Source: a bacterium
GTDB taxonomy: Bacteria; Patescibacteriota; Microgenomatia; UBA1406; GWC2-37-13
NCBI GenBank assembly: GCA_021796235.1
Contig: JAJYOJ010000008.1
Coordinates: forward strand, 1-47,072
Length of the DNA stretch: 47,072 nucleotides
Direction of reading: 5' to 3'
How positions within the stretch are numbered: the stretch's first letter is position 1; the number at the start of each line of letters is the position of its first letter. Positions 1 to 47,072 of the stretch are shown in pieces. The notes under the pieces were generated by a model, which saw nothing but the letters and a program-made list of their open reading frames with translations, was not told the origin of the DNA and did no database searches. A program made the translations under genes and the position numbers.

Positions 1-198
1 TTTTTTGACCTTTTCCGGGTTGCCAAAGGATGTAAGATAATTGAAAGCTCCGACCACAAACATAATAAAAAGCACTAAAATTATAAATGCCGATGCGATT
101 GTCAAAATATTATTAAAAACAACTGTCCGACTTATATTGCAGCAGACTGTACTCTTTTCAATAAATGTCCGGCCTACGAATCTTACAGTAGCAAAAGT
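1..198 (-). CDS. T4SS-pilin-like small membrane protein (truncated by window edge)
   Basis: The minus frame is open from 198 to the left edge and reads into a long hydrophobic segment (about positions 100 to 50) followed by GAFNYLTSFGNPEKVKK. A single membrane helix followed by G-(A/G)-F-x-Y-L-T-S-x-G-(D/N)-P-x-K is the hallmark of the small pilin-like membrane proteins (VirB2/TrbC-like, T4SS_pilin family) that are abundant in CPR genomes. Its 3' half lies outside the window. No ATG opens the frame: the first stop upstream is at 199-201 and only ATT-type codons precede the helix, so either a non-AUG start is used or the N-terminus has decayed. The family call rests on the helix and the following motif only. 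Confidence 0.5.
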
Positions 199-307
199 TT
201 ATTTATGGCTCCGTACCTTCTTGCTACCGTGCAAAAAGAATGCGATAACTCCTATAACCCTGTTGAATGCACCGATCATTTATGCATTGCCCGTTCAAAT
301 AAATAGC

Positions 308-934
308 ATGAAATTGCAAAATATTATTATCGTTTTTGCTTATGCGTGTATATTCGCCATTTCACTTGCTGTTTTATATATTCTTCGACCTTTTTCCTAC
401 ACCGATAACGATGCGTCAAAACTACAATGTGAAAACGACAGGATTTATAATACCGGCCCCAACTATATCTATACCTTCGGTACCAAACTCGACTCTTTCA
501 ATGATATGAAGGCGAGAAAACTTTGCGCCTATGACATAATTTGGGACTACGGCGGAAACTATAAAACACCAGGAAGCGTAAACTATAAACTATCACCGGT
601 TATAAAACAAGAATCAAGTTGGAGCGACGCGACAATCATTGCTCTGGGCGTACTTATAACTGGTTTTTTGACCTCCAACTTAATCCTCCGCTTTCTACAC
701 CTTAAATTCGGACATAGCTTGATTAACTTAGCGATAATAGTCATTTCAGGTAGTGTTGTATTTTTAATTTTCTTAATAAAACCCAGTAAAGAAATTTACT
801 GCGCTAATCAAATAGCTACAAAAGTTATGAACATAAGAAATGCAACCTATAAAAACGGCATCTACAAATTTACTCAAGAAAACGAATGGTTTAAAAAGAT
901 GGTTGGACCGTTGTATCAAGCCTGCATTAAATGA
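308..934 (+). CDS. hypothetical membrane protein, 208 aa
   Basis: I do not recognise this protein. The frame is open from position 41, but the first 89 codons look non-coding and overlap the pilin-like gene on the other strand, so the ATG at 308 (MKLQNIIIVFAY) is preferred. From that start there is an N-terminal hydrophobic helix (residues 3-27), a polar domain of about 80 residues with two cysteines and many Tyr/Asn/Asp, two closely spaced membrane helices (about 115-160) and a short polar tail with two more cysteines. This suggests an extracytoplasmic loop held between membrane segments. No Shine-Dalgarno is visible. It faces the downstream polysaccharide genes convergently. Confidence 0.55.
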   Translation: MKLQNIIIVFAYACIFAISLAVLYILRPFSYTDNDASKLQCENDRIYNTGPNYIYTFGTKLDSFNDMKARKLCAYDIIWDYGGNYKTPGSVNYKLSPVIKQESSWSDATIIALGVLITGFLTSNLILRFLHLKFGHSLINLAIIVISGSVVFLIFLIKPSKEIYCANQIATKVMNIRNATYKNGIYKFTQENEWFKKMVGPLYQACIK

Positions 935-1052
935 TTAATCTTCTTATTTTAAACGTAACATCTTTAAATACGGCATATATCCATACCCGAAGAAAACAAT
1001 CGCATAAAAAACGTCCTGCCCGAGATTTATAGCGAATGTTTAAAAAAAGAGG

Positions 1053-1745
1053 TCACAAACGGGTTTTAATCCAGTAGCCGGTCACTTCTTTTATCAACCT
1101 AAAACTCGTTCTCCAGTTCGAGGTTGACCTGCCACCGTGTCGAAGGTTCTTATAGATTGGGACTTCAATTGTCCTTATGCCCAAAGTCTTAGCTTTTTCC
1201 TGGAACTCGAGATCAATCATACTATTTGTAAAGTGTAACTTCATAAGATCATAATACTTGCGCGAAAAGATCTTGGGACTGCCATCAATATCGGTGTAAT
1301 AGATATTAAAAAATAGCCGACAAAAACCGTTGTAAATGATCGATGTAATTGTGCGTGTAAAAGTATCACGTTTTCGCCTTACCGCATGAACAACGATTTT
1401 GGGATCGACCAAAAAGTATTTGAGACACATAACAAGCTCATCGGACCAAACCCGCGCACAACTAACGTAACATAAATATTTACCTCTCGCTTTTTTTAGG
1501 CCGTAAAGAATACCCAAGCCAAACCCGCCCTTTTTTAGCTCGTAGGCCGAAACACTAGGCAGTTCACCTCCAACCTTTTTGCAAATTTCGTAACTATTAT
1601 CTTTTGTGCCATTAATAACTGCAATTAGTTCAAATGAAAGTTTCTCTTTTGTTAAAACTTTGTAATATGATCGAATCACCGACTCAATATGATCGGCCTG
1701 ATTCATAACCGGAAATACAATGGAGATATCAGGTTTATTTTTCAT
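1053..1745 (-). CDS. family 2 glycosyltransferase, DPM1-like
   Basis: GT-A fold glycosyltransferase of family GT2, expected to move a sugar from a nucleotide sugar to a lipid or glycan carrier at the cytoplasmic face. The N-terminus (ISIVFPVMNQADHIESVI) is the classic GT2 start, followed by FELIAVINGTKDNS, which corresponds to the nucleotide-binding strand. The region where the metal-binding DxD normally sits reads CYVSCARVWSDE, so the usual aspartate pair is not evident. C-terminal RHGGRST-x-NWR matches the conserved basic tail of dolichol-phosphate-mannose-synthase-like members. It is the last gene of a minus-strand operon and overlaps the epimerase gene upstream by 11 bases, suggesting translational coupling. 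Confidence 0.85.
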   Translation of the reverse strand: MKNKPDISIVFPVMNQADHIESVIRSYYKVLTKEKLSFELIAVINGTKDNSYEICKKVGGELPSVSAYELKKGGFGLGILYGLKKARGKYLCYVSCARVWSDELVMCLKYFLVDPKIVVHAVRRKRDTFTRTITSIIYNGFCRLFFNIYYTDIDGSPKIFSRKYYDLMKLHFTNSMIDLEFQEKAKTLGIRTIEVPIYKNLRHGGRSTSNWRTSFRLIKEVTGYWIKTRL

Positions 1746-2667
1746 GGTTATAAAATCTCAGTAATCCTTCTTTTAAACTAATTTTTGTCCTCCAGCCGAA
1801 AGTTTTTTGCATTTTTTTGGGATTTCCGTACCAACCTTTGACATCCCAGGCACGATTTTGCATTGCTCCAAACTTTGGCAAAGCTTTTATTTTAAATAAT
1901 TTTTTGGCCAGATATGCCAGTTCTTTTATCGTAGTTTTCTTACCGGTACAGAGGTTGAAAGCTTCACCGTAATGCTCTGTTTTAATCTTAGCGGCTAAAA
2001 CAAGAAGCGCCGAAATAACGTCTTCGATATAAATGAAATCCCTGGAAATATCAGGATCAACAAAATCCGGTAAACGACCTTTTTTTAGGTTTTCAACCAA
2101 AACCGGCATCAGTCTATCTGCTTCTTCCCACGGTCCATAAGCTGAATAGAGTCGAGCATGAATAACCGGAAGTCTTTCTATCTTACCGTAATACTTCAGC
2201 AAATAATATACGGCGGTTTTGGATAACGCATAATGACTGTTGGGAACAAGCTCGCCTTCTTCGGCCGGTCCCCCAGAATTTAAACCGTATTCCGACTGCG
2301 ATCCGGCGTGAATATAGACTTTGAATGAATGTTTTTTCAGTTCTTCAATCAGATTTACCGTCGAAATAAAATTGGTTTCATAAATTTTTTTAATATCTTT
2401 CTGTTTCGAATAGGCGCCATAGGCGGCAAGATTGAAGATCGTTTGCGGTTTGTATTTTGTAAGTGTTTTTTTTATGTCCTTAATATCCAGCAAATCACAT
2501 TTAGCCAGGTTTGCTTTGGTAATTTTGTTTGCCTTTATTCGCCAAGACTTTTCGGGCTCAGAAGACAATCCGATGACATCCGATCTGACTTTTAACAAAC
2601 TATTCAAAAGATTTATTCCGACAAATCCGGCAGCTCCATAAACCGCAATCGGGCCAGTAATTTTCAT
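1735..2667 (-). CDS. NAD-dependent nucleotide-sugar epimerase/dehydratase
   Basis: Extended short-chain dehydrogenase/reductase acting on a nucleotide sugar. The N-terminal Rossmann glycine motif GAAGFVG is at residues 11-17, the FNLAAYGAY strand near 78-86, and the catalytic Tyr-x3-Lys is Y146/K150 (YALSK) with the active-site serine region AGSQSEYG at 121-128. Length (310 aa) is normal. RLYSAYGP and DFIYIEDV are typical of GDP-mannose/CDP-sugar type members, but the exact substrate cannot be read. It overlaps the GT2 gene downstream and the transketolase gene upstream by a few bases, so the four minus-strand genes are probably one polysaccharide-precursor operon. Confidence 0.9.
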   Translation of the reverse strand: MKITGPIAVYGAAGFVGINLLNSLLKVRSDVIGLSSEPEKSWRIKANKITKANLAKCDLLDIKDIKKTLTKYKPQTIFNLAAYGAYSKQKDIKKIYETNFISTVNLIEELKKHSFKVYIHAGSQSEYGLNSGGPAEEGELVPNSHYALSKTAVYYLLKYYGKIERLPVIHARLYSAYGPWEEADRLMPVLVENLKKGRLPDFVDPDISRDFIYIEDVISALLVLAAKIKTEHYGEAFNLCTGKKTTIKELAYLAKKLFKIKALPKFGAMQNRAWDVKGWYGNPKKMQKTFGWRTKISLKEGLLRFYNHEK

Positions 2668-3560
2668 AAAAGACTTTTAACTGTTTTTGTAATACTTTCT
2701 TTATCTAAACCATTCTCTTTGAGGTAAAAATCTCGACTGCCGTTGTGTTTCGAAATGTAACCTTTGGCAAAAAGATGGTCAAAAGAGTTTATTTTAAGCG
2801 CCTTTGCATGCAAAATTGAACTTATATAATGCCCCAGACCGCCTATATCTACATGTTCTTCTATTACTAAAACTTTTTTGGTGCGCATTATCGAACCGAT
2901 TAAAGACTTTGGTAGACTAAAAGGAATTTCTGTAACCAAAAACAAGTCAGGCTTTCTCTTAAAACCGGAAATTGCCGGCAAGGCTCGATTGAGTATAGAA
3001 CCTAAAACAATAACAGTCAGTTTATTACCTCCGATAACCTTGCGGCAAGCACTGTAGTTTGTAAAAGATACGGTTAATTTTTCCGCTTTAGTAAGTCTCA
3101 GATACGCTGGACCCTTCCCCTCATGCATACGCAAAACCATCGGAGCAATGTCTTGCGAAGACCCCGGGACAAAAACCTTCATATGCGGCAAGGACGTCAT
3201 AAGAGCAACATCATTTAACATGTGATGAGTTGGGCCGGCTATTGCGTAGTCAAAACCTCCGCCCAAACCGACGATCTTTACGTCCCGGTTACTCAAACAT
3301 ATATCGTTTCTTAATTCTTCCAGAACTTTGATGGTAACAAACGGTGCAATGCTATAAACCCAGGGCTGGAATCCCGCATAGGCCATCCCGGCTGCCATGG
3401 TAATCATATTGTGTTCTGCCACGCCGGCGTTGATATATCGATCTTTTAGCTCCGCCTGAATCGGTTCAAACAAATTAAATCCTAAATCTCCAGTTAAAAG
3501 CGTGACGTGTTTGTCTTTTTTGGCAATAGAAAGTAATGTTTCAGCAAATGAATATCTCAT
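2664..3560 (-). CDS. transketolase-like C-terminal subunit (pyrimidine-binding half)
   Basis: This 298-residue protein holds the Pyr and C-terminal domains of a transketolase/DXPS-type thiamine-diphosphate enzyme. The activating glutamate lies in NAGVAEHNMI (about residues 44-53), and AGPTHHMLNDVALM (about 108-121) is the typical substrate-channel loop. The thiamine half is encoded by the gene just upstream, overlapping by 4 bases. Such split pairs often sit in sugar or secondary-metabolite clusters and move two-carbon units onto unusual aldoses, whereas a full-length transketolase is present elsewhere (28497-30455). A role in making a surface-sugar precursor is inferred from the neighbouring epimerase and glycosyltransferase. 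Confidence 0.88.
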   Translation of the reverse strand: MRYSFAETLLSIAKKDKHVTLLTGDLGFNLFEPIQAELKDRYINAGVAEHNMITMAAGMAYAGFQPWVYSIAPFVTIKVLEELRNDICLSNRDVKIVGLGGGFDYAIAGPTHHMLNDVALMTSLPHMKVFVPGSSQDIAPMVLRMHEGKGPAYLRLTKAEKLTVSFTNYSACRKVIGGNKLTVIVLGSILNRALPAISGFKRKPDLFLVTEIPFSLPKSLIGSIMRTKKVLVIEEHVDIGGLGHYISSILHAKALKINSFDHLFAKGYISKHNGSRDFYLKENGLDKESITKTVKSLL

Positions 3561-4360
3561 ATTAGTCTTTCAATATCTTCTAAGGCTTTTTTGTAAATTT
3601 CAGGCGTTAAATGCAGATAATTTGACGTTAGTTTATCTTCAATTAAGGCTACTCCTTTACCCCGACTGGTTTTACAGATTAGCACTGCCGGTTTAAATTT
3701 ATTTTTTTGGGTTTTTTTGAGGGCTTTTTCTACATCGAAAAGATTATGACCGTCAACCGATTGAACATAAAAACCAAAAGCCCTCCATTTGTCAACGCTT
3801 GCCGCATCTCCCAATATATCTCTCGTGCGTCCCGTAGCCTGAAATCCGTTTTTATCGATTAAAACTATTAAATTATTTAGCTTGTGTTGACTGGCAAATA
3901 ATGCGGCTTCCCATACAGCTCCTTCGTTACATTCACCGTCCGACATCAGACAAAAGACGCGCGGGAATGAATTTTTATTGAGTAACTTGTAGGCCTTTGC
4001 CAAACCAGCAGAAAAAGATAAACCGTGACCAAGACTGCCTGTGGCTAAGGGAATATCTTTGGGTAAAGTAGAGGGCGTATGGACACCAAACTGGGTGTTG
4101 TCTTTAAAATAGGTCGCTAACTGCGTATTTGGTATCTTTTTTAAATAATTTAGGACCACGTAGAGAGCCAGTGAAGCGTGACCTTTGGAAAGAATAAATT
4201 TGTCCTTTTTGCCCATCTCAAAAATTATTGTTTGGATTAATATATCAATACAAGACAGACAGGAACCGATATGGGGATAATGCGAGTTTGAGTTATAAGC
4301 CAACTCCAGCATTTTTTTTCGTAAGAGAACCTTTAATTTTTGTTTCTCTCTTTGAATCAT
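3557..4360 (-). CDS. transketolase-like N-terminal subunit (thiamine diphosphate-binding half)
   Basis: This 267-residue protein is the PP-binding domain of transketolase. FILSKGHASLALY provides the KGH motif, TGSLGHGLSFSAGLAKA the GSLGHGL motif, and GDGECNEG-type thiamine-binding sequence appears as MSDGECNEGAVWEAALFA followed by NLIVLIDKNG. The frame could open at a TTG at 4369, but the ATG at 4360 (MIQREKQK) is preferred. It overlaps the C-terminal subunit gene by 4 bases, which fits equimolar synthesis. It is divergent from the double methyltransferase gene; the 57-base gap contains an AGTATACAAT sequence that can serve as a -10 element on either strand. Confidence 0.88.
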   Translation of the reverse strand: MIQREKQKLKVLLRKKMLELAYNSNSHYPHIGSCLSCIDILIQTIIFEMGKKDKFILSKGHASLALYVVLNYLKKIPNTQLATYFKDNTQFGVHTPSTLPKDIPLATGSLGHGLSFSAGLAKAYKLLNKNSFPRVFCLMSDGECNEGAVWEAALFASQHKLNNLIVLIDKNGFQATGRTRDILGDAASVDKWRAFGFYVQSVDGHNLFDVEKALKKTQKNKFKPAVLICKTSRGKGVALIEDKLTSNYLHLTPEIYKKALEDIERLI

Positions 4361-4417
4361 GGCCGGCAAATTTACATACTGTTAAAAACGATGATAGTAT
4401 ACAATATCACTATTCAA

Positions 4418-6052
4418 ATGATTACTCAATTGTGTACCATCTGCGGTAAAAACAACTATGAAGTTTTATATCCGGAAAATTTCGATCTTAAAAAAATTGA
4501 CGAGCGCATATTTTCGGCTCGCAGGCTTCCTGATAAAATTCATTATCGTATTGTTCGCTGTAAAAATTGCGGGTTTATCTATTCTAATCCAATATTAGAA
4601 TACGAAAAAATTGAAAAACTTTACAAAAAAAGCTTTACCACCTACGAAGAATACCTTGAAGATCTTAGAGAAACTTATGGTTTTTATCTAAAAGGACTAA
4701 AAAAATACGGCGTTAAAAAGGGAAAGCTTTTAGAAATAGGTTGCGGCAATGGCTTTTTTCTTCTAGAAGCTTTGAAGCAAGGCTACAAATCTGTCTACGG
4801 AGTCGAGCCGGGGAAAAAATCCGTCGAAATTGCCGATCCCAGAATTAGAAATAACATCGTGATCGATATCTTCCGCCCGGGGATTTATAAACCCAAAACC
4901 TTTGCTGTTATTTGTTGTTTTCAAACTCTTGATCATATCCCGAATCCTAATGAACTCCTGGCCGAATGCCGAAAAATTCTAAAAGATGACGGTTTTATGT
5001 TGTTTCTCAACCATGATATCGGAGCTTGGACCAACCGGTTATTCGGAGAAGAAAGCCCGGTTATCGATATAGAACATACCTATTTATTTGACCAAAAAAC
5101 TATAGCTAAAATTTTTGAAAAACACCGATTTACAGTTCTCGAAATCAAATCTGCCCTTAATATCCACCGACTGGCTTATTGGCTGACACTTTTACCTCCA
5201 GCCAGACCGATTAAAAAAACGATTTTAAGCCTGCTCGGCAAACTTAAAATTGCCGGATTAAAGGTGAAACTTTACCCGGGAAATTTGGTGCTTTATGCCA
5301 GAAAATCAAACGGTTTGAATCAAGACATTTATCATAAACAATATGTTTTTAATCAAGACGTAGAGGAACTGGGAGGCTATCAGTATACCGGCAAAGACTG
5401 CGCTACAAGATTGATCACGGAAAAACAGAACGAGTGCATTGTTTCTTATCTAAATAAATATTTTAATAAAAATATTTCGATACTAGATATGGGTTGTGGA
5501 GACGGCGTATTTACTTTAGAGATCTTTAAGAAATTCCTGCCGAAAAAAATTGTCGCTTTTGATTTGTTGCAAAAACCTATTGAAGTTGCTAAAAAAAACA
5601 CTCCAAAAGAATACAGAAAAAGAGTCGCTTTCGGGGTAGATAATGTTTATGACTTTGCCTGTCCAAAAAAGAAATTTAATGTTGGCATACTGCGCTTTAT
5701 ACTCCATCATCTTGATCATCCCGAAAAAGCCATCGCCAACGTTTCTAAATCTTTAGATAAAATAATAGTTCTTGAGCCGAACGGGTATAATTTGCTCCTT
5801 AAAATCATTGAAAAGATTTCGCCGTATCACCGCAGACACAAAGAAAAATCTTACTTTCCTTACCTTTTAAACCGTTGGTTTGCCAAAAATGGTTTCCAGT
5901 TAAAAGAAAAAAAATACATAACTTTGGTGCCGTGTTTTTCTCCCGAACCGGTGGCAAAAGCTCTAAAGTTTTTTGAACCGCTTGCGGAAAAGGTCCCAAT
6001 TTTTAATAAAATAATCTGTGGAGTATATCTGGCTTACTATGAAAAAAAATAA
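4418..6052 (+). CDS. fused double SAM-dependent methyltransferase with N-terminal zinc-binding motif
   Basis: This 544-residue chain carries two class I methyltransferase domains. An N-terminal CTICG ... CKNCGF pair (four cysteines) resembles the zinc module of sugar C-methyltransferases. Domain 1 has LLEIGCGNGFFLLEAL and the post-I acidic GVEPG; domain 2, beginning near residue 330, has ILDMGCGDGVFTLEIF and AFDLLQKPIEVA. Each therefore keeps its own SAM-binding glycine loop. The start at 4418 (MITQLCTICG) is chosen because it places the Cys motif at the N-terminus and a TATACAAT-like -10 lies about 12 bases upstream. It overlaps the next membrane-protein gene by 14 bases. A role in methylating surface sugars or their lipid carriers is inferred from context. 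Confidence 0.8.
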   Translation: MITQLCTICGKNNYEVLYPENFDLKKIDERIFSARRLPDKIHYRIVRCKNCGFIYSNPILEYEKIEKLYKKSFTTYEEYLEDLRETYGFYLKGLKKYGVKKGKLLEIGCGNGFFLLEALKQGYKSVYGVEPGKKSVEIADPRIRNNIVIDIFRPGIYKPKTFAVICCFQTLDHIPNPNELLAECRKILKDDGFMLFLNHDIGAWTNRLFGEESPVIDIEHTYLFDQKTIAKIFEKHRFTVLEIKSALNIHRLAYWLTLLPPARPIKKTILSLLGKLKIAGLKVKLYPGNLVLYARKSNGLNQDIYHKQYVFNQDVEELGGYQYTGKDCATRLITEKQNECIVSYLNKYFNKNISILDMGCGDGVFTLEIFKKFLPKKIVAFDLLQKPIEVAKKNTPKEYRKRVAFGVDNVYDFACPKKKFNVGILRFILHHLDHPEKAIANVSKSLDKIIVLEPNGYNLLLKIIEKISPYHRRHKEKSYFPYLLNRWFAKNGFQLKEKKYITLVPCFSPEPVAKALKFFEPLAEKVPIFNKIICGVYLAYYEKK

Positions 6053-7592
6053 AGCGGAAATAACTTTTTTTTTAATGCTTTTCCTGTCGCTTGTTTCAAT
6101 AATACTCCTTACGTATAAAGATTACGGCACCATCTGGAACGAAGATGTATTTGTAAATAGCGGCCATTATTATACGCGTCTCATCCTTAATTATTTTAAG
6201 ATAAAAAACAATCTCGCGCCTTTTGATTTTTTTAAAACTTATCCGGCTCTGGGCTTAGTGCATATCCAAACCCATGGCGTTTCTTTTGACATCCTGCTTT
6301 TTTCCCTGATGTCATTATTCAAAAAGTTTTCCTTTGAAAACTATCATCTTTTAAAGGCCTTGGTTGCGGTTCCAACCTTCATTTTTATCTACCTGACTGT
6401 AAGAAAACTAACAAACTGGAAGGTGGCTGCCTTTTCGTTCCTGCTTTTGGGACTATTCCCGGATTTTTATGGAAATATATTTAACAATGCAATTGATGTT
6501 CAGTCCGTTCTTGTTCTATCCGCTGCAGTTTGTTCATTTACTTATTTTTTCTTAGGAAAACAAACAGTTTTTAAAGGTTTTGTTTTGGCTTTTTTTTTAG
6601 GTTTGTGCCTGGAACAGAGAATAATTTTTTTGTACGTTTTTCTCCTTATCCTTCTTGGCATTTTTGTCCGGGAATGGTTGATCAAAAAAAAGTTTGTTTC
6701 TGCTTTTTACAAGAGCTTTTTATTAGGTTTTTTTAGCTTGATTTTTGCTCACTTACTCCACCCCTACCTTTTCACGCATCCTATTTTTGGGCTTTTTGAC
6801 ATGATGAAGGCTGCCAGACTTTATCCTTTTACGGCCGCCAACCTGTTTGAAGGTAAAATGTATTTTCCGCCCAACCTCCCTTGGAATTATCTTCCAAAAC
6901 TAATTTTTATCACAACACCCGAGGCCACAATATTTCTCTTCATCATTGGCAATTTTTATCTTCTGAAGCAGATTTTTACCAAAAAAACTCTCGGGAAAAA
7001 CAGATTTATCTTTTTTTTCCTGTTGTCGATAATGTATGTTCCGATTATACTGACGATTTTACTCAAACCCAATATCTACGATTCTTGGCGACAGTTCCTT
7101 TTTCTCACGGTACCGATAATAATCATTGCTGCTTTTGGTTTCCTGACAATAATCAAGCTTAAAACTTATTGGCTAAAGGTCTGTCTTATGCTATTAATTG
7201 CGGCTGACCTATTATTCACGGCTTACACTTTTATCAAACTTCATCCCTATCAATATGTTTATTACAACCTTTTCGTCGGAGGATTAAAAGGAGCTTATCG
7301 GCAATATGAAACTGATTATCTCGGAGCCGGATACAAAGAAGCGGTGCTCTGGTTTAATAGCCATATAAATGATCCGACAAAAACCTATTTAATTTATGCG
7401 GAGGGTGACAGATTGTCTTCGCAAACTTATTTCAAAAAAAATATGGTTTTCACCTCTGATGTCGCAAAAGCCGATTATATTTTTACCTTTACGCGCTGGA
7501 ATCTTGACCGACAAAATCCCGGAAAGACTGTTTATACTGTTGAGAGAGAAGGCGTTCCGCTGATTTTTATAAAACAAAACATTCATGGGTAA
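6039..7592 (+). CDS. polytopic membrane protein, probable GT-C (ArnT/PMT-like) glycosyltransferase
   Basis: This 517-residue protein has about ten or more membrane helices and a first extracytoplasmic loop with acidic residues after helix 1 (YGTIWNEDVFVNSGHYY), the layout of lipid-sugar-dependent GT-C enzymes. The C-terminal 100 residues form a soluble domain. I chose ATG 6039 (MKKNKAEITFFL), which gives a basic N-terminus before the first helix. It overlaps the methyltransferase gene by 14 bases and the following membrane-protein gene by 8, so the three form an operon. The specific donor and acceptor cannot be inferred. Confidence 0.65.
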   Translation: MKKNKAEITFFLMLFLSLVSIILLTYKDYGTIWNEDVFVNSGHYYTRLILNYFKIKNNLAPFDFFKTYPALGLVHIQTHGVSFDILLFSLMSLFKKFSFENYHLLKALVAVPTFIFIYLTVRKLTNWKVAAFSFLLLGLFPDFYGNIFNNAIDVQSVLVLSAAVCSFTYFFLGKQTVFKGFVLAFFLGLCLEQRIIFLYVFLLILLGIFVREWLIKKKFVSAFYKSFLLGFFSLIFAHLLHPYLFTHPIFGLFDMMKAARLYPFTAANLFEGKMYFPPNLPWNYLPKLIFITTPEATIFLFIIGNFYLLKQIFTKKTLGKNRFIFFFLLSIMYVPIILTILLKPNIYDSWRQFLFLTVPIIIIAAFGFLTIIKLKTYWLKVCLMLLIAADLLFTAYTFIKLHPYQYVYYNLFVGGLKGAYRQYETDYLGAGYKEAVLWFNSHINDPTKTYLIYAEGDRLSSQTYFKKNMVFTSDVAKADYIFTFTRWNLDRQNPGKTVYTVEREGVPLIFIKQNIHG

Positions 7593-9195
7593 ATTTAAGT
7601 TTAATCCCTATCGGTTATTGACGATTCTGAACCTCAGTTTACTAATCGCTGTAATAAGTATTTTAAAAGTGATTGTCGGAGCTTTCTCAACGCCTAAAAA
7701 CTATGCGTATTTGGCTGTCGGTCATTACTGGTCAGATTATTTTGAATATGTCCAACAAGTTATGCAGGGTATGCGGGGCCACTGGCTAGTAAATAATCCT
7801 TTCACCGCCAACGATCCGACCAGAACTTTTTTAGGCTGGGAGCCTTACCTACTGATTGGAAAATTCGGAAGCTTATTTCACTGGTCACCGTATTTTACCT
7901 ACTGGTTCACTGTGTTCTTTTTGACCTTGATCGTTTGTCTGCTTACCTATAAGTTGGTAACTTTATTACTGCCAAAAGAGTCATTTTTGGCTCAGCTGGG
8001 AGCATGGTTACTGGGACTTTTGGCTACACAGTTTGTTAATACAAGGCTCGTACCCTATGACTATTGGTACTTTCCCCTATCTCTGTTTCATCGGTTGGGA
8101 TCTGCTCCCCACCACCTGCTAAGTACAATTTTTATTATTCTAATAATAATATTGCTGGCAAAACTTTTTTCCGATTTTCATAAGTTTAACCTGACAAAAA
8201 TAACCTGCCTGACTTTATCAATCCTGTTTATTATGATTTCTCTTCTAAGCTTTGCTCCCTTTTACGTTATATCCATCATGTCGGGAACCCTAACTCTTGG
8301 TTTTATCGATTTGATAAAAAAAGTGGAATTAAAGCTGGTTTATTTTTTGGGACTTTTAGTTGGAATTATTCTTCCAACCGCCCTTTTCTTTAAATACCTC
8401 CATACCGGCCCGCTTTTCCAAAGTACTATTGCCTGGGAAACGGCCCAACAGAGTTATCCTTCTCTTTGGGAACTAATTTTATATACCGGTCCGGTTTTAA
8501 TCTTCATCCCGTTTGGAATTAAAAGCTATTTTCAAGAAAAAACACCTCTGAAGATCTTATTCTTTTTATTTACGCTCTTTAGTTACCTCTATTTTTATAC
8601 CCCGTTGTCGCTTTATCTGGGCAGTCACAATCACCGGTTTTTGAGTCCAGTAAGCTATACTCTTTTTGGCGTTTTGGCTTTTTTGGGAATGAAGGCGGTA
8701 ACCAACCGTTTGCCAAAAAATAAAATCTTTCCTGCCGGTACTGTCATTATTTTTTTAGGCTACTTCGTAGTTATCACAGCTATTCTTTACCAAACCACAT
8801 TCTCAACGGTTGATCAGTTGAGTTATTTGCCAAAAGATTTGATTACCGGTATAAAAACACTTGATTCATTTCCGGACAAAAAGGCGGTCTTGACGTCTCC
8901 GGCGCTTTCCTTAGGAGTAATCGTCCCGGTGATTGCCGATCGTAACGTCTATCTGGGAAGGCTCATTTTTACTCCGGATTTTGCTAAAAGAACCGCCCTC
9001 TCAGATCAATTTTATCTGGGCCAGCTGTCTGATCAACAAGCCAGAAATCTAATGCAAGAAAATAATATCGGTTACGTAATCTTAGGAGCGATAGAAAAAT
9101 CACACTCAAGTTATAATAGCCGAGATTTAGAGAAATACTCATTCCTTAAAAAAATATTTGAGAACAACCAAGTAGCAATCTATAAGGTAATTTAG
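7585..9195 (+). CDS. polytopic membrane protein, possible GT-C-type glycosyltransferase
   Basis: This 536-residue protein begins with a helix followed by an extracytoplasmic loop (YWSDYFEYVQQVMQGMRGHWLVNNP) and has about eleven further hydrophobic segments, ending with a soluble domain of about 120 residues (from SFPDKKAVLTSPA). The arrangement is similar to the preceding gene and to GT-C or O-antigen-type membrane enzymes, but no diagnostic motif was seen. The ATG overlaps the stop of the upstream gene (ATGGGTAA), implying translational coupling. Confidence 0.6.
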   Translation: MGKFKFNPYRLLTILNLSLLIAVISILKVIVGAFSTPKNYAYLAVGHYWSDYFEYVQQVMQGMRGHWLVNNPFTANDPTRTFLGWEPYLLIGKFGSLFHWSPYFTYWFTVFFLTLIVCLLTYKLVTLLLPKESFLAQLGAWLLGLLATQFVNTRLVPYDYWYFPLSLFHRLGSAPHHLLSTIFIILIIILLAKLFSDFHKFNLTKITCLTLSILFIMISLLSFAPFYVISIMSGTLTLGFIDLIKKVELKLVYFLGLLVGIILPTALFFKYLHTGPLFQSTIAWETAQQSYPSLWELILYTGPVLIFIPFGIKSYFQEKTPLKILFFLFTLFSYLYFYTPLSLYLGSHNHRFLSPVSYTLFGVLAFLGMKAVTNRLPKNKIFPAGTVIIFLGYFVVITAILYQTTFSTVDQLSYLPKDLITGIKTLDSFPDKKAVLTSPALSLGVIVPVIADRNVYLGRLIFTPDFAKRTALSDQFYLGQLSDQQARNLMQENNIGYVILGAIEKSHSSYNSRDLEKYSFLKKIFENNQVAIYKVI

Positions 9196-9204
9196 TTGTT
9201 AACG

Positions 9205-10347
9205 CTATTGATAGTTACCTCTTCCGTCATAAACCATCGCCACAACCAACTCACCTTTTCCAGTAAATAGCGAGGCTGTAGCTATATTTGCTAAAGAAGA
9301 GTTACCAAATCTATTAATAAATTCTTGGGGTAACGTACTATAATTTGGAAGTTGTCTTACTCGTTCTATCGATTCAGCTGAACCTTCAATTGTCTCAAAT
9401 ACCGACAAGGCCATTGAATCCGTAAAAAGAACATATTCATCAATTAAATTACCTGCCATCGCCCTAGTTTGAAGAGGAAGCTCAATACCAATAGGAGCAT
9501 TGGTTCCGTAAGCAGCAAAAGTTTGCATTAGTTTAGAATTTCCCGGATCTATCCCATATAGATCTTTATATAGAGGCAGGCCTTTTTTTTGGGCAAACTG
9601 GTCGTATCCTCCACCATAGACAAATGATTCTGTCGCAATAACACGTGAGCCTTGAACATGTTCTTTTACATATTCGCCGAGCGCACAAAGACTGGCACCG
9701 TTACCCATAGAAACGACAACTGTTAAAGACCCTGTGGGATTAGCAACTTGAATCTGATCTAATAATTGTTTACCTAATTCTGACATTGCTTTTACCGTTA
9801 TATCTGCCGCCCCTACAGGATGATTCGGAGATACGTATATTTTTTCTCCCTGACCTAAACGCTCAGGATTTTGTTTTATAAGTTGTTTTAGCTGACGAGG
9901 CATTCCTAATGCGTAGTCTTGAGCTGGGGTCTTAATTATGGTCGTTCCTTTACCGCTCGGATGCCTATATCTTGCTTCAGGTAATCCATCAGGCATGATA
10001 ACAACATGTTCATAACCTAATTTTTCCGCAGCATCGCTAAACGCCACCCATCCGTTTCCAGTGCTTGGTTCAACCAAAATTGCCGTTTCAGGCGATATTG
10101 CTATGGTTTGATTATCAACAACTAGGCCCTTATTTTCTAAGTCGTGGATGATTGGCACGAAAACGTTCCTTAAACCGTAATGACAGCCCGGAACACGAGT
10201 TACGTCAAGGACATATACGTCGGCCAGACGAGGATTAAGACCTTCGAACCGGCTACCCAATTGATAGACATCGGCAGCAAAATGTAGCTTTCTTTCGGCG
10301 TTTTTAAACAGATCTTCTCTACTTGGTCGAGTCGGATTTTCTGTCAT
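9205..10347 (-). CDS. PLP fold-type II (cysteine synthase-like) protein apparently lacking the catalytic lysine
   Basis: The 380-residue sequence follows the tryptophan-synthase-beta/cysteine-synthase fold. LVEPSTGNGWVAFSDAA (91-107) corresponds to the EPTSGNTG substrate loop, VVSMGNGASLCALG (211-224) to the phosphate-binding glycine loop, RVIATES to the following strand, and VYDGRGNY (372-379) to the C-terminal GDR(Y) motif. The Schiff-base lysine normally found in a S-x-K-x-R context is replaced: the matching segment reads CHYGLRN (55-61), with Gly58 where lysine is expected. No substitute lysine is obvious nearby. The protein may bind a ligand without PLP chemistry or use another residue. 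It is divergent from a TrmB-like regulator, with a perfect palindrome between them. Confidence 0.65.
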   Translation of the reverse strand: MTENPTRPSREDLFKNAERKLHFAADVYQLGSRFEGLNPRLADVYVLDVTRVPGCHYGLRNVFVPIIHDLENKGLVVDNQTIAISPETAILVEPSTGNGWVAFSDAAEKLGYEHVVIMPDGLPEARYRHPSGKGTTIIKTPAQDYALGMPRQLKQLIKQNPERLGQGEKIYVSPNHPVGAADITVKAMSELGKQLLDQIQVANPTGSLTVVVSMGNGASLCALGEYVKEHVQGSRVIATESFVYGGGYDQFAQKKGLPLYKDLYGIDPGNSKLMQTFAAYGTNAPIGIELPLQTRAMAGNLIDEYVLFTDSMALSVFETIEGSAESIERVRQLPNYSTLPQEFINRFGNSSLANIATASLFTGKGELVVAMVYDGRGNYQ

Positions 10348-10415
10348 AGATTGCTATAATGCCTTATATTATAAATATACTTGGTGTTTTAACAAAAAAT
10401 TGTTAAAATAGTACT
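10348..10415. promoter_or_regulatory. divergent promoters with palindromic operator
   Basis: The gap contains the perfect inverted repeat TTTTAACA (10387-10394) and TGTTAAAA (10401-10408) separated by six bases. On the plus strand, an extended -10 TGT-TAAAAT (10401-10409) with TTGGTG (10381-10386) 17 bases upstream ends six bases before the ATG at 10416, giving a leaderless mRNA. On the minus strand a TATAAT (10368-10373) lies 20 bases before the ATG at 10347, with TTGTTA inside the palindrome as -35. A dimeric repressor on the palindrome would cover both promoters, so the TrmB-like product is the natural candidate for binding it. Confidence 0.7.
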
Positions 10416-11108
10416 ATGAGTCCTCAATCGCAGCTTCTTTATCAAACTCTACTTGCCTCAAGTTGTCCTCAATCGGCTAAACAGTTAGCAGCGATACTCC
10501 ATATTTACCCTAATACTGTCTATCGTCTGGCTGGACCACTAATTAAAATGGGTATAGTTTCAAAAACCGATCGTTATCCTTATCAATTCTTGGCTAAGCC
10601 GATTGAGGAAGGACTTTCATTATATCTACTGCATCAGGACGAATGGTTCTCTCAGCGATTTTTCCAAACAAAATCGATCCAATCTAAACAGATACAATTT
10701 TCATTTATTCAAAGCCGCGACGAGCTATTCAATGTTTCTATAGATGAAACAAAAAAAGCCTTGCAGTCTGTTGATCTTTTACGCTCAGGAGGCGAGATAC
10801 CAGCCGATCTTATGCTAGCATTAGTCGAAGCAAAAAAGAAAAATGTTTTTACACGCATGCTAATACAAGATTATTCCCCAGAAAACGCTGAGTTAATTTC
10901 TAATTGGAAGAAAAATGGAATATTCGTACGGAAAACTACGCTTCGCCACATCAGACTTATGATCTACGATTCAAAGATAGTATATTTCATGTCATATCGA
11001 CATTCTGATTCTGGAAAAGATATTGGTATGAAGATAAGCTACCCACCTTTTGCGGCAATTCTCTCTCAGTTATTCAACAGTTGGTGGAAAAAAGCGGAAA
11101 AAATTTAA
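10416..11108 (+). CDS. TrmB-like winged-helix transcriptional regulator
   Basis: A 230-residue protein with an N-terminal winged helix (LLYQTLLASSCPQSAKQLAAIL, then NTVYRLAGPLIKMGIV as recognition helix) and a C-terminal alpha/beta region (about 95-220) like the phospholipase-D-like sensor part of TrmB-family regulators (KKNVFTRMLIQDYSPENAELI, LRHIRLMIYDSKIVYFMSY). It is probably an autoregulator acting at the palindrome overlapping its own -10. Its divergent partner is the PLP-enzyme-like gene, so the effector may be an amino acid or related metabolite; that is inference from neighbourhood. Confidence 0.72.
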   Translation: MSPQSQLLYQTLLASSCPQSAKQLAAILHIYPNTVYRLAGPLIKMGIVSKTDRYPYQFLAKPIEEGLSLYLLHQDEWFSQRFFQTKSIQSKQIQFSFIQSRDELFNVSIDETKKALQSVDLLRSGGEIPADLMLALVEAKKKNVFTRMLIQDYSPENAELISNWKKNGIFVRKTTLRHIRLMIYDSKIVYFMSYRHSDSGKDIGMKISYPPFAAILSQLFNSWWKKAEKI

Positions 11109-11139
11109 AAATAAATTAATCTTCTAGTCTAAGTCGCTT

Positions 11140-11844
11140 CTAATTTTTGCCAAAAACGTAAAAATAGGTTTTAAAGTATTTGGGCAGCCAGCTTAAAAAC
11201 TTAAAGTTTGATTTACCAGCTTCTCTATCGCGCCAAACGGTTGGAATTTCAGTTATTTTATAACCTTTTTTGTGCGCTTTTAAAACAATTTCTAAAGAGT
11301 ACTCGAAACCGCCTGTACTTTTTATATTTATTTTTGAGAATATTTCACGTTTGTACATTTTGAATGCATTAGTTGAGTCGTGGGTTGGCACTTTAAAAAA
11401 ATAATAGAGCGTTAAACCGGCAAGTTTTGAAAGAATAGTTTTTATAACCGGTCCCCCGATCTTTTTTCCGTCTTTCATGTAGCGTGACGCACAAACAATA
11501 TCAGATCCATCTTTAATAAGTTGAAACATTTGATCAACCTGTGAAACATCGTCAGAAAGGTCTGCCATCGTAAAAACCACGGCCCGGCCTTTGGCTTTTT
11601 TCAGGCCAGTTTTTATCGAACTGATTATTCTACGCCCATCTTTTGCTGCATTTTGAATGGCTAAAATATTCCCTTTTTTTTGCGATTTTAGGTAAGAGTT
11701 TAGGACTTTTAAGGTGGGATCGTCAGAGTTACCGTAAAGAACTAAAATCTCGTGCGAAGTGCGAACTGATTTTTTAATTCTGTCCAAAACTTTGCCGATA
11801 TTTTTTTCTTCATGATATACGGGAATAATAATTGAGAGTTTCAT
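11140..11844 (-). CDS. family 2 glycosyltransferase, DPM1-like
   Basis: GT2 enzyme of 234 residues starting LSIIIPVYHEEKNIGKVL. The acidic metal site is present as MADLSDD (about residues 93-99), preceded by GRAVVFT. CASRYMKDGKKIGGP and WRDREAGKSNFKF are characteristic of polyprenol-phosphate sugar transferases. There is no membrane anchor. It is divergent from another GT2 gene with only a short gap, and both probably serve surface glycan assembly. Confidence 0.88.
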   Translation of the reverse strand: MKLSIIIPVYHEEKNIGKVLDRIKKSVRTSHEILVLYGNSDDPTLKVLNSYLKSQKKGNILAIQNAAKDGRRIISSIKTGLKKAKGRAVVFTMADLSDDVSQVDQMFQLIKDGSDIVCASRYMKDGKKIGGPVIKTILSKLAGLTLYYFFKVPTHDSTNAFKMYKREIFSKINIKSTGGFEYSLEIVLKAHKKGYKITEIPTVWRDREAGKSNFKFLSWLPKYFKTYFYVFGKN

Positions 11845-11892
11845 TTTTTATTAATGGTCTTCATTATACAATGTGCTACAATATCTGCGATT

Positions 11893-12939
11893 ATGAAATT
11901 CCCAACTCTTCTTTCTCTTATAATTCCAACCCACAACAGTGAAAACACCAGCAAAAATCTTCTGAATTCCTTGCAAAAATCTAACTTTAAAAATTTCCGA
12001 CAGATTGAGGTGATTATAGTTGATGATTATTCTAATGACAATACACTCAAAGAGCTGAAAAAAATAAAATCTGAGCTAAAATTTAAAACATCTATATTTA
12101 GTGTAAAAAAACACATAGGACCTGCCAAAGCCAGAAACATCGGCGCCCAAAAAGCCAAAGGTAAGTTTCTTTTATTTTTAGATTCTGATGTCGAGTTACA
12201 ACCGTCTGCCTTAAAATACGCCTTCCAGGAGGCAAAAAGAGCTAAGTTTTTGGCCTTTACCGGCATCTGGGACTGGCACCAAAAAACAAGAGCGTTCTTC
12301 CCCCAGTTTAAAGCTCTGCGCGATTGGTCCTACTGGTTTGTTGAACGGGAGCGGGGTGCCCGTTATTACCTCTTTTCGACCCGCGTTGCCGGAATTGAAA
12401 AAAAACTCTTTAAAAAACTGGGTGGCTTCAGTGAAAAATATAAAGATCCGACCGTTGAGGATATTGAACTTACTTACCGAATTGAAGAACAAAACAATCG
12501 AATCAGGTTTTGCCCCAAAATAATAGTTAATCACGAGTTTGAAGGATTTTTTGCCGTAGCAATAAAATATTTCAAACGAAGCCGCGACTGGATTCAGCTC
12601 TTTCCCAAAAGGCAAAAATTTGACCCGGTTGCAACCTCTAAACGTGAAGCTTTAAAACCGGTTTTTTTAGGACTTTTCTTTATAGGATTAGGCAGCTATT
12701 TATTCAGACAAAACCTGCTTTTTTTAATCGTATCGGTTGTTTTTTTTCTTTTTTTTATCGCAGTTGAACTGAAATTTTTAATCTTTCTGGCAAAAAAGAA
12801 AGGCTGGTTGTTTGTTATTCAAAGCATTCCGATAGTTATTGTCTTATACATAATTATTGGTCTCGGGAGTGCTTATGGATTATTATTATATGCCGTAGAT
12901 TCGCTTAATCAAGGCAAAAAGTGGAGATTGAAAAAATAG
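11893..12939 (+). CDS. family 2 glycosyltransferase with C-terminal membrane helices
   Basis: A 348-residue GT2 protein: LSLIIPTHNSENTSKNLL at the N-terminus, VIIVDDYSNDNT as nucleotide-binding loop, and FLLFLDSDVEL supplying DSD. The C-terminal 100 residues carry three hydrophobic segments, so it is membrane-anchored. An upstream in-frame ATG exists at 11854, but 11893 (MKFPTLLSLIIP) fits the family and lies ten bases after an extended -10 TGC-TACAAT (11874-11882). Its 3' end overlaps the convergent prepilin peptidase gene by 54 bases. Confidence 0.85.
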   Translation: MKFPTLLSLIIPTHNSENTSKNLLNSLQKSNFKNFRQIEVIIVDDYSNDNTLKELKKIKSELKFKTSIFSVKKHIGPAKARNIGAQKAKGKFLLFLDSDVELQPSALKYAFQEAKRAKFLAFTGIWDWHQKTRAFFPQFKALRDWSYWFVERERGARYYLFSTRVAGIEKKLFKKLGGFSEKYKDPTVEDIELTYRIEEQNNRIRFCPKIIVNHEFEGFFAVAIKYFKRSRDWIQLFPKRQKFDPVATSKREALKPVFLGLFFIGLGSYLFRQNLLFLIVSVVFFLFFIAVELKFLIFLAKKKGWLFVIQSIPIVIVLYIIIGLGSAYGLLLYAVDSLNQGKKWRLKK

Positions 12940-13644
12940 CACGATCAGTACGCCCAGAACTAAAAAAGGGCCAAAAGGGATTTTACTCCGCAGGCCTTTT
13001 TTCTTAAAACCTAAGAGAATCAAACCCACCGCTGCCCCTAAAATAAAACCTATATATAAAGCGGCAATGCCGCCTTTTATTCCTAACAAAAAGCCTATCG
13101 TAAAAGCCAGCTTGACATCGCCGAAACCCATACCTTTTCCCTTGGTTACGGCATGCAAAAAATAGATTGGGGCCATAATGATTAATGCCGCAGCCGCTTT
13201 TTTTGCAAATATAGTAACGTCGATGGCGTTTCCCGCAACAATCAAAGAAGAAACAAAAAAAGCGATTTGAATAGAATCCGGGATGATTTGATATTTCAGA
13301 TCGGAAAAAAATACCACGATAAGAGAAGAGATAACGCCTAAATATCCGTATTTAACAAGAATATTATCGGCAGGTGCAAAAATCCAGGTCAAAACAAAGG
13401 CTATAGCGGTTAAAACTTCAATCAACGGATAAATCGGCGAAAGTTTTTTCCCACAGTAACGGCACTTTCCCTTAAGCCAAAAAAAAGAAAGAATTGGAAA
13501 GAGATCAAACCAGTTTAGTTTATGGCTGCAATAGTCGCAGTGGGAACGTCCCATTATCGACTCATCGTTTGGCAATCGATCAATTAGGACATTTAAAAAA
13601 GATCCAATGCAGGCGCCAAAAATAAAAAGAAATATATAAAACAT
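12886..13644 (-). CDS. pilD: type IV prepilin peptidase / N-methyltransferase (A24A)
   Basis: A 252-residue polytopic membrane aspartic peptidase that cleaves prepilin leaders on the cytoplasmic side and methylates the new N-terminus. The N-terminal cytoplasmic domain has the four-cysteine zinc motif C36-x2-C39 ... C61-x2-C64 after GSFLNVLIDRLP. The catalytic aspartates are in FFSDLKYQIIPD and GFGDVKLA, followed by GFLLG. Its presence implies type IV pili or pseudopili, in line with the ComEA/ComEC genes further on. The last 54 bases overlap the 3' end of the convergent GT2 gene; it is 3 bases from the M16 peptidase gene upstream and likely in the same operon. Confidence 0.93.
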   Translation of the reverse strand: MFYIFLFIFGACIGSFLNVLIDRLPNDESIMGRSHCDYCSHKLNWFDLFPILSFFWLKGKCRYCGKKLSPIYPLIEVLTAIAFVLTWIFAPADNILVKYGYLGVISSLIVVFFSDLKYQIIPDSIQIAFFVSSLIVAGNAIDVTIFAKKAAAALIIMAPIYFLHAVTKGKGMGFGDVKLAFTIGFLLGIKGGIAALYIGFILGAAVGLILLGFKKKGLRSKIPFGPFLVLGVLIVLFFQSPLFALIKRIYGI

Positions 13645-13647
13645 TAC

Positions 13648-14946
13648 TTATAAAGAAAAATCTTCCGTTTTTATGGCATTTTCCTCAAACGGTCCAATAA
13701 TTGTAAAATTAAGCTTTTCCAGCTTGAACAGTTCTTGCGATAATGCAATAATTTCGTCATATGTAACAGCTTTTAGCTTCGATATCTCTTCTTGGATCGT
13801 CCCCATCTTATTTTCTAAAACTTTTTTCTTGCCAAAAAAATGAGCGACATTAAAGGAGTCTTCCATTGAAAGAAGCATGCGACCTTTAAGCTGTTCTTTG
13901 GCTCTCTCCATATCTTCTTTTTTCAGTTTGCCCCGCTTGAACTCTTGGTGGATTTCTAGGATAACCTCAACTGCTTCTCTAACTTTGTCCAGCTCTTTTG
14001 GGACACCTGCCTGCGTCACAACGTTACCTACATCCTGATAAAGTTGACGGCCGGTACCAATGTAATAGCAAAGCCCACGTTTTTCCCGAAGCTCCATAAA
14101 TAAACGAGAAGACGCTCCTCCTCCCAAAATAGCAGACAAAACCGATAACGTATATTTGCGCGGATCAAAAAAAGAAAAGGCCGGAAAACCCAGACAAAAA
14201 TGCGCCTGTTCAGTATTTTTTTTGCGGATTAGAATCTGTGGCTTTTCTTGATGATCTTCCGCCATAACGATTTTACCTTTAACTCCGGTTGTCCAACTGC
14301 CAAATTTTTTTTCGATCAGTTCAAGATAGCTTTTAAATGTACGTCCGTTACTATTTGCCGATGAAAAGCCGCCTGCAACGATAAGTACGGCATTGGTCGC
14401 AACATAAAAACGTTTAAGATAATCCAAGAAAGTCTCGCGCGTAAAACTTCGCACGGTTTTTTTGGTTCCAATTGTGTCAAAACCGAGTGAGTTTCCCGAA
14501 TAGATAAGATTTTCAAAAAGATTCCCCACCTGATCTTGCGGCATATCTTCATACATATTGATCTCTTCAACGATAACTCCTTTTTCACGCTCAATTTCAG
14601 TCGGATCCAGTAGGGGGTGTTGGATAAGGTCTGCTAAGACATCAATCTCCGTATCAAAATGGTCGGCTGTCCCCTTGATCCAAAATCCCGTGTAGTCTTT
14701 GGAAGTAAAAGCGTTGAATACGCCGCCTAAACCTTCGATTGTTGAAGAAATAGCGAAAGCATCAGGATATTTTTTCGTGCCTTTAAACGGCATATGTTCC
14801 AAAAAATGAGCAATTCCATTATTTTCTTTATTCTCGTAGCGGGATCCTGCGTCAAAGAGTAATAAAGTTGTCAGGCTGGGAAAGGTCTTAGTGTCAATCA
14901 AGATTACCCTAAGACCATTCTTGAGAGTGAATAATTGTGGCTCCAT
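13648..14946 (-). CDS. M16 family zinc peptidase
   Basis: Pitrilysin/mitochondrial processing peptidase-like enzyme of 432 residues, the usual two-domain length. The inverted zinc motif HFLEH is at 47-51 and the third ligand is E127 or E128 in GVIVEEINMYED, 76 residues later as expected. The C-terminal inactive-like domain contains LGGGASSRLFMELREKRGLCY. It likely cleaves peptides or processed leader fragments in the cytoplasm. A promoter is clear: TTGTCA (14976-14981 on the minus strand), 18-base spacer, TAAAAT (14952-14957), then five bases to the ATG, so the mRNA is leaderless. Confidence 0.92.
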   Translation of the reverse strand: MEPQLFTLKNGLRVILIDTKTFPSLTTLLLFDAGSRYENKENNGIAHFLEHMPFKGTKKYPDAFAISSTIEGLGGVFNAFTSKDYTGFWIKGTADHFDTEIDVLADLIQHPLLDPTEIEREKGVIVEEINMYEDMPQDQVGNLFENLIYSGNSLGFDTIGTKKTVRSFTRETFLDYLKRFYVATNAVLIVAGGFSSANSNGRTFKSYLELIEKKFGSWTTGVKGKIVMAEDHQEKPQILIRKKNTEQAHFCLGFPAFSFFDPRKYTLSVLSAILGGGASSRLFMELREKRGLCYYIGTGRQLYQDVGNVVTQAGVPKELDKVREAVEVILEIHQEFKRGKLKKEDMERAKEQLKGRMLLSMEDSFNVAHFFGKKKVLENKMGTIQEEISKLKAVTYDEIIALSQELFKLEKLNFTIIGPFEENAIKTEDFSL

Positions 14947-14951
14947 GTCCT

Positions 14952-15030
14952 ATTTTACCTTAATTCACTTCCATTTGACAACCTGTGATCTTTTTAGGTA
15001 TATTAAAAATAAATAGATATAAGGAGGTGA
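14952..15030. promoter_or_regulatory. back-to-back promoters sharing -35 bases, plus strong Shine-Dalgarno
   Basis: On the plus strand TTGACA (14975-14980), 18 bases, TATATT (14999-15004), then AAGGAGGTGA (15021-15030) seven bases before the ATG at 15038. On the minus strand TTGTCA (14976-14981), 18 bases, TAAAAT. The two -35 hexamers occupy the same bases because TTGACAA read backwards is TTGTCAA, so the polymerases must compete. The Shine-Dalgarno is complementary to ten bases of the canonical 16S tail and is the strongest seen in this window. Confidence 0.8.
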
Positions 15031-15037
15031 AACTTCG

Positions 15038-15259
15038 ATGCATGAAGATCATAAAACACATCACAAATTACTTTTAAAAGCGCTTATTATCGGGCTTCTT
15101 GTCTTGGCTTTGGGCGAGTACCTTCTTTATCGCAATGAAATGAAACTGAACCAAATGCTGTCTGAGGGACTTATGCAACTTAAAGAAGGAAAACAAACGC
15201 CGGTAGCTACAAAGGGAGCCGTGATGGTTTCACCAACTATCAAGACGCTCAAAAAGTGA
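15038..15259 (+). CDS. small single-pass membrane protein, 73 aa
   Basis: Starts with a His-rich cytoplasmic stretch (MHEDHKTHHK), followed by one membrane helix (about 11-29, LLLKALIIGLLVLALGEYLL) and a polar C-terminal tail. I do not recognise a family. The gene has a near-consensus promoter and a perfect Shine-Dalgarno, which implies high expression and is unlike the leaderless genes around it. The His-rich N-terminus could bind metal, but nothing confirms this. Confidence 0.7.
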   Translation: MHEDHKTHHKLLLKALIIGLLVLALGEYLLYRNEMKLNQMLSEGLMQLKEGKQTPVATKGAVMVSPTIKTLKK

Positions 15260-15407
15260 GCCGTTGTTACAGTTTGATCCATTAAATAATCTAGTAATTA
15301 AACGCCAGTTGTTTTTTTGTTACAATTGACTTAATATTTTAATTAATCCCTGCAACAATCTCTTTCCTAAAAAATAATTTGATCAATAGCTCTTTTTAAG
15401 AGTGTAG

Positions 15408-15413
15408 TATAAT
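15408..15413 (+). promoter_or_regulatory. -10 element of tRNA-Gln promoter
   Basis: TATAAT ends 12 bases before the mature tRNA start, suitable for a transcript with a short 5' leader. No good -35 is seen at 16-18 bases upstream. The remainder of 15260-15407 is AT-rich and shows only a short CTCTT/AAGAG inverted repeat. Confidence 0.5.
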
Positions 15414-15425
15414 TAAAAATATTGT

Positions 15426-15499
15426 TGCGGAGTCATCTAACGGTAGGATGCGACTCTCTGAAAGTTGTCATCTTGGTTCGAATCCAAGCTCCGCAGCCA
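15426..15499 (+). tRNA. tRNA-Gln (anticodon CTG), CCA encoded
   Basis: The sequence folds as a cloverleaf: acceptor stem TGCGGAG/CTCCGCA, three-pair D stem ATC/GAT with a GG-containing loop, anticodon stem CGACT/AGTTG with one G-T pair around the loop CTCTGAA (anticodon CTG, U33 before it), four-base variable loop and T stem CTTGG/CCAAG around TTCGAAT. The discriminator is G and the 3' CCA is encoded. Confidence 0.95.
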
Positions 15500-15571
15500 T
15501 TCGACTTGTCGTTTCGCTCCTCGCTCCTGGCCATGGAACTTGTTGAAAGGCCGGCCAATTACGAGTCGAAT
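15499..15571. repeat. intergenic palindromic repeat after tRNA
   Basis: ATTCGACT (15499-15506) and AGTCGAAT (15564-15571) form inverted ends of a GC-rich 73-base unit that contains internal GGCC-rich inverted sequence. It is followed by GAGCGAGCGAAG, a sequence style seen in other intergenic repeats of this window (22455-22473 and 23949-23970). It may end the tRNA transcript or be a dispersed element. Confidence 0.5.
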
Positions 15572-15602
15572 GTGGTGAGCGAGCGAAGCTGAGTCAAACA
15601 TG

Positions 15603-15845
15603 ATGTTTTACTTTTATATTCTTCGTTGTTCAGATAACTCACTTTACTGTGGTCAAACCAATAATCTGGAAAGAAGAATAAAAGAACATAATTTTGATAA
15701 AAATAAATCGGCAAAATATTTAAGAGCAAAAAAACCGGTAAAGCTTGTTTATTTTGAAGAATATCCAACTTTAAAAGATGCAATGAAACGTGAATGGCAA
15801 ATAAAAAAATGGACAAAAGCGAAAAAAGAAGCTTTAATAAAATGA
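15603..15845 (+). CDS. GIY-YIG nuclease-domain protein (UPF0213/YhbQ-like)
   Basis: An 80-residue single-domain GIY-YIG protein. FYFYILRC-x5-LYCGQTNNLERRIKEHN supplies the Y...YxG core, the arginine (RR) and the histidine, and YPTLKDAMKREWQIKKW the conserved glutamate region. Such stand-alone proteins are common in bacteria and are thought to act on nucleic acids; the precise role is not settled. ATGATG at 15600/15603 gives two possible starts. It sits directly after a palindromic repeat. Confidence 0.88.
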   Translation: MFYFYILRCSDNSLYCGQTNNLERRIKEHNFDKNKSAKYLRAKKPVKLVYFEEYPTLKDAMKREWQIKKWTKAKKEALIK

Positions 15846-15905
15846 AGAATTAAAATCGTTCTATAAAAAGCGGGGTTTTACCTCTTAGAAGAATAAGTAA
15901 GCGTT

Positions 15906-18386
15906 TTAACCAGTAACTAGGTTCAAAATCTTACCCGGTATGTAGATAGCTTTGTATCCTTTTCCTGCAACATATTTTTTAACACCTTCTGCTTTAAGCG
16001 CCTTTTCAATAGCTAAATTCTGATTCTTGGATTCTGAATTCTGAATTTTTACCGTTCCTCTCAATTTACCGTTAACCTGCACCGGAATCGTAATCTCTTC
16101 CTCAACGATTTCTCCCACTGCTTTGGGCCAGGCTGAGAGGTGAATCGAGCCTTTCTCTTGTAAAACTTCCCGCCAGATCTCTTCGGCCATAAACGGAGCA
16201 AATGGAGCAAGAATTTTCAAAAACTGTTTAGCTTCTTCTTTTGGCAAAGTCTTACCCTCCCAAACGTTCACGAACTCCATCATTGCGGCGATTGAGGTAT
16301 TGAACTTCATTTGAGGAATATCATCGGTAACTTTTCGAATTGTTTTCTGCAGCTTCACTACTAATTTTTTGTCTTCATTTGCTGCTGAATTCTCAATTAT
16401 GAACTCTGAATTATTGTAAAGGTCCCAAACTCTCTTTAAAAATCTGTAAGCGCCTTGCAAGGCTTTAGTTGACCAGGCAATTTCTGAGTTAAATGGCGCC
16501 ATAAACATCTCATACACCCTTAGGGTGTCCGCTCCGAACTCGGCAATAACATCATCGGGATTTATCACATTACCGAAGGATTTACTCATCTTTCTGCTGT
16601 CTTGCGCAATAACAATACCAACATTCCGCAGGCGTAAAAAAGGTTCGGAAAAGTTGAGAAGTTTGAGATCCTGCAGGGCTTTTATCCAAAAACGGGAATA
16701 AAGCAAATGTAAAACAGCATGTTCGGCCCCGCCTATATACCAATCAACCGGTAACCATTTTTTTATTGCTTCTCTACTCCAGGCTTCTTGATTATTTTTG
16801 GAATCGGCAAAACGTAAAAAATACCAACAGCTCCCTGCCCAGTTGGGCATTGTGTCTGTTTCCCGTTTGGCAGGCTTACCGCATTTGGGACATTTTGTGT
16901 TTACCCAGTTGGAAATCGTAGCCAACGGAGACTCTCCTGTCCCGGTTGGTTCGTAACTTTTCACGTACGGAAGTTTTACCGGCAGTTCTTCATCCGGTAC
17001 CGGCACCCAACCATCTTTTTTACAGTAAACCATTGGTATAGGCTCTCCCCAATAACGCTGCCGTGAAAAAATCCAGTCGCGGAGGTGATAGGTAACGACT
17101 CGTCTACCCCAACCTTTTTCTTCTGCATAATCCATTGTTTTCTCTAAACCCTCTGCGAAATCTAAGCCATTTAAAAATTTAGAATTACACACTTTTCCTT
17201 TCATTCCTTTTACAATAACCTGCTCCTTTTGCTCTATTGGAGACTTATCGCCGTTTTTGCCTTCAACAACCCGGATTATCGGAAGTTTAAATTTCTTGGC
17301 AAATTCAAAATCTTTATAATCATGGCCTGGACATCCCTGGACAGCTCCTGTTCCGACATGACCTATGACAAAATCAGATACCCAAACCGGGACGTCCCAC
17401 CCTGCAATCCTATTTGTTGCATATAAACCAGTGAATACTCCAGTTTTTTCCTTACCTTCAGTTTCTCGTTCTATTTCTGATTTTTTCTGGGCTTTCTCAT
17501 AATAAGCAATTATGTTTTTTCGTATTTTCGGATCAACGCTGATCTTTTTGTTCATTATTTTTTTTATTAATTCATGTTCCGGCGCAACAACAATGAATGT
17601 CATTCCGAAGTTTACAGGCGCGGTAGTAAAACAAATAATTGTTTCATCCGTATTTTTTACCGGGTATTCCATATTTATCCCTTCTTTCTTTCCAATCCAG
17701 TTCCTCTGCATTTCCAGAATTCCCCTTGGCCAATCGAGACCGTCAAGATCTTTCAATAGACGGTCCGCATATTTTGTAATCTTGAAAATCCATTGCGGCA
17801 GTTCTTTCTTAGTAATTTTCGCGCCGCAGCGTTCGTGGGTACCATCGGCTAAAATTTCTTCGTCTGACAAACCGGTTTTACAAAACGGGCAGAAATTGAT
17901 TAGTGTATTTTTCTTATATAGAAGCCCCATTTTGTAAAACCGGATAAAAAGCCACTGGGTCCATTTATAATACTCCGGTTCTGTGGTTGTAACTTCCCGA
18001 TCCCAATCATAAGATAAACCAACCTGCTGCATCTGACGCTTAAAGGTTACTATATGCTCCGGAACCAGATCTATGGGATTTTTTTTGGCCTTAATGGCAG
18101 CATTCTCTGCCGGAAGTCCAAACGCATCCCAACCCATTGGGTGCAGAACAGATTTACCGTTCATTCTAAAATAGCGAGCTAGAACATCCGTACCAGTGTA
18201 AACACGGACGTGACCTACATGCAAACCGGCCCCCGAAGGATAAGGAAACATTACTAAAACGTATTCCTTTACCCCTAACGTAGCCCCGCCTCCGGCGGGG
18301 CGAAGTGGGGTTTTGTAGACTTTTTCTTTTTCCCACTCTTCAATCCACTTTTTTTCAAATTCTTTCGGCTGATATTTTTTTGCCAT
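15906..18386 (-). CDS. leuS: leucyl-tRNA synthetase
   Basis: Class I synthetase of 826 residues that charges tRNA-Leu. HVGH (56-59) is the HIGH motif and DSRKMSKSFGN the KMSKS loop; the CP1 editing region (TTAPVNFGMTFIVVAPEHE) and the zinc region CPFC...CG are present. ATG 18386 (MAKKYQPKEF) is preferred to the upstream ATG; TATAAT (18393-18398, minus) ends six bases before it, implying leaderless translation. Three repeat-derived segments interrupt it in frame: residues about 26-39 (palindrome 18271-18311), an NNSEFIIENSA stretch (16386-16414), and IQNSESKNQNL (16016-16050) near the C-terminus. Confidence 0.97.
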   Translation of the reverse strand: MAKKYQPKEFEKKWIEEWEKEKVYKTPLRPAGGGATLGVKEYVLVMFPYPSGAGLHVGHVRVYTGTDVLARYFRMNGKSVLHPMGWDAFGLPAENAAIKAKKNPIDLVPEHIVTFKRQMQQVGLSYDWDREVTTTEPEYYKWTQWLFIRFYKMGLLYKKNTLINFCPFCKTGLSDEEILADGTHERCGAKITKKELPQWIFKITKYADRLLKDLDGLDWPRGILEMQRNWIGKKEGINMEYPVKNTDETIICFTTAPVNFGMTFIVVAPEHELIKKIMNKKISVDPKIRKNIIAYYEKAQKKSEIERETEGKEKTGVFTGLYATNRIAGWDVPVWVSDFVIGHVGTGAVQGCPGHDYKDFEFAKKFKLPIIRVVEGKNGDKSPIEQKEQVIVKGMKGKVCNSKFLNGLDFAEGLEKTMDYAEEKGWGRRVVTYHLRDWIFSRQRYWGEPIPMVYCKKDGWVPVPDEELPVKLPYVKSYEPTGTGESPLATISNWVNTKCPKCGKPAKRETDTMPNWAGSCWYFLRFADSKNNQEAWSREAIKKWLPVDWYIGGAEHAVLHLLYSRFWIKALQDLKLLNFSEPFLRLRNVGIVIAQDSRKMSKSFGNVINPDDVIAEFGADTLRVYEMFMAPFNSEIAWSTKALQGAYRFLKRVWDLYNNSEFIIENSAANEDKKLVVKLQKTIRKVTDDIPQMKFNTSIAAMMEFVNVWEGKTLPKEEAKQFLKILAPFAPFMAEEIWREVLQEKGSIHLSAWPKAVGEIVEEEITIPVQVNGKLRGTVKIQNSESKNQNLAIEKALKAEGVKKYVAGKGYKAIYIPGKILNLVTG
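16016..16050. repeat. AT-rich microrepeat inside leuS
   Basis: On the coding strand this reads as tandem AATTCAGAATTCAGAATCC-type units, giving IQNSESKNQNL just before the C-terminal domain end. Related TTCTGA/ATTCAGA sequence is found at 16386-16414 and inside the P-ATPase gene (31792-31825). The frame is kept. Confidence 0.6.
16386..16414. repeat. AT-rich microrepeat inside leuS (second)
   Basis: On the coding strand AATAATTCAGAGTTCATAA then TTGAGAATTC, encoding NNSEFIIENS between the catalytic core and the anticodon-binding domain. It is made of ATTCA/GAATTC units like the one at 16016-16050. Confidence 0.5.
18271..18311. repeat. GC-rich palindrome inside leuS N-terminus
   Basis: A 41-base palindrome with outer arms ACCCC/GGGGT and inner arms CCCCGCC (18284-18290) and GGCGGGG (18294-18300) around a three-base loop. 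It is translated as RPAGGGATLG, located exactly where other LeuRS proteins pass directly from the first helix to YVLxMFPYPSG. It stands out as GC-rich in AT-rich surroundings, consistent with an in-frame insertion. Confidence 0.75.
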
Positions 18387-18403
18387 GGAAGAATTATACA
18401 CTG

Positions 18404-19942
18404 TTATTGAAATCTCTGAACTATTGCTTCAATTTCCTTTTTCTTTTGCTCTGTAATAAGAACTGCAATAACGCCCAAATCCATCTGCCCGTAGACGACA
18501 ACTGATTCTAACGGCGCCAATAAAATCGCCGGTAAGGTAACAAGATCTTCTTCACCGTTGACAACGATAACTTGCTGTTCTTTTGTAGCAAAATATTTTT
18601 TTAGAGTGGATTGAAATATGCCACCTATCCCTGAGTTTATTGTTCCCGGGTTATTTGTAAGGCGAAAATGTCGAATTTTTTCGACTTGGGATCCTGTAGA
18701 TGGGCTCCCACCGGAGTAAAAAATTCGAGATTGAGCCGGAGTAAATTTTTTTCTTCTCGACCGTAAATCAATGATTTTTATCGGCGGTTTAAAACCAATC
18801 CGTTCAAGCGCCAGAGAAACAATATCGCCGACCGCAATCACCAAATTTTGCTCTATTTTAATATTAGACAGTAACAACCGGGCGGTTTTTTCCAACTCAT
18901 CTTCTCCGCCTTTAAAAACCTGTCCTAAAGGTCTTTTTAGTTCACTTCGCATTTCCTGCGGAAGAACTAATAAATTCTTTTTTTTCAAGATAGCAAAATA
19001 ACTCTTGCCTTCTCTATCGATTTCTCCAGACCGAATCCGCTCCGAAGTAACAAGCTTTCCATCTTGGGCTAAAACGTCGGGTACCTTAATTATTTTTAAG
19101 CTAGATAAACCTACTTTTTTTCGCTCTTCGTTTACCTTTAAGGTGTTTTTATAGCTCGCAGTTGAGGCGATAATCGCATCAAAATCTGAGTTTGTAAGCG
19201 CCGGCCCAAAAATATCAGAGATCGGCACCAGCCTGGAGCGTGAAAGCCAGTTATTTTTCTTCAAAAATTCACTGACGGATTTTTTTCTGGTCTGAAAATC
19301 TTCAATCGTTGCGGCTAAAAACTTATTTTTGTATAAATTTTCTTGTGCAATCCCGATTGTAACCTTATCGCCTTGTTCGAAAGCCCTTTTAATCAGTTTT
19401 TGGTGTCCGATGTGAAAATGGTCAAACGTCCCGCCAAGAATAATATTGTCAAAGAGAATTCTGTAATGGGCAATTCGCAGCAGATACCTTGGAATTCTGT
19501 CCTGCCACTTTTTACCCTCCTTTATTAATTTCCTGATCCTTTCCCCTTCGTAAAGATAGCGTTTAAAATGTCCCGGCCGCAAAATTGCATACCCGCGTTT
19601 TTCAAAAATTCCATTTACCCATTCGTTATTGCCAAAAATAATATCAATCTTCCCCGATTGTTTTACCGTATTTTGAAACCAGCGTTCGTCATCATAAAAA
19701 TCATCCAGGGGAACAATTTTAAGGACTTTCGTCTGCAATTTTTCGTTAGTGATTACAGTTTGCAAAACTTCTTTTCTTTCGTCGTAACTTAAAAAATTGT
19801 TCCCCTGATTTTTTTGGTTGGCGCTGCCAATACCAATTATCAATGAGTCGATCGATTCCAAAGCGTGGCGAATTAGCCAGAGATGACCTTTATGAAAGGG
19901 TTGAAAACGGCCGATCAAAAGCCCCACCTTGTATTTTTTCAT
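18404..19942 (-). CDS. NMN adenylyltransferase / archaeal-type PPAT / GTP-dependent dephospho-CoA kinase triple fusion
   Basis: The 512-residue chain has three enzyme-like domains. Residues 1-160 are NadM-like: GRFQPFHKGH (11-20) with HKGH, and EGERIRKLI (132-140), for NAD formation from NMN and ATP. Residues 163-315 are archaeal COG1019-type phosphopantetheine adenylyltransferase: ILGGTFDHFHIGH (168-180) and LVTSERIRSGEIDREG (297-312). Residues 325-510 match DUF359, the archaeal GTP-dependent dephospho-CoA kinase: VGDIVSLAL, NNPGTI, NGEEDLVTLPA (462-471) and YGQMDLGV. Start 19942 is chosen over an upstream in-frame ATG because MKKYKVGLLIGRFQP is the natural N-terminus and an extended -10 TGG-TACAAT lies nine bases before it. 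It faces NAD synthetase across 17 bases. A palindrome interrupts the third domain in frame (residues about 405-425). Confidence 0.88.
   Translation of the reverse strand: MKKYKVGLLIGRFQPFHKGHLWLIRHALESIDSLIIGIGSANQKNQGNNFLSYDERKEVLQTVITNEKLQTKVLKIVPLDDFYDDERWFQNTVKQSGKIDIIFGNNEWVNGIFEKRGYAILRPGHFKRYLYEGERIRKLIKEGKKWQDRIPRYLLRIAHYRILFDNIILGGTFDHFHIGHQKLIKRAFEQGDKVTIGIAQENLYKNKFLAATIEDFQTRKKSVSEFLKKNNWLSRSRLVPISDIFGPALTNSDFDAIIASTASYKNTLKVNEERKKVGLSSLKIIKVPDVLAQDGKLVTSERIRSGEIDREGKSYFAILKKKNLLVLPQEMRSELKRPLGQVFKGGEDELEKTARLLLSNIKIEQNLVIAVGDIVSLALERIGFKPPIKIIDLRSRRKKFTPAQSRIFYSGGSPSTGSQVEKIRHFRLTNNPGTINSGIGGIFQSTLKKYFATKEQQVIVVNGEEDLVTLPAILLAPLESVVVYGQMDLGVIAVLITEQKKKEIEAIVQRFQ
18671..18728. repeat. 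palindromic repeat in frame inside the NadM/PPAT/DPCK gene
   Basis: Perfect 11-base arms TCGAATTTTTT (18671-18681) and AAAAAATTCGA (18718-18728) flank a centre with inner arms TGGGA (18687-18691) and TCCCA (18706-18710). Translated, it gives FYSGGSPSTGSQVEKIR inside the DUF359 domain between IDLRSRR and NNPGTI, where a short loop is expected. Confidence 0.75.
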
Positions 19943-19959
19943 TATGGTAAGATTGTACC
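19943..19959. promoter_or_regulatory. overlapping divergent extended -10 promoters in a 17-base gap
   Basis: Plus strand: TGG-TAAGAT (19945-19953) ends six bases before the nadE ATG at 19960. Minus strand: TGG-TACAAT (TACAAT is 19952-19957) lies nine bases before the fusion-gene ATG at 19942, and its TG overlaps the nadE start codon region. Both mRNAs must be leaderless or nearly so, and the two promoters cannot be occupied together. Confidence 0.7.
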
Positions 19960-20745
19960 ATGAAGCCGATAAATCCAAAAGACGAAAAAGAAAAAATAAT
20001 CAAATTTATTAGAGAAACCCTAAAAAAACAAGGTTTTAAAAACGTAGTAATTGGAGTTTCAGGCGGAATTGATTCCACCGTGAGCCTTTATCTTTTAAAA
20101 GAAACTATTCCCGCCAGAAATATTATCGCTATCCATCTTCCCTACCTTGAGTCGCACGAAAAAAAGTTAAAGAAGGTATTTAACATAAAAACTATATCTC
20201 TAAAGCCTTTTTTGAGCGAAGATGTCTTTTTCGAGCTTTTTAAGGAGCCGATGAGCCGGGAGGAGATCTCCTCTAAAGCGAGAAACAAGATATCAAGCGA
20301 GAAAAAGATTAGGCTAGGAAATATTACGGCCCGGTTACGTATGATTATTCTCTATGATTTCGCCAAAAAATATAACGCTTTAGTCTGCGGGACAGAAAAC
20401 AGAACCGAACAGCTTTTGGGTTACTTCACCCGCTTTGGAGATGCAGCGAGCGACTTTGAACCGATCCAACACCTTTACAAAACCCAGGTCTATCAACTGG
20501 CAAAATATTTACGACTTCCCAATGAATTTATCGAGCAAAAACCTACTGCCGGCTTATGGCAGGGGCAAACCGATGAAGGCGAGTTTGGCTTTTCTTACGA
20601 AGAAGCCGATAACGTCTTAAGTCTTTATTTTGATAACAAAAAAACTGTGGAACAAATAGAAAAACTCGGCTGCAAAAATACCAGGAAAATTCTTGATTTT
20701 GGTAAAAAAAATAGTTTTAAACGTGAAACTCCTTATATTCTATAA
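19960..20745 (+). CDS. nadE: NH3-dependent NAD+ synthetase
   Basis: Amidates deamido-NAD to NAD with ATP and ammonia. The 261-residue protein has only the synthetase domain, with the PP-loop SGGIDSTVSLYLL (about 35-47), GNITARLRMIILYDFA, GTENRTEQLLGYFTRFGD and the C-terminal KKPTAGLWxGQTDE-like EQKPTAGLWQGQTDEGEFG. No glutaminase domain is fused. It is divergent from the gene that supplies deamido-NAD or NAD through its NadM domain. The ATG sits six bases after an extended -10. A shared hairpin terminator follows. Confidence 0.95.
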   Translation: MKPINPKDEKEKIIKFIRETLKKQGFKNVVIGVSGGIDSTVSLYLLKETIPARNIIAIHLPYLESHEKKLKKVFNIKTISLKPFLSEDVFFELFKEPMSREEISSKARNKISSEKKIRLGNITARLRMIILYDFAKKYNALVCGTENRTEQLLGYFTRFGDAASDFEPIQHLYKTQVYQLAKYLRLPNEFIEQKPTAGLWQGQTDEGEFGFSYEEADNVLSLYFDNKKTVEQIEKLGCKNTRKILDFGKKNSFKRETPYIL

Positions 20746-20751
20746 CCAATA

Positions 20752-20799
20752 AAAAAGGCACTCCGAAAAAACGAAACCGTTCCTCGAAAATGCCTTTTT
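20752..20799. terminator. bidirectional terminator between nadE and RRM gene
   Basis: AAAAAGGCA (20752-20760) pairs with TGCCTTTTT (20791-20799) around a 30-base loop with further short pairing. The arms give A-run/T-run on both strands, fitting termination of both convergent genes. Confidence 0.75.
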
Positions 20800-20808
20800 A
20801 TTTGTTTA

Positions 20809-21111
20809 TTAACCTTGGTCCCCGCCGTAGCCGCCTCTGTCACCGCCAAAATCTGATCTTGGTTTGGGAGGTCGAGCTTCAGCAACAACCAGCTTTCTAC
20901 CTTTGTAGTCTGAACCGTTCAAGGTATCAATGGCTTTTTGGGCTGAGTCTGGTGTATCCATCTCAACAAAACCGAAACCTTTGGACCTGCCGGTGTCTCG
21001 GAAACGAATTACAGAGGTTGAAACAACTCCTCCCGCCTGGGAGAAAAGTTCCTTCAAATCCTCATCGCTGACTTCATAAAGAAGATTGCCTACGTATAAT
21101 TTTGTACTCAT
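20809..21111 (-). CDS. RNA-binding protein with single RRM domain
   Basis: A 100-residue RRM protein, like the glycine-rich RNA-binding proteins of cyanobacteria and other bacteria. RNP2 is KLYVGNL, RNP1 is KGFGFVEM, and the C-terminus is a short Gly/Asp/Arg-rich tail. ATG 21111 (MSTKLYVGNL) is preferred over the in-frame upstream ATG at 21153, because AAAGGGGGTGA, a near-perfect Shine-Dalgarno, precedes it by about seven bases. It probably acts as a single-stranded RNA chaperone. Confidence 0.93.
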   Translation of the reverse strand: MSTKLYVGNLLYEVSDEDLKELFSQAGGVVSTSVIRFRDTGRSKGFGFVEMDTPDSAQKAIDTLNGSDYKGRKLVVAEARPPKPRSDFGGDRGGYGGDQG

Positions 21112-21182
21112 CAATGTTTCACCCCCTTTAGAAACTGTTTGCGAACTTAACAATTTTCTGTGAGCAATTACAGTTTCTTAAA

Positions 21183-21217
21183 TCCGCCGAAGCGAACTTT
21201 TCAGTCGCGGAGGTGGA
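21183..21217. repeat. intergenic imperfect palindrome
   Basis: TCCGCC ... GCGA ... TCGC ... GGTGGA forms an imperfect hairpin upstream of the RRM gene. Its GC-rich TCCGCC-GAAGCGA style resembles the dispersed elements elsewhere. It could lie in the RRM gene leader. Nothing else is clear in 21112-21379 apart from a doubtful 18-codon frame at 21264. Confidence 0.4.
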
Positions 21218-21379
21218 CAAAAGAATTTTTAGCATGTGTTTAATAATTCATTAAGGATTATTTATGAGCGAAGCTCTTCCAGAAAGAAGCTTATTAAAAG
21301 AAGCTGAACCTGAAAAGTAACTGACTCTCACTAAGAACCCGAAAATAAGTAATTGTGTAATTATACCAAAGGACTTTAG

Positions 21380-22354
21380 CTATTTCAATCCCATTTTTTC
21401 TTTAACCTCTTCCACGGTTCGTGAGGCTATAGCCCTGGCTTTTTCGGCTCCCTCTTTTATCACGCTATCTACAAATTTAATATCCTTTTCTATTTCTTTC
21501 CGCCTGGCTTGAAACGGTTCAAGCTCTCTAAAAATTGCTTCGGCAACTGCATCTTTAACAACGACAAACTGCAATTTCCCGCTCTCAAACTCTTTTCTGA
21601 ATTGCTCGGCCTTGCCTGGGATAAATAAGTCGGCAAAAACAAAAAGGGTTTTTACACCAAGGTTCATTTCTCCGCCGGCTTCTGTCGCGGTTGGAATTGA
21701 ACGAATTTTTTTTCTTATGTCGTCCAGCGAATCGGTCAGATTAATATAGCTTCCCTCAATGCTCTTGCTCATTTTACCTTCACCTCTCAAAGATGGAATA
21801 TATTCACCTTTGGTAGCAAATCTGGCCGGTTCGGGAAAATTTGTCCGATAAATTTGGTTCATTTTTTTAGCGATTTCGCGTGCAACTTCGAGATGTGGTT
21901 CCTGATCAATACCAACTGGTACAGCTCCGGCTTTGTAAACTAATATATCGGCAGCCATAAGAATAGGATAATTTAACAAGGCCATTGTGACATTTTTTGG
22001 ATACTGTTTTATTTTTTCTTTGAAAGTCGGCAAGTGCTGCATTCGAGCTACTGAAACAACTGAAGAAAGATAAAACGAAAGTTCCGCGTGTTCTCCAACC
22101 TTAGATTGTTGAAAAATAATGCTTTTTTCCGGATCAAGTCCAGCCGCAAGATAGTCGATAATCACTTCTCTTCTGTTCTTGCGTAATCCCTCAATTTCAA
22201 AAGGTGTAGTTATGGTATGTATATCCGCCACCATATATAAAGTCTCGTAATTTGGATCATTTTGTAGCTCAATCATACCTTTAACTGCACCTAAATAATT
22301 TCCAAGATGCAACCTTCCTGTAGCCCGAATACCAGACAAAACTCGTTTTTTCAT
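21380..22354 (-). CDS. trpS: tryptophanyl-tRNA synthetase
   Basis: Class Ic synthetase of 324 residues. SGIRATGRLHLGNYLGA holds the HIGH-equivalent HLGN, GAVPVGIDQEPHLEVARE the substrate site, and GKMSKS the KMSKS loop. ATG 22354 (MKKRVLSG) is chosen; the in-frame ATG at 22369 lies within the TATAAT -10 (22368-22373, minus). A TrpR-like regulator gene is just upstream on the same strand. Confidence 0.96.
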   Translation of the reverse strand: MKKRVLSGIRATGRLHLGNYLGAVKGMIELQNDPNYETLYMVADIHTITTPFEIEGLRKNRREVIIDYLAAGLDPEKSIIFQQSKVGEHAELSFYLSSVVSVARMQHLPTFKEKIKQYPKNVTMALLNYPILMAADILVYKAGAVPVGIDQEPHLEVAREIAKKMNQIYRTNFPEPARFATKGEYIPSLRGEGKMSKSIEGSYINLTDSLDDIRKKIRSIPTATEAGGEMNLGVKTLFVFADLFIPGKAEQFRKEFESGKLQFVVVKDAVAEAIFRELEPFQARRKEIEKDIKFVDSVIKEGAEKARAIASRTVEEVKEKMGLK

Positions 22355-22454
22355 ATATTTAAAACACATTATACTAATTTTGCTTGCAAACTGTTGTAAC
22401 TATTGAAGAATTCTGCTTCAGCAGAGGAATTTTAGCCGCCAGTTTTTACTATAG

Positions 22455-22473
22455 TCCTGAGCTTGTCGAAGGA
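22455..22473. repeat. dispersed hairpin repeat between trpS and trpR-like gene
   Basis: TCCTGAGCTTGTCGAAGGA can fold with TCCT/AGGA arms. The GAGCTTGTCGAAGG core is of a kind I know as widespread in intergenic regions of environmental genomes. It lies between the two genes and could end the trpR-like transcript. Confidence 0.5.
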
Positions 22474-22725
22474 TCAGATGTTCTTAAATCTGCCTGACTT
22501 TAATTCACGCGAACCGCGGGTTACGGTCGCAATACCAACTCCCAATCGTTTGGCAATTTCAGTTTGGGAGATACCTTTTTTAAGCATTTTGACAATCCGC
22601 ACCCGCATCGGAAGCTCTTCCAGCTCTTTGGGTGTTAAAAGTCCCAAAAGGAAATTTTCCATGAGCGAACGATTTTTAATTTTTATTAGTTCTCCAATCA
22701 ACTCGGAGGGAGAAACTTTATTCAT
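22474..22725 (-). CDS. TrpR-superfamily repressor (YerC/YecD-like)
   Basis: An 83-residue protein with the TrpR/YerC helix-turn-helix: LTPKELEELPMRVRIVKML then GISQTEIAKRLGVGIATVTRGSREL. Length and order match YerC/YecD-type members. It sits immediately upstream of trpS, so tryptophan or Trp-tRNA-linked regulation is plausible but unproven. TATACT (22735-22740, minus) ends nine bases before its ATG and is part of a perfect palindrome, which suggests autoregulation. Confidence 0.85.
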   Translation of the reverse strand: MNKVSPSELIGELIKIKNRSLMENFLLGLLTPKELEELPMRVRIVKMLKKGISQTEIAKRLGVGIATVTRGSRELKSGRFKNI

Positions 22726-22735
22726 AGTTTAATAG

Positions 22736-22782
22736 TATACTAGTATATATTCTGATTGTCAAATCTAATTTTATGTTATAAT
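22736..22782. promoter_or_regulatory. palindromic operator and divergent promoters for trpR-like gene and malic enzyme
   Basis: TATACTAGTATA (22736-22747) is a perfect 12-base palindrome overlapping the -10 of the trpR-like gene; its centre ACTAGT is the same core as in the E. coli trp operator. On the plus strand, extended -10 TGT-TATAAT (22774-22782) lies 12 bases before the malic enzyme ATG at 22795, with a weak TTGTCA (22756-22761) upstream. Confidence 0.6.
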
Positions 22783-22794
22783 AGACGTTTTACT

Positions 22795-23946
22795 ATGGAA
22801 ATTTCGCAAAAAGCTTTGAAGCTTCATCGAAAATTAAAAGGAAAAATTTCCGTTTTCCCTAAAGTAAAGATAAAAACCAAAAAGGATCTTTCCCTCGTCT
22901 ACACCCCGGGAGTTGCCACCGTAAGCTCCTATCTTGCAAAACACAAAGATCAAACATCAGAATATACGTTTAAACACAATAGTGTTGCTATAATTTCTGA
23001 TGGTTCGGCGGTTTTAGGGCTTGGAAATATTGGTCCGGAAGGAGCGCTTCCAGTAATGGAAGGAAAAGCCTTGCTTTTTAAACTTTTTGCTGATATTGAC
23101 GCTGTGCCCATTGTTTTATCCACACAAGATCCACAAAAAATTATCGATACGGTCCTAGCAATTGCACCGACTTTTGGCGGTATAAATTTAGAGGATATTG
23201 CTGCTCCTTATTGCTTTATCATTGAAGAGGAACTGCGAAAAAATCTTAATATACCAGTTGTACATGATGATCAGTGGGGCGCCGCAGTTGTAGGTTTGGC
23301 CGCTCTTATCAATGCTCTAAAAGTAGTAAATAAAAAATTCGCGGAAGTTAAAATCGTAATCTCAGGAGCCGGAGCAGCCGGATCTGCCACTACTAAAATT
23401 CTAGTTTCCTACGGCGCAAAAAACATAGTAGTCTGCGACAGGAAAGGAATTATTTTTAGAGGGAGAGACCGAGAACGACAGAACTTATCTCTCATCAACC
23501 ATAAAGAAGAGTTGGCATCAATAACTAACCCTCAAAATGTTAAAGGAACATTGGCCGATGCTCTGAAAAACGCCGATGTTTTTATCGGTTTTTCCGCGCC
23601 CGGTCTGGTTTCTAAAAATATGGTCGCAAAGATGAATAAAAAACCAATTATTTTTGCGCTTGCCAATCCGGTCCCGGAAATTTTACCCGCCGACGCTAAA
23701 AAAGCCGGAGCATATATCGTAGCAACAGGCCGATCAGACGTCCCGAATCAGGTGAATAATTCACTTTCTTTTCCGGGGGTTTTCCGCGGTGCGCTTGATC
23801 ATAAAGTTAAGCAAATTAGCCTGAAAATGTTGATCGGTGCAGCAGAAAACTTGGCCAGTCTGATTGAAAATCCAACTCCAGAAAAAATCATTCCCTCAAT
23901 CTTTGATAAACGGGTTGTGAAAGTCGTAGCTTCCGCAATAAAATAG
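22795..23946 (+). CDS. NAD(P)-dependent malic enzyme
   Basis: Decarboxylates malate to pyruvate with reduction of NAD(P). The 383-residue protein has SLVYTPGVATVS, SVAIISDGSAVLGLGNIGPEGALPVMEGK, the metal-binding INLEDIAAP and HDDQ, and a Rossmann motif ISGAGAAGSATTKIL. The family signature HDDQHGTA reads HDDQWGAA here (H to W, T to A). Length matches the short bacterial/archaeal form without a phosphotransacetylase domain. The track to an upstream TTG was rejected because 22795 follows the -10 properly. Confidence 0.94.
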   Translation: MEISQKALKLHRKLKGKISVFPKVKIKTKKDLSLVYTPGVATVSSYLAKHKDQTSEYTFKHNSVAIISDGSAVLGLGNIGPEGALPVMEGKALLFKLFADIDAVPIVLSTQDPQKIIDTVLAIAPTFGGINLEDIAAPYCFIIEEELRKNLNIPVVHDDQWGAAVVGLAALINALKVVNKKFAEVKIVISGAGAAGSATTKILVSYGAKNIVVCDRKGIIFRGRDRERQNLSLINHKEELASITNPQNVKGTLADALKNADVFIGFSAPGLVSKNMVAKMNKKPIIFALANPVPEILPADAKKAGAYIVATGRSDVPNQVNNSLSFPGVFRGALDHKVKQISLKMLIGAAENLASLIENPTPEKIIPSIFDKRVVKVVASAIK

Positions 23947-23948
23947 AG

Positions 23949-23970
23949 ATCCCTCGACTTCGCTCGGGAT
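23949..23970. repeat. intergenic hairpin repeat between malic enzyme and tyrS
   Basis: ATCCC (23949-23953) and GGGAT (23966-23970) enclose TCGACTTCGCTC. It has the same dispersed CGACTTCGCTC character as the element near 15580 and lies between two convergent genes, where it could aid termination. Confidence 0.5.
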
Positions 23971-23979
23971 GACTCGGTT

Positions 23980-25101
23980 TCACCTCGTCACCTGATAGCT
24001 TTGGACTTTTTTAAGAAGTTCATGAGCATGTCCGTCGTTTTTAAAATGTTCCCGTACCGGCTGTAAAAGCTCGTTTAATAACTTCACGGCAGTTTGTTTT
24101 ATATCAAGCGGATGTATCTCTTTGTTGGCGAAAAGTTTTTCCAGATTATCGTAGGAATTTAATATAACTGATCCGCCGTATTTCTCCGGCCGTTCGATTA
24201 CTATCTGAGGAAATTTTTCAAAAAGAATATATTTGTAATACTCAAGAACAGGATTTTCGGCAACTTCGCCTTCTGGACAAAAGGCTTTATCAATTTTTCT
24301 TTTTACGTCTTCATGACTATCTGTCATAAAAATTGCAGAATCAGGCAAAGACTTTGACATCTTCCTTTTTATTGTTAATTGTTGTTTTAAAGAGTTTTTA
24401 TCTAGATCTTTATTTTTATATAAAAAATTAGCTTCATCATTCACACTTGTTAAAGGATTTAAACTCATAAGCATATGATGACTAACTACTACTGGTTTCC
24501 AAAAGCCTAACTGTGGTCCGATTTCTCTTGCTAACATATTAACTTTTCTTTGATCCATTCCCAATTGGGTAATATTTACTCCTAAAGTAAATATATCTGC
24601 TATCTGAATACAGGGATATATTATTTGAGCCGCACTTAAACTTGCTCCTGATTCTTCTCTGCCCATAAACTCTGCCGTTCGAATAAATCTTGGCAGTTTA
24701 TTTGTTCTGCCAATTTGCACTACCAATTTCCAATAATTAGGTCTTTTAACAACATCTGACGCCCAAACGTATTCAACTCGTGGATCCATTCCCGCTGCTT
24801 TCCATACCTCAATGAAATATTTACCCACTACTTGAATTTTTTCCAGATCTCCACCAAATTTATCATTACAGAAGGCAGTCCAGTCAGAAACAAGCATCTT
24901 GAATTTAATTCCGGCATTAATCATTTTATTAACATTAATCGCGCGAAGAATCCCTTGGCCAATATGCATCTGGCCGGAAGGTTCAAATCCGTCGTAAGCA
25001 ACTAATTGTTCCCCGCTTTCCAGAAGTTTTGTCAGTTCTTCCTCGGTAACAATTTCTTCCCCAACCTCTTTAATAAGAGTTAAGCGTTCTTTAAGAGTCA
25101 T
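23980..25101 (-). CDS. tyrS: tyrosyl-tRNA synthetase, archaeal/eukaryal type
   Basis: A 373-residue class I synthetase. DGFEPSGQMHIGQG (37-50) carries the HIGH motif in the HIGQG/HIAQG form used by archaeal and eukaryal TyrRS rather than the bacterial one, and KRKMSKSLPDSAIF is the KMSKS loop. LGMDQRKVNMLARE and the lack of a C-terminal S4 domain also fit that clade. ATG 25101 (MTLKERLTLI) is chosen. A 54-codon gene ends seven bases upstream and shares its promoter. Confidence 0.93.
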   Translation of the reverse strand: MTLKERLTLIKEVGEEIVTEEELTKLLESGEQLVAYDGFEPSGQMHIGQGILRAINVNKMINAGIKFKMLVSDWTAFCNDKFGGDLEKIQVVGKYFIEVWKAAGMDPRVEYVWASDVVKRPNYWKLVVQIGRTNKLPRFIRTAEFMGREESGASLSAAQIIYPCIQIADIFTLGVNITQLGMDQRKVNMLAREIGPQLGFWKPVVVSHHMLMSLNPLTSVNDEANFLYKNKDLDKNSLKQQLTIKRKMSKSLPDSAIFMTDSHEDVKRKIDKAFCPEGEVAENPVLEYYKYILFEKFPQIVIERPEKYGGSVILNSYDNLEKLFANKEIHPLDIKQTAVKLLNELLQPVREHFKNDGHAHELLKKVQSYQVTR

Positions 25102-25108
25102 AAGATGA

Positions 25109-25273
25109 TTATACAAATTTATACGGAACTTTGCGAAAAAGATTAAGTGCCGCAGCTATAAAAATTGGCATTTCAAGACTTGCACCGACTGTTAACTCAC
25201 GAGCTTCGATTCTTGATCTATTTAAATGCAGTAAATCTAAAATTCCCTTGGAAATTCTTCTTTTCGACTCCAT
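25109..25273 (-). CDS. hypothetical small protein upstream of tyrS, 54 aa
   Basis: Starting at ATG 25273 the product is basic and amphipathic (MESKRRISKGILDLLHLNR ... LEMPIFIAAALNLF). I recognise no family. It is supported as a real gene by a near-consensus promoter (TTGACG 25307-25312, 17 bases, TATAAT 25284-25289) ending ten bases before the ATG. It ends seven bases before tyrS. It may be a leader-type peptide or a small regulator of tyrS; codons for Tyr are scarce (one), so classic attenuation by Tyr codons is not evident. Confidence 0.5.
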   Translation of the reverse strand: MESKRRISKGILDLLHLNRSRIEARELTVGASLEMPIFIAAALNLFRKVPYKFV

Positions 25274-25283
25274 ACCACTGTGG

Positions 25284-25354
25284 ATTATATTACAATTTAA
25301 TCCGTCCGTCAATTTATATATCCACTTGACAACTTTTTTCCATCTACTTATCAT
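25284..25354. promoter_or_regulatory. divergent promoters for tyrS operon and acs
   Basis: Minus: TTGACG-N17-TATAAT (25307-25312 and 25284-25289). Plus: TTGACA (25326-25331), 17 bases, TATCAT (25349-25354), followed after five bases by the acs ATG at 25360. The acs transcript should start at or within one or two bases of its ATG. Confidence 0.8.
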
Positions 25355-25359
25355 GAAAT

Positions 25360-27339
25360 ATGATCAATCCTTCCCAAGAAATAATCGATTCTGCCTACGT
25401 CAAGGATTACGAAAAACTCTACACCGAGGTTAAGGAAAATCCCGAAGCTTTTTGGGAAAATATTGCCAAAGAACTTTCCTGGTTTAAACCCTGGAATAAA
25501 GTGCTGGACTGGAACTACCCGTACGCCCGATGGTTTGTGGGCGGACAGTGCAATATCGTGAATAATGCTCTTGACCGCTGGCAAAAAACCGATGTTGCCG
25601 AAAAAAAAGCTTATATCTGGGTAGCACAAGATGGAACAGAACGAACTTTTACCTATAAACAATTGAACGATGCGGTTTCCCGCTTTGCCAACGGCCTGAA
25701 ATCTTTAGGTCTAAAAAAAGGCGACCGAGTATCAATTTATCTGCCTCGAATTCCCGAACAGTTTATCGCGATGCTTGCCTGCGCAAAAATCGGGGTAATC
25801 CACTCGGTTGTTTTTTCCGGGTTCTCGGTTGACGCCTTAAAAAACCGCATTGTTGACGCCGAGGCTAAAGTTGTAATCTGCGCTGACGGGTATCCTTACA
25901 AAGATAAAGTTGTTGAGTGCAAAAAAAATGTAGATGAGGCGATTGAGAATATAAAAATGGCGACAGGTGGCACGCCTGGGAGGGATCCCGGCAGCGCGCA
26001 GGTAACGAGCACGGACGGGAAGGACAAGGCGGGACAGAATCTGTCGCAGATTGAACATGTTATTGTTATTAAGCGAGCCGGAAATAATATTCAAATGCAG
26101 CCCGGCCGTGACATCTGGTACCACGAACTGGTAGCTAAACAGGATCCAATCTGTTCAACGGTAATTATGGAAGCAACCGATCCGCTTTTTATTCTTTACA
26201 CCTCCGGTTCAACCGGCAAACCCAAGGGAGTTATCCACTCGCACGGCGGATATATGGTTGGCACATATTCAACCTTGCGCTGGATCTTCAATCTTCAGCC
26301 TGATGATATTTATTTTTGCACGGCCGACTCCGGTTGGATCACCGGCCACAGTTATATTGTTTATTCACCCCTTATGAACGGGGCGACAACCTTCGTTTAT
26401 GAAGGGACTCCCGACTATCCCGACCCGGGAATCTGGTGGCGACTGGTAGAAAAATATAAAATTACAAAGTTCTATACGGCCCCAACTGCAATACGCGCGC
26501 TTATGCGCTTGGGTGATGAAATTCCCAACAAATACGATTTGAGTTCTTTAAAAATTTTAGGCACAGTCGGTGAACCGATCAATCCCGAGGCCTGGCTTTG
26601 GTATCACCGGGTTATTGGAAAAGAAAAATGTCCGGTCATGGATACCTGGTGGCAGACCGAAACCGGCATGATGATGATCTCGCCGCTTCCCGCCTCGCCT
26701 CTTAAGGCCGGCAGTGCTTCCAAACCGTTTTTTGGTATTGAAACCGAAATAGTGGATGAAAAAGGCAATCCTGCGCCTGTTGACACTCAAGGATATTTAA
26801 TTATCAAGAAGCCCTGGCCGTCGATGCTTATGGATGTTTACAACAATCCCAAACGCTATTTGGAAACCTATTTTCAAAATGAAGCTATCACGAATACTCA
26901 AATATTCGAAAATAAACAATTCTTTTATTTCACCGGCGACTCTGCCAAAAAAGATGCGGACGGATACTATTGGATCGTAGGTAGAAACGACGACGTTATA
27001 AAAGTCTCGGGACATCGTTTGGGATCGGCCGAACTTGAAAGCGCTTTTGTTGCCCATCCGTCGGTTGCCGAAGCCGCGGTAATCGGCAAACCTGATGAGG
27101 TAAAAGGCGAAAAAATCAAGGCATTTATAATCCTGAAGAAAGACGTCCAACCGTCTGATCAACTCAAAGAAGAGCTGAAACAACAGGTACGAAAAATGAT
27201 CGGTCCGATTGCGACGCCGGATGAGATTGAATTTGTTGATAAGCTGCCTAAAACCAGAAGTGGAAAGATTATGCGCCGCGTCCTAAAAGCCCAGGAACTG
27301 GGACAACCCTTGGGCGACACCTCAACGTTGGAAAATTAA
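25360..27339 (+). CDS. acs: AMP-forming acetyl-CoA synthetase
   Basis: Activates acetate to acetyl-CoA through acetyl-AMP. The 659-residue protein has LYTSGSTGKPKG (P-loop), DSGWITGHSYIVYSPL, TAPTAIRALMR, WWQTETG, YYWIVGRNDDVIKVSGHR, and the acetylatable lysine motif PKTRSGKIMRR near the C-terminus. Residues 201-230 (nt 25960-26047) are an insertion relative to other Acs proteins, made by a structured repeat also present in tkt. Expression should be leaderless (see promoter). In a fermenting CPR cell an AMP-forming enzyme suggests acetate assimilation or protein acetylation control, which is inference. Confidence 0.96.
   Translation: MINPSQEIIDSAYVKDYEKLYTEVKENPEAFWENIAKELSWFKPWNKVLDWNYPYARWFVGGQCNIVNNALDRWQKTDVAEKKAYIWVAQDGTERTFTYKQLNDAVSRFANGLKSLGLKKGDRVSIYLPRIPEQFIAMLACAKIGVIHSVVFSGFSVDALKNRIVDAEAKVVICADGYPYKDKVVECKKNVDEAIENIKMATGGTPGRDPGSAQVTSTDGKDKAGQNLSQIEHVIVIKRAGNNIQMQPGRDIWYHELVAKQDPICSTVIMEATDPLFILYTSGSTGKPKGVIHSHGGYMVGTYSTLRWIFNLQPDDIYFCTADSGWITGHSYIVYSPLMNGATTFVYEGTPDYPDPGIWWRLVEKYKITKFYTAPTAIRALMRLGDEIPNKYDLSSLKILGTVGEPINPEAWLWYHRVIGKEKCPVMDTWWQTETGMMMISPLPASPLKAGSASKPFFGIETEIVDEKGNPAPVDTQGYLIIKKPWPSMLMDVYNNPKRYLETYFQNEAITNTQIFENKQFFYFTGDSAKKDADGYYWIVGRNDDVIKVSGHRLGSAELESAFVAHPSVAEAAVIGKPDEVKGEKIKAFIILKKDVQPSDQLKEELKQQVRKMIGPIATPDEIEFVDKLPKTRSGKIMRRVLKAQELGQPLGDTSTLEN
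25960..26047. repeat. in-frame structured repeat element, copy 1 (in acs)
   Basis: An 88-base GC-rich element with inverted ends GCGACAG (25960-25966) and CTGTCGC (26041-26047) and an inner stem GGGA/TCCC (25978-25981 and 25986-25989). It encodes ATGGTPGR...AQV...GQNLSQ. It aligns along its length with 29424-29529 in tkt, in the same reading frame. Confidence 0.85.
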
Positions 27340-27383
27340 AAAACGCGCCGAGCTTTGAAGTTGTTGTTCTCAGCTCGGCTGCG
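27332..27383 (-). terminator. Rho-independent terminator on minus strand
   Basis: On the minus strand AGCCGAGCT pairs with AGCTCGGC plus a CGC/GCG extension (27344-27383), followed by TTTTTTAATTTT (27343-27332). The T-run is only on the minus strand, so this ends a minus-strand transcript, not acs; its tail overlaps the acs stop region. Confidence 0.75.
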
Positions 27384-27587
27384 CTTAGGTTAAACGAGAT
27401 ATCCGTAATTGATCTTAGCCGCAAAATTCGCCTACTGGCAGGTCGATCTCTTGTATCACGCGTACCTCGTGTCTCGGATTTAGTTTGATCATATTTTTTA
27501 CCTGGCCTTTCAGGACTTGCTTACGCAAGCAAGCTTAAAACTTATAACTTTTTGATAACTGTTAAGACCTATAATTATTAACTATAT
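27338..27587 (-). ncRNA. candidate ~250-nt independent transcript of unknown function
   Basis: The 308-base gap between acs and the GGDEF gene holds a promoter-like TTGACA (27617-27622), 17 bases, extended -10 TGC-TACGTT (27594-27599), and a terminator at 27332-27383, all on the minus strand. Between them are a CTTGCTT/AAGCAAG hairpin (27516-27533), CCTG/CAGG, and long-range arms ATCCG/CGGAT. It does not match tmRNA, RNase P, SRP or 6S motifs that I know. A 25-codon frame lies inside it, so it may be a small mRNA with a structured leader. Confidence 0.45.
27415..27492 (-). CDS. possible 25-aa small protein inside the unassigned transcript
   Basis: ATG at 27492 opens MIKLNPRHEVRVIQEIDLPV followed by GEFCG and a stop. 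The composition looks protein-like, with alternating hydrophobic and charged residues and a terminal Cys-Gly. There is no clear Shine-Dalgarno; AAAGGCCAGG lies 10-16 bases before the start and is also part of a hairpin. Whether it is translated cannot be told from sequence. Confidence 0.3.
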   Translation of the reverse strand: MIKLNPRHEVRVIQEIDLPVGEFCG

Positions 27588-27647
27588 AATATAAACGTAG
27601 CAGGTATTTTTTTATTTGTCAAGGGGTATTTTATCCTGTAGTAAAAG

Positions 27648-28454
27648 TTAAAGTTTTGCTTCCTTCTCTCGCGCAGCTTGCAGCTCTGAAATTTGCTCAG
27701 AAGTTAAATCACTGACTAAGGTTAATCTGTTTCTACCGTTATTTTTTGAATAATATAGAGCTACGTCCGCCATCTCAATTAGCGCTTCTTTTGATTTAAT
27801 TTCCGAGTTAAATTTTTTTTCAGCAGATTCAGGAGAATTGTTAAAAACTGCAATACCCGCGCTAAAGGTTATCGGCCGTTTTAAGGCTGTTACCGCGGCA
27901 ACTTCTTTTGTTAATCTTTCGGTTAAAATCCTAGCGCCTTTGCTATTTGTTTCCGGCAAAAGAAGAAGGAATTCCTCTCCTCCGTAACGAAAAGGAATAT
28001 CTGTATCTCTTGCAACCCGTTTTATAACTTCGGCCACAGCTTTTAAAACCCGGTCCCCTTCGGGATGACCGTACACTGTATTAAACTCTCTAAAGTTATC
28101 TATATCAAGCATAACTGCGGCCAGATCATGATGTGCTCGTACTGCTTCGTCAAATTCTCTTTGCAGCTCTCCGACGCCGGTAGGATTTTCTGCCAAATAT
28201 CCCAAATGTCTTTTATTAAATAGCCCTGTCAAAGGATCAATTAAGGCTTGATGTTGAGCTTCTTTAAGTTTCTCCCGCGATTCAGACAAAATGGCCCGGG
28301 TCGTAGGGTTTTTCCTTATTTCTTTAATATTTTGAGCCGTAATATTCCTTGCTCCTTCTTCTGGAATCCCCTGTTTAATTAAATTTCTTATCGCAGTGCC
28401 ATAATTATAAGGATTTTTTTTAAGTACGATATTTTCGCCCGAATTTTCTGCCAT
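27648..28454 (-). CDS. GGDEF-domain diguanylate cyclase
   Basis: A 268-residue soluble protein with a short N-terminal helical region (1-65) and one GGDEF domain: DPLTGLFNKR (73-82), MLDIDNFREFNTVYGHPEGD with the metal aspartates, and RYGGEEF (157-162) as the active-site loop. It should make c-di-GMP from two GTP. No membrane or recognised sensor domain is fused and no EAL or PilZ gene is in the window. TATAAT (28471-28476, minus) overlaps the promoter of the divergent transketolase gene. Confidence 0.92.
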   Translation of the reverse strand: MAENSGENIVLKKNPYNYGTAIRNLIKQGIPEEGARNITAQNIKEIRKNPTTRAILSESREKLKEAQHQALIDPLTGLFNKRHLGYLAENPTGVGELQREFDEAVRAHHDLAAVMLDIDNFREFNTVYGHPEGDRVLKAVAEVIKRVARDTDIPFRYGGEEFLLLLPETNSKGARILTERLTKEVAAVTALKRPITFSAGIAVFNNSPESAEKKFNSEIKSKEALIEMADVALYYSKNNGRNRLTLVSDLTSEQISELQAAREKEAKL

Positions 28455-28470
28455 ATTATTGAATTTTTTA

Positions 28471-28493
28471 ATTATAACAACTGTTAATATAAT
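28471..28493. promoter_or_regulatory. divergent -10 elements for GGDEF gene and transketolase
   Basis: ATTATAAC (28471-28478) reads TATAAT on the minus strand, 16 bases before the GGDEF ATG at 28454, and TATAAC on the plus strand, 18 bases before the tkt ATG at 28497. A second TATAAT (28488-28493) sits only three bases before the tkt ATG and is too close to serve it. Clear -35 boxes are not seen. Confidence 0.5.
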
Positions 28494-28496
28494 ATT

Positions 28497-30455
28497 ATGG
28501 AGAAAAAAGATCTAAAAAAACTTTGCAAATTAATCCGTTACGATATTCTAACCTCAACAACCGCTGCCGGGTCTGGACATCCGACATCCTCTCTTTCGGC
28601 GGTTGAACTAATGACAACGCTTTTCTTTGGTGGATTTTTGCGTTATGATCTTAAAAATCCGCAGAATATTTTTAACGACCGTGTAATTTTTTCCAAAGGA
28701 CACGCCGCACCACTTCTCTATTCTTTGTACCATGCAGCCGACGCGATTTCCTACGAAGAACTTTTAACTCTGAGAAAATTTAACTCAAATTTAGAAGGCC
28801 ACCCAACACCCAGGTTCAAATACGTCGATGTAGCAACCGGATCATTAGGACAGGGACTTTCTCTGGGATTGGGAATGGCAATGGGAATGAGATTGAAAAT
28901 TCAGAATCTGCCCCGATTACCAAAAGTTTGGGTTCTTCTTGGCGATTCGGAAATGGCTGAAGGGCAGGTCTGGGAAGCATTGGAAATTACCTCATATTAT
29001 CGTCTAAACAATCTTGTCGGAATTATTGACGTTAATAGACTGGGCCAAAACGGAGAAACAATGTACGGCTGGGACCTGAAAACCTATCAGAAACGTATTG
29101 AAGGATTCGGCTGGGAAACAATCCTGATTGAAGATGGCCATAATTTAAAACTCGTCAATCAGGCGTTCAAAAAAGTCTTGTCCTCCGCTAAAAAAAGGCC
29201 TGTCATGCTGATTGCAAAAACGATAAAAGGCAAAGGTATTTCTTTTTTGGAAGATAAAGATGGCTGGCACGGAAAGGCTTTAAATAATGAGGAGTTAAAA
29301 ACAGCGTTGAAAGAGTCGGGAAAAGTTGATCTTAAGATTAGAGGAACAATACAAAGCCCTAATTTTCAAACAAATCCGAATGAGGAAAAACTTATTGCAA
29401 TCAATAATAGATTAAGAGGGCTAGCGGCAGGTGGCGAGGCTGGAAGGGGTTCCGTCGACGCGCAGGTCAGGCGATATTCGCCGCCTGATGAGCAGCGATG
29501 GGAAGGAAAGCCGAGCCAGAATCTGCCGCAACTTATGGCAACCCGGGAAGCTTTTGGCGATGCGCTTCTTGATCTTGGTAAAAAAAACAACGATATCGTC
29601 GTCTTTGACGCGGAAGTAGGAAATTCTACCTATGAAAATAAATTTGCTCAAGATTTTCCGGAGCGTTTTTTCCAATTGTATATTGCTGAGGAAAATGTTG
29701 TATCTGCAGCCTTGGGATTTTCTAAAATCGGTTTTACTCCCTTTTTGTCAACCTTCGCGGCCTTTTTAACCAGAACTCACGATCAGATTCGTATGGCGGA
29801 GTATTCCAATCCCAATCTAAAAATAGTCGGCTCTCATGCCGGGGTATCAATCGGCGCCGATGGACCATCACAAATGGGGCTGGAGGATATTGCAATGATG
29901 AGAAGCGTATTAAATAGCGTCGTGTTTTACCCGTCCGATGCGATTTCCTGCGGAAAACTAACCGAAATTATGGCAAAAAATAACGGTTTGTTTTATCTGC
30001 GAACAACACGAGCCGAGACGCCTATTATTTACGATCAAAAAGAAAAATTTGAAATCGGCGGACTAAAAATTCTTCGCCAGAGCGAAAAGGACAAGGCTAT
30101 TATCATCGGAGCAGGCATTACCCTCCACGAAGCATTAAAGGCTCATGCCGAGCTTAAAAAACAGGGTATTTTAACCACTGTAGTCGACCTCTACTCCGTA
30201 AAGCCAATAGATGAAAAAACCCTAAAAAAACTGGTGCAAAAAACCAGAAATATTATAGTCGTTGAAGATCATTATCCGTCGGGAGGAATTGGTGAAGCCG
30301 TTCTTTCGGTCCTAAGTTCTAATTTCGACTCTCGAGTTTCGAGTTTTATTCATTTATCTGTCCGTAAGCTCCCCCGCTCAGGCAGTTCCGAGGAACTTCT
30401 TCATTTTGAAAAAATCGATTCCGCAGCCATCAGCGAAGCCGCAAAAACCTTCTAG
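28497..30455 (+). CDS. tkt: transketolase, full length
   Basis: A 652-residue transketolase for the non-oxidative pentose phosphate route. SGHPTSSLS, FSKGHAAPLLY, ATGSLGQGLSLGLG, LGDSEMAEGQVWEA with NNLVGIIDVNRLGQ, and in the Pyr domain AEENVVSAALGFSKIGFTPF with the catalytic glutamate. Two repeat-derived segments are in frame: residues about 310-345 in the linker between the PP and Pyr domains (29424-29529, copy 2 of the acs element) and LSSNFDSRVSSFIH in the C-terminal domain (30316-30348). Both lie in surface loops or linkers, so activity may persist. Confidence 0.96.
   Translation: MEKKDLKKLCKLIRYDILTSTTAAGSGHPTSSLSAVELMTTLFFGGFLRYDLKNPQNIFNDRVIFSKGHAAPLLYSLYHAADAISYEELLTLRKFNSNLEGHPTPRFKYVDVATGSLGQGLSLGLGMAMGMRLKIQNLPRLPKVWVLLGDSEMAEGQVWEALEITSYYRLNNLVGIIDVNRLGQNGETMYGWDLKTYQKRIEGFGWETILIEDGHNLKLVNQAFKKVLSSAKKRPVMLIAKTIKGKGISFLEDKDGWHGKALNNEELKTALKESGKVDLKIRGTIQSPNFQTNPNEEKLIAINNRLRGLAAGGEAGRGSVDAQVRRYSPPDEQRWEGKPSQNLPQLMATREAFGDALLDLGKKNNDIVVFDAEVGNSTYENKFAQDFPERFFQLYIAEENVVSAALGFSKIGFTPFLSTFAAFLTRTHDQIRMAEYSNPNLKIVGSHAGVSIGADGPSQMGLEDIAMMRSVLNSVVFYPSDAISCGKLTEIMAKNNGLFYLRTTRAETPIIYDQKEKFEIGGLKILRQSEKDKAIIIGAGITLHEALKAHAELKKQGILTTVVDLYSVKPIDEKTLKKLVQKTRNIIVVEDHYPSGGIGEAVLSVLSSNFDSRVSSFIHLSVRKLPRSGSSEELLHFEKIDSAAISEAAKTF
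29424..29529. repeat. in-frame structured repeat element, copy 2 (in tkt)
   Basis: A 106-base element with inverted ends GCGGCAG (29424-29430) and CTGCCGC (29523-29529) and inner stem GGAA/TTCC (29442-29445 and 29450-29453) around GGGG. It has an extra 18 bases compared with copy 1, forming a hairpin with GGCGA/TCGCC arms. It encodes AAGGEAGR...AQV...SQNLPQ, the same frame as in acs. Confidence 0.85.
30316..30348. repeat. TTCGAGTTTCGAGT microrepeat inside tkt
   Basis: The run TTCGACTCTCGAGTTTCGAG near the 3' end encodes SNFDSRVSSF. The same CGAGTTTCGAGTT unit occurs three times over in the P-ATPase gene (31591-31620). Confidence 0.6.
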
Positions 30456-30458
30456 TAC

Positions 30459-33026
30459 TTAATGAAACCTCAAGGCAGCTTTGGTTACTTTTACACCAAC
30501 CAGAACCAGGGCGGAAATTGCTAGAAATTCTCCAAACGTTGCGAATGAAACCTCAGGAACCTTAAAAATCTTTGCTCCAAGCGCGGTTCCAACAATTAAA
30601 TACTGGAAAACAAAGGGTAAAACAAAAGCCGCCAGGAAAAAAGGAGATTTTAGCTGCCGCAAATTTTTATGAACCGATCTGTGGCTTAGCCAGAGATCAA
30701 TAAATATAAATGATTGAATTAGGGTCAAAACGGAAAAGGCGGCCGTTTTCCCCGCGGTTTGAAAAATCTGAAACGAAACTAAAACCAAGATCGTTCCAGA
30801 GAGACCAACCAAAAAAATGTAGATTTGATCGCGTTTTGGCAAAAGAGTCAGTTCCTTTTCCGGAGAATCTTTCATTACGCCCTGTGTGCGAGGTGAAAAA
30901 GCTAGAGCTAAAGCCGGTACGCCGTCGGTAATCAAATTTATATATAAAAGCTGAATCGGGTAAAACAAGGTAGGCAGTCCTAAAAATAAGCCTATTAGTA
31001 AAGAAAGCGCCTCTGCAATGTTGCAGGAAAGCAGATATTTAATCGCGTTTTTTAAATTTTTGATTATATTCCTTCCCTCCTCAACTGCATCAACGATCGT
31101 GGCAAAATTATCATCGGTGATAACCATATCGGCAGTCTCGCGAACCACATCGGTACCGATAAGCCCCATCGCGATTCCGACGTCTGCCTGTTTGAGAGCA
31201 ATTGCATCATTTACTCCGTCGCCAGTCACTGCAACCACTTCTCCCAGCTCTTGAAATAATTTCACGATTCGGTGTTTATGAAAAGGAGTCGTCCGGGCAA
31301 AAATTTTGACCCGGGGGAGAAGTTTTAAAAGTTCCGGATCAGAATAGTTGTCGATCTGTTGACCTGTCAGGATCTCAGCACCCTCTTCTACAATGCCGCT
31401 GGAGATGCCGACTGCCTCGGCAGTTTTTTCATTATCGCCGGTAATCATTACAACTTTAATCCCTGCCTCTTTTGCCTTAGAAACGGCCTCAACCGCTTCG
31501 GGCCGCGGAGCGTCATGAATAGCAACCATACCCAATAAAGTCAAATCCGGAACACTAAATCCGAAATCGGAAACAATTTTCAAATTTGGATTTGTTTCGA
31601 GTTTCGAGTTTCGAGTTCCGGTTTTTTTATAGGCAAATGCCAAAACCCTTAAACCCTTTCTTGTCCAAACCTCAATCTGCTTGGTAATTCTCTCCCTCTC
31701 CCCCCAACTCAACTTTGCTTCCTGTCTTCCTCTTTGGACTTTATCACAAAGAGCTAGAATCGACTCCGGCGCACCTTTTGAAAAACAAAAGTTCTGATTT
31801 TTGATCTTTGATTTTTGATTCTGAACTATTACCGACATCATTTTACTCACGCTATCGAACGGTTTTTCAGCAATTATTTTCCATTCGTTTCTCACCATAT
31901 CCGGTACCAACCCGGTTTTTTGTGCCAGATAAAGAAGAGCTCCTTCGGTTGGATCACCTAAAACATCATATCTTTCGTGATCGGTTACCTCAACGAGGGA
32001 AGCTGTAGAACATAAAATACCGTCTAAAACCATTAGATTAAACGGATGGTTGGCAAGTTTTGGCAAATTCTTTTCCTCGTATAGATTACTATCAATAAAA
32101 ACTTCTTTAACCTTCATTTTATTAGTCGTCAACGTCCCTGTTTTGTCAGTTGCAATCAAAGTAATGCTCCCCAATCCTTCGATTGCTGCTAATTTTTTCA
32201 CGATCGCCTTTTTTTTAGCCATTTGTGAAACTCCCATTGCCAAAGTTATCGTCATAACAGCCGGAAGTCCTTCTGGGACAACCGCGACCGCAAGCGATAT
32301 AGCCAGTAAAAAGGCCGGAAAGTAACCTGAACCTTCCAGGAAAGACAGAACAAAAACTGTGAGAGCAATTATTATTCCCAAAATACCAATTATGCGGGTC
32401 AAACTCGCAAGTTTCTTTTGGAGCGGAGTTGCGGTGTCTTCGATCTCGGACAGATGAGTTGCGATCGAGCCAAATTTGCTCTGCATGCCGGTTTTGGTTA
32501 TTTTGGCAAATCCCCTACCGCGCGCCACCACCGTACCCATGAAAATTGCGTCATTTAAGTTCTTAGCAACAGGTAGCGATTCGCCGGTTAAAACTGCTTC
32601 GTTTACTTCCAAATTCATCGCCTCAACAATTTTTGCATCAGCCGGAATTTTTGCTCCTTCTTCTATAAAAATAACATCTTCCGGAACCAGGTAACGGCTA
32701 TCAATTTCTGTCTGTTTTCCATCCCTTATAACTCTGATTTTTGTAATCGCCATGTTTTGCAAAGACGCAATGGCTTCTTCGGCTTTTTTCTCCTGATAAA
32801 GTCCAAAAATTGCATTTAAAATAACTATTGAAATAATTAAACTTCCGTCGACTGGCTCTTTTATAAAGAAAGAAAAAAACGCGGCAAAGATCAAAAGAAT
32901 CGTTAAGAAGTTATTAAATTGTTCAATAAATTTTAGGATAAACGGCTTTTTCTTTTGCTCTGTAATAATATTTAAACCGTATTGTTCCAGCAACTCATCC
33001 GCTTTCGCGGAACTCAAACCATTCAT
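30459..33026 (-). CDS. P-type cation-transporting ATPase, Ca2+ (IIA) type
   Basis: An 855-residue pump: LTGES (146-150, actuator), PEGLP (251-255, TM4), DKTGTLT with phosphorylated D294, KGAPE in the nucleotide domain, TGDGVND hinge, and TM6 LLYINLITDGVPALAL with the Asn/Asp pair typical of Ca2+ pumps. An N-terminal cation-ATPase domain (SSAKADELLEQYGLN) is present. Two AT-rich microrepeats are inserted in frame in the nucleotide domain (VQNQKSKIKNQNF, and TGTRNSKLETNPNL). It is convergent with tkt and only three bases from it. Confidence 0.94.
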   Translation of the reverse strand: MNGLSSAKADELLEQYGLNIITEQKKKPFILKFIEQFNNFLTILLIFAAFFSFFIKEPVDGSLIISIVILNAIFGLYQEKKAEEAIASLQNMAITKIRVIRDGKQTEIDSRYLVPEDVIFIEEGAKIPADAKIVEAMNLEVNEAVLTGESLPVAKNLNDAIFMGTVVARGRGFAKITKTGMQSKFGSIATHLSEIEDTATPLQKKLASLTRIIGILGIIIALTVFVLSFLEGSGYFPAFLLAISLAVAVVPEGLPAVMTITLAMGVSQMAKKKAIVKKLAAIEGLGSITLIATDKTGTLTTNKMKVKEVFIDSNLYEEKNLPKLANHPFNLMVLDGILCSTASLVEVTDHERYDVLGDPTEGALLYLAQKTGLVPDMVRNEWKIIAEKPFDSVSKMMSVIVQNQKSKIKNQNFCFSKGAPESILALCDKVQRGRQEAKLSWGERERITKQIEVWTRKGLRVLAFAYKKTGTRNSKLETNPNLKIVSDFGFSVPDLTLLGMVAIHDAPRPEAVEAVSKAKEAGIKVVMITGDNEKTAEAVGISSGIVEEGAEILTGQQIDNYSDPELLKLLPRVKIFARTTPFHKHRIVKLFQELGEVVAVTGDGVNDAIALKQADVGIAMGLIGTDVVRETADMVITDDNFATIVDAVEEGRNIIKNLKNAIKYLLSCNIAEALSLLIGLFLGLPTLFYPIQLLYINLITDGVPALALAFSPRTQGVMKDSPEKELTLLPKRDQIYIFLVGLSGTILVLVSFQIFQTAGKTAAFSVLTLIQSFIFIDLWLSHRSVHKNLRQLKSPFFLAAFVLPFVFQYLIVGTALGAKIFKVPEVSFATFGEFLAISALVLVGVKVTKAALRFH
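31591..31620. repeat. triple CGAGTTT microrepeat inside P-ATPase gene
   Basis: Read on the plus strand, TTTCGAG is repeated in tandem (TTTCGAGTTTCGAGTTTCGAG, less one base here as position 31597-31616). On the coding strand it encodes GTRNSKLETN in the nucleotide-binding domain. It shares sequence with the tkt microrepeat. Confidence 0.6.
31792..31825. repeat. TTTTTGAT/TTCTGA microrepeat inside P-ATPase gene
   Basis: Tandem TTTTTGATC/TTTGATTTTTGAT units flanked by TTCTGA encode VQNQKSKIKNQNF between IV and CFSKGAPE. It is related to the ATTCTGA repeats of leuS. Confidence 0.6.
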
Positions 33027-33037
33027 AGAAAACTTGG

Positions 33038-33337
33038 TTACAGTAAGTGCGTTTTTCTGTAAAGAATTAATGCGATTATAAAATAAAGAAGCAAACCATA
33101 CGGTGACAAAAATGTACTAAAAATCAGGCCCAAAATTGCAATAACCAAATAGGTAAAAAACTCGCCGATTTTAATAAGCGACCGGGTCGTTAACAGAAAG
33201 AAAAAAACTACTACCAATGATTCCAGACGAAAAGGCTGAAGCGGAAACTTTAAAAAATAGGCGAAAACTATAATTGCTCCAAATAAGATAATAAACCAGT
33301 CTTGTTCGCTAATGTGTATCCGCTTAAAAAAAATCAT
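33038..33337 (-). CDS. small polytopic membrane protein, 99 aa
   Basis: Starts MIFFKRIHISEQDWF and has about four hydrophobic segments (18-31, 41-50, 56-75, 79-93). I recognise no family. Its ATG overlaps the stop of the 59-codon gene upstream (ATGA). It is 11 bases from the P-ATPase gene, so all three could be co-transcribed. Confidence 0.65.
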   Translation of the reverse strand: MIFFKRIHISEQDWFIILFGAIIVFAYFLKFPLQPFRLESLVVVFFFLLTTRSLIKIGEFFTYLVIAILGLIFSTFLSPYGLLLYFIIALILYRKTHLL

Positions 33338-33513
33338 AGTTGTTTACCGGAAATTGATTGTAATAAGGTATTAATTATGTTTAGCGGTCTAAGCAAAAAA
33401 TTAAGCCTTTGATTATAAATATAATACTGATCAAGACTGAAGGCAAGAATTAAAGCAGTCAAAGATAAGAGAAACATGACAAATAGTTTTTTCTTATCAA
33501 TAAAATTCATCAT
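33334..33513 (-). CDS. small single-pass membrane protein, 59 aa
   Basis: ATG at 33513 (or the next codon, 33510) opens MMNFIDKKKLFVMFLLSLTA with a single membrane helix (10-27) followed by a Tyr/Asn-rich basic tail ending in ISGKQL. It overlaps the next gene by ATGA. A TATACT (33524-33529, minus) lies ten bases before the start. No family recognised. Confidence 0.6.
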   Translation of the reverse strand: MMNFIDKKKLFVMFLLSLTALILAFSLDQYYIYNQRLNFLLRPLNIINTLLQSISGKQL

Positions 33514-33523
33514 AATAACATTT

Positions 33524-33538
33524 AGTATAGTATAAAAT
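33524..33538. promoter_or_regulatory. divergent overlapping -10 elements
   Basis: AGTATAGTATAAAAT holds TATACT on the minus strand for the 59-codon gene and TATAAA/TAAAAT on the plus strand, 10 bases before the ATG at 33549. Both transcripts would have leaders of only a few bases. Confidence 0.55.
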
Positions 33539-33548
33539 AGTTATTGTT

Positions 33549-34388
33549 ATGAAACTATCATCCACCATAGTTAAAATTGCGTTATTCTTCTTTCTTAGTT
33601 TTGCCGCCATCATTGTAACTTATCAACTGTCAGGCCACCAAGCGTTACAAACCTCTACTAAAGCCATCGAGAACGAATGCAGCTATTGTTTAACCGAGCC
33701 TTCCTGCTGCGGACAAATAATCGCGCAACTTAATCAAGCCGGCGATGTTACCGGCCTGCCTGATAACCAACAACCTTATCACGCCTGTGATTGGCCAATT
33801 AGAGGATACTGCCAGCCGAAAACCTGTAATCAACTACCGGCAGGAGGTAAATATAGAGGCAACTGTGGATGGTATTGGATGTTCCATGATGCCAGCGGCA
33901 ATAGCTACAATTTAGGTACGAACACGCCGACTGGATACGGCTGCATGATAGGCCTCTCAGAATCTACAATGCAACCCCGCTGTACCGGTACGGGGGAAAT
34001 CACCCTTGCACCATCCGGTTCGGCTACACCAACAGCTCCTCCTGTTAGCCCTACCTCACAGCCCACCGAGCCAACTCTTCCTGCTGCTCGTCCGTCCACG
34101 CCAACGCCCCTGCCTTCTCTTGAACCCACTCCAATTTTTTATGTAACGCCTGAGCTACAGTTTCCGGGATCGTATACTGACTTTGAATCACAACAACCAA
34201 CGCCTGAAGTACCGATCACGCCATTTACCTTACCGGCTTTGAAAATTCAGGTCAATTTTGCTAAGGTAGGTTTGCAATCAGCCAAAGCCGTGGATCTTTT
34301 CAGCTATATTTTCCAAATAATAAGATATTATGATTCCAAGTTGGAAAATTCAATAAATAATGAAGTTACTACTATTTTACGAAGATAG
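33549..34388 (+). CDS. secreted or anchored Cys-rich protein with Pro/Thr-rich linker
   Basis: A 279-residue protein with an N-terminal hydrophobic signal or anchor (8-25), a Cys-rich domain of about 110 residues (CSYC, CC, then eight more cysteines, likely disulfide-bonded), a Pro/Thr/Ser-rich linker (about 155-225, SATPTAPPVSPTSQPTEPT) and a helical C-terminus. It should be exported and act at the cell surface. I do not recognise the Cys-rich domain. It is convergent with the HEPN-like gene with one base between. Confidence 0.7.
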   Translation: MKLSSTIVKIALFFFLSFAAIIVTYQLSGHQALQTSTKAIENECSYCLTEPSCCGQIIAQLNQAGDVTGLPDNQQPYHACDWPIRGYCQPKTCNQLPAGGKYRGNCGWYWMFHDASGNSYNLGTNTPTGYGCMIGLSESTMQPRCTGTGEITLAPSGSATPTAPPVSPTSQPTEPTLPAARPSTPTPLPSLEPTPIFYVTPELQFPGSYTDFESQQPTPEVPITPFTLPALKIQVNFAKVGLQSAKAVDLFSYIFQIIRYYDSKLENSINNEVTTILRR

Positions 34389-34389
34389 T

Positions 34390-34875
34390 TTATTTCTTTA
34401 GTTTCTGATAGGTTTCTTCCATCACTTCGATAAACTTGTTGACAATTCCTTCCGCCTCCTCAAAGCTTACAGCTTTTAAATTATGGGGAAAATAATGAAA
34501 AATCTGGTTGCGGCCAACTTTCCACATGTCCCAAATTTTTCCTGCCAGTTCATCACCGGCCGCAGCGCTTATTTTTTTATAAAGAGACCTGTCTCCGAGC
34601 TGACCCATCAGGTTAGGCGACATCAGTTTGCCTAAACGCAGATGGTCAGAAATATAATCCAGATGGGAAATAAAACCAATATCTTTGAAGAGCCTTTTCA
34701 AAAAACCCTCATAAGCCTTGGCAAAGGGAAAGATAAGAAATGAGTAATCTTTAAAACGGTAGGCGTGCTCTTTAATAATATCATTCATTAAGTACTGACC
34801 TTCTAAAATCAGATCCTTTTGCTCTTGTGGAATATATTGCCAGAACTCACCGTATTGATCCGCGGCTTTAGCCAT
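34390..34875 (-). CDS. HEPN-like domain protein, candidate RNase or RNA-binding factor
   Basis: A 161-residue all-helical protein. FPFAKAYEGFLKRLFKDIGF and the motif GRNQIFHYFP (R-x4-H) followed by SFEEAEGIVNKFIEVM match the HEPN layout (RX4-6H). HEPN proteins are often metal-independent RNases in toxin-antitoxin or antiviral systems, but no antitoxin-like partner is adjacent here. ATG 34875 (MAKAADQYG) is chosen over 34893 because an extended -10 TGG-TAAGAT (TAAGAT 34884-34889) lies eight bases before it. Confidence 0.6.
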   Translation of the reverse strand: MAKAADQYGEFWQYIPQEQKDLILEGQYLMNDIIKEHAYRFKDYSFLIFPFAKAYEGFLKRLFKDIGFISHLDYISDHLRLGKLMSPNLMGQLGDRSLYKKISAAAGDELAGKIWDMWKVGRNQIFHYFPHNLKAVSFEEAEGIVNKFIEVMEETYQKLKK

Positions 34876-34947
34876 AACTATTAATCTTACCATAAAATAA
34901 AATCAGTTGATTTTTAATTTTACGCTACTAAAATAATCGTAGAAGCT

Positions 34948-35625
34948 ATGAAAACTATCTCAGAACTGATTGAACGAAATATTTTAGAAGATGAGTTTGT
35001 TGAAAAGCGTAAAAGACTGCCGTTGCATCTCAAATTCCCAGTTATAACTATTTCTCGAGAAAAAGGTTCGGGCGGAAGACCAATTGCGCTTCTTGTTGCA
35101 AAAAAGCTGGGAAAACCTTGGAAGGTTTATCACAAAGAAATAATTGATGAGATTGCCAAAAAAATCCATCTTGAGAATGAGCTGGTTAATGAAATTGACG
35201 AAAGGAATATTCCTTTTATTGAAGAAATCATTGCTGATTTTTTTGGTAAACGCTATCTTAATCTAAACAGCTATTACAGACAGCTTGTAAAAATAATTTC
35301 TGTAATCGGTCAACGCGGTTATGCAGTCATCATAGGCCGTGGAGCTAATTTCCTTTTGCCAAATTCCCTTAAGGTCAGAATTATTTGTGAGATGCCCCAG
35401 CGCATAGCCTGGCTTATGGAACATGAAAATTTTACTAAGCGGGAAGCAATGGCGCAGATTGAAAAATCCGATGCAGAGCGCGGAGACTTTGTCGATGCTG
35501 TATTTCGCCATGATCCAAAAAAAGCCCATCATTATGATCTGGTAATCCGTACCGGGCCAAATCTTTCGATCGAAAACGCTGCCGATCTGATTGTCTTTGA
35601 AGCCAAGCGAAGGTTTAAACTCTAA
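34948..35625 (+). CDS. cytidylate kinase-like protein
   Basis: A 225-residue P-loop kinase of the Cytidylate_kin2 group. FPVITISREKGSGGRPIALLVA carries the degenerate Walker A, and RGYAVIIGRGANFLL plus RIAWLMEHENFTKREA fit the family. It may phosphorylate CMP or a related substrate. About 25 extra residues precede the kinase core. It is convergent with rplA and one base away. Confidence 0.82.
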   Translation: MKTISELIERNILEDEFVEKRKRLPLHLKFPVITISREKGSGGRPIALLVAKKLGKPWKVYHKEIIDEIAKKIHLENELVNEIDERNIPFIEEIIADFFGKRYLNLNSYYRQLVKIISVIGQRGYAVIIGRGANFLLPNSLKVRIICEMPQRIAWLMEHENFTKREAMAQIEKSDAERGDFVDAVFRHDPKKAHHYDLVIRTGPNLSIENAADLIVFEAKRRFKL

Positions 35626-35626
35626 A

Positions 35627-36427
35627 TTAAATCTTATTCAAGTCTAATCTCAGCGATGGACTCATTGTGCTTTTGATGAAAACCGAAGTTATGTGATTTT
35701 TTCCTACTGTAGCGACAAACTTTTCGGCATTTTCGGAAAGATCTTTTTCAGCAAAAGATATTTTACCAATCATCTGGTGAATAATCGGAGCTTTAGGTTC
35801 GGTTTTGAAACGAAGCATACCTTTGGCAAATTTTTTGAGTAATTCTTCCGGCTTGGGAGAAATCGTACCGGCTTTGGGATTGGGCATAAGACCTTTGGGC
35901 CCCAAAATCTTGGCAAACTTAGCTAGCTTTGGCATGTAAGAGGGATGCGTCACTAAAATATCAAAATCAATTTTGCCTTTTTCAATGTCGGCTAATACTG
36001 TATCATCAACAATTTTTACCTTGGTAATTTTTCCGGTTGAATGAGGTAAATCGATCTCCCCTTTTAGGCCGGCTGAATCGACGTTAAGATGCAGTTCAAC
36101 CGATTCATCAAATTTTGTGTACTTAAGTTTTTTCAGGAGTCCAATTGCTTCTGTCAGAGTATAGGTTTTGGTTTTATCTATTTCTTTTCTGGCTTTTTGG
36201 TAATTTTTACCCCTTGTCCGCTGAAGCCCAACTCGTTTTTTGGAAACGGTCTTGGGCGAAGGCGGAACGGATGCGATATTTTTTTCTTTCCCCCCCGAAA
36301 CTTTGGCGGAAGCGGGTTCTTTGACTTTGCTTACTAACTTTTTTTCCTTAGACCGCTCTTTCTGTTCTTTCTTTTGTTTCTCTTCGACCTCTTCCAAACC
36401 GATAATTCTCGTGCGAATTTTTCCCAT
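35627..36427 (-). CDS. rplA: 50S ribosomal protein L1 with N-terminal extension
   Basis: L1 forms the stalk at the E site. The L1 core starts near residue 75 (RGKNYQKARKEIDKTKTYTLTEAI), with VELHLNVDSAGLKGEIDLP, LGPKGLMPNPKAGT and the C-terminal KNHITSVFIKSTMSPSLRLD. About 70 residues precede it (MGKIRTRIIGLEEVEEKQKKE, a Lys/Glu coiled region, then a Pro/Ser/Lys stretch), a lengthening typical of CPR L1. The stretch PASAKVSGGKEKNIAS lies in a GC-richer patch with partial palindromy and could be repeat-derived. Confidence 0.95.
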   Translation of the reverse strand: MGKIRTRIIGLEEVEEKQKKEQKERSKEKKLVSKVKEPASAKVSGGKEKNIASVPPSPKTVSKKRVGLQRTRGKNYQKARKEIDKTKTYTLTEAIGLLKKLKYTKFDESVELHLNVDSAGLKGEIDLPHSTGKITKVKIVDDTVLADIEKGKIDFDILVTHPSYMPKLAKFAKILGPKGLMPNPKAGTISPKPEELLKKFAKGMLRFKTEPKAPIIHQMIGKISFAEKDLSENAEKFVATVGKNHITSVFIKSTMSPSLRLDLNKI

Positions 36428-36449
36428 TTAAAAAATTTAAAATTATAAA

Positions 36450-36872
36450 TTATTCTACGTCTATACCCATTGATCGGGCTGTTCCGGCAACAATCTTTTT
36501 AGCACTTTCAACATCATAGGCGTTTAAGTCTGCCAGCTTTTCTTTGGCAATTTCTTCGACCTGTGCCTTGGTAAGTTTTCCAACCTTTTCCGTATTCGGT
36601 TTGCCTGAAGCTTTTTGCAAGGCAAGTTTTTTCTTGATCATGGCAGCTACCGGTGGAAGTTTAGTTATGAATGTAAATGATCTATCCTCAAACACTGTAA
36701 TTACCGCTGGAATAATCTGCCCTTTCATTTTTTGCGTCCGTGCATTATATTCTTTGATAAAATCCATGATCGGGACACCGTGTTGACCTAATGCTGGTCC
36801 CACTGGTGGGGCAGGAGTCGCTTCTCCCGCGGGAAGATTCAGCTTAATTATTGTTTTAACTTTTTTGGCCAT
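36450..36872 (-). CDS. rplK: 50S ribosomal protein L11
   Basis: A 140-residue L11: [33 protein letters not shown] with the proline switch, [17 protein letters not shown], and C-terminal RNA-binding [11 protein letters not shown]. It binds the GTPase centre of 23S rRNA. It lies between nusG and rplA in the standard order. Confidence 0.98.
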
Positions 36873-36875
36873 TTA

Positions 36876-37463
36876 TTATAGTTTTGCAACCTGTAAAAAA
36901 TCTAACTCTACCGGTGTTTCCCGGTCAAAAATCGAAACCAAAACTCGGACTTTTCCTTTTTCTTCATCAATCGCTTCAATCGTACCCAAAAAGTCGGAAA
37001 ACGGACCTTCGGTGATTTTGACTGCTTCACCTACTGAGAACTTTGTCCTAAACTTTGGCTGTTCTTGCTGGACAAACTTCATAATTGCGTCAACCTCTTT
37101 TTCTGAGATTGGAGTTGGTTTTAAACCGGCTCCCACAAAACCAGTTACGCCCTCGGTCGTCCGAACCACTAGCCAGGAGTCGTCGTTTAATATCATACGG
37201 ACTAAAATATAACCTGGAAAAACTTTTTCATTTTGCTTGGTTTTTTTCCCTTTTTTGACTACGACGATTTCTCTTATTGGAACAACTATATCGAAGATAT
37301 TTTTTTCCATTCCCAAACTTTTTATGCGCTGTTCCAGCGCGTGCTTGACGCGCGCTTCATAACCGGTCTGGACATGGATGACATACCATTTAGCCTGGTC
37401 ACCAACCATCTGCGTGGTTTTTACAACCTCTTTTTTCTCTTCGCTTAAATTTTGATTAGTCAT
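36876..37463 (-). CDS. nusG: transcription termination/antitermination factor NusG
   Basis: A 195-residue NusG with the NGN domain (WYVIHVQTGYEARVKHALEQRI, FPGYILVRM) and a KOW domain (FSVGEAVKITEGPFSDFLGTIEAID). It couples RNA polymerase to ribosomes or Rho. The loop VGAGLKPTPIS is coded by a near-palindrome (37111-37133). Operon order secE-nusG-rplK-rplA is conserved. Confidence 0.97.
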   Translation of the reverse strand: MTNQNLSEEKKEVVKTTQMVGDQAKWYVIHVQTGYEARVKHALEQRIKSLGMEKNIFDIVVPIREIVVVKKGKKTKQNEKVFPGYILVRMILNDDSWLVVRTTEGVTGFVGAGLKPTPISEKEVDAIMKFVQQEQPKFRTKFSVGEAVKITEGPFSDFLGTIEAIDEEKGKVRVLVSIFDRETPVELDFLQVAKL

Positions 37464-37477
37464 GGATAGTTAACGAA

Positions 37478-37681
37478 TTAGCGAAATTGAGTAATAAAAT
37501 TCAACCCGCTCGCCAGAAAAAGATCAATTATACCGATATATATCCCAATTATCAAGGATATCCCAATCACAACAGCAGTCAGCCTAACGGTTTCGTTTTT
37601 GCTGGGCCAGGTAACTTTTTTTAGTTCCTCAGCAATATCTGTTGCGAAATTTTGTCGGTTTATCTTTGCGTCGGCAGCCAT
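37478..37681 (-). CDS. secE: preprotein translocase subunit SecE
   Basis: A 67-residue SecE with the cytoplasmic amphipathic motif EELKKVTWPSKNET and one membrane helix (VVIGISLIIGIYIGIIDLFL). The ATG 37681 (MAADAKINRQ) is chosen over an upstream in-frame ATG because extended -10 TGG-TACAAT (TACAAT 37689-37694) ends seven bases before it. First gene of the nusG operon. Confidence 0.95.
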   Translation of the reverse strand: MAADAKINRQNFATDIAEELKKVTWPSKNETVRLTAVVIGISLIIGIYIGIIDLFLASGLNFITQFR

Positions 37682-37688
37682 GGGGAAT

Positions 37689-37722
37689 ATTGTACCATAA
37701 AATGCCACCCTTTTGATATAGT
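37689..37722. promoter_or_regulatory. divergent extended -10 promoters, secE and membrane gene
   Basis: Minus: TGG-TACAAT, seven bases before the secE ATG. Plus: TGA-TATAGT (TATAGT 37717-37722), six bases before the ATG at 37729. Both imply leaderless transcripts. Confidence 0.65.
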
Positions 37723-37728
37723 TAAATT

Positions 37729-38361
37729 ATGCCTAACGAAATCGTTCAATCGATTATTTTAATCGTCACTGTCTCCCTCGCCTTTCTCTTTCCTAAAACC
37801 GATCTAGGAAATTACGCTGTCCAGATTGCGGCAACCTTATTTATTCTTTTGTTTATCAGCCGTAGATTTTTGCTTGAAAATTCCGTCTCAAAACTTTTGG
37901 AATCGGTGGTTTTTACCTTTGTTATTCTCTTGATTGTTAATACTACCGGTCAAACTGCCTCTCCATTCTTCTTTCTCGTATATTTTCTCCTTTTCTCTTT
38001 AGTTCTTCTCCTCGAACCAATAATCTCAATAACAATGACCTTTACTTTAATAATATTTTTCCTTTTATCACTTCCTCCGGGTCAATCCTTCGAAAAATTT
38101 TTGCCTGTACTGTCTTTGGCTTTCCTGACGCCTTTTGCTCTTTTTCTGGGACAGGGATATCTACAAAACAAGATCCTAACAACTAAAAATGAAAACCTGC
38201 AGGAAGATACATTTTTATTTCTATCTCTTATGCTTAAAAATCATGTGAAAAATATACGTTCTGCGGCTGATAACTTTGTTGGCGACCACCAACTGGAAGT
38301 AATCAAAAAATCCGCCCGGCAGATGGAAAAACTTATTGAGAAGTTTGAAAAGGCAAAATAG
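37729..38361 (+). CDS. polytopic membrane protein with C-terminal helix, histidine-kinase-like remnant possible
   Basis: A 210-residue protein with five or six membrane helices (to about residue 148) and a C-terminal cytoplasmic helix (EDTFLFLSLMLKNHVKNIRSAAD...). The layout recalls the sensor plus dimerisation helix of histidine kinases, but no H-box consensus or ATPase domain is present. No firm family call. Confidence 0.6.
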   Translation: MPNEIVQSIILIVTVSLAFLFPKTDLGNYAVQIAATLFILLFISRRFLLENSVSKLLESVVFTFVILLIVNTTGQTASPFFFLVYFLLFSLVLLLEPIISITMTFTLIIFFLLSLPPGQSFEKFLPVLSLAFLTPFALFLGQGYLQNKILTTKNENLQEDTFLFLSLMLKNHVKNIRSAADNFVGDHQLEVIKKSARQMEKLIEKFEKAK

Positions 38362-38365
38362 GTCG

Positions 38366-38457
38366 CAGTATAAAGTATGGAGTATTTAATATTCAGCAAA
38401 AAAATTTTGCAAGTCTTTTTTTTCGTCTTTCTACTCTATGCTCTATGCTCTATACTA
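38366..38457. repeat. imperfect inverted repeat around start and signal peptide of surface protein gene
   Basis: AGTATAAAGTATGGAGTA near the ATG and TACTCTATGCTCTATGCTCT about 60 bases further are roughly complementary. The second part is a tandem CTCTATG unit. The repeats code for the start (MEY) and the signal-peptide segment LLYALCSI. Confidence 0.45.
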
Positions 38458-39132
38458 CCGATAAAGGCTTTCGCCGATAATATGAACTCTTCCCACTTTC
38501 AGATTGAGTTCGGCAATATAAATATTGCTTCCGGAAACAAATCCTCGAGCAGCTACCAGATCTCCGATACCTTAGGTCAAACCGCAGCCGGAGAGTTCCA
38601 ATCAACCGGTTACATAATTCTCGCCGGTTTTCAGTATATTCACTCAATTATTCCTTTTAAATTTTCTATTTCAAACATCAATATGAATCTGGGTACAATT
38701 TCACCCAATACCTTTGCCCAGGCGACCACCGCTTTGACTGTTTCTTTTGGCGGAGCCGGACAGTATCAGGTCACCACCGTCGAAGAAGGAAAACTAAGTA
38801 CGCTTGCCGGAATTTCAATACCGGACACCGCCTGTGACGGTTCACCTGGTTGTACGCCAACCTCGGCTGCACCCTGGACCCAAAATAATTCTGCGTATGG
38901 ATTTGGCTATAACATGTCTGGCCAAGATGTCCCAAACGACTTCTTGGGAGGTTCGTATTACCGACCGTTTGCCGACGATACACAAGCGGGTATACCAACG
39001 GTTATTATGAGCAACCCGAATGTCGGAAGGAATCGACAGTCCACCCTAACAGTTCGCGCCAATGTTTCAAATGCGCAACCTAACGGAACCTATCAAACGA
39101 TATTAAACTTTGTCGCAACACCGAGCTACTAA
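38377..39132 (+). CDS. secreted surface protein, 251 aa
   Basis: N-terminal signal peptide (8-33, IKAFADN at the end), then SSSSYQISDTLGQTAAGEF and STGYIILAGFQYI, a style of beta-rich surface protein I associate with CPR genomes, and a C-terminal domain with one Cys pair. There is no C-terminal membrane anchor or sortase signal. The next gene is also exported and starts a few bases after this one ends; the two may be one unit. Confidence 0.7.
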   Translation: MEYLIFSKKILQVFFFVFLLYALCSILPIKAFADNMNSSHFQIEFGNINIASGNKSSSSYQISDTLGQTAAGEFQSTGYIILAGFQYIHSIIPFKFSISNINMNLGTISPNTFAQATTALTVSFGGAGQYQVTTVEEGKLSTLAGISIPDTACDGSPGCTPTSAAPWTQNNSAYGFGYNMSGQDVPNDFLGGSYYRPFADDTQAGIPTVIMSNPNVGRNRQSTLTVRANVSNAQPNGTYQTILNFVATPSY

Positions 39133-39136
39133 CCAT

Positions 39137-40222
39137 ATGATGATGAGACAAAAGAAATTTTTTTCACTTTCGAGAGCCCGCATTTTTGCGGGAAGACTCT
39201 CGTGTGAAAAAAATTTCGTTGTCGAATCATTTATCAATTCTATTGGAGTTATAATTTTCATTTTTTTAGTTTTTGTTCCCAATGTTTCTGCCCAACAAAT
39301 TACTCTTTCCCTCTCTCCTCCCCACCTCGAACTCGTTGCCAAACCCGGAAAATCGGTTCTTATCGCTTATGACCTCCAAAATTTGGCCGATCCTACGATT
39401 ATGACAGCGACAGTCTTGCCGTTTATACCAAAAGACAATCTCGGCAACATTCAAATCCTTTCCCAATTTCAGGGTCCAATTCGTTTTAGTCTTGACAACT
39501 CCGATCTCCAGCTTGATAAACCATTTTTTATGAAAAGTCACGATCGGACACAATTGCTTTTACGGATACGTGTGCCTGAGGGTGCTCCAAATGGCGATTA
39601 TTACTACACTCTTTTAGCCTCAAGCCAACCTCCGACCAACGCAAGTGGCGGATCCGCCTCTCTTGCTAGAGCAACGATCGGTTCCAATATTCTGATAACC
39701 GTCACAGAATCCGGTTCCGTTGAAGCCAAAGGCAAGATCGTACTTTTTGATCTTTTAGGCGGATATAAAATCCCTTTGCTCGAAAATACTAAACTTTTCG
39801 ACAGTTCTTCTAATATTCCGGTTGTCTTGCTGGTACAAAACGAGGGGAAAAATTTTATCAAACCCCAGGGACGGATCACGCTTAAAGGCAGCTTTGCTGA
39901 AACCGCAACTTATGATATTTTGGGACAAAATATACTTGCCCAGTCGCAAAGACTGATTCAAGCCACCCCGTCAGCGGAATTAAATTGCGACAACACAAAA
40001 TCCGAAACCGCTTGCCTACATCCCTATTCACTTCTATTATCAGGTTTTTTCCTTGGTAAATATAATTTGTCAACTGCTATAAATTTTGGTGAAGGAGTTC
40101 CCAATGTTTTTGCCGCTACTGCTTTTATAGCACTTCCATTTAAATTCCTGGCGGGAATTTTGCTCGCGATTATAATAGCGATTATTGTTATAAAACGCTT
40201 CAGAAAAACCGATGAGGATTAA
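39137..40222 (+). CDS. exported, membrane-anchored surface protein with Ig-like/fimbrial-chaperone-like domain
   Basis: After an N-terminal segment the sequence has a signal helix (SIGVIIFIFLVFVPNVSAQQ), a beta-rich domain LSLSPPHLELVAKPGKSVLIAYDLQNL (Ig-like, as in DUF916-type proteins), and a C-terminal helix (LAGILLAIIIAIIVIKRF) with a basic tail. The ATG at 39137 is the best start, but the first 30 codons contain a large palindrome (39154-39217) encoding KKFFSLSRARIFAGRLSCEK. Without it no good start codon remains before the signal helix, so the real start is uncertain. Confidence 0.7.
   Translation: MMMRQKKFFSLSRARIFAGRLSCEKNFVVESFINSIGVIIFIFLVFVPNVSAQQITLSLSPPHLELVAKPGKSVLIAYDLQNLADPTIMTATVLPFIPKDNLGNIQILSQFQGPIRFSLDNSDLQLDKPFFMKSHDRTQLLLRIRVPEGAPNGDYYYTLLASSQPPTNASGGSASLARATIGSNILITVTESGSVEAKGKIVLFDLLGGYKIPLLENTKLFDSSSNIPVVLLVQNEGKNFIKPQGRITLKGSFAETATYDILGQNILAQSQRLIQATPSAELNCDNTKSETACLHPYSLLLSGFFLGKYNLSTAINFGEGVPNVFAATAFIALPFKFLAGILLAIIIAIIVIKRFRKTDED
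39154..39217. repeat. large palindrome, in frame near 5' end of surface gene
   Basis: Arms GAAATTTTTTTCAC (39154-39167) and GTGAAAAAAATTTC (39204-39217) are perfect over 14 bases; inside are CGAGAG/CTCTCG and CCCGC/GCGGG around a six-base loop. It starts 21 bases after the previous stop codon and could act as a terminator, but no T-run follows it and it is in frame with the next coding sequence. Confidence 0.8.
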
Positions 40223-40277
40223 ACTTCTATAAGGCTCTACTAAGCCTCAAACTTTCATAATTGTTGACTATAAGCGA

Positions 40278-40306
40278 TTGACTCTTCTTTAAACTTCTTC
40301 TAATAA
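40278..40306 (+). promoter_or_regulatory. promoter of comEA-like gene
   Basis: TTGACT (40278-40283), 17 bases, TAATAA (40301-40306), then seven bases to the ATG at 40314. This starts the three-gene DNA-uptake unit and implies a leaderless message. Confidence 0.6.
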
Positions 40307-40313
40307 TTAGGGC

Positions 40314-40940
40314 ATGAATGGTTTTCTTGAGTCTTTTTTGCCGATTTTAGAGGGATTTAAAAAATATAAAGTTGAGGCTTTTTTGCTTTCAACCGCAAGC
40401 ATTATTACTCTCATTTCAGCTCTAATCTTTGTCTCAAACCTGGGTAACCAACAAGGTTTTAAAAACAAAACTGTTGCGGAGGTCGAGATTAAACCTAAAC
40501 TGGATGCTATTTACGTCGAACTTGCCGGTGCGATCGAAAGACCTAATGTATACGAGGTTACGAATGGTGCTAGGCTTAAAGACGCTCTAATTCTTGCCGG
40601 CGGACTTACCGCTTCAGCTGACCGCTCTTATTTTAGTCGAAACTTTAATCTGGCAGAAATTTTAGGGGACCAGGAAAAAATTTATATCCCAACTACTGTT
40701 GAAGTAGAAGAAGGAGTTTCAGGAATCCCAAACGCAATCTCAAACCTATCCCAACCTGCCAGAATCAACCTTAATTCAGCCAGCCTCCAGGAACTTGATA
40801 CGCTCCCGGGCGTCGGCGAGGCAACTGGAAACAAAATTATTCAAGGCAGACCATATAAATCACCGGATGAGCTTCTATCTAAAAAAATCGTTGGCCAAAG
40901 CTTATACGATAAGATAAAAGATTTAATTGCTTTGGATTAA
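40314..40940 (+). CDS. comEA: ComEA-like DNA-binding protein
   Basis: A 208-residue protein with one membrane helix (about 22-43), an SLBB domain (IYVELAGAIERPNVYEVTNG... , about 66-118) and a C-terminal helix-hairpin-helix pair (RINLNSASLQELDTLPGVGEATGNKII, about 149-175). It is expected to bind incoming double-stranded DNA outside the membrane. The ComEC genes follow directly. Confidence 0.92.
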   Translation: MNGFLESFLPILEGFKKYKVEAFLLSTASIITLISALIFVSNLGNQQGFKNKTVAEVEIKPKLDAIYVELAGAIERPNVYEVTNGARLKDALILAGGLTASADRSYFSRNFNLAEILGDQEKIYIPTTVEVEEGVSGIPNAISNLSQPARINLNSASLQELDTLPGVGEATGNKIIQGRPYKSPDELLSKKIVGQSLYDKIKDLIALD

Positions 40941-40945
40941 TATGC

Positions 40946-41752
40946 ATGCCTAATCCATCAATCTTTACGTCGGTTATAAATTCTTATCTTCCCGAACCGC
41001 ACGCCTCGCTTTTAAACGGTATTATCTTCGGTATTTCGTTAAAAACATCAAAAATTTTTTTCCAGGAACTTAAGATTGTTGGGTTACTCCATCTAGTAGT
41101 CTTATCTGGAATAAATATAACTCTTTTAGCCGCCATAATCGGCTCTTTAACTAGTTTTTTTAGCAAACGAGTGTCAATCCTGCTAACGATACTAACCATA
41201 ATTTTATTTATCCTGTTCGTAGGTCCTCAAGCCCCAATTGTCAGGGCTGGCATTATGGGTATCTTAACGCTCGTAGCAATTCTATATGGAAGAAAAACTG
41301 CCGCCTTATATGCTCTTTTTCTGTCGGGTTTTTTCATTCTTATCTTTTGGCCCAGTTGGATTAAAACAGTTTCTTTTCAACTCTCATTCGCAGCCACATT
41401 CGGAATAATAATTTTTGGTAAAACTTCTGTCAGCAAGAGTGAAAGTATACAGGGAAAAATATTTAGCTCGCTTAAAAACGACCTAAGAACTTCGTTGGCG
41501 GCACAGATCTTTACTGCTCCGATTATTTTTATCTATTTTAAACAGGTTTCATTTGTTTCACCTCTTGCCAACCTCTTGGTAAGCTTTCTGGTTTCACCCC
41601 TAATGATCTTCGGATTCCTCACTGCAATCCTGGGTAAGATCAGCTTTTGGCTTGGGTTACCTTCGGCACTTATATCATTCGGACTGCTGCAATATATGGT
41701 TTTTATTATAAAAACCCTGGCGCATATCCCTTTTGCCTTTCAGCAATTCTAA
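40946..41752 (+). CDS. comEC: ComEC/Rec2 channel domain protein
   Basis: A 268-residue polytopic protein that matches the Competence domain: NGIIFGISLKTS, LHLVVLSGINITLLA and FQLSFAATFGII. It forms the DNA channel in the inner membrane. N-terminal OB-like and C-terminal metallo-beta-lactamase domains are missing from this chain; the latter is the next gene, three bases downstream. Confidence 0.9.
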   Translation: MPNPSIFTSVINSYLPEPHASLLNGIIFGISLKTSKIFFQELKIVGLLHLVVLSGINITLLAAIIGSLTSFFSKRVSILLTILTIILFILFVGPQAPIVRAGIMGILTLVAILYGRKTAALYALFLSGFFILIFWPSWIKTVSFQLSFAATFGIIIFGKTSVSKSESIQGKIFSSLKNDLRTSLAAQIFTAPIIFIYFKQVSFVSPLANLLVSFLVSPLMIFGFLTAILGKISFWLGLPSALISFGLLQYMVFIIKTLAHIPFAFQQF

Positions 41753-41755
41753 CCT

Positions 41756-42586
41756 ATGAACGATAATCCTCTCGATAAAAAAGTTATCTTTCTGGCGATT
41801 TTCTTCGCTCTCTTGATGCTGGCTACAACGTTCCTAAATAGTTTTCTTGACGGACGGACGAAAATAGTTTTTTGCGCTGTAGGTCAGGGTGACGCCGCCT
41901 ATATCCGGATAAAAAATAATTTTGACCTTCTAGTCGACGCCGGACCCGACCGAAGCGTCTTAGACTGCCTCGGTAAATACATGCCCTTTTATGATCGTAA
42001 AATTGAACTCGTAGTCCTAAGTCATCCGCAAAAAGATCACTACGGAGGTCTATCATACCTTTTGGACCGCTATAAGATCGACCAAATATTAATGAGTCCG
42101 ATTGGCAACCCAAACAAAACATTTACCGGCTTAAAGGAAAAAATTAAGAAGAAAAGGGCTTTAGTGTCCTTGGTACAAGCAGGCTTGAAGGTTAATCTTG
42201 ACACCGCTCAGCTTTTATTTTTATCGCCGACGGGTGTCGCAAGCGGAAAGGCCCCGTCGGATGAGAATGATTTCTCTCTCGTCTTTCTTTTCCAGGAAAA
42301 TAATTTTCGGGTTTTGTTTACAGGCGATGCATCAACCAATGTAATAAATAGACTATCAAATCAAGCAATTCCTAAAATAGACATCTTAAAAATACCCCAC
42401 CATGGCTCAAAAAACGGACTAACCAAGAAATTTTTATTATTAGCAGATCCAACTCTATCAGTGATAAGTGTAGGAGCGAAAAATTCTTATGGTCACCCGT
42501 CAAATGAGCTGCTAGATATGCTCAAAGCCACAAAAACCGATTACAAACGGACGGACAAAGATGGCGATATTATGTTTAAATTATGA
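41756..42586 (+). CDS. ComEC metallo-beta-lactamase domain as separate protein
   Basis: A 276-residue protein with an N-terminal helix (9-29) then a metallo-beta-lactamase domain: AVGQGDAAYI (41-50), SHPQKDHYGGL (H90, D94, H95), FTGDAS and PHHGSKNG. It is the C-terminal half of ComEC on its own chain, probably facing outside the membrane and degrading one strand. The stop overlaps the convergent PaaX-like gene by 6 bases. Confidence 0.9.
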   Translation: MNDNPLDKKVIFLAIFFALLMLATTFLNSFLDGRTKIVFCAVGQGDAAYIRIKNNFDLLVDAGPDRSVLDCLGKYMPFYDRKIELVVLSHPQKDHYGGLSYLLDRYKIDQILMSPIGNPNKTFTGLKEKIKKKRALVSLVQAGLKVNLDTAQLLFLSPTGVASGKAPSDENDFSLVFLFQENNFRVLFTGDASTNVINRLSNQAIPKIDILKIPHHGSKNGLTKKFLLLADPTLSVISVGAKNSYGHPSNELLDMLKATKTDYKRTDKDGDIMFKL

Positions 42587-43315
42587 GAGAAGAATTCCAC
42601 GAATCTCTTTAAAGATATCAAATGCTTCAAAACCAATCCATTTCTCACCTACAAGCTCTTTTGGTAATCCCGGATCGAGGCGTAACATATTCACATAGTT
42701 GGCCAGTACTTTTTTTAGCTTGGCCGGTTTTTCTTCGGTAGAAGATAGAATCTCATGCCAGGCTTTAAATAGTTCACGATATTTTTCATCGAGAGAGGTC
42801 TTCCCCCAAACCTTTTCAATTAAAACCTCACGATCGCCAAAAACATGCTCCGAATCAAAAGACTGAATATATTTCTCTTCCTCTTTGCCAAAAACTAAGT
42901 CTTTTAGATTAGCGATAATCGGGTGTGGCGTAATCCAGAAAGATCTGTGCCATGGTCCCAAACCCCAACCCTGCATCGCTCTTCGTAAACGATCGCGCAT
43001 TTCGCGTTTTTTCTCAGGAATTTCATAGGAAATCACTCGCCATTTGCCATCCCATTTATCGCCCAAGAAACGAAAGAAAGGAAACTGAAGGTAGATTTCT
43101 TTTAAACCTTTTATTGTAATTTTATACTCACCTTTTTCATTTTTCTCAATAAGCTCTTCTTTAAGGAGGCCCGAAATTGTACCCCGTGTCTTTTGATTTA
43201 ACGTCAGGTCGAAAATCTTCTGGACTTTTTCATCAAGATTTAAATATGGATTGTTTGAGTTAGACAGAAGGAATAAAGCGAGTAAAATTTTCGTCCGTCT
43301 TTCTTTAATCGGCAT
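42581..43315 (-). CDS. PaaX-like transcriptional regulator
   Basis: A 244-residue protein with an N-terminal winged helix (about 20-85, IFDLTLNQKTRGTISGLLKEELIEKN) and a central Cas2-like PaaX domain (KWRVISYEIPEKKREMRDRL, GWGLGPWHRSFWITP). The effector is unknown; in CPR such proteins are common and do not imply phenylacetate use. Promoter TTGACA (43348-43353), 17 bases, TAAATT (43325-43330), nine bases before the ATG. Confidence 0.85.
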   Translation of the reverse strand: MPIKERRTKILLALFLLSNSNNPYLNLDEKVQKIFDLTLNQKTRGTISGLLKEELIEKNEKGEYKITIKGLKEIYLQFPFFRFLGDKWDGKWRVISYEIPEKKREMRDRLRRAMQGWGLGPWHRSFWITPHPIIANLKDLVFGKEEEKYIQSFDSEHVFGDREVLIEKVWGKTSLDEKYRELFKAWHEILSSTEEKPAKLKKVLANYVNMLRLDPGLPKELVGEKWIGFEAFDIFKEIRGILLS

Positions 43316-43324
43316 AACAATTAC

Positions 43325-43372
43325 AATTTAACAGACGGAAAATTATTTGTCAAGTCCGATAATCATCGGACT
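43325..43372. promoter_or_regulatory. PaaX-like gene promoter with palindrome at -35
   Basis: AGTCCGAT (43353-43360) and ATCGGACT (43365-43372) are perfect arms around AATC, touching the -35 TTGACA of the regulator gene. It fits an autoregulatory operator and lies 13 bases from the -35 of the divergent surface gene. Confidence 0.6.
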
Positions 43373-43384
43373 CAAGAGTGGATA

Positions 43385-43413
43385 TTGACAACAATCTATA
43401 ATTATTCCATACT
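43385..43413 (+). promoter_or_regulatory. promoter of surface-protein gene
   Basis: TTGACA (43385-43390), 17 bases, CATACT (43408-43413), seven bases before the ATG at 43421. The TTG of the -35 is the first codon of the longest open frame, which argues that 43421 is the real start. Confidence 0.6.
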
Positions 43414-43420
43414 AAAAATA

Positions 43421-45028
43421 ATGAAGAGAGTCTTAACGTTATTTTTTTTCCTACAATTTGCTTTAATTTTTTGTTTAGGGTTCAGTTCGCCAGTCAGGGC
43501 GACTCTAACTTCTGCCAGCGATACTCTTTCCAATGCACGCCTCTCTTTTGTTTCGCCTCTTGGCCAATCGGCTAGCGCATCTACAACAACCATAACTTCC
43601 AGTAGCGATCTTACCAATCTCTTTTCCCGTGACGCTGTTTGTTTTACTGACCAAAATCTAAATAGCTGTAGCGGGGATACAACCTACAAAGTTGTAAACG
43701 TTCCCTCTCAAACTTCTAGAACCTTTGAAATAAGTCCGGCTTTGTTAACCGATTTGACAACGTCTAATATTATTCTGGCGGCCCAATCTGCTATCCATAG
43801 AGTTGTTTTTACCACTTCAATATCAGTAACAAATCCGGTTTTTGAGGTTCAAATCCCGGGCAGCCTAACGGATTTAGTCAGCAATAGTGGTTTTGCCCTG
43901 GGCGGATTGACTGCTAATGATATTGACTGTTCAGTTGGGACTGCGTCAGTTACACCCCAAGCTTTGACCGGCAGTAATTATCATTCAATAAAATGTACGG
44001 TAAACGGGACGGTCAATGCAGGCACCCAAATAACGATAAGAATTGGCAAGACACACAGTCTTATCAATCCTGCTCCCAATTCCAGCCATAGTTTGGGTAA
44101 TGCTGACATCTATCGAATCGCAATCTACGAATATGACTCGAGCGGCAATCTTATTGATCAGACTAAAATAAAAGCCGCCCCAATCGAAGGTGTTCTCGTC
44201 TCGGGCAATGTGGTAAATCCGTCTCTAATCCAACGCTTTGTTTTGTTTGGCTATACTTCCCCGCACGCACTAGTAACCCTCAATCTTTCGGAGGCAGTCT
44301 ATCAAGCTTATGCCGATGGCACTGGCTATTTTAATTTTGTCAATCCTATCCAATTCAGTTCCGCAACCAAAGAACCGTGTTTATCCTCTCAAGACCAATT
44401 AGGCAGACTCTCTTCCCCGCTTTGTCTTGCCCCGATACCGCCTGTCCAAGATGTAAATATTGGCCCGGTTATTATGCCGCCTACAATCTCCTTGGATAAA
44501 CCACACTACTACGTAGGCGACGAGGTTCTTCTTTCAGGCCAAACAATACCAACTACCAGCGTCAATTTGTTTCTCTTTACAAAAAACAGTTCGCCTTCTT
44601 TAGCTAATCTCTCATTGATTAAACCGGTTGAGGCGTTCATTTTTCCCCAGTTTTTATCCCAAGCTGATAATGGCGGCAACTTCTCTGTTGAGCTACCGTC
44701 TTCCGCCGCCAAAGACTACCGTCTTTTTGTGACAACTAACTTTCAAAACCATACCTCACCCCAAAGCATTATTCTCAATTTAAGTATTCTGCCGATTTGG
44801 ATGATCATTATTGAATTTTTGCGGTTACTCTGGTCGATAATAACAAACAGACTTATTGAGTTGATAATAATTGTAGAGCTGATGGCTCTGATATTCTACA
44901 TAGTCCGCCGCTATCTTCATCCCCACGCGATTTCCAAAACTCGCGCCCTTATTCTTCGCCAGCCTATCGCTCTAATTAAGGAGAATACCGATCTTATTAA
45001 AGAAGATACTGATATTGTAGAAGTCTAA
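43421..45028 (+). CDS. secreted/anchored surface protein, 535 aa
   Basis: A signal peptide (MKRVLTLFFFLQFALIFCLG ... VRA) is followed by about 430 residues rich in Ser/Thr with beta-strand character, then a membrane helix near residue 460-500 (MIIIEFLRLLWSI, then LIELIIIVELMALIFYIV) and a charged C-terminus. There are a few cysteine pairs. No catalytic motif was seen. It probably displays Ig-like or adhesin domains on the surface. It overlaps the convergent Ig-like gene by 4 bases. Confidence 0.75.
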   Translation: MKRVLTLFFFLQFALIFCLGFSSPVRATLTSASDTLSNARLSFVSPLGQSASASTTTITSSSDLTNLFSRDAVCFTDQNLNSCSGDTTYKVVNVPSQTSRTFEISPALLTDLTTSNIILAAQSAIHRVVFTTSISVTNPVFEVQIPGSLTDLVSNSGFALGGLTANDIDCSVGTASVTPQALTGSNYHSIKCTVNGTVNAGTQITIRIGKTHSLINPAPNSSHSLGNADIYRIAIYEYDSSGNLIDQTKIKAAPIEGVLVSGNVVNPSLIQRFVLFGYTSPHALVTLNLSEAVYQAYADGTGYFNFVNPIQFSSATKEPCLSSQDQLGRLSSPLCLAPIPPVQDVNIGPVIMPPTISLDKPHYYVGDEVLLSGQTIPTTSVNLFLFTKNSSPSLANLSLIKPVEAFIFPQFLSQADNGGNFSVELPSSAAKDYRLFVTTNFQNHTSPQSIILNLSILPIWMIIIEFLRLLWSIITNRLIELIIIVELMALIFYIVRRYLHPHAISKTRALILRQPIALIKENTDLIKEDTDIVEV

Positions 45029-45438
45029 TAAAAAGACAGATGGGCTTTTTGCGGTAACGTTTGCCCGTCTACCGTTACTAAAAGATAATACTCCCCCGCT
45101 TTACCTGAAGCTACATCAAACACAGCTTTTCCGAAATTATCAGTAACCTCCTGAACTGCGCTTATTGTTAGATTGCTATTAGGGCTTAGTGAAGCCCTCT
45201 TGCCTAAAACACCCAAGCCTTGGCTATTTAAGACAAAAACCGTCACACGAATCTTTTCTTGCCCATTTGCCAAGGAGCGAAGCGGTGTAACAAAAAGGTA
45301 GGAATTATCCACAGAAAAGGCTGTCTGTTTTACACTGGCCCGTCCTATAAAGATTCGCGCCTCATAAAAACCAAAAAAACCAATAGCTAATATAATGATA
45401 AAAAGGAGAAAAATTAAGAATAAAATTAGTTTCTTCAT
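45025..45438 (-). CDS. membrane-anchored Ig-like (Big_1-type) protein
   Basis: A 137-residue protein with an N-terminal membrane helix (about 4-27) and one Ig-like domain resembling invasin/intimin Big_1 repeats (KIRVTVFVLNSQGLGVLGKRASLSPN, VTDNFGKAVFDVASGKAGEYYLLVTVDG). The domain faces outside. Promoter: TTGACA (45482-45487), exactly 17 bases, TATTAT (45459-45464), about 20 bases before the ATG. Confidence 0.8.
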   Translation of the reverse strand: MKKLILFLIFLLFIIILAIGFFGFYEARIFIGRASVKQTAFSVDNSYLFVTPLRSLANGQEKIRVTVFVLNSQGLGVLGKRASLSPNSNLTISAVQEVTDNFGKAVFDVASGKAGEYYLLVTVDGQTLPQKAHLSFY

Positions 45439-45458
45439 GGATGTAAAGCCTCACTCTA

Positions 45459-45487
45459 ATAATAAATCAACCTGAAATAATTGTCAA
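45459..45487 (-). promoter_or_regulatory. promoter of Big_1-type gene
   Basis: TTGACA-N17-TATTAT on the minus strand, the closest to consensus in the region. It overlaps the first copy of the direct repeat TAATAAATCAACCT. Confidence 0.75.
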
Positions 45488-45638
45488 GACGCTAGTTTTT
45501 CAAAAATAACCTTAAAGCTAAAAAAAATACTATAGGTAGCGTTTAACTACACTGTTCCCGCTACCTAAAGCGTCTGGGCTAATAAATCAACCTAGCAAAC
45601 AATGAAGCAAAAATAGCAATTAAAAATATAAATTGCTA
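45460..45638. repeat. nested direct and inverted repeats in the 45.44-46.01 kb gap
   Basis: The 14-base direct repeat TAATAAATCAACCT occurs at 45460-45473 and 45580-45593. Between them are nested arms: AGACGCT (45487-45493) with AGCGTCT (45569-45575), and TAGGTAGCG (45533-45541) with CGCTACCTA (45559-45567). Just after is TAGCAATT (45614-45621) with AATTGCTA (45631-45638). The rest of 45439-45972 is AT-rich and shows no coding potential. Confidence 0.65.
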
Positions 45639-45933
45639 AAGTAGGCACAAATAATCATAAATTTTTGCAATCACCGAAAATGATTTTAAGAAAAACTTTC
45701 TGGTTGCAACATATTTTCAGTCAACAAAAACTAATAAATTAATTAAAAACTTCTAAATAATAATCTTCAGGCTCATCTATAATTATAATAATTATTATAC
45801 ATATTCCATACTATAAGCTTGTTGATATATATTGATATATATAAGACAGAGAGAAATATTTGCGTTAATTAAGATAAGTTCAATTAAATTATATTATAAG
45901 CTAATCAAAACTAAACCTTATTTTACAAGATAT

Positions 45934-45958
45934 CAGCCTCTTAACTACATCAAAATAT
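45934..45958 (+). repeat. 25-base direct repeat, copy 1
   Basis: Identical to the last 25 bases of the window (47048-47072). It lies 50 bases upstream of the start of the integrase-like operon. Confidence 0.85.
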
Positions 45959-45972
45959 GAACTTAATAGCAC

Positions 45973-46002
45973 TTGACATCCTTATTATTATTGTTTTATT
46001 AT
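45973..46002 (+). promoter_or_regulatory. promoter of integrase-like operon
   Basis: TTGACA (45973-45978), 18 bases, TATTAT (45997-46002), eight bases before the ATG at 46011. Leaderless initiation is likely. An earlier ATG at 46001 gives only five codons and overlaps the -10. Confidence 0.65.
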
Positions 46003-46010
46003 GAAATTGT

Positions 46011-46487
46011 ATGGTTAATAGGTATAATTTTTATAATCTCGAAGCCTCATTCAAGCAGTTTCTCCTTGCGGGAAATAATAATCCGACCTCAATAAAAAAT
46101 TATCTTTCGGATTTAAGACATTTCTTTGGCTGGCTTACGTTTTATCTAGAGAGCCATCAGCTAAACGACATAAAGGTCTCTTTCAATGATGAAGTTTTAC
46201 GAGATTATAAAAGTTACCTCCTGGAGAATAAAATACCAAGATTGACTATTAATCGAAGACTGTCAACGCTCCGAAAGTTTGGATCTTTTTGTCTAGCTCA
46301 AGGTTGGTTAAATGATAACCCGGCAAAAAAAATTCATAATCTAGAAGCTGTTAGTCAAAATGAAAACAATAAGCTCTGGCTGAGTTTTAGTAAAGACATA
46401 TTAGTCGACGCGTCAACTCAATCTGAAGTCGACATTTTACACGATGATATTAGAGATTTTTTAGCGATTATAAACCCAAAAAATTAA
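46011..46487 (+). CDS. tyrosine-recombinase core-binding-domain-like protein without catalytic domain
   Basis: A 158-residue protein whose first 115 residues match the SAM-like N-terminal (core-binding) domain of XerC/D-type integrases: ASFKQFLLAGNNNPTSIKNYLSDLRHFFGW, VLRDYKSYLLENKIPRLTINRRLSTLRKFGSFCLAQGWLNDNPAKKI. The catalytic domain (R...HxxR...Y) is absent; the rest is short and acidic. The stop overlaps the next start (TAATG). It may bind DNA without recombining it. Confidence 0.75.
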   Translation: MVNRYNFYNLEASFKQFLLAGNNNPTSIKNYLSDLRHFFGWLTFYLESHQLNDIKVSFNDEVLRDYKSYLLENKIPRLTINRRLSTLRKFGSFCLAQGWLNDNPAKKIHNLEAVSQNENNKLWLSFSKDILVDASTQSEVDILHDDIRDFLAIINPKN

Positions 46488-46630
46488 TGATAAAACCAAT
46501 TTTAAATTATATTATCAAGGCCTATCACAGCCTAAAAAACTGGTTTGATCCGGCCTTGGAAAGTAGTCCTTACATTGGTTTTCCTCTTTATCGGAACCGA
46601 CGAGCCTTTCGCCGCCAACGCTACCTATGA
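46487..46630 (+). CDS. small basic protein, 47 aa, in integrase-like operon
   Basis: ATG 46487 opens MIKPILNYIIKAYHSLKNWF and ends with an arginine-rich tail (YRNRRAFRRQRYL). Its start overlaps the upstream stop (TAATG) and its stop overlaps the downstream start (ATGA), giving a tightly coupled three-gene order. Not recognised; the basic tail suggests nucleic acid or membrane contact. Confidence 0.55.
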   Translation: MIKPILNYIIKAYHSLKNWFDPALESSPYIGFPLYRNRRAFRRQRYL

Positions 46631-47058
46631 AATTTATCACGATCGAACAAATACAGCTTTATCTAAATAAACTTAACGAACGTGGAGAATCGCCTTCGGC
46701 GATAAAAAAAAGACTCAGATCTGTGAATAAGTTTCTGAATTGGGCTCATCAGAAAGGCAAAATTGATGATGTCAATTTTAAGCAGATTGATAAATTGATC
46801 GCTAATTTCACTATTACTACATCTCCGAACGTTGATAAATATGAAGAAATAAAGCCCCAGATGGCTAAAAGTGAAGGAAAATCGTTTATAACCACAACTA
46901 TTCAAAAGCTAAAAAATAAAACTTTCATCACCGGTTTAGGAATACAACACTACATAGGTTTTTCAATACTTTTGATTTTTATGGCTCTTTTGGGATCTGG
47001 CATCTACAGTCAATTTTTTGGCAATCTACCTACTCCCTTTGCTTACCCAGCCTCTTAA
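46627..47058 (+). CDS. core-binding-domain-like protein with membrane helix; C-terminus uncertain
   Basis: A 143-residue chain: an integrase core-binding-like helix pair at 1-60 (ITIEQIQLYLNKLNERGESPSAIKKRLRSVNKFLNWAHQKGKI), a polar linker, and one membrane helix near 107-127 (IGFSILLIFMALLGSGIY), ending in FGNLPTPFAYPAS. The stop lies inside the 25-base repeat that ends the window, so the C-terminus may be an assembly product and the true protein could continue outside the membrane. DNA-binding fold plus membrane anchor is an unusual combination. Confidence 0.55.
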   Translation: MKFITIEQIQLYLNKLNERGESPSAIKKRLRSVNKFLNWAHQKGKIDDVNFKQIDKLIANFTITTSPNVDKYEEIKPQMAKSEGKSFITTTIQKLKNKTFITGLGIQHYIGFSILLIFMALLGSGIYSQFFGNLPTPFAYPAS

Positions 47059-47072
47059 CTACATCAAAATAT
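47048..47072 (+). repeat. 25-base direct repeat, copy 2 (window end)
   Basis: Identical to 45934-45958. It contains the stop codon of the preceding open frame and runs exactly to the last base of the window. Confidence 0.85.

Follow-up and report, generated by a model that had tools for sequence, protein, structure and literature searches.

A NadM, archaeal-type phosphopantetheine adenylyltransferase and dephospho-CoA kinase fusion in Microgenomatia: a predicted link between NAD and CoA synthesis

Domain architecture and active-site residues

The window, that is the whole stretch of 47,072 nucleotides analyzed here, encodes a 512-residue protein with three complete domains, namely a NadM-type adenylyltransferase, an archaeal phosphopantetheine adenylyltransferase (PPAT) and a dephospho-CoA kinase (DPCK) of the DUF359/arCOG04076 family (Table 1). 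The original prediction described just such a triple fusion, and sequence profiles, PDB relatives and the fold of a structural model agree with it; all the motifs that it cited for the three domains are present. Its statement that the gene faces nadE is correct in the sense that the two genes are divergent, and leuS is a neighbor kept in most genomes of the host's family.

Table 1. Coordinates of the fused gene, its domains and other genes in the window
Feature	Position	Strand	Details
leuS	15906..18401	-	directly downstream of the fusion, same strand
Triple-fusion gene nadM-PPAT-DPCK	18404..19942	-	512 aa; ATG at 19942, stop at 18404-18406; ORF check, profile, PDB sequence and fold matches
Domain 3, GTP-type dephospho-CoA kinase (DPCK), DUF359/arCOG04076	18410..18970	-	aa 325-511; GD aa 372-373, D392 of IDLRSRR, GEEDL aa 463-467
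Domain 2, archaeal-type phosphopantetheine adenylyltransferase (PPAT)	19004..19450	-	aa 165-313; GGTFDHFHIGH aa 170-180, TSERIRSGEIDR aa 299-310
Domain 1, NadM-type NMN/NaMN adenylyltransferase	19472..19942	-	aa 1-157; GRFQPFHKGH aa 11-20, YEGERIR aa 131-137
nadE, ammonia-type NAD synthetase	19960..20745	+	divergent from the fusion, start to start, 17-base gap
Acetyl-CoA-synthetase-like gene	25360..27339		by reading only

The NadM domain (residues 7-156) matches the NCBIfam profile NF002243 (1e-39; 136 bits against a cut-off of 127) and falls under the cut-off of the NMNAT equivalog model TIGR01527 (127 versus 181), and the PPAT domain (residues 165-313) is recovered by NF001985 (1.9e-51; 174 bits against 104). 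The third domain, for which DUF359 membership had been proposed, is matched by the Pfam model PF04019 over residues 376-511 (4e-25; 88-91 bits against a cut-off of 25), with the N-terminal part of the kinase domain starting at residue 325, ahead of this match. In sequence comparisons with the PDB each domain retrieves a relative of its own, namely an NMNAT (1f9a; 2.6e-24), a GTP-dependent dephospho-CoA kinase (8jvc; 4e-21) and a PPAT (3do8; 1e-20), and 1ej2 also matches the NadM domain in both sequence and fold. An AlphaFold model built from 38 relatives has a mean pLDDT of 91.5, with all three domains being confident and a short loop (413-422) being poor. Its best fold matches in the PDB are the dephospho-CoA kinase of Thermococcus kodakarensis (8jvc, the top match; E 4.8e-14, TM 0.83 by target), archaeal NMNAT and the Archaeoglobus fulgidus PPAT 3do8. 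The NF001985, PF04019, 3do8 and 8jvc matches bear out the assignment of the last two domains to archaeal-type families of the last two steps of CoA synthesis, with catalysis itself being predicted.

TK1697 of T. kodakarensis is a demonstrated GTP-dependent dephospho-CoA kinase, for which complementation is poor when D48, D67 or D125 is replaced by alanine (PMC6650551). The equivalent residues of the fusion (D373, D392 and D466, respectively) are invariant in all 31 relatives aligned. The segment IDLRSRR, which had been singled out for standing where the family usually has a DGKTKR-like motif, does occupy the D67 segment and aligns with YDLKTKR of the T. kodakarensis enzyme, but there is nothing unusual about it: its aspartate and last arginine are invariant in the 31 relatives. 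We accordingly reject inactivity of the kinase owing to IDLRSRR, which the alignment identifies as an ordinary variant of the family.

The HxGH motif is invariant in both adenylyltransferase domains, as is the arginine of the second motif (in NadM, 18 of 18), and the PPAT motifs GGTFDxxHxGH and SxRIRxGEIDRxG are present in the 31 aligned rows. The second motif of NadM, YEGERIR (class pattern YEGxRIR), keeps the final arginine of the archaeal YSGTEIR and lacks its S and T, and that of PPAT reads TSERIR as against the archaeal SSTRIK. The hydroxyl residues missing from both second motifs normally contact an ATP phosphate. Standalone NadM and PPAT-DPCK proteins of Microgenomatia commonly show these changes too, which suggests a trait of the class and not decay of the triple gene; an explanation of the NadM change as decay peculiar to the fused copy is rejected on the same grounds.

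Phyletic distribution and gene neighborhoods

The triple frame is found in 19 of the 72 genomes of the host's family (one of the 19 copies running off a contig end close to its C-terminus), which belong to the genera g1, g320 and g572 and whose named members are Roizmanbacteria. In two further genomes of the family, G959 and G431 (the latter of the genus g318), contig ends truncate or split the gene. Identity among the aligned members of the triple fusion is 43-49%, and retention of the frame at this divergence across 19 genomes of three genera suggests that it has been kept by selection. The gene order in the fused genomes is nadE, triple gene, leuS, with nadE lying divergently beside the triple gene in 18 of the 19. 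Within g320, G962 has only a 99-residue remnant (L351:1727-2023) and G597 lacks the gene, which possibly reflects loss of the end of the pathway.

In the sister genus g317, nadM followed by PPAT-DPCK occur as separate tandem genes on the same strand, and in one of its genomes (G697) nadE is divergent from nadM. In several further genomes belonging to this family or its order (L045, L049, L054, L057) the arrangement is an RRM gene, PPAT-DPCK and leuS, with neither nadM nor nadE between them. At L233:1443-3042, in Roizmanbacteria RIFCSPHIGHO2_01_FULL_39_8, a nadM-like nucleotidyltransferase frame (weak PPAT-profile match only) overlaps the start of PPAT-DPCK by 20 bases in another frame, and this PPAT-DPCK clusters with g317 in the tree. 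In other Microgenomatia families the nadM and nadE frames overlap on one strand (L341:956-2210 and L344:207-1462), supporting a role in NAD synthesis for the NadM of the class.

A survey of 137 Microgenomatia genomes, each at least 90% complete, recovered DUF359 in 51, nearly always in frames of PPAT-DPCK size; relatives include Roizmanbacteria S40-21 (L214 of G961), Levybacteria (L199 of G269) and Gottesmanbacteria (L157 of G430). The two-domain PPAT-DPCK fusion is thus widespread in Microgenomatia and not peculiar to the host. Of the original view of a compact solution for a reduced genome, the triple fusion stands as real, but its PPAT-DPCK half is common in the class and known in uncultured archaea (PMC6650551). 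CoaE is clear in only four of the 137 genomes, all of one family and none with DUF359, and both of the CoaE genes read out from these are fused to a bacterial CoaD, as frames of about 380 residues (L347:917-2056 on the minus strand and L348:509-1645 on the plus strand, family f3). Of the 51 genomes with DUF359, 14 have CoaBC, as against 1 of the 86 without DUF359 (Fisher p 3e-6, ignoring relatedness). A 568-residue DUF359 frame in G912 was rejected as a further fusion, since in DNA this rich in G+C the long frame reads as spurious.

Archaeal affinities and the order of events

The fusion of PPAT with arCOG04076 was described in uncultured archaea (for example AIF21550.1) by Shimosaka et al. 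2019, whose PSI-BLAST search reported arCOG04076 members from archaea only (PMC6650551), and the archaeal-type DPCK figures among markers of archaeal genome quality (PMC8421398, PMC10134863). In our samples DUF359 is present in 38 of 41 Halobacteriota, where the standalone form is nearly universal, and, standalone or fused, in 55 of 60 Thermoplasmatota; PPAT-DPCK fusions were found in MGII/III, Aenigmatarchaeota and other DPANN genomes. None of ten bacterial control genomes, all of which have CoaE, has DUF359.

The DPANN genomes also contain other arrangements. At nine loci (L255, L257, L259, L260, L269, L270, L271, L275 and L277), from the phylum of an Aenigmatarchaeota genome, DUF359 is C-terminal to another domain. 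This partner is a P-loop kinase (AAA_18) in the five scanned that lack PPAT (L255, L259, L271, L275 and L277), with PRK03839 matching in both of those tested, and the fusion may offer a hint to the function of the partner kinase. Three genomes of the same phylum (L258, L262 and L267) have the reversed order, DPCK then PPAT, which was checked with Pfam in L258.

In the DUF359 tree, which is based on 174 columns, deep support is weak. With all Microgenomatia copies constrained to one clade the likelihood is higher than that of the quick unconstrained tree (p-AU 0.90); a single clade of all PPAT-first fusions is likewise not rejected (p-AU 0.85). The sequences are thus compatible with one origin of all DUF359 copies in the class, and with deep support weak and both clades compatible with the data, no archaeal donor can be named. 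On the same evidence the idea that a particular archaeon donated the gene recently is rejected. The earlier suggestion of archaeal gene transfer therefore holds to the extent that archaeal ancestry is likely, the transfer likely being an old one that the tree does not assign to a donor.

The best tree calculated from the PPAT-DPCK portion places the triple proteins on one side of a branch, so that a single change is required; support for this branch is low (34/30) with the host copy and 100/97 without it. The natural reading of the gene orders is that an archaeal-type PPAT-DPCK fusion would have arisen first in Microgenomatia, that a nadE-nadM pair would then have been inserted upstream of it, and that nadM would finally have fused in frame to the PPAT-DPCK gene.

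Predicted function and comparison with known systems

The host genome (922 kb, 96% complete, 21 contigs) shows no profile match for CoaE, CoaBC (DFP) or NAPRTase/NAMPT. E. coli CoaA, CoaD, PanB/C/D, NadC, NadD and PncB used as phmmer queries found no match in it besides the fusion; such queries are a weak test of absence, which is why profiles were used for CoaE, DFP and NAPRTase. The search for coaA-D or coaE elsewhere in the genome, which the original prediction had called for, hence recovered none of them (CoaE and CoaBC by profile, CoaA and CoaD by E. coli queries). Likewise no other CoaD/NadD-like or NadM domain was found in the host genome, the sole other HxGH nucleotidyltransferase found there being HldE-like. 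As the assembly consists of 21 contigs at 96% completeness, any upstream gene that seems absent may lie in a gap. The proposed connection to NAD and to a reduced genome is upheld by the NadM domain, the divergent nadE and the genome size. For mycoplasmas it has been proposed that PPAT and DPCK persist as a remnant of the CoA pathway, supplied with phosphopantetheine from the environment (PMC8721197).

The apparent absence of the other CoA and NAD genes, the presence of nadE and the mycoplasma proposal together suggest a trifunctional salvage enzyme. Domain 1 would convert NaMN (or NMN) and ATP to NaAD (or NAD), with the neighboring NadE amidating NaAD to NAD; domain 2 would form dephospho-CoA from 4'-phosphopantetheine and ATP; and domain 3 would convert dephospho-CoA to CoA, with GTP probably being the phosphate donor. 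As the earlier steps of both pathways are seemingly absent, the enzyme would complete both cofactors from scavenged nucleotide-level precursors, with 4'-phosphopantetheine and NaMN/NMN being the putative salvage substrates. Catalysis by all three domains is predicted from their sequences and the model, and we consider it likely that they are active on a single chain with short linkers, finish CoA and NAD in this manner and came together stepwise. It is also probable, if by a shade less so, that a single enzyme derived from an archaeal-type CoA synthase performs both adenylyl transfers and the last CoA kinase step, such that a host-dependent cell would need only NadE besides to complete its two main nucleotide cofactors.

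That the PPAT-DPCK portion alone is active, with the NadM domain having lost its activity or turned to another one (such as nucleotide sensing or a different substrate) and being retained as an appendage, would fit the departure of YEGERIR from the archaeal motif and the TIGR01527 score under the cut-off. However, motifs of the YEGERIR type also occur in standalone NadMs of the class, including the nadE-adjacent one of g317, and the conservation of HxGH and the motif arginine and of the divergent nadE points to a working NadM; moreover, NadE requires NaAD, and no other NadM/NadD-like gene was found in the host. We thus regard this alternative as unlikely. Somewhat less likely again is that CoA and NAD are made from early precursors by divergent or unassembled upstream enzymes, the fusion being merely a part of full pathways: the incomplete assembly and the CoaBC genes of some DUF359-bearing members of the class would allow for this, but the profile searches for DFP, CoaE and NAPRTase, as well as the weaker tests with E. 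coli CoaA, PanB/C/D, NadC and PncB, found no such enzymes in the host, and CoaBC is also missing from most of its DUF359-bearing relatives. Least of all do we expect the three domains not to form one working enzyme, be it that assembly or gene calling created the frame artificially or that the fusion is decaying. The window is indeed a contig of a draft genome, but the full open frame recurs on independent contigs of nineteen genomes, which led us to reject an artefact, and the host's own NadM-PPAT linker has no methionine for a restart of translation.

The preferred reading, a trifunctional salvage enzyme, joins NAD and CoA synthesis in one chain, with a traceable route from adjacent genes to a fused gene, and makes the protein a direct target for understanding how Microgenomatia obtain both cofactors. 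Moreover, an archaeal-type DPCK, reported from archaea in its 2019 discovery paper (PMC6650551), proves to be common in one bacterial class. The open-licence literature searched yielded nothing relevant on a fusion of NAD and CoA synthesis or on CoA synthesis in the Microgenomatia group. Since PPAT-DPCK fusions are common in the class and already on record from uncultured archaea, novelty seems confined to the triple fusion and to the spread of PPAT-DPCK among bacteria.

Among known systems, the PPAT-arCOG04076 fusion of uncultured archaea matches the C-terminal part of the protein in both its domains and their order, but it is archaeal and without a NadM domain, and the consulted part of its description makes no mention of bacterial copies (PMC6650551). 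TK1697 (8jvc), homologous to domain 3 and with the same catalytic aspartates, is a standalone archaeal enzyme dependent on GTP, whereas the GTP preference of the bacterial domain is putative. Archaeal NadM (MJ0541, 1f9a; MTH NMNAT, 1ej2) is homologous to domain 1, with 30% identity in the fold alignment and a shared HxGH, but it is standalone and has SGTEIR in its second motif in place of the YEGERIR of the triple fusion. The eukaryotic CoA synthase (COASY) likewise carries PPAT and DPCK on one chain, as do the CoaD-CoaE fusions of family f3, in which the PPAT is of the bacterial type; in both, however, the kinase is the P-loop CoaE, unrelated to the one seen here, and NadM is lacking. Finally, NadR and NadM-Nudix (1lw7, 2qjo) also include a NadM-type domain in a multifunctional protein, but their partner domains belong to NAD metabolism, whereas those of the triple fusion belong to CoA synthesis.
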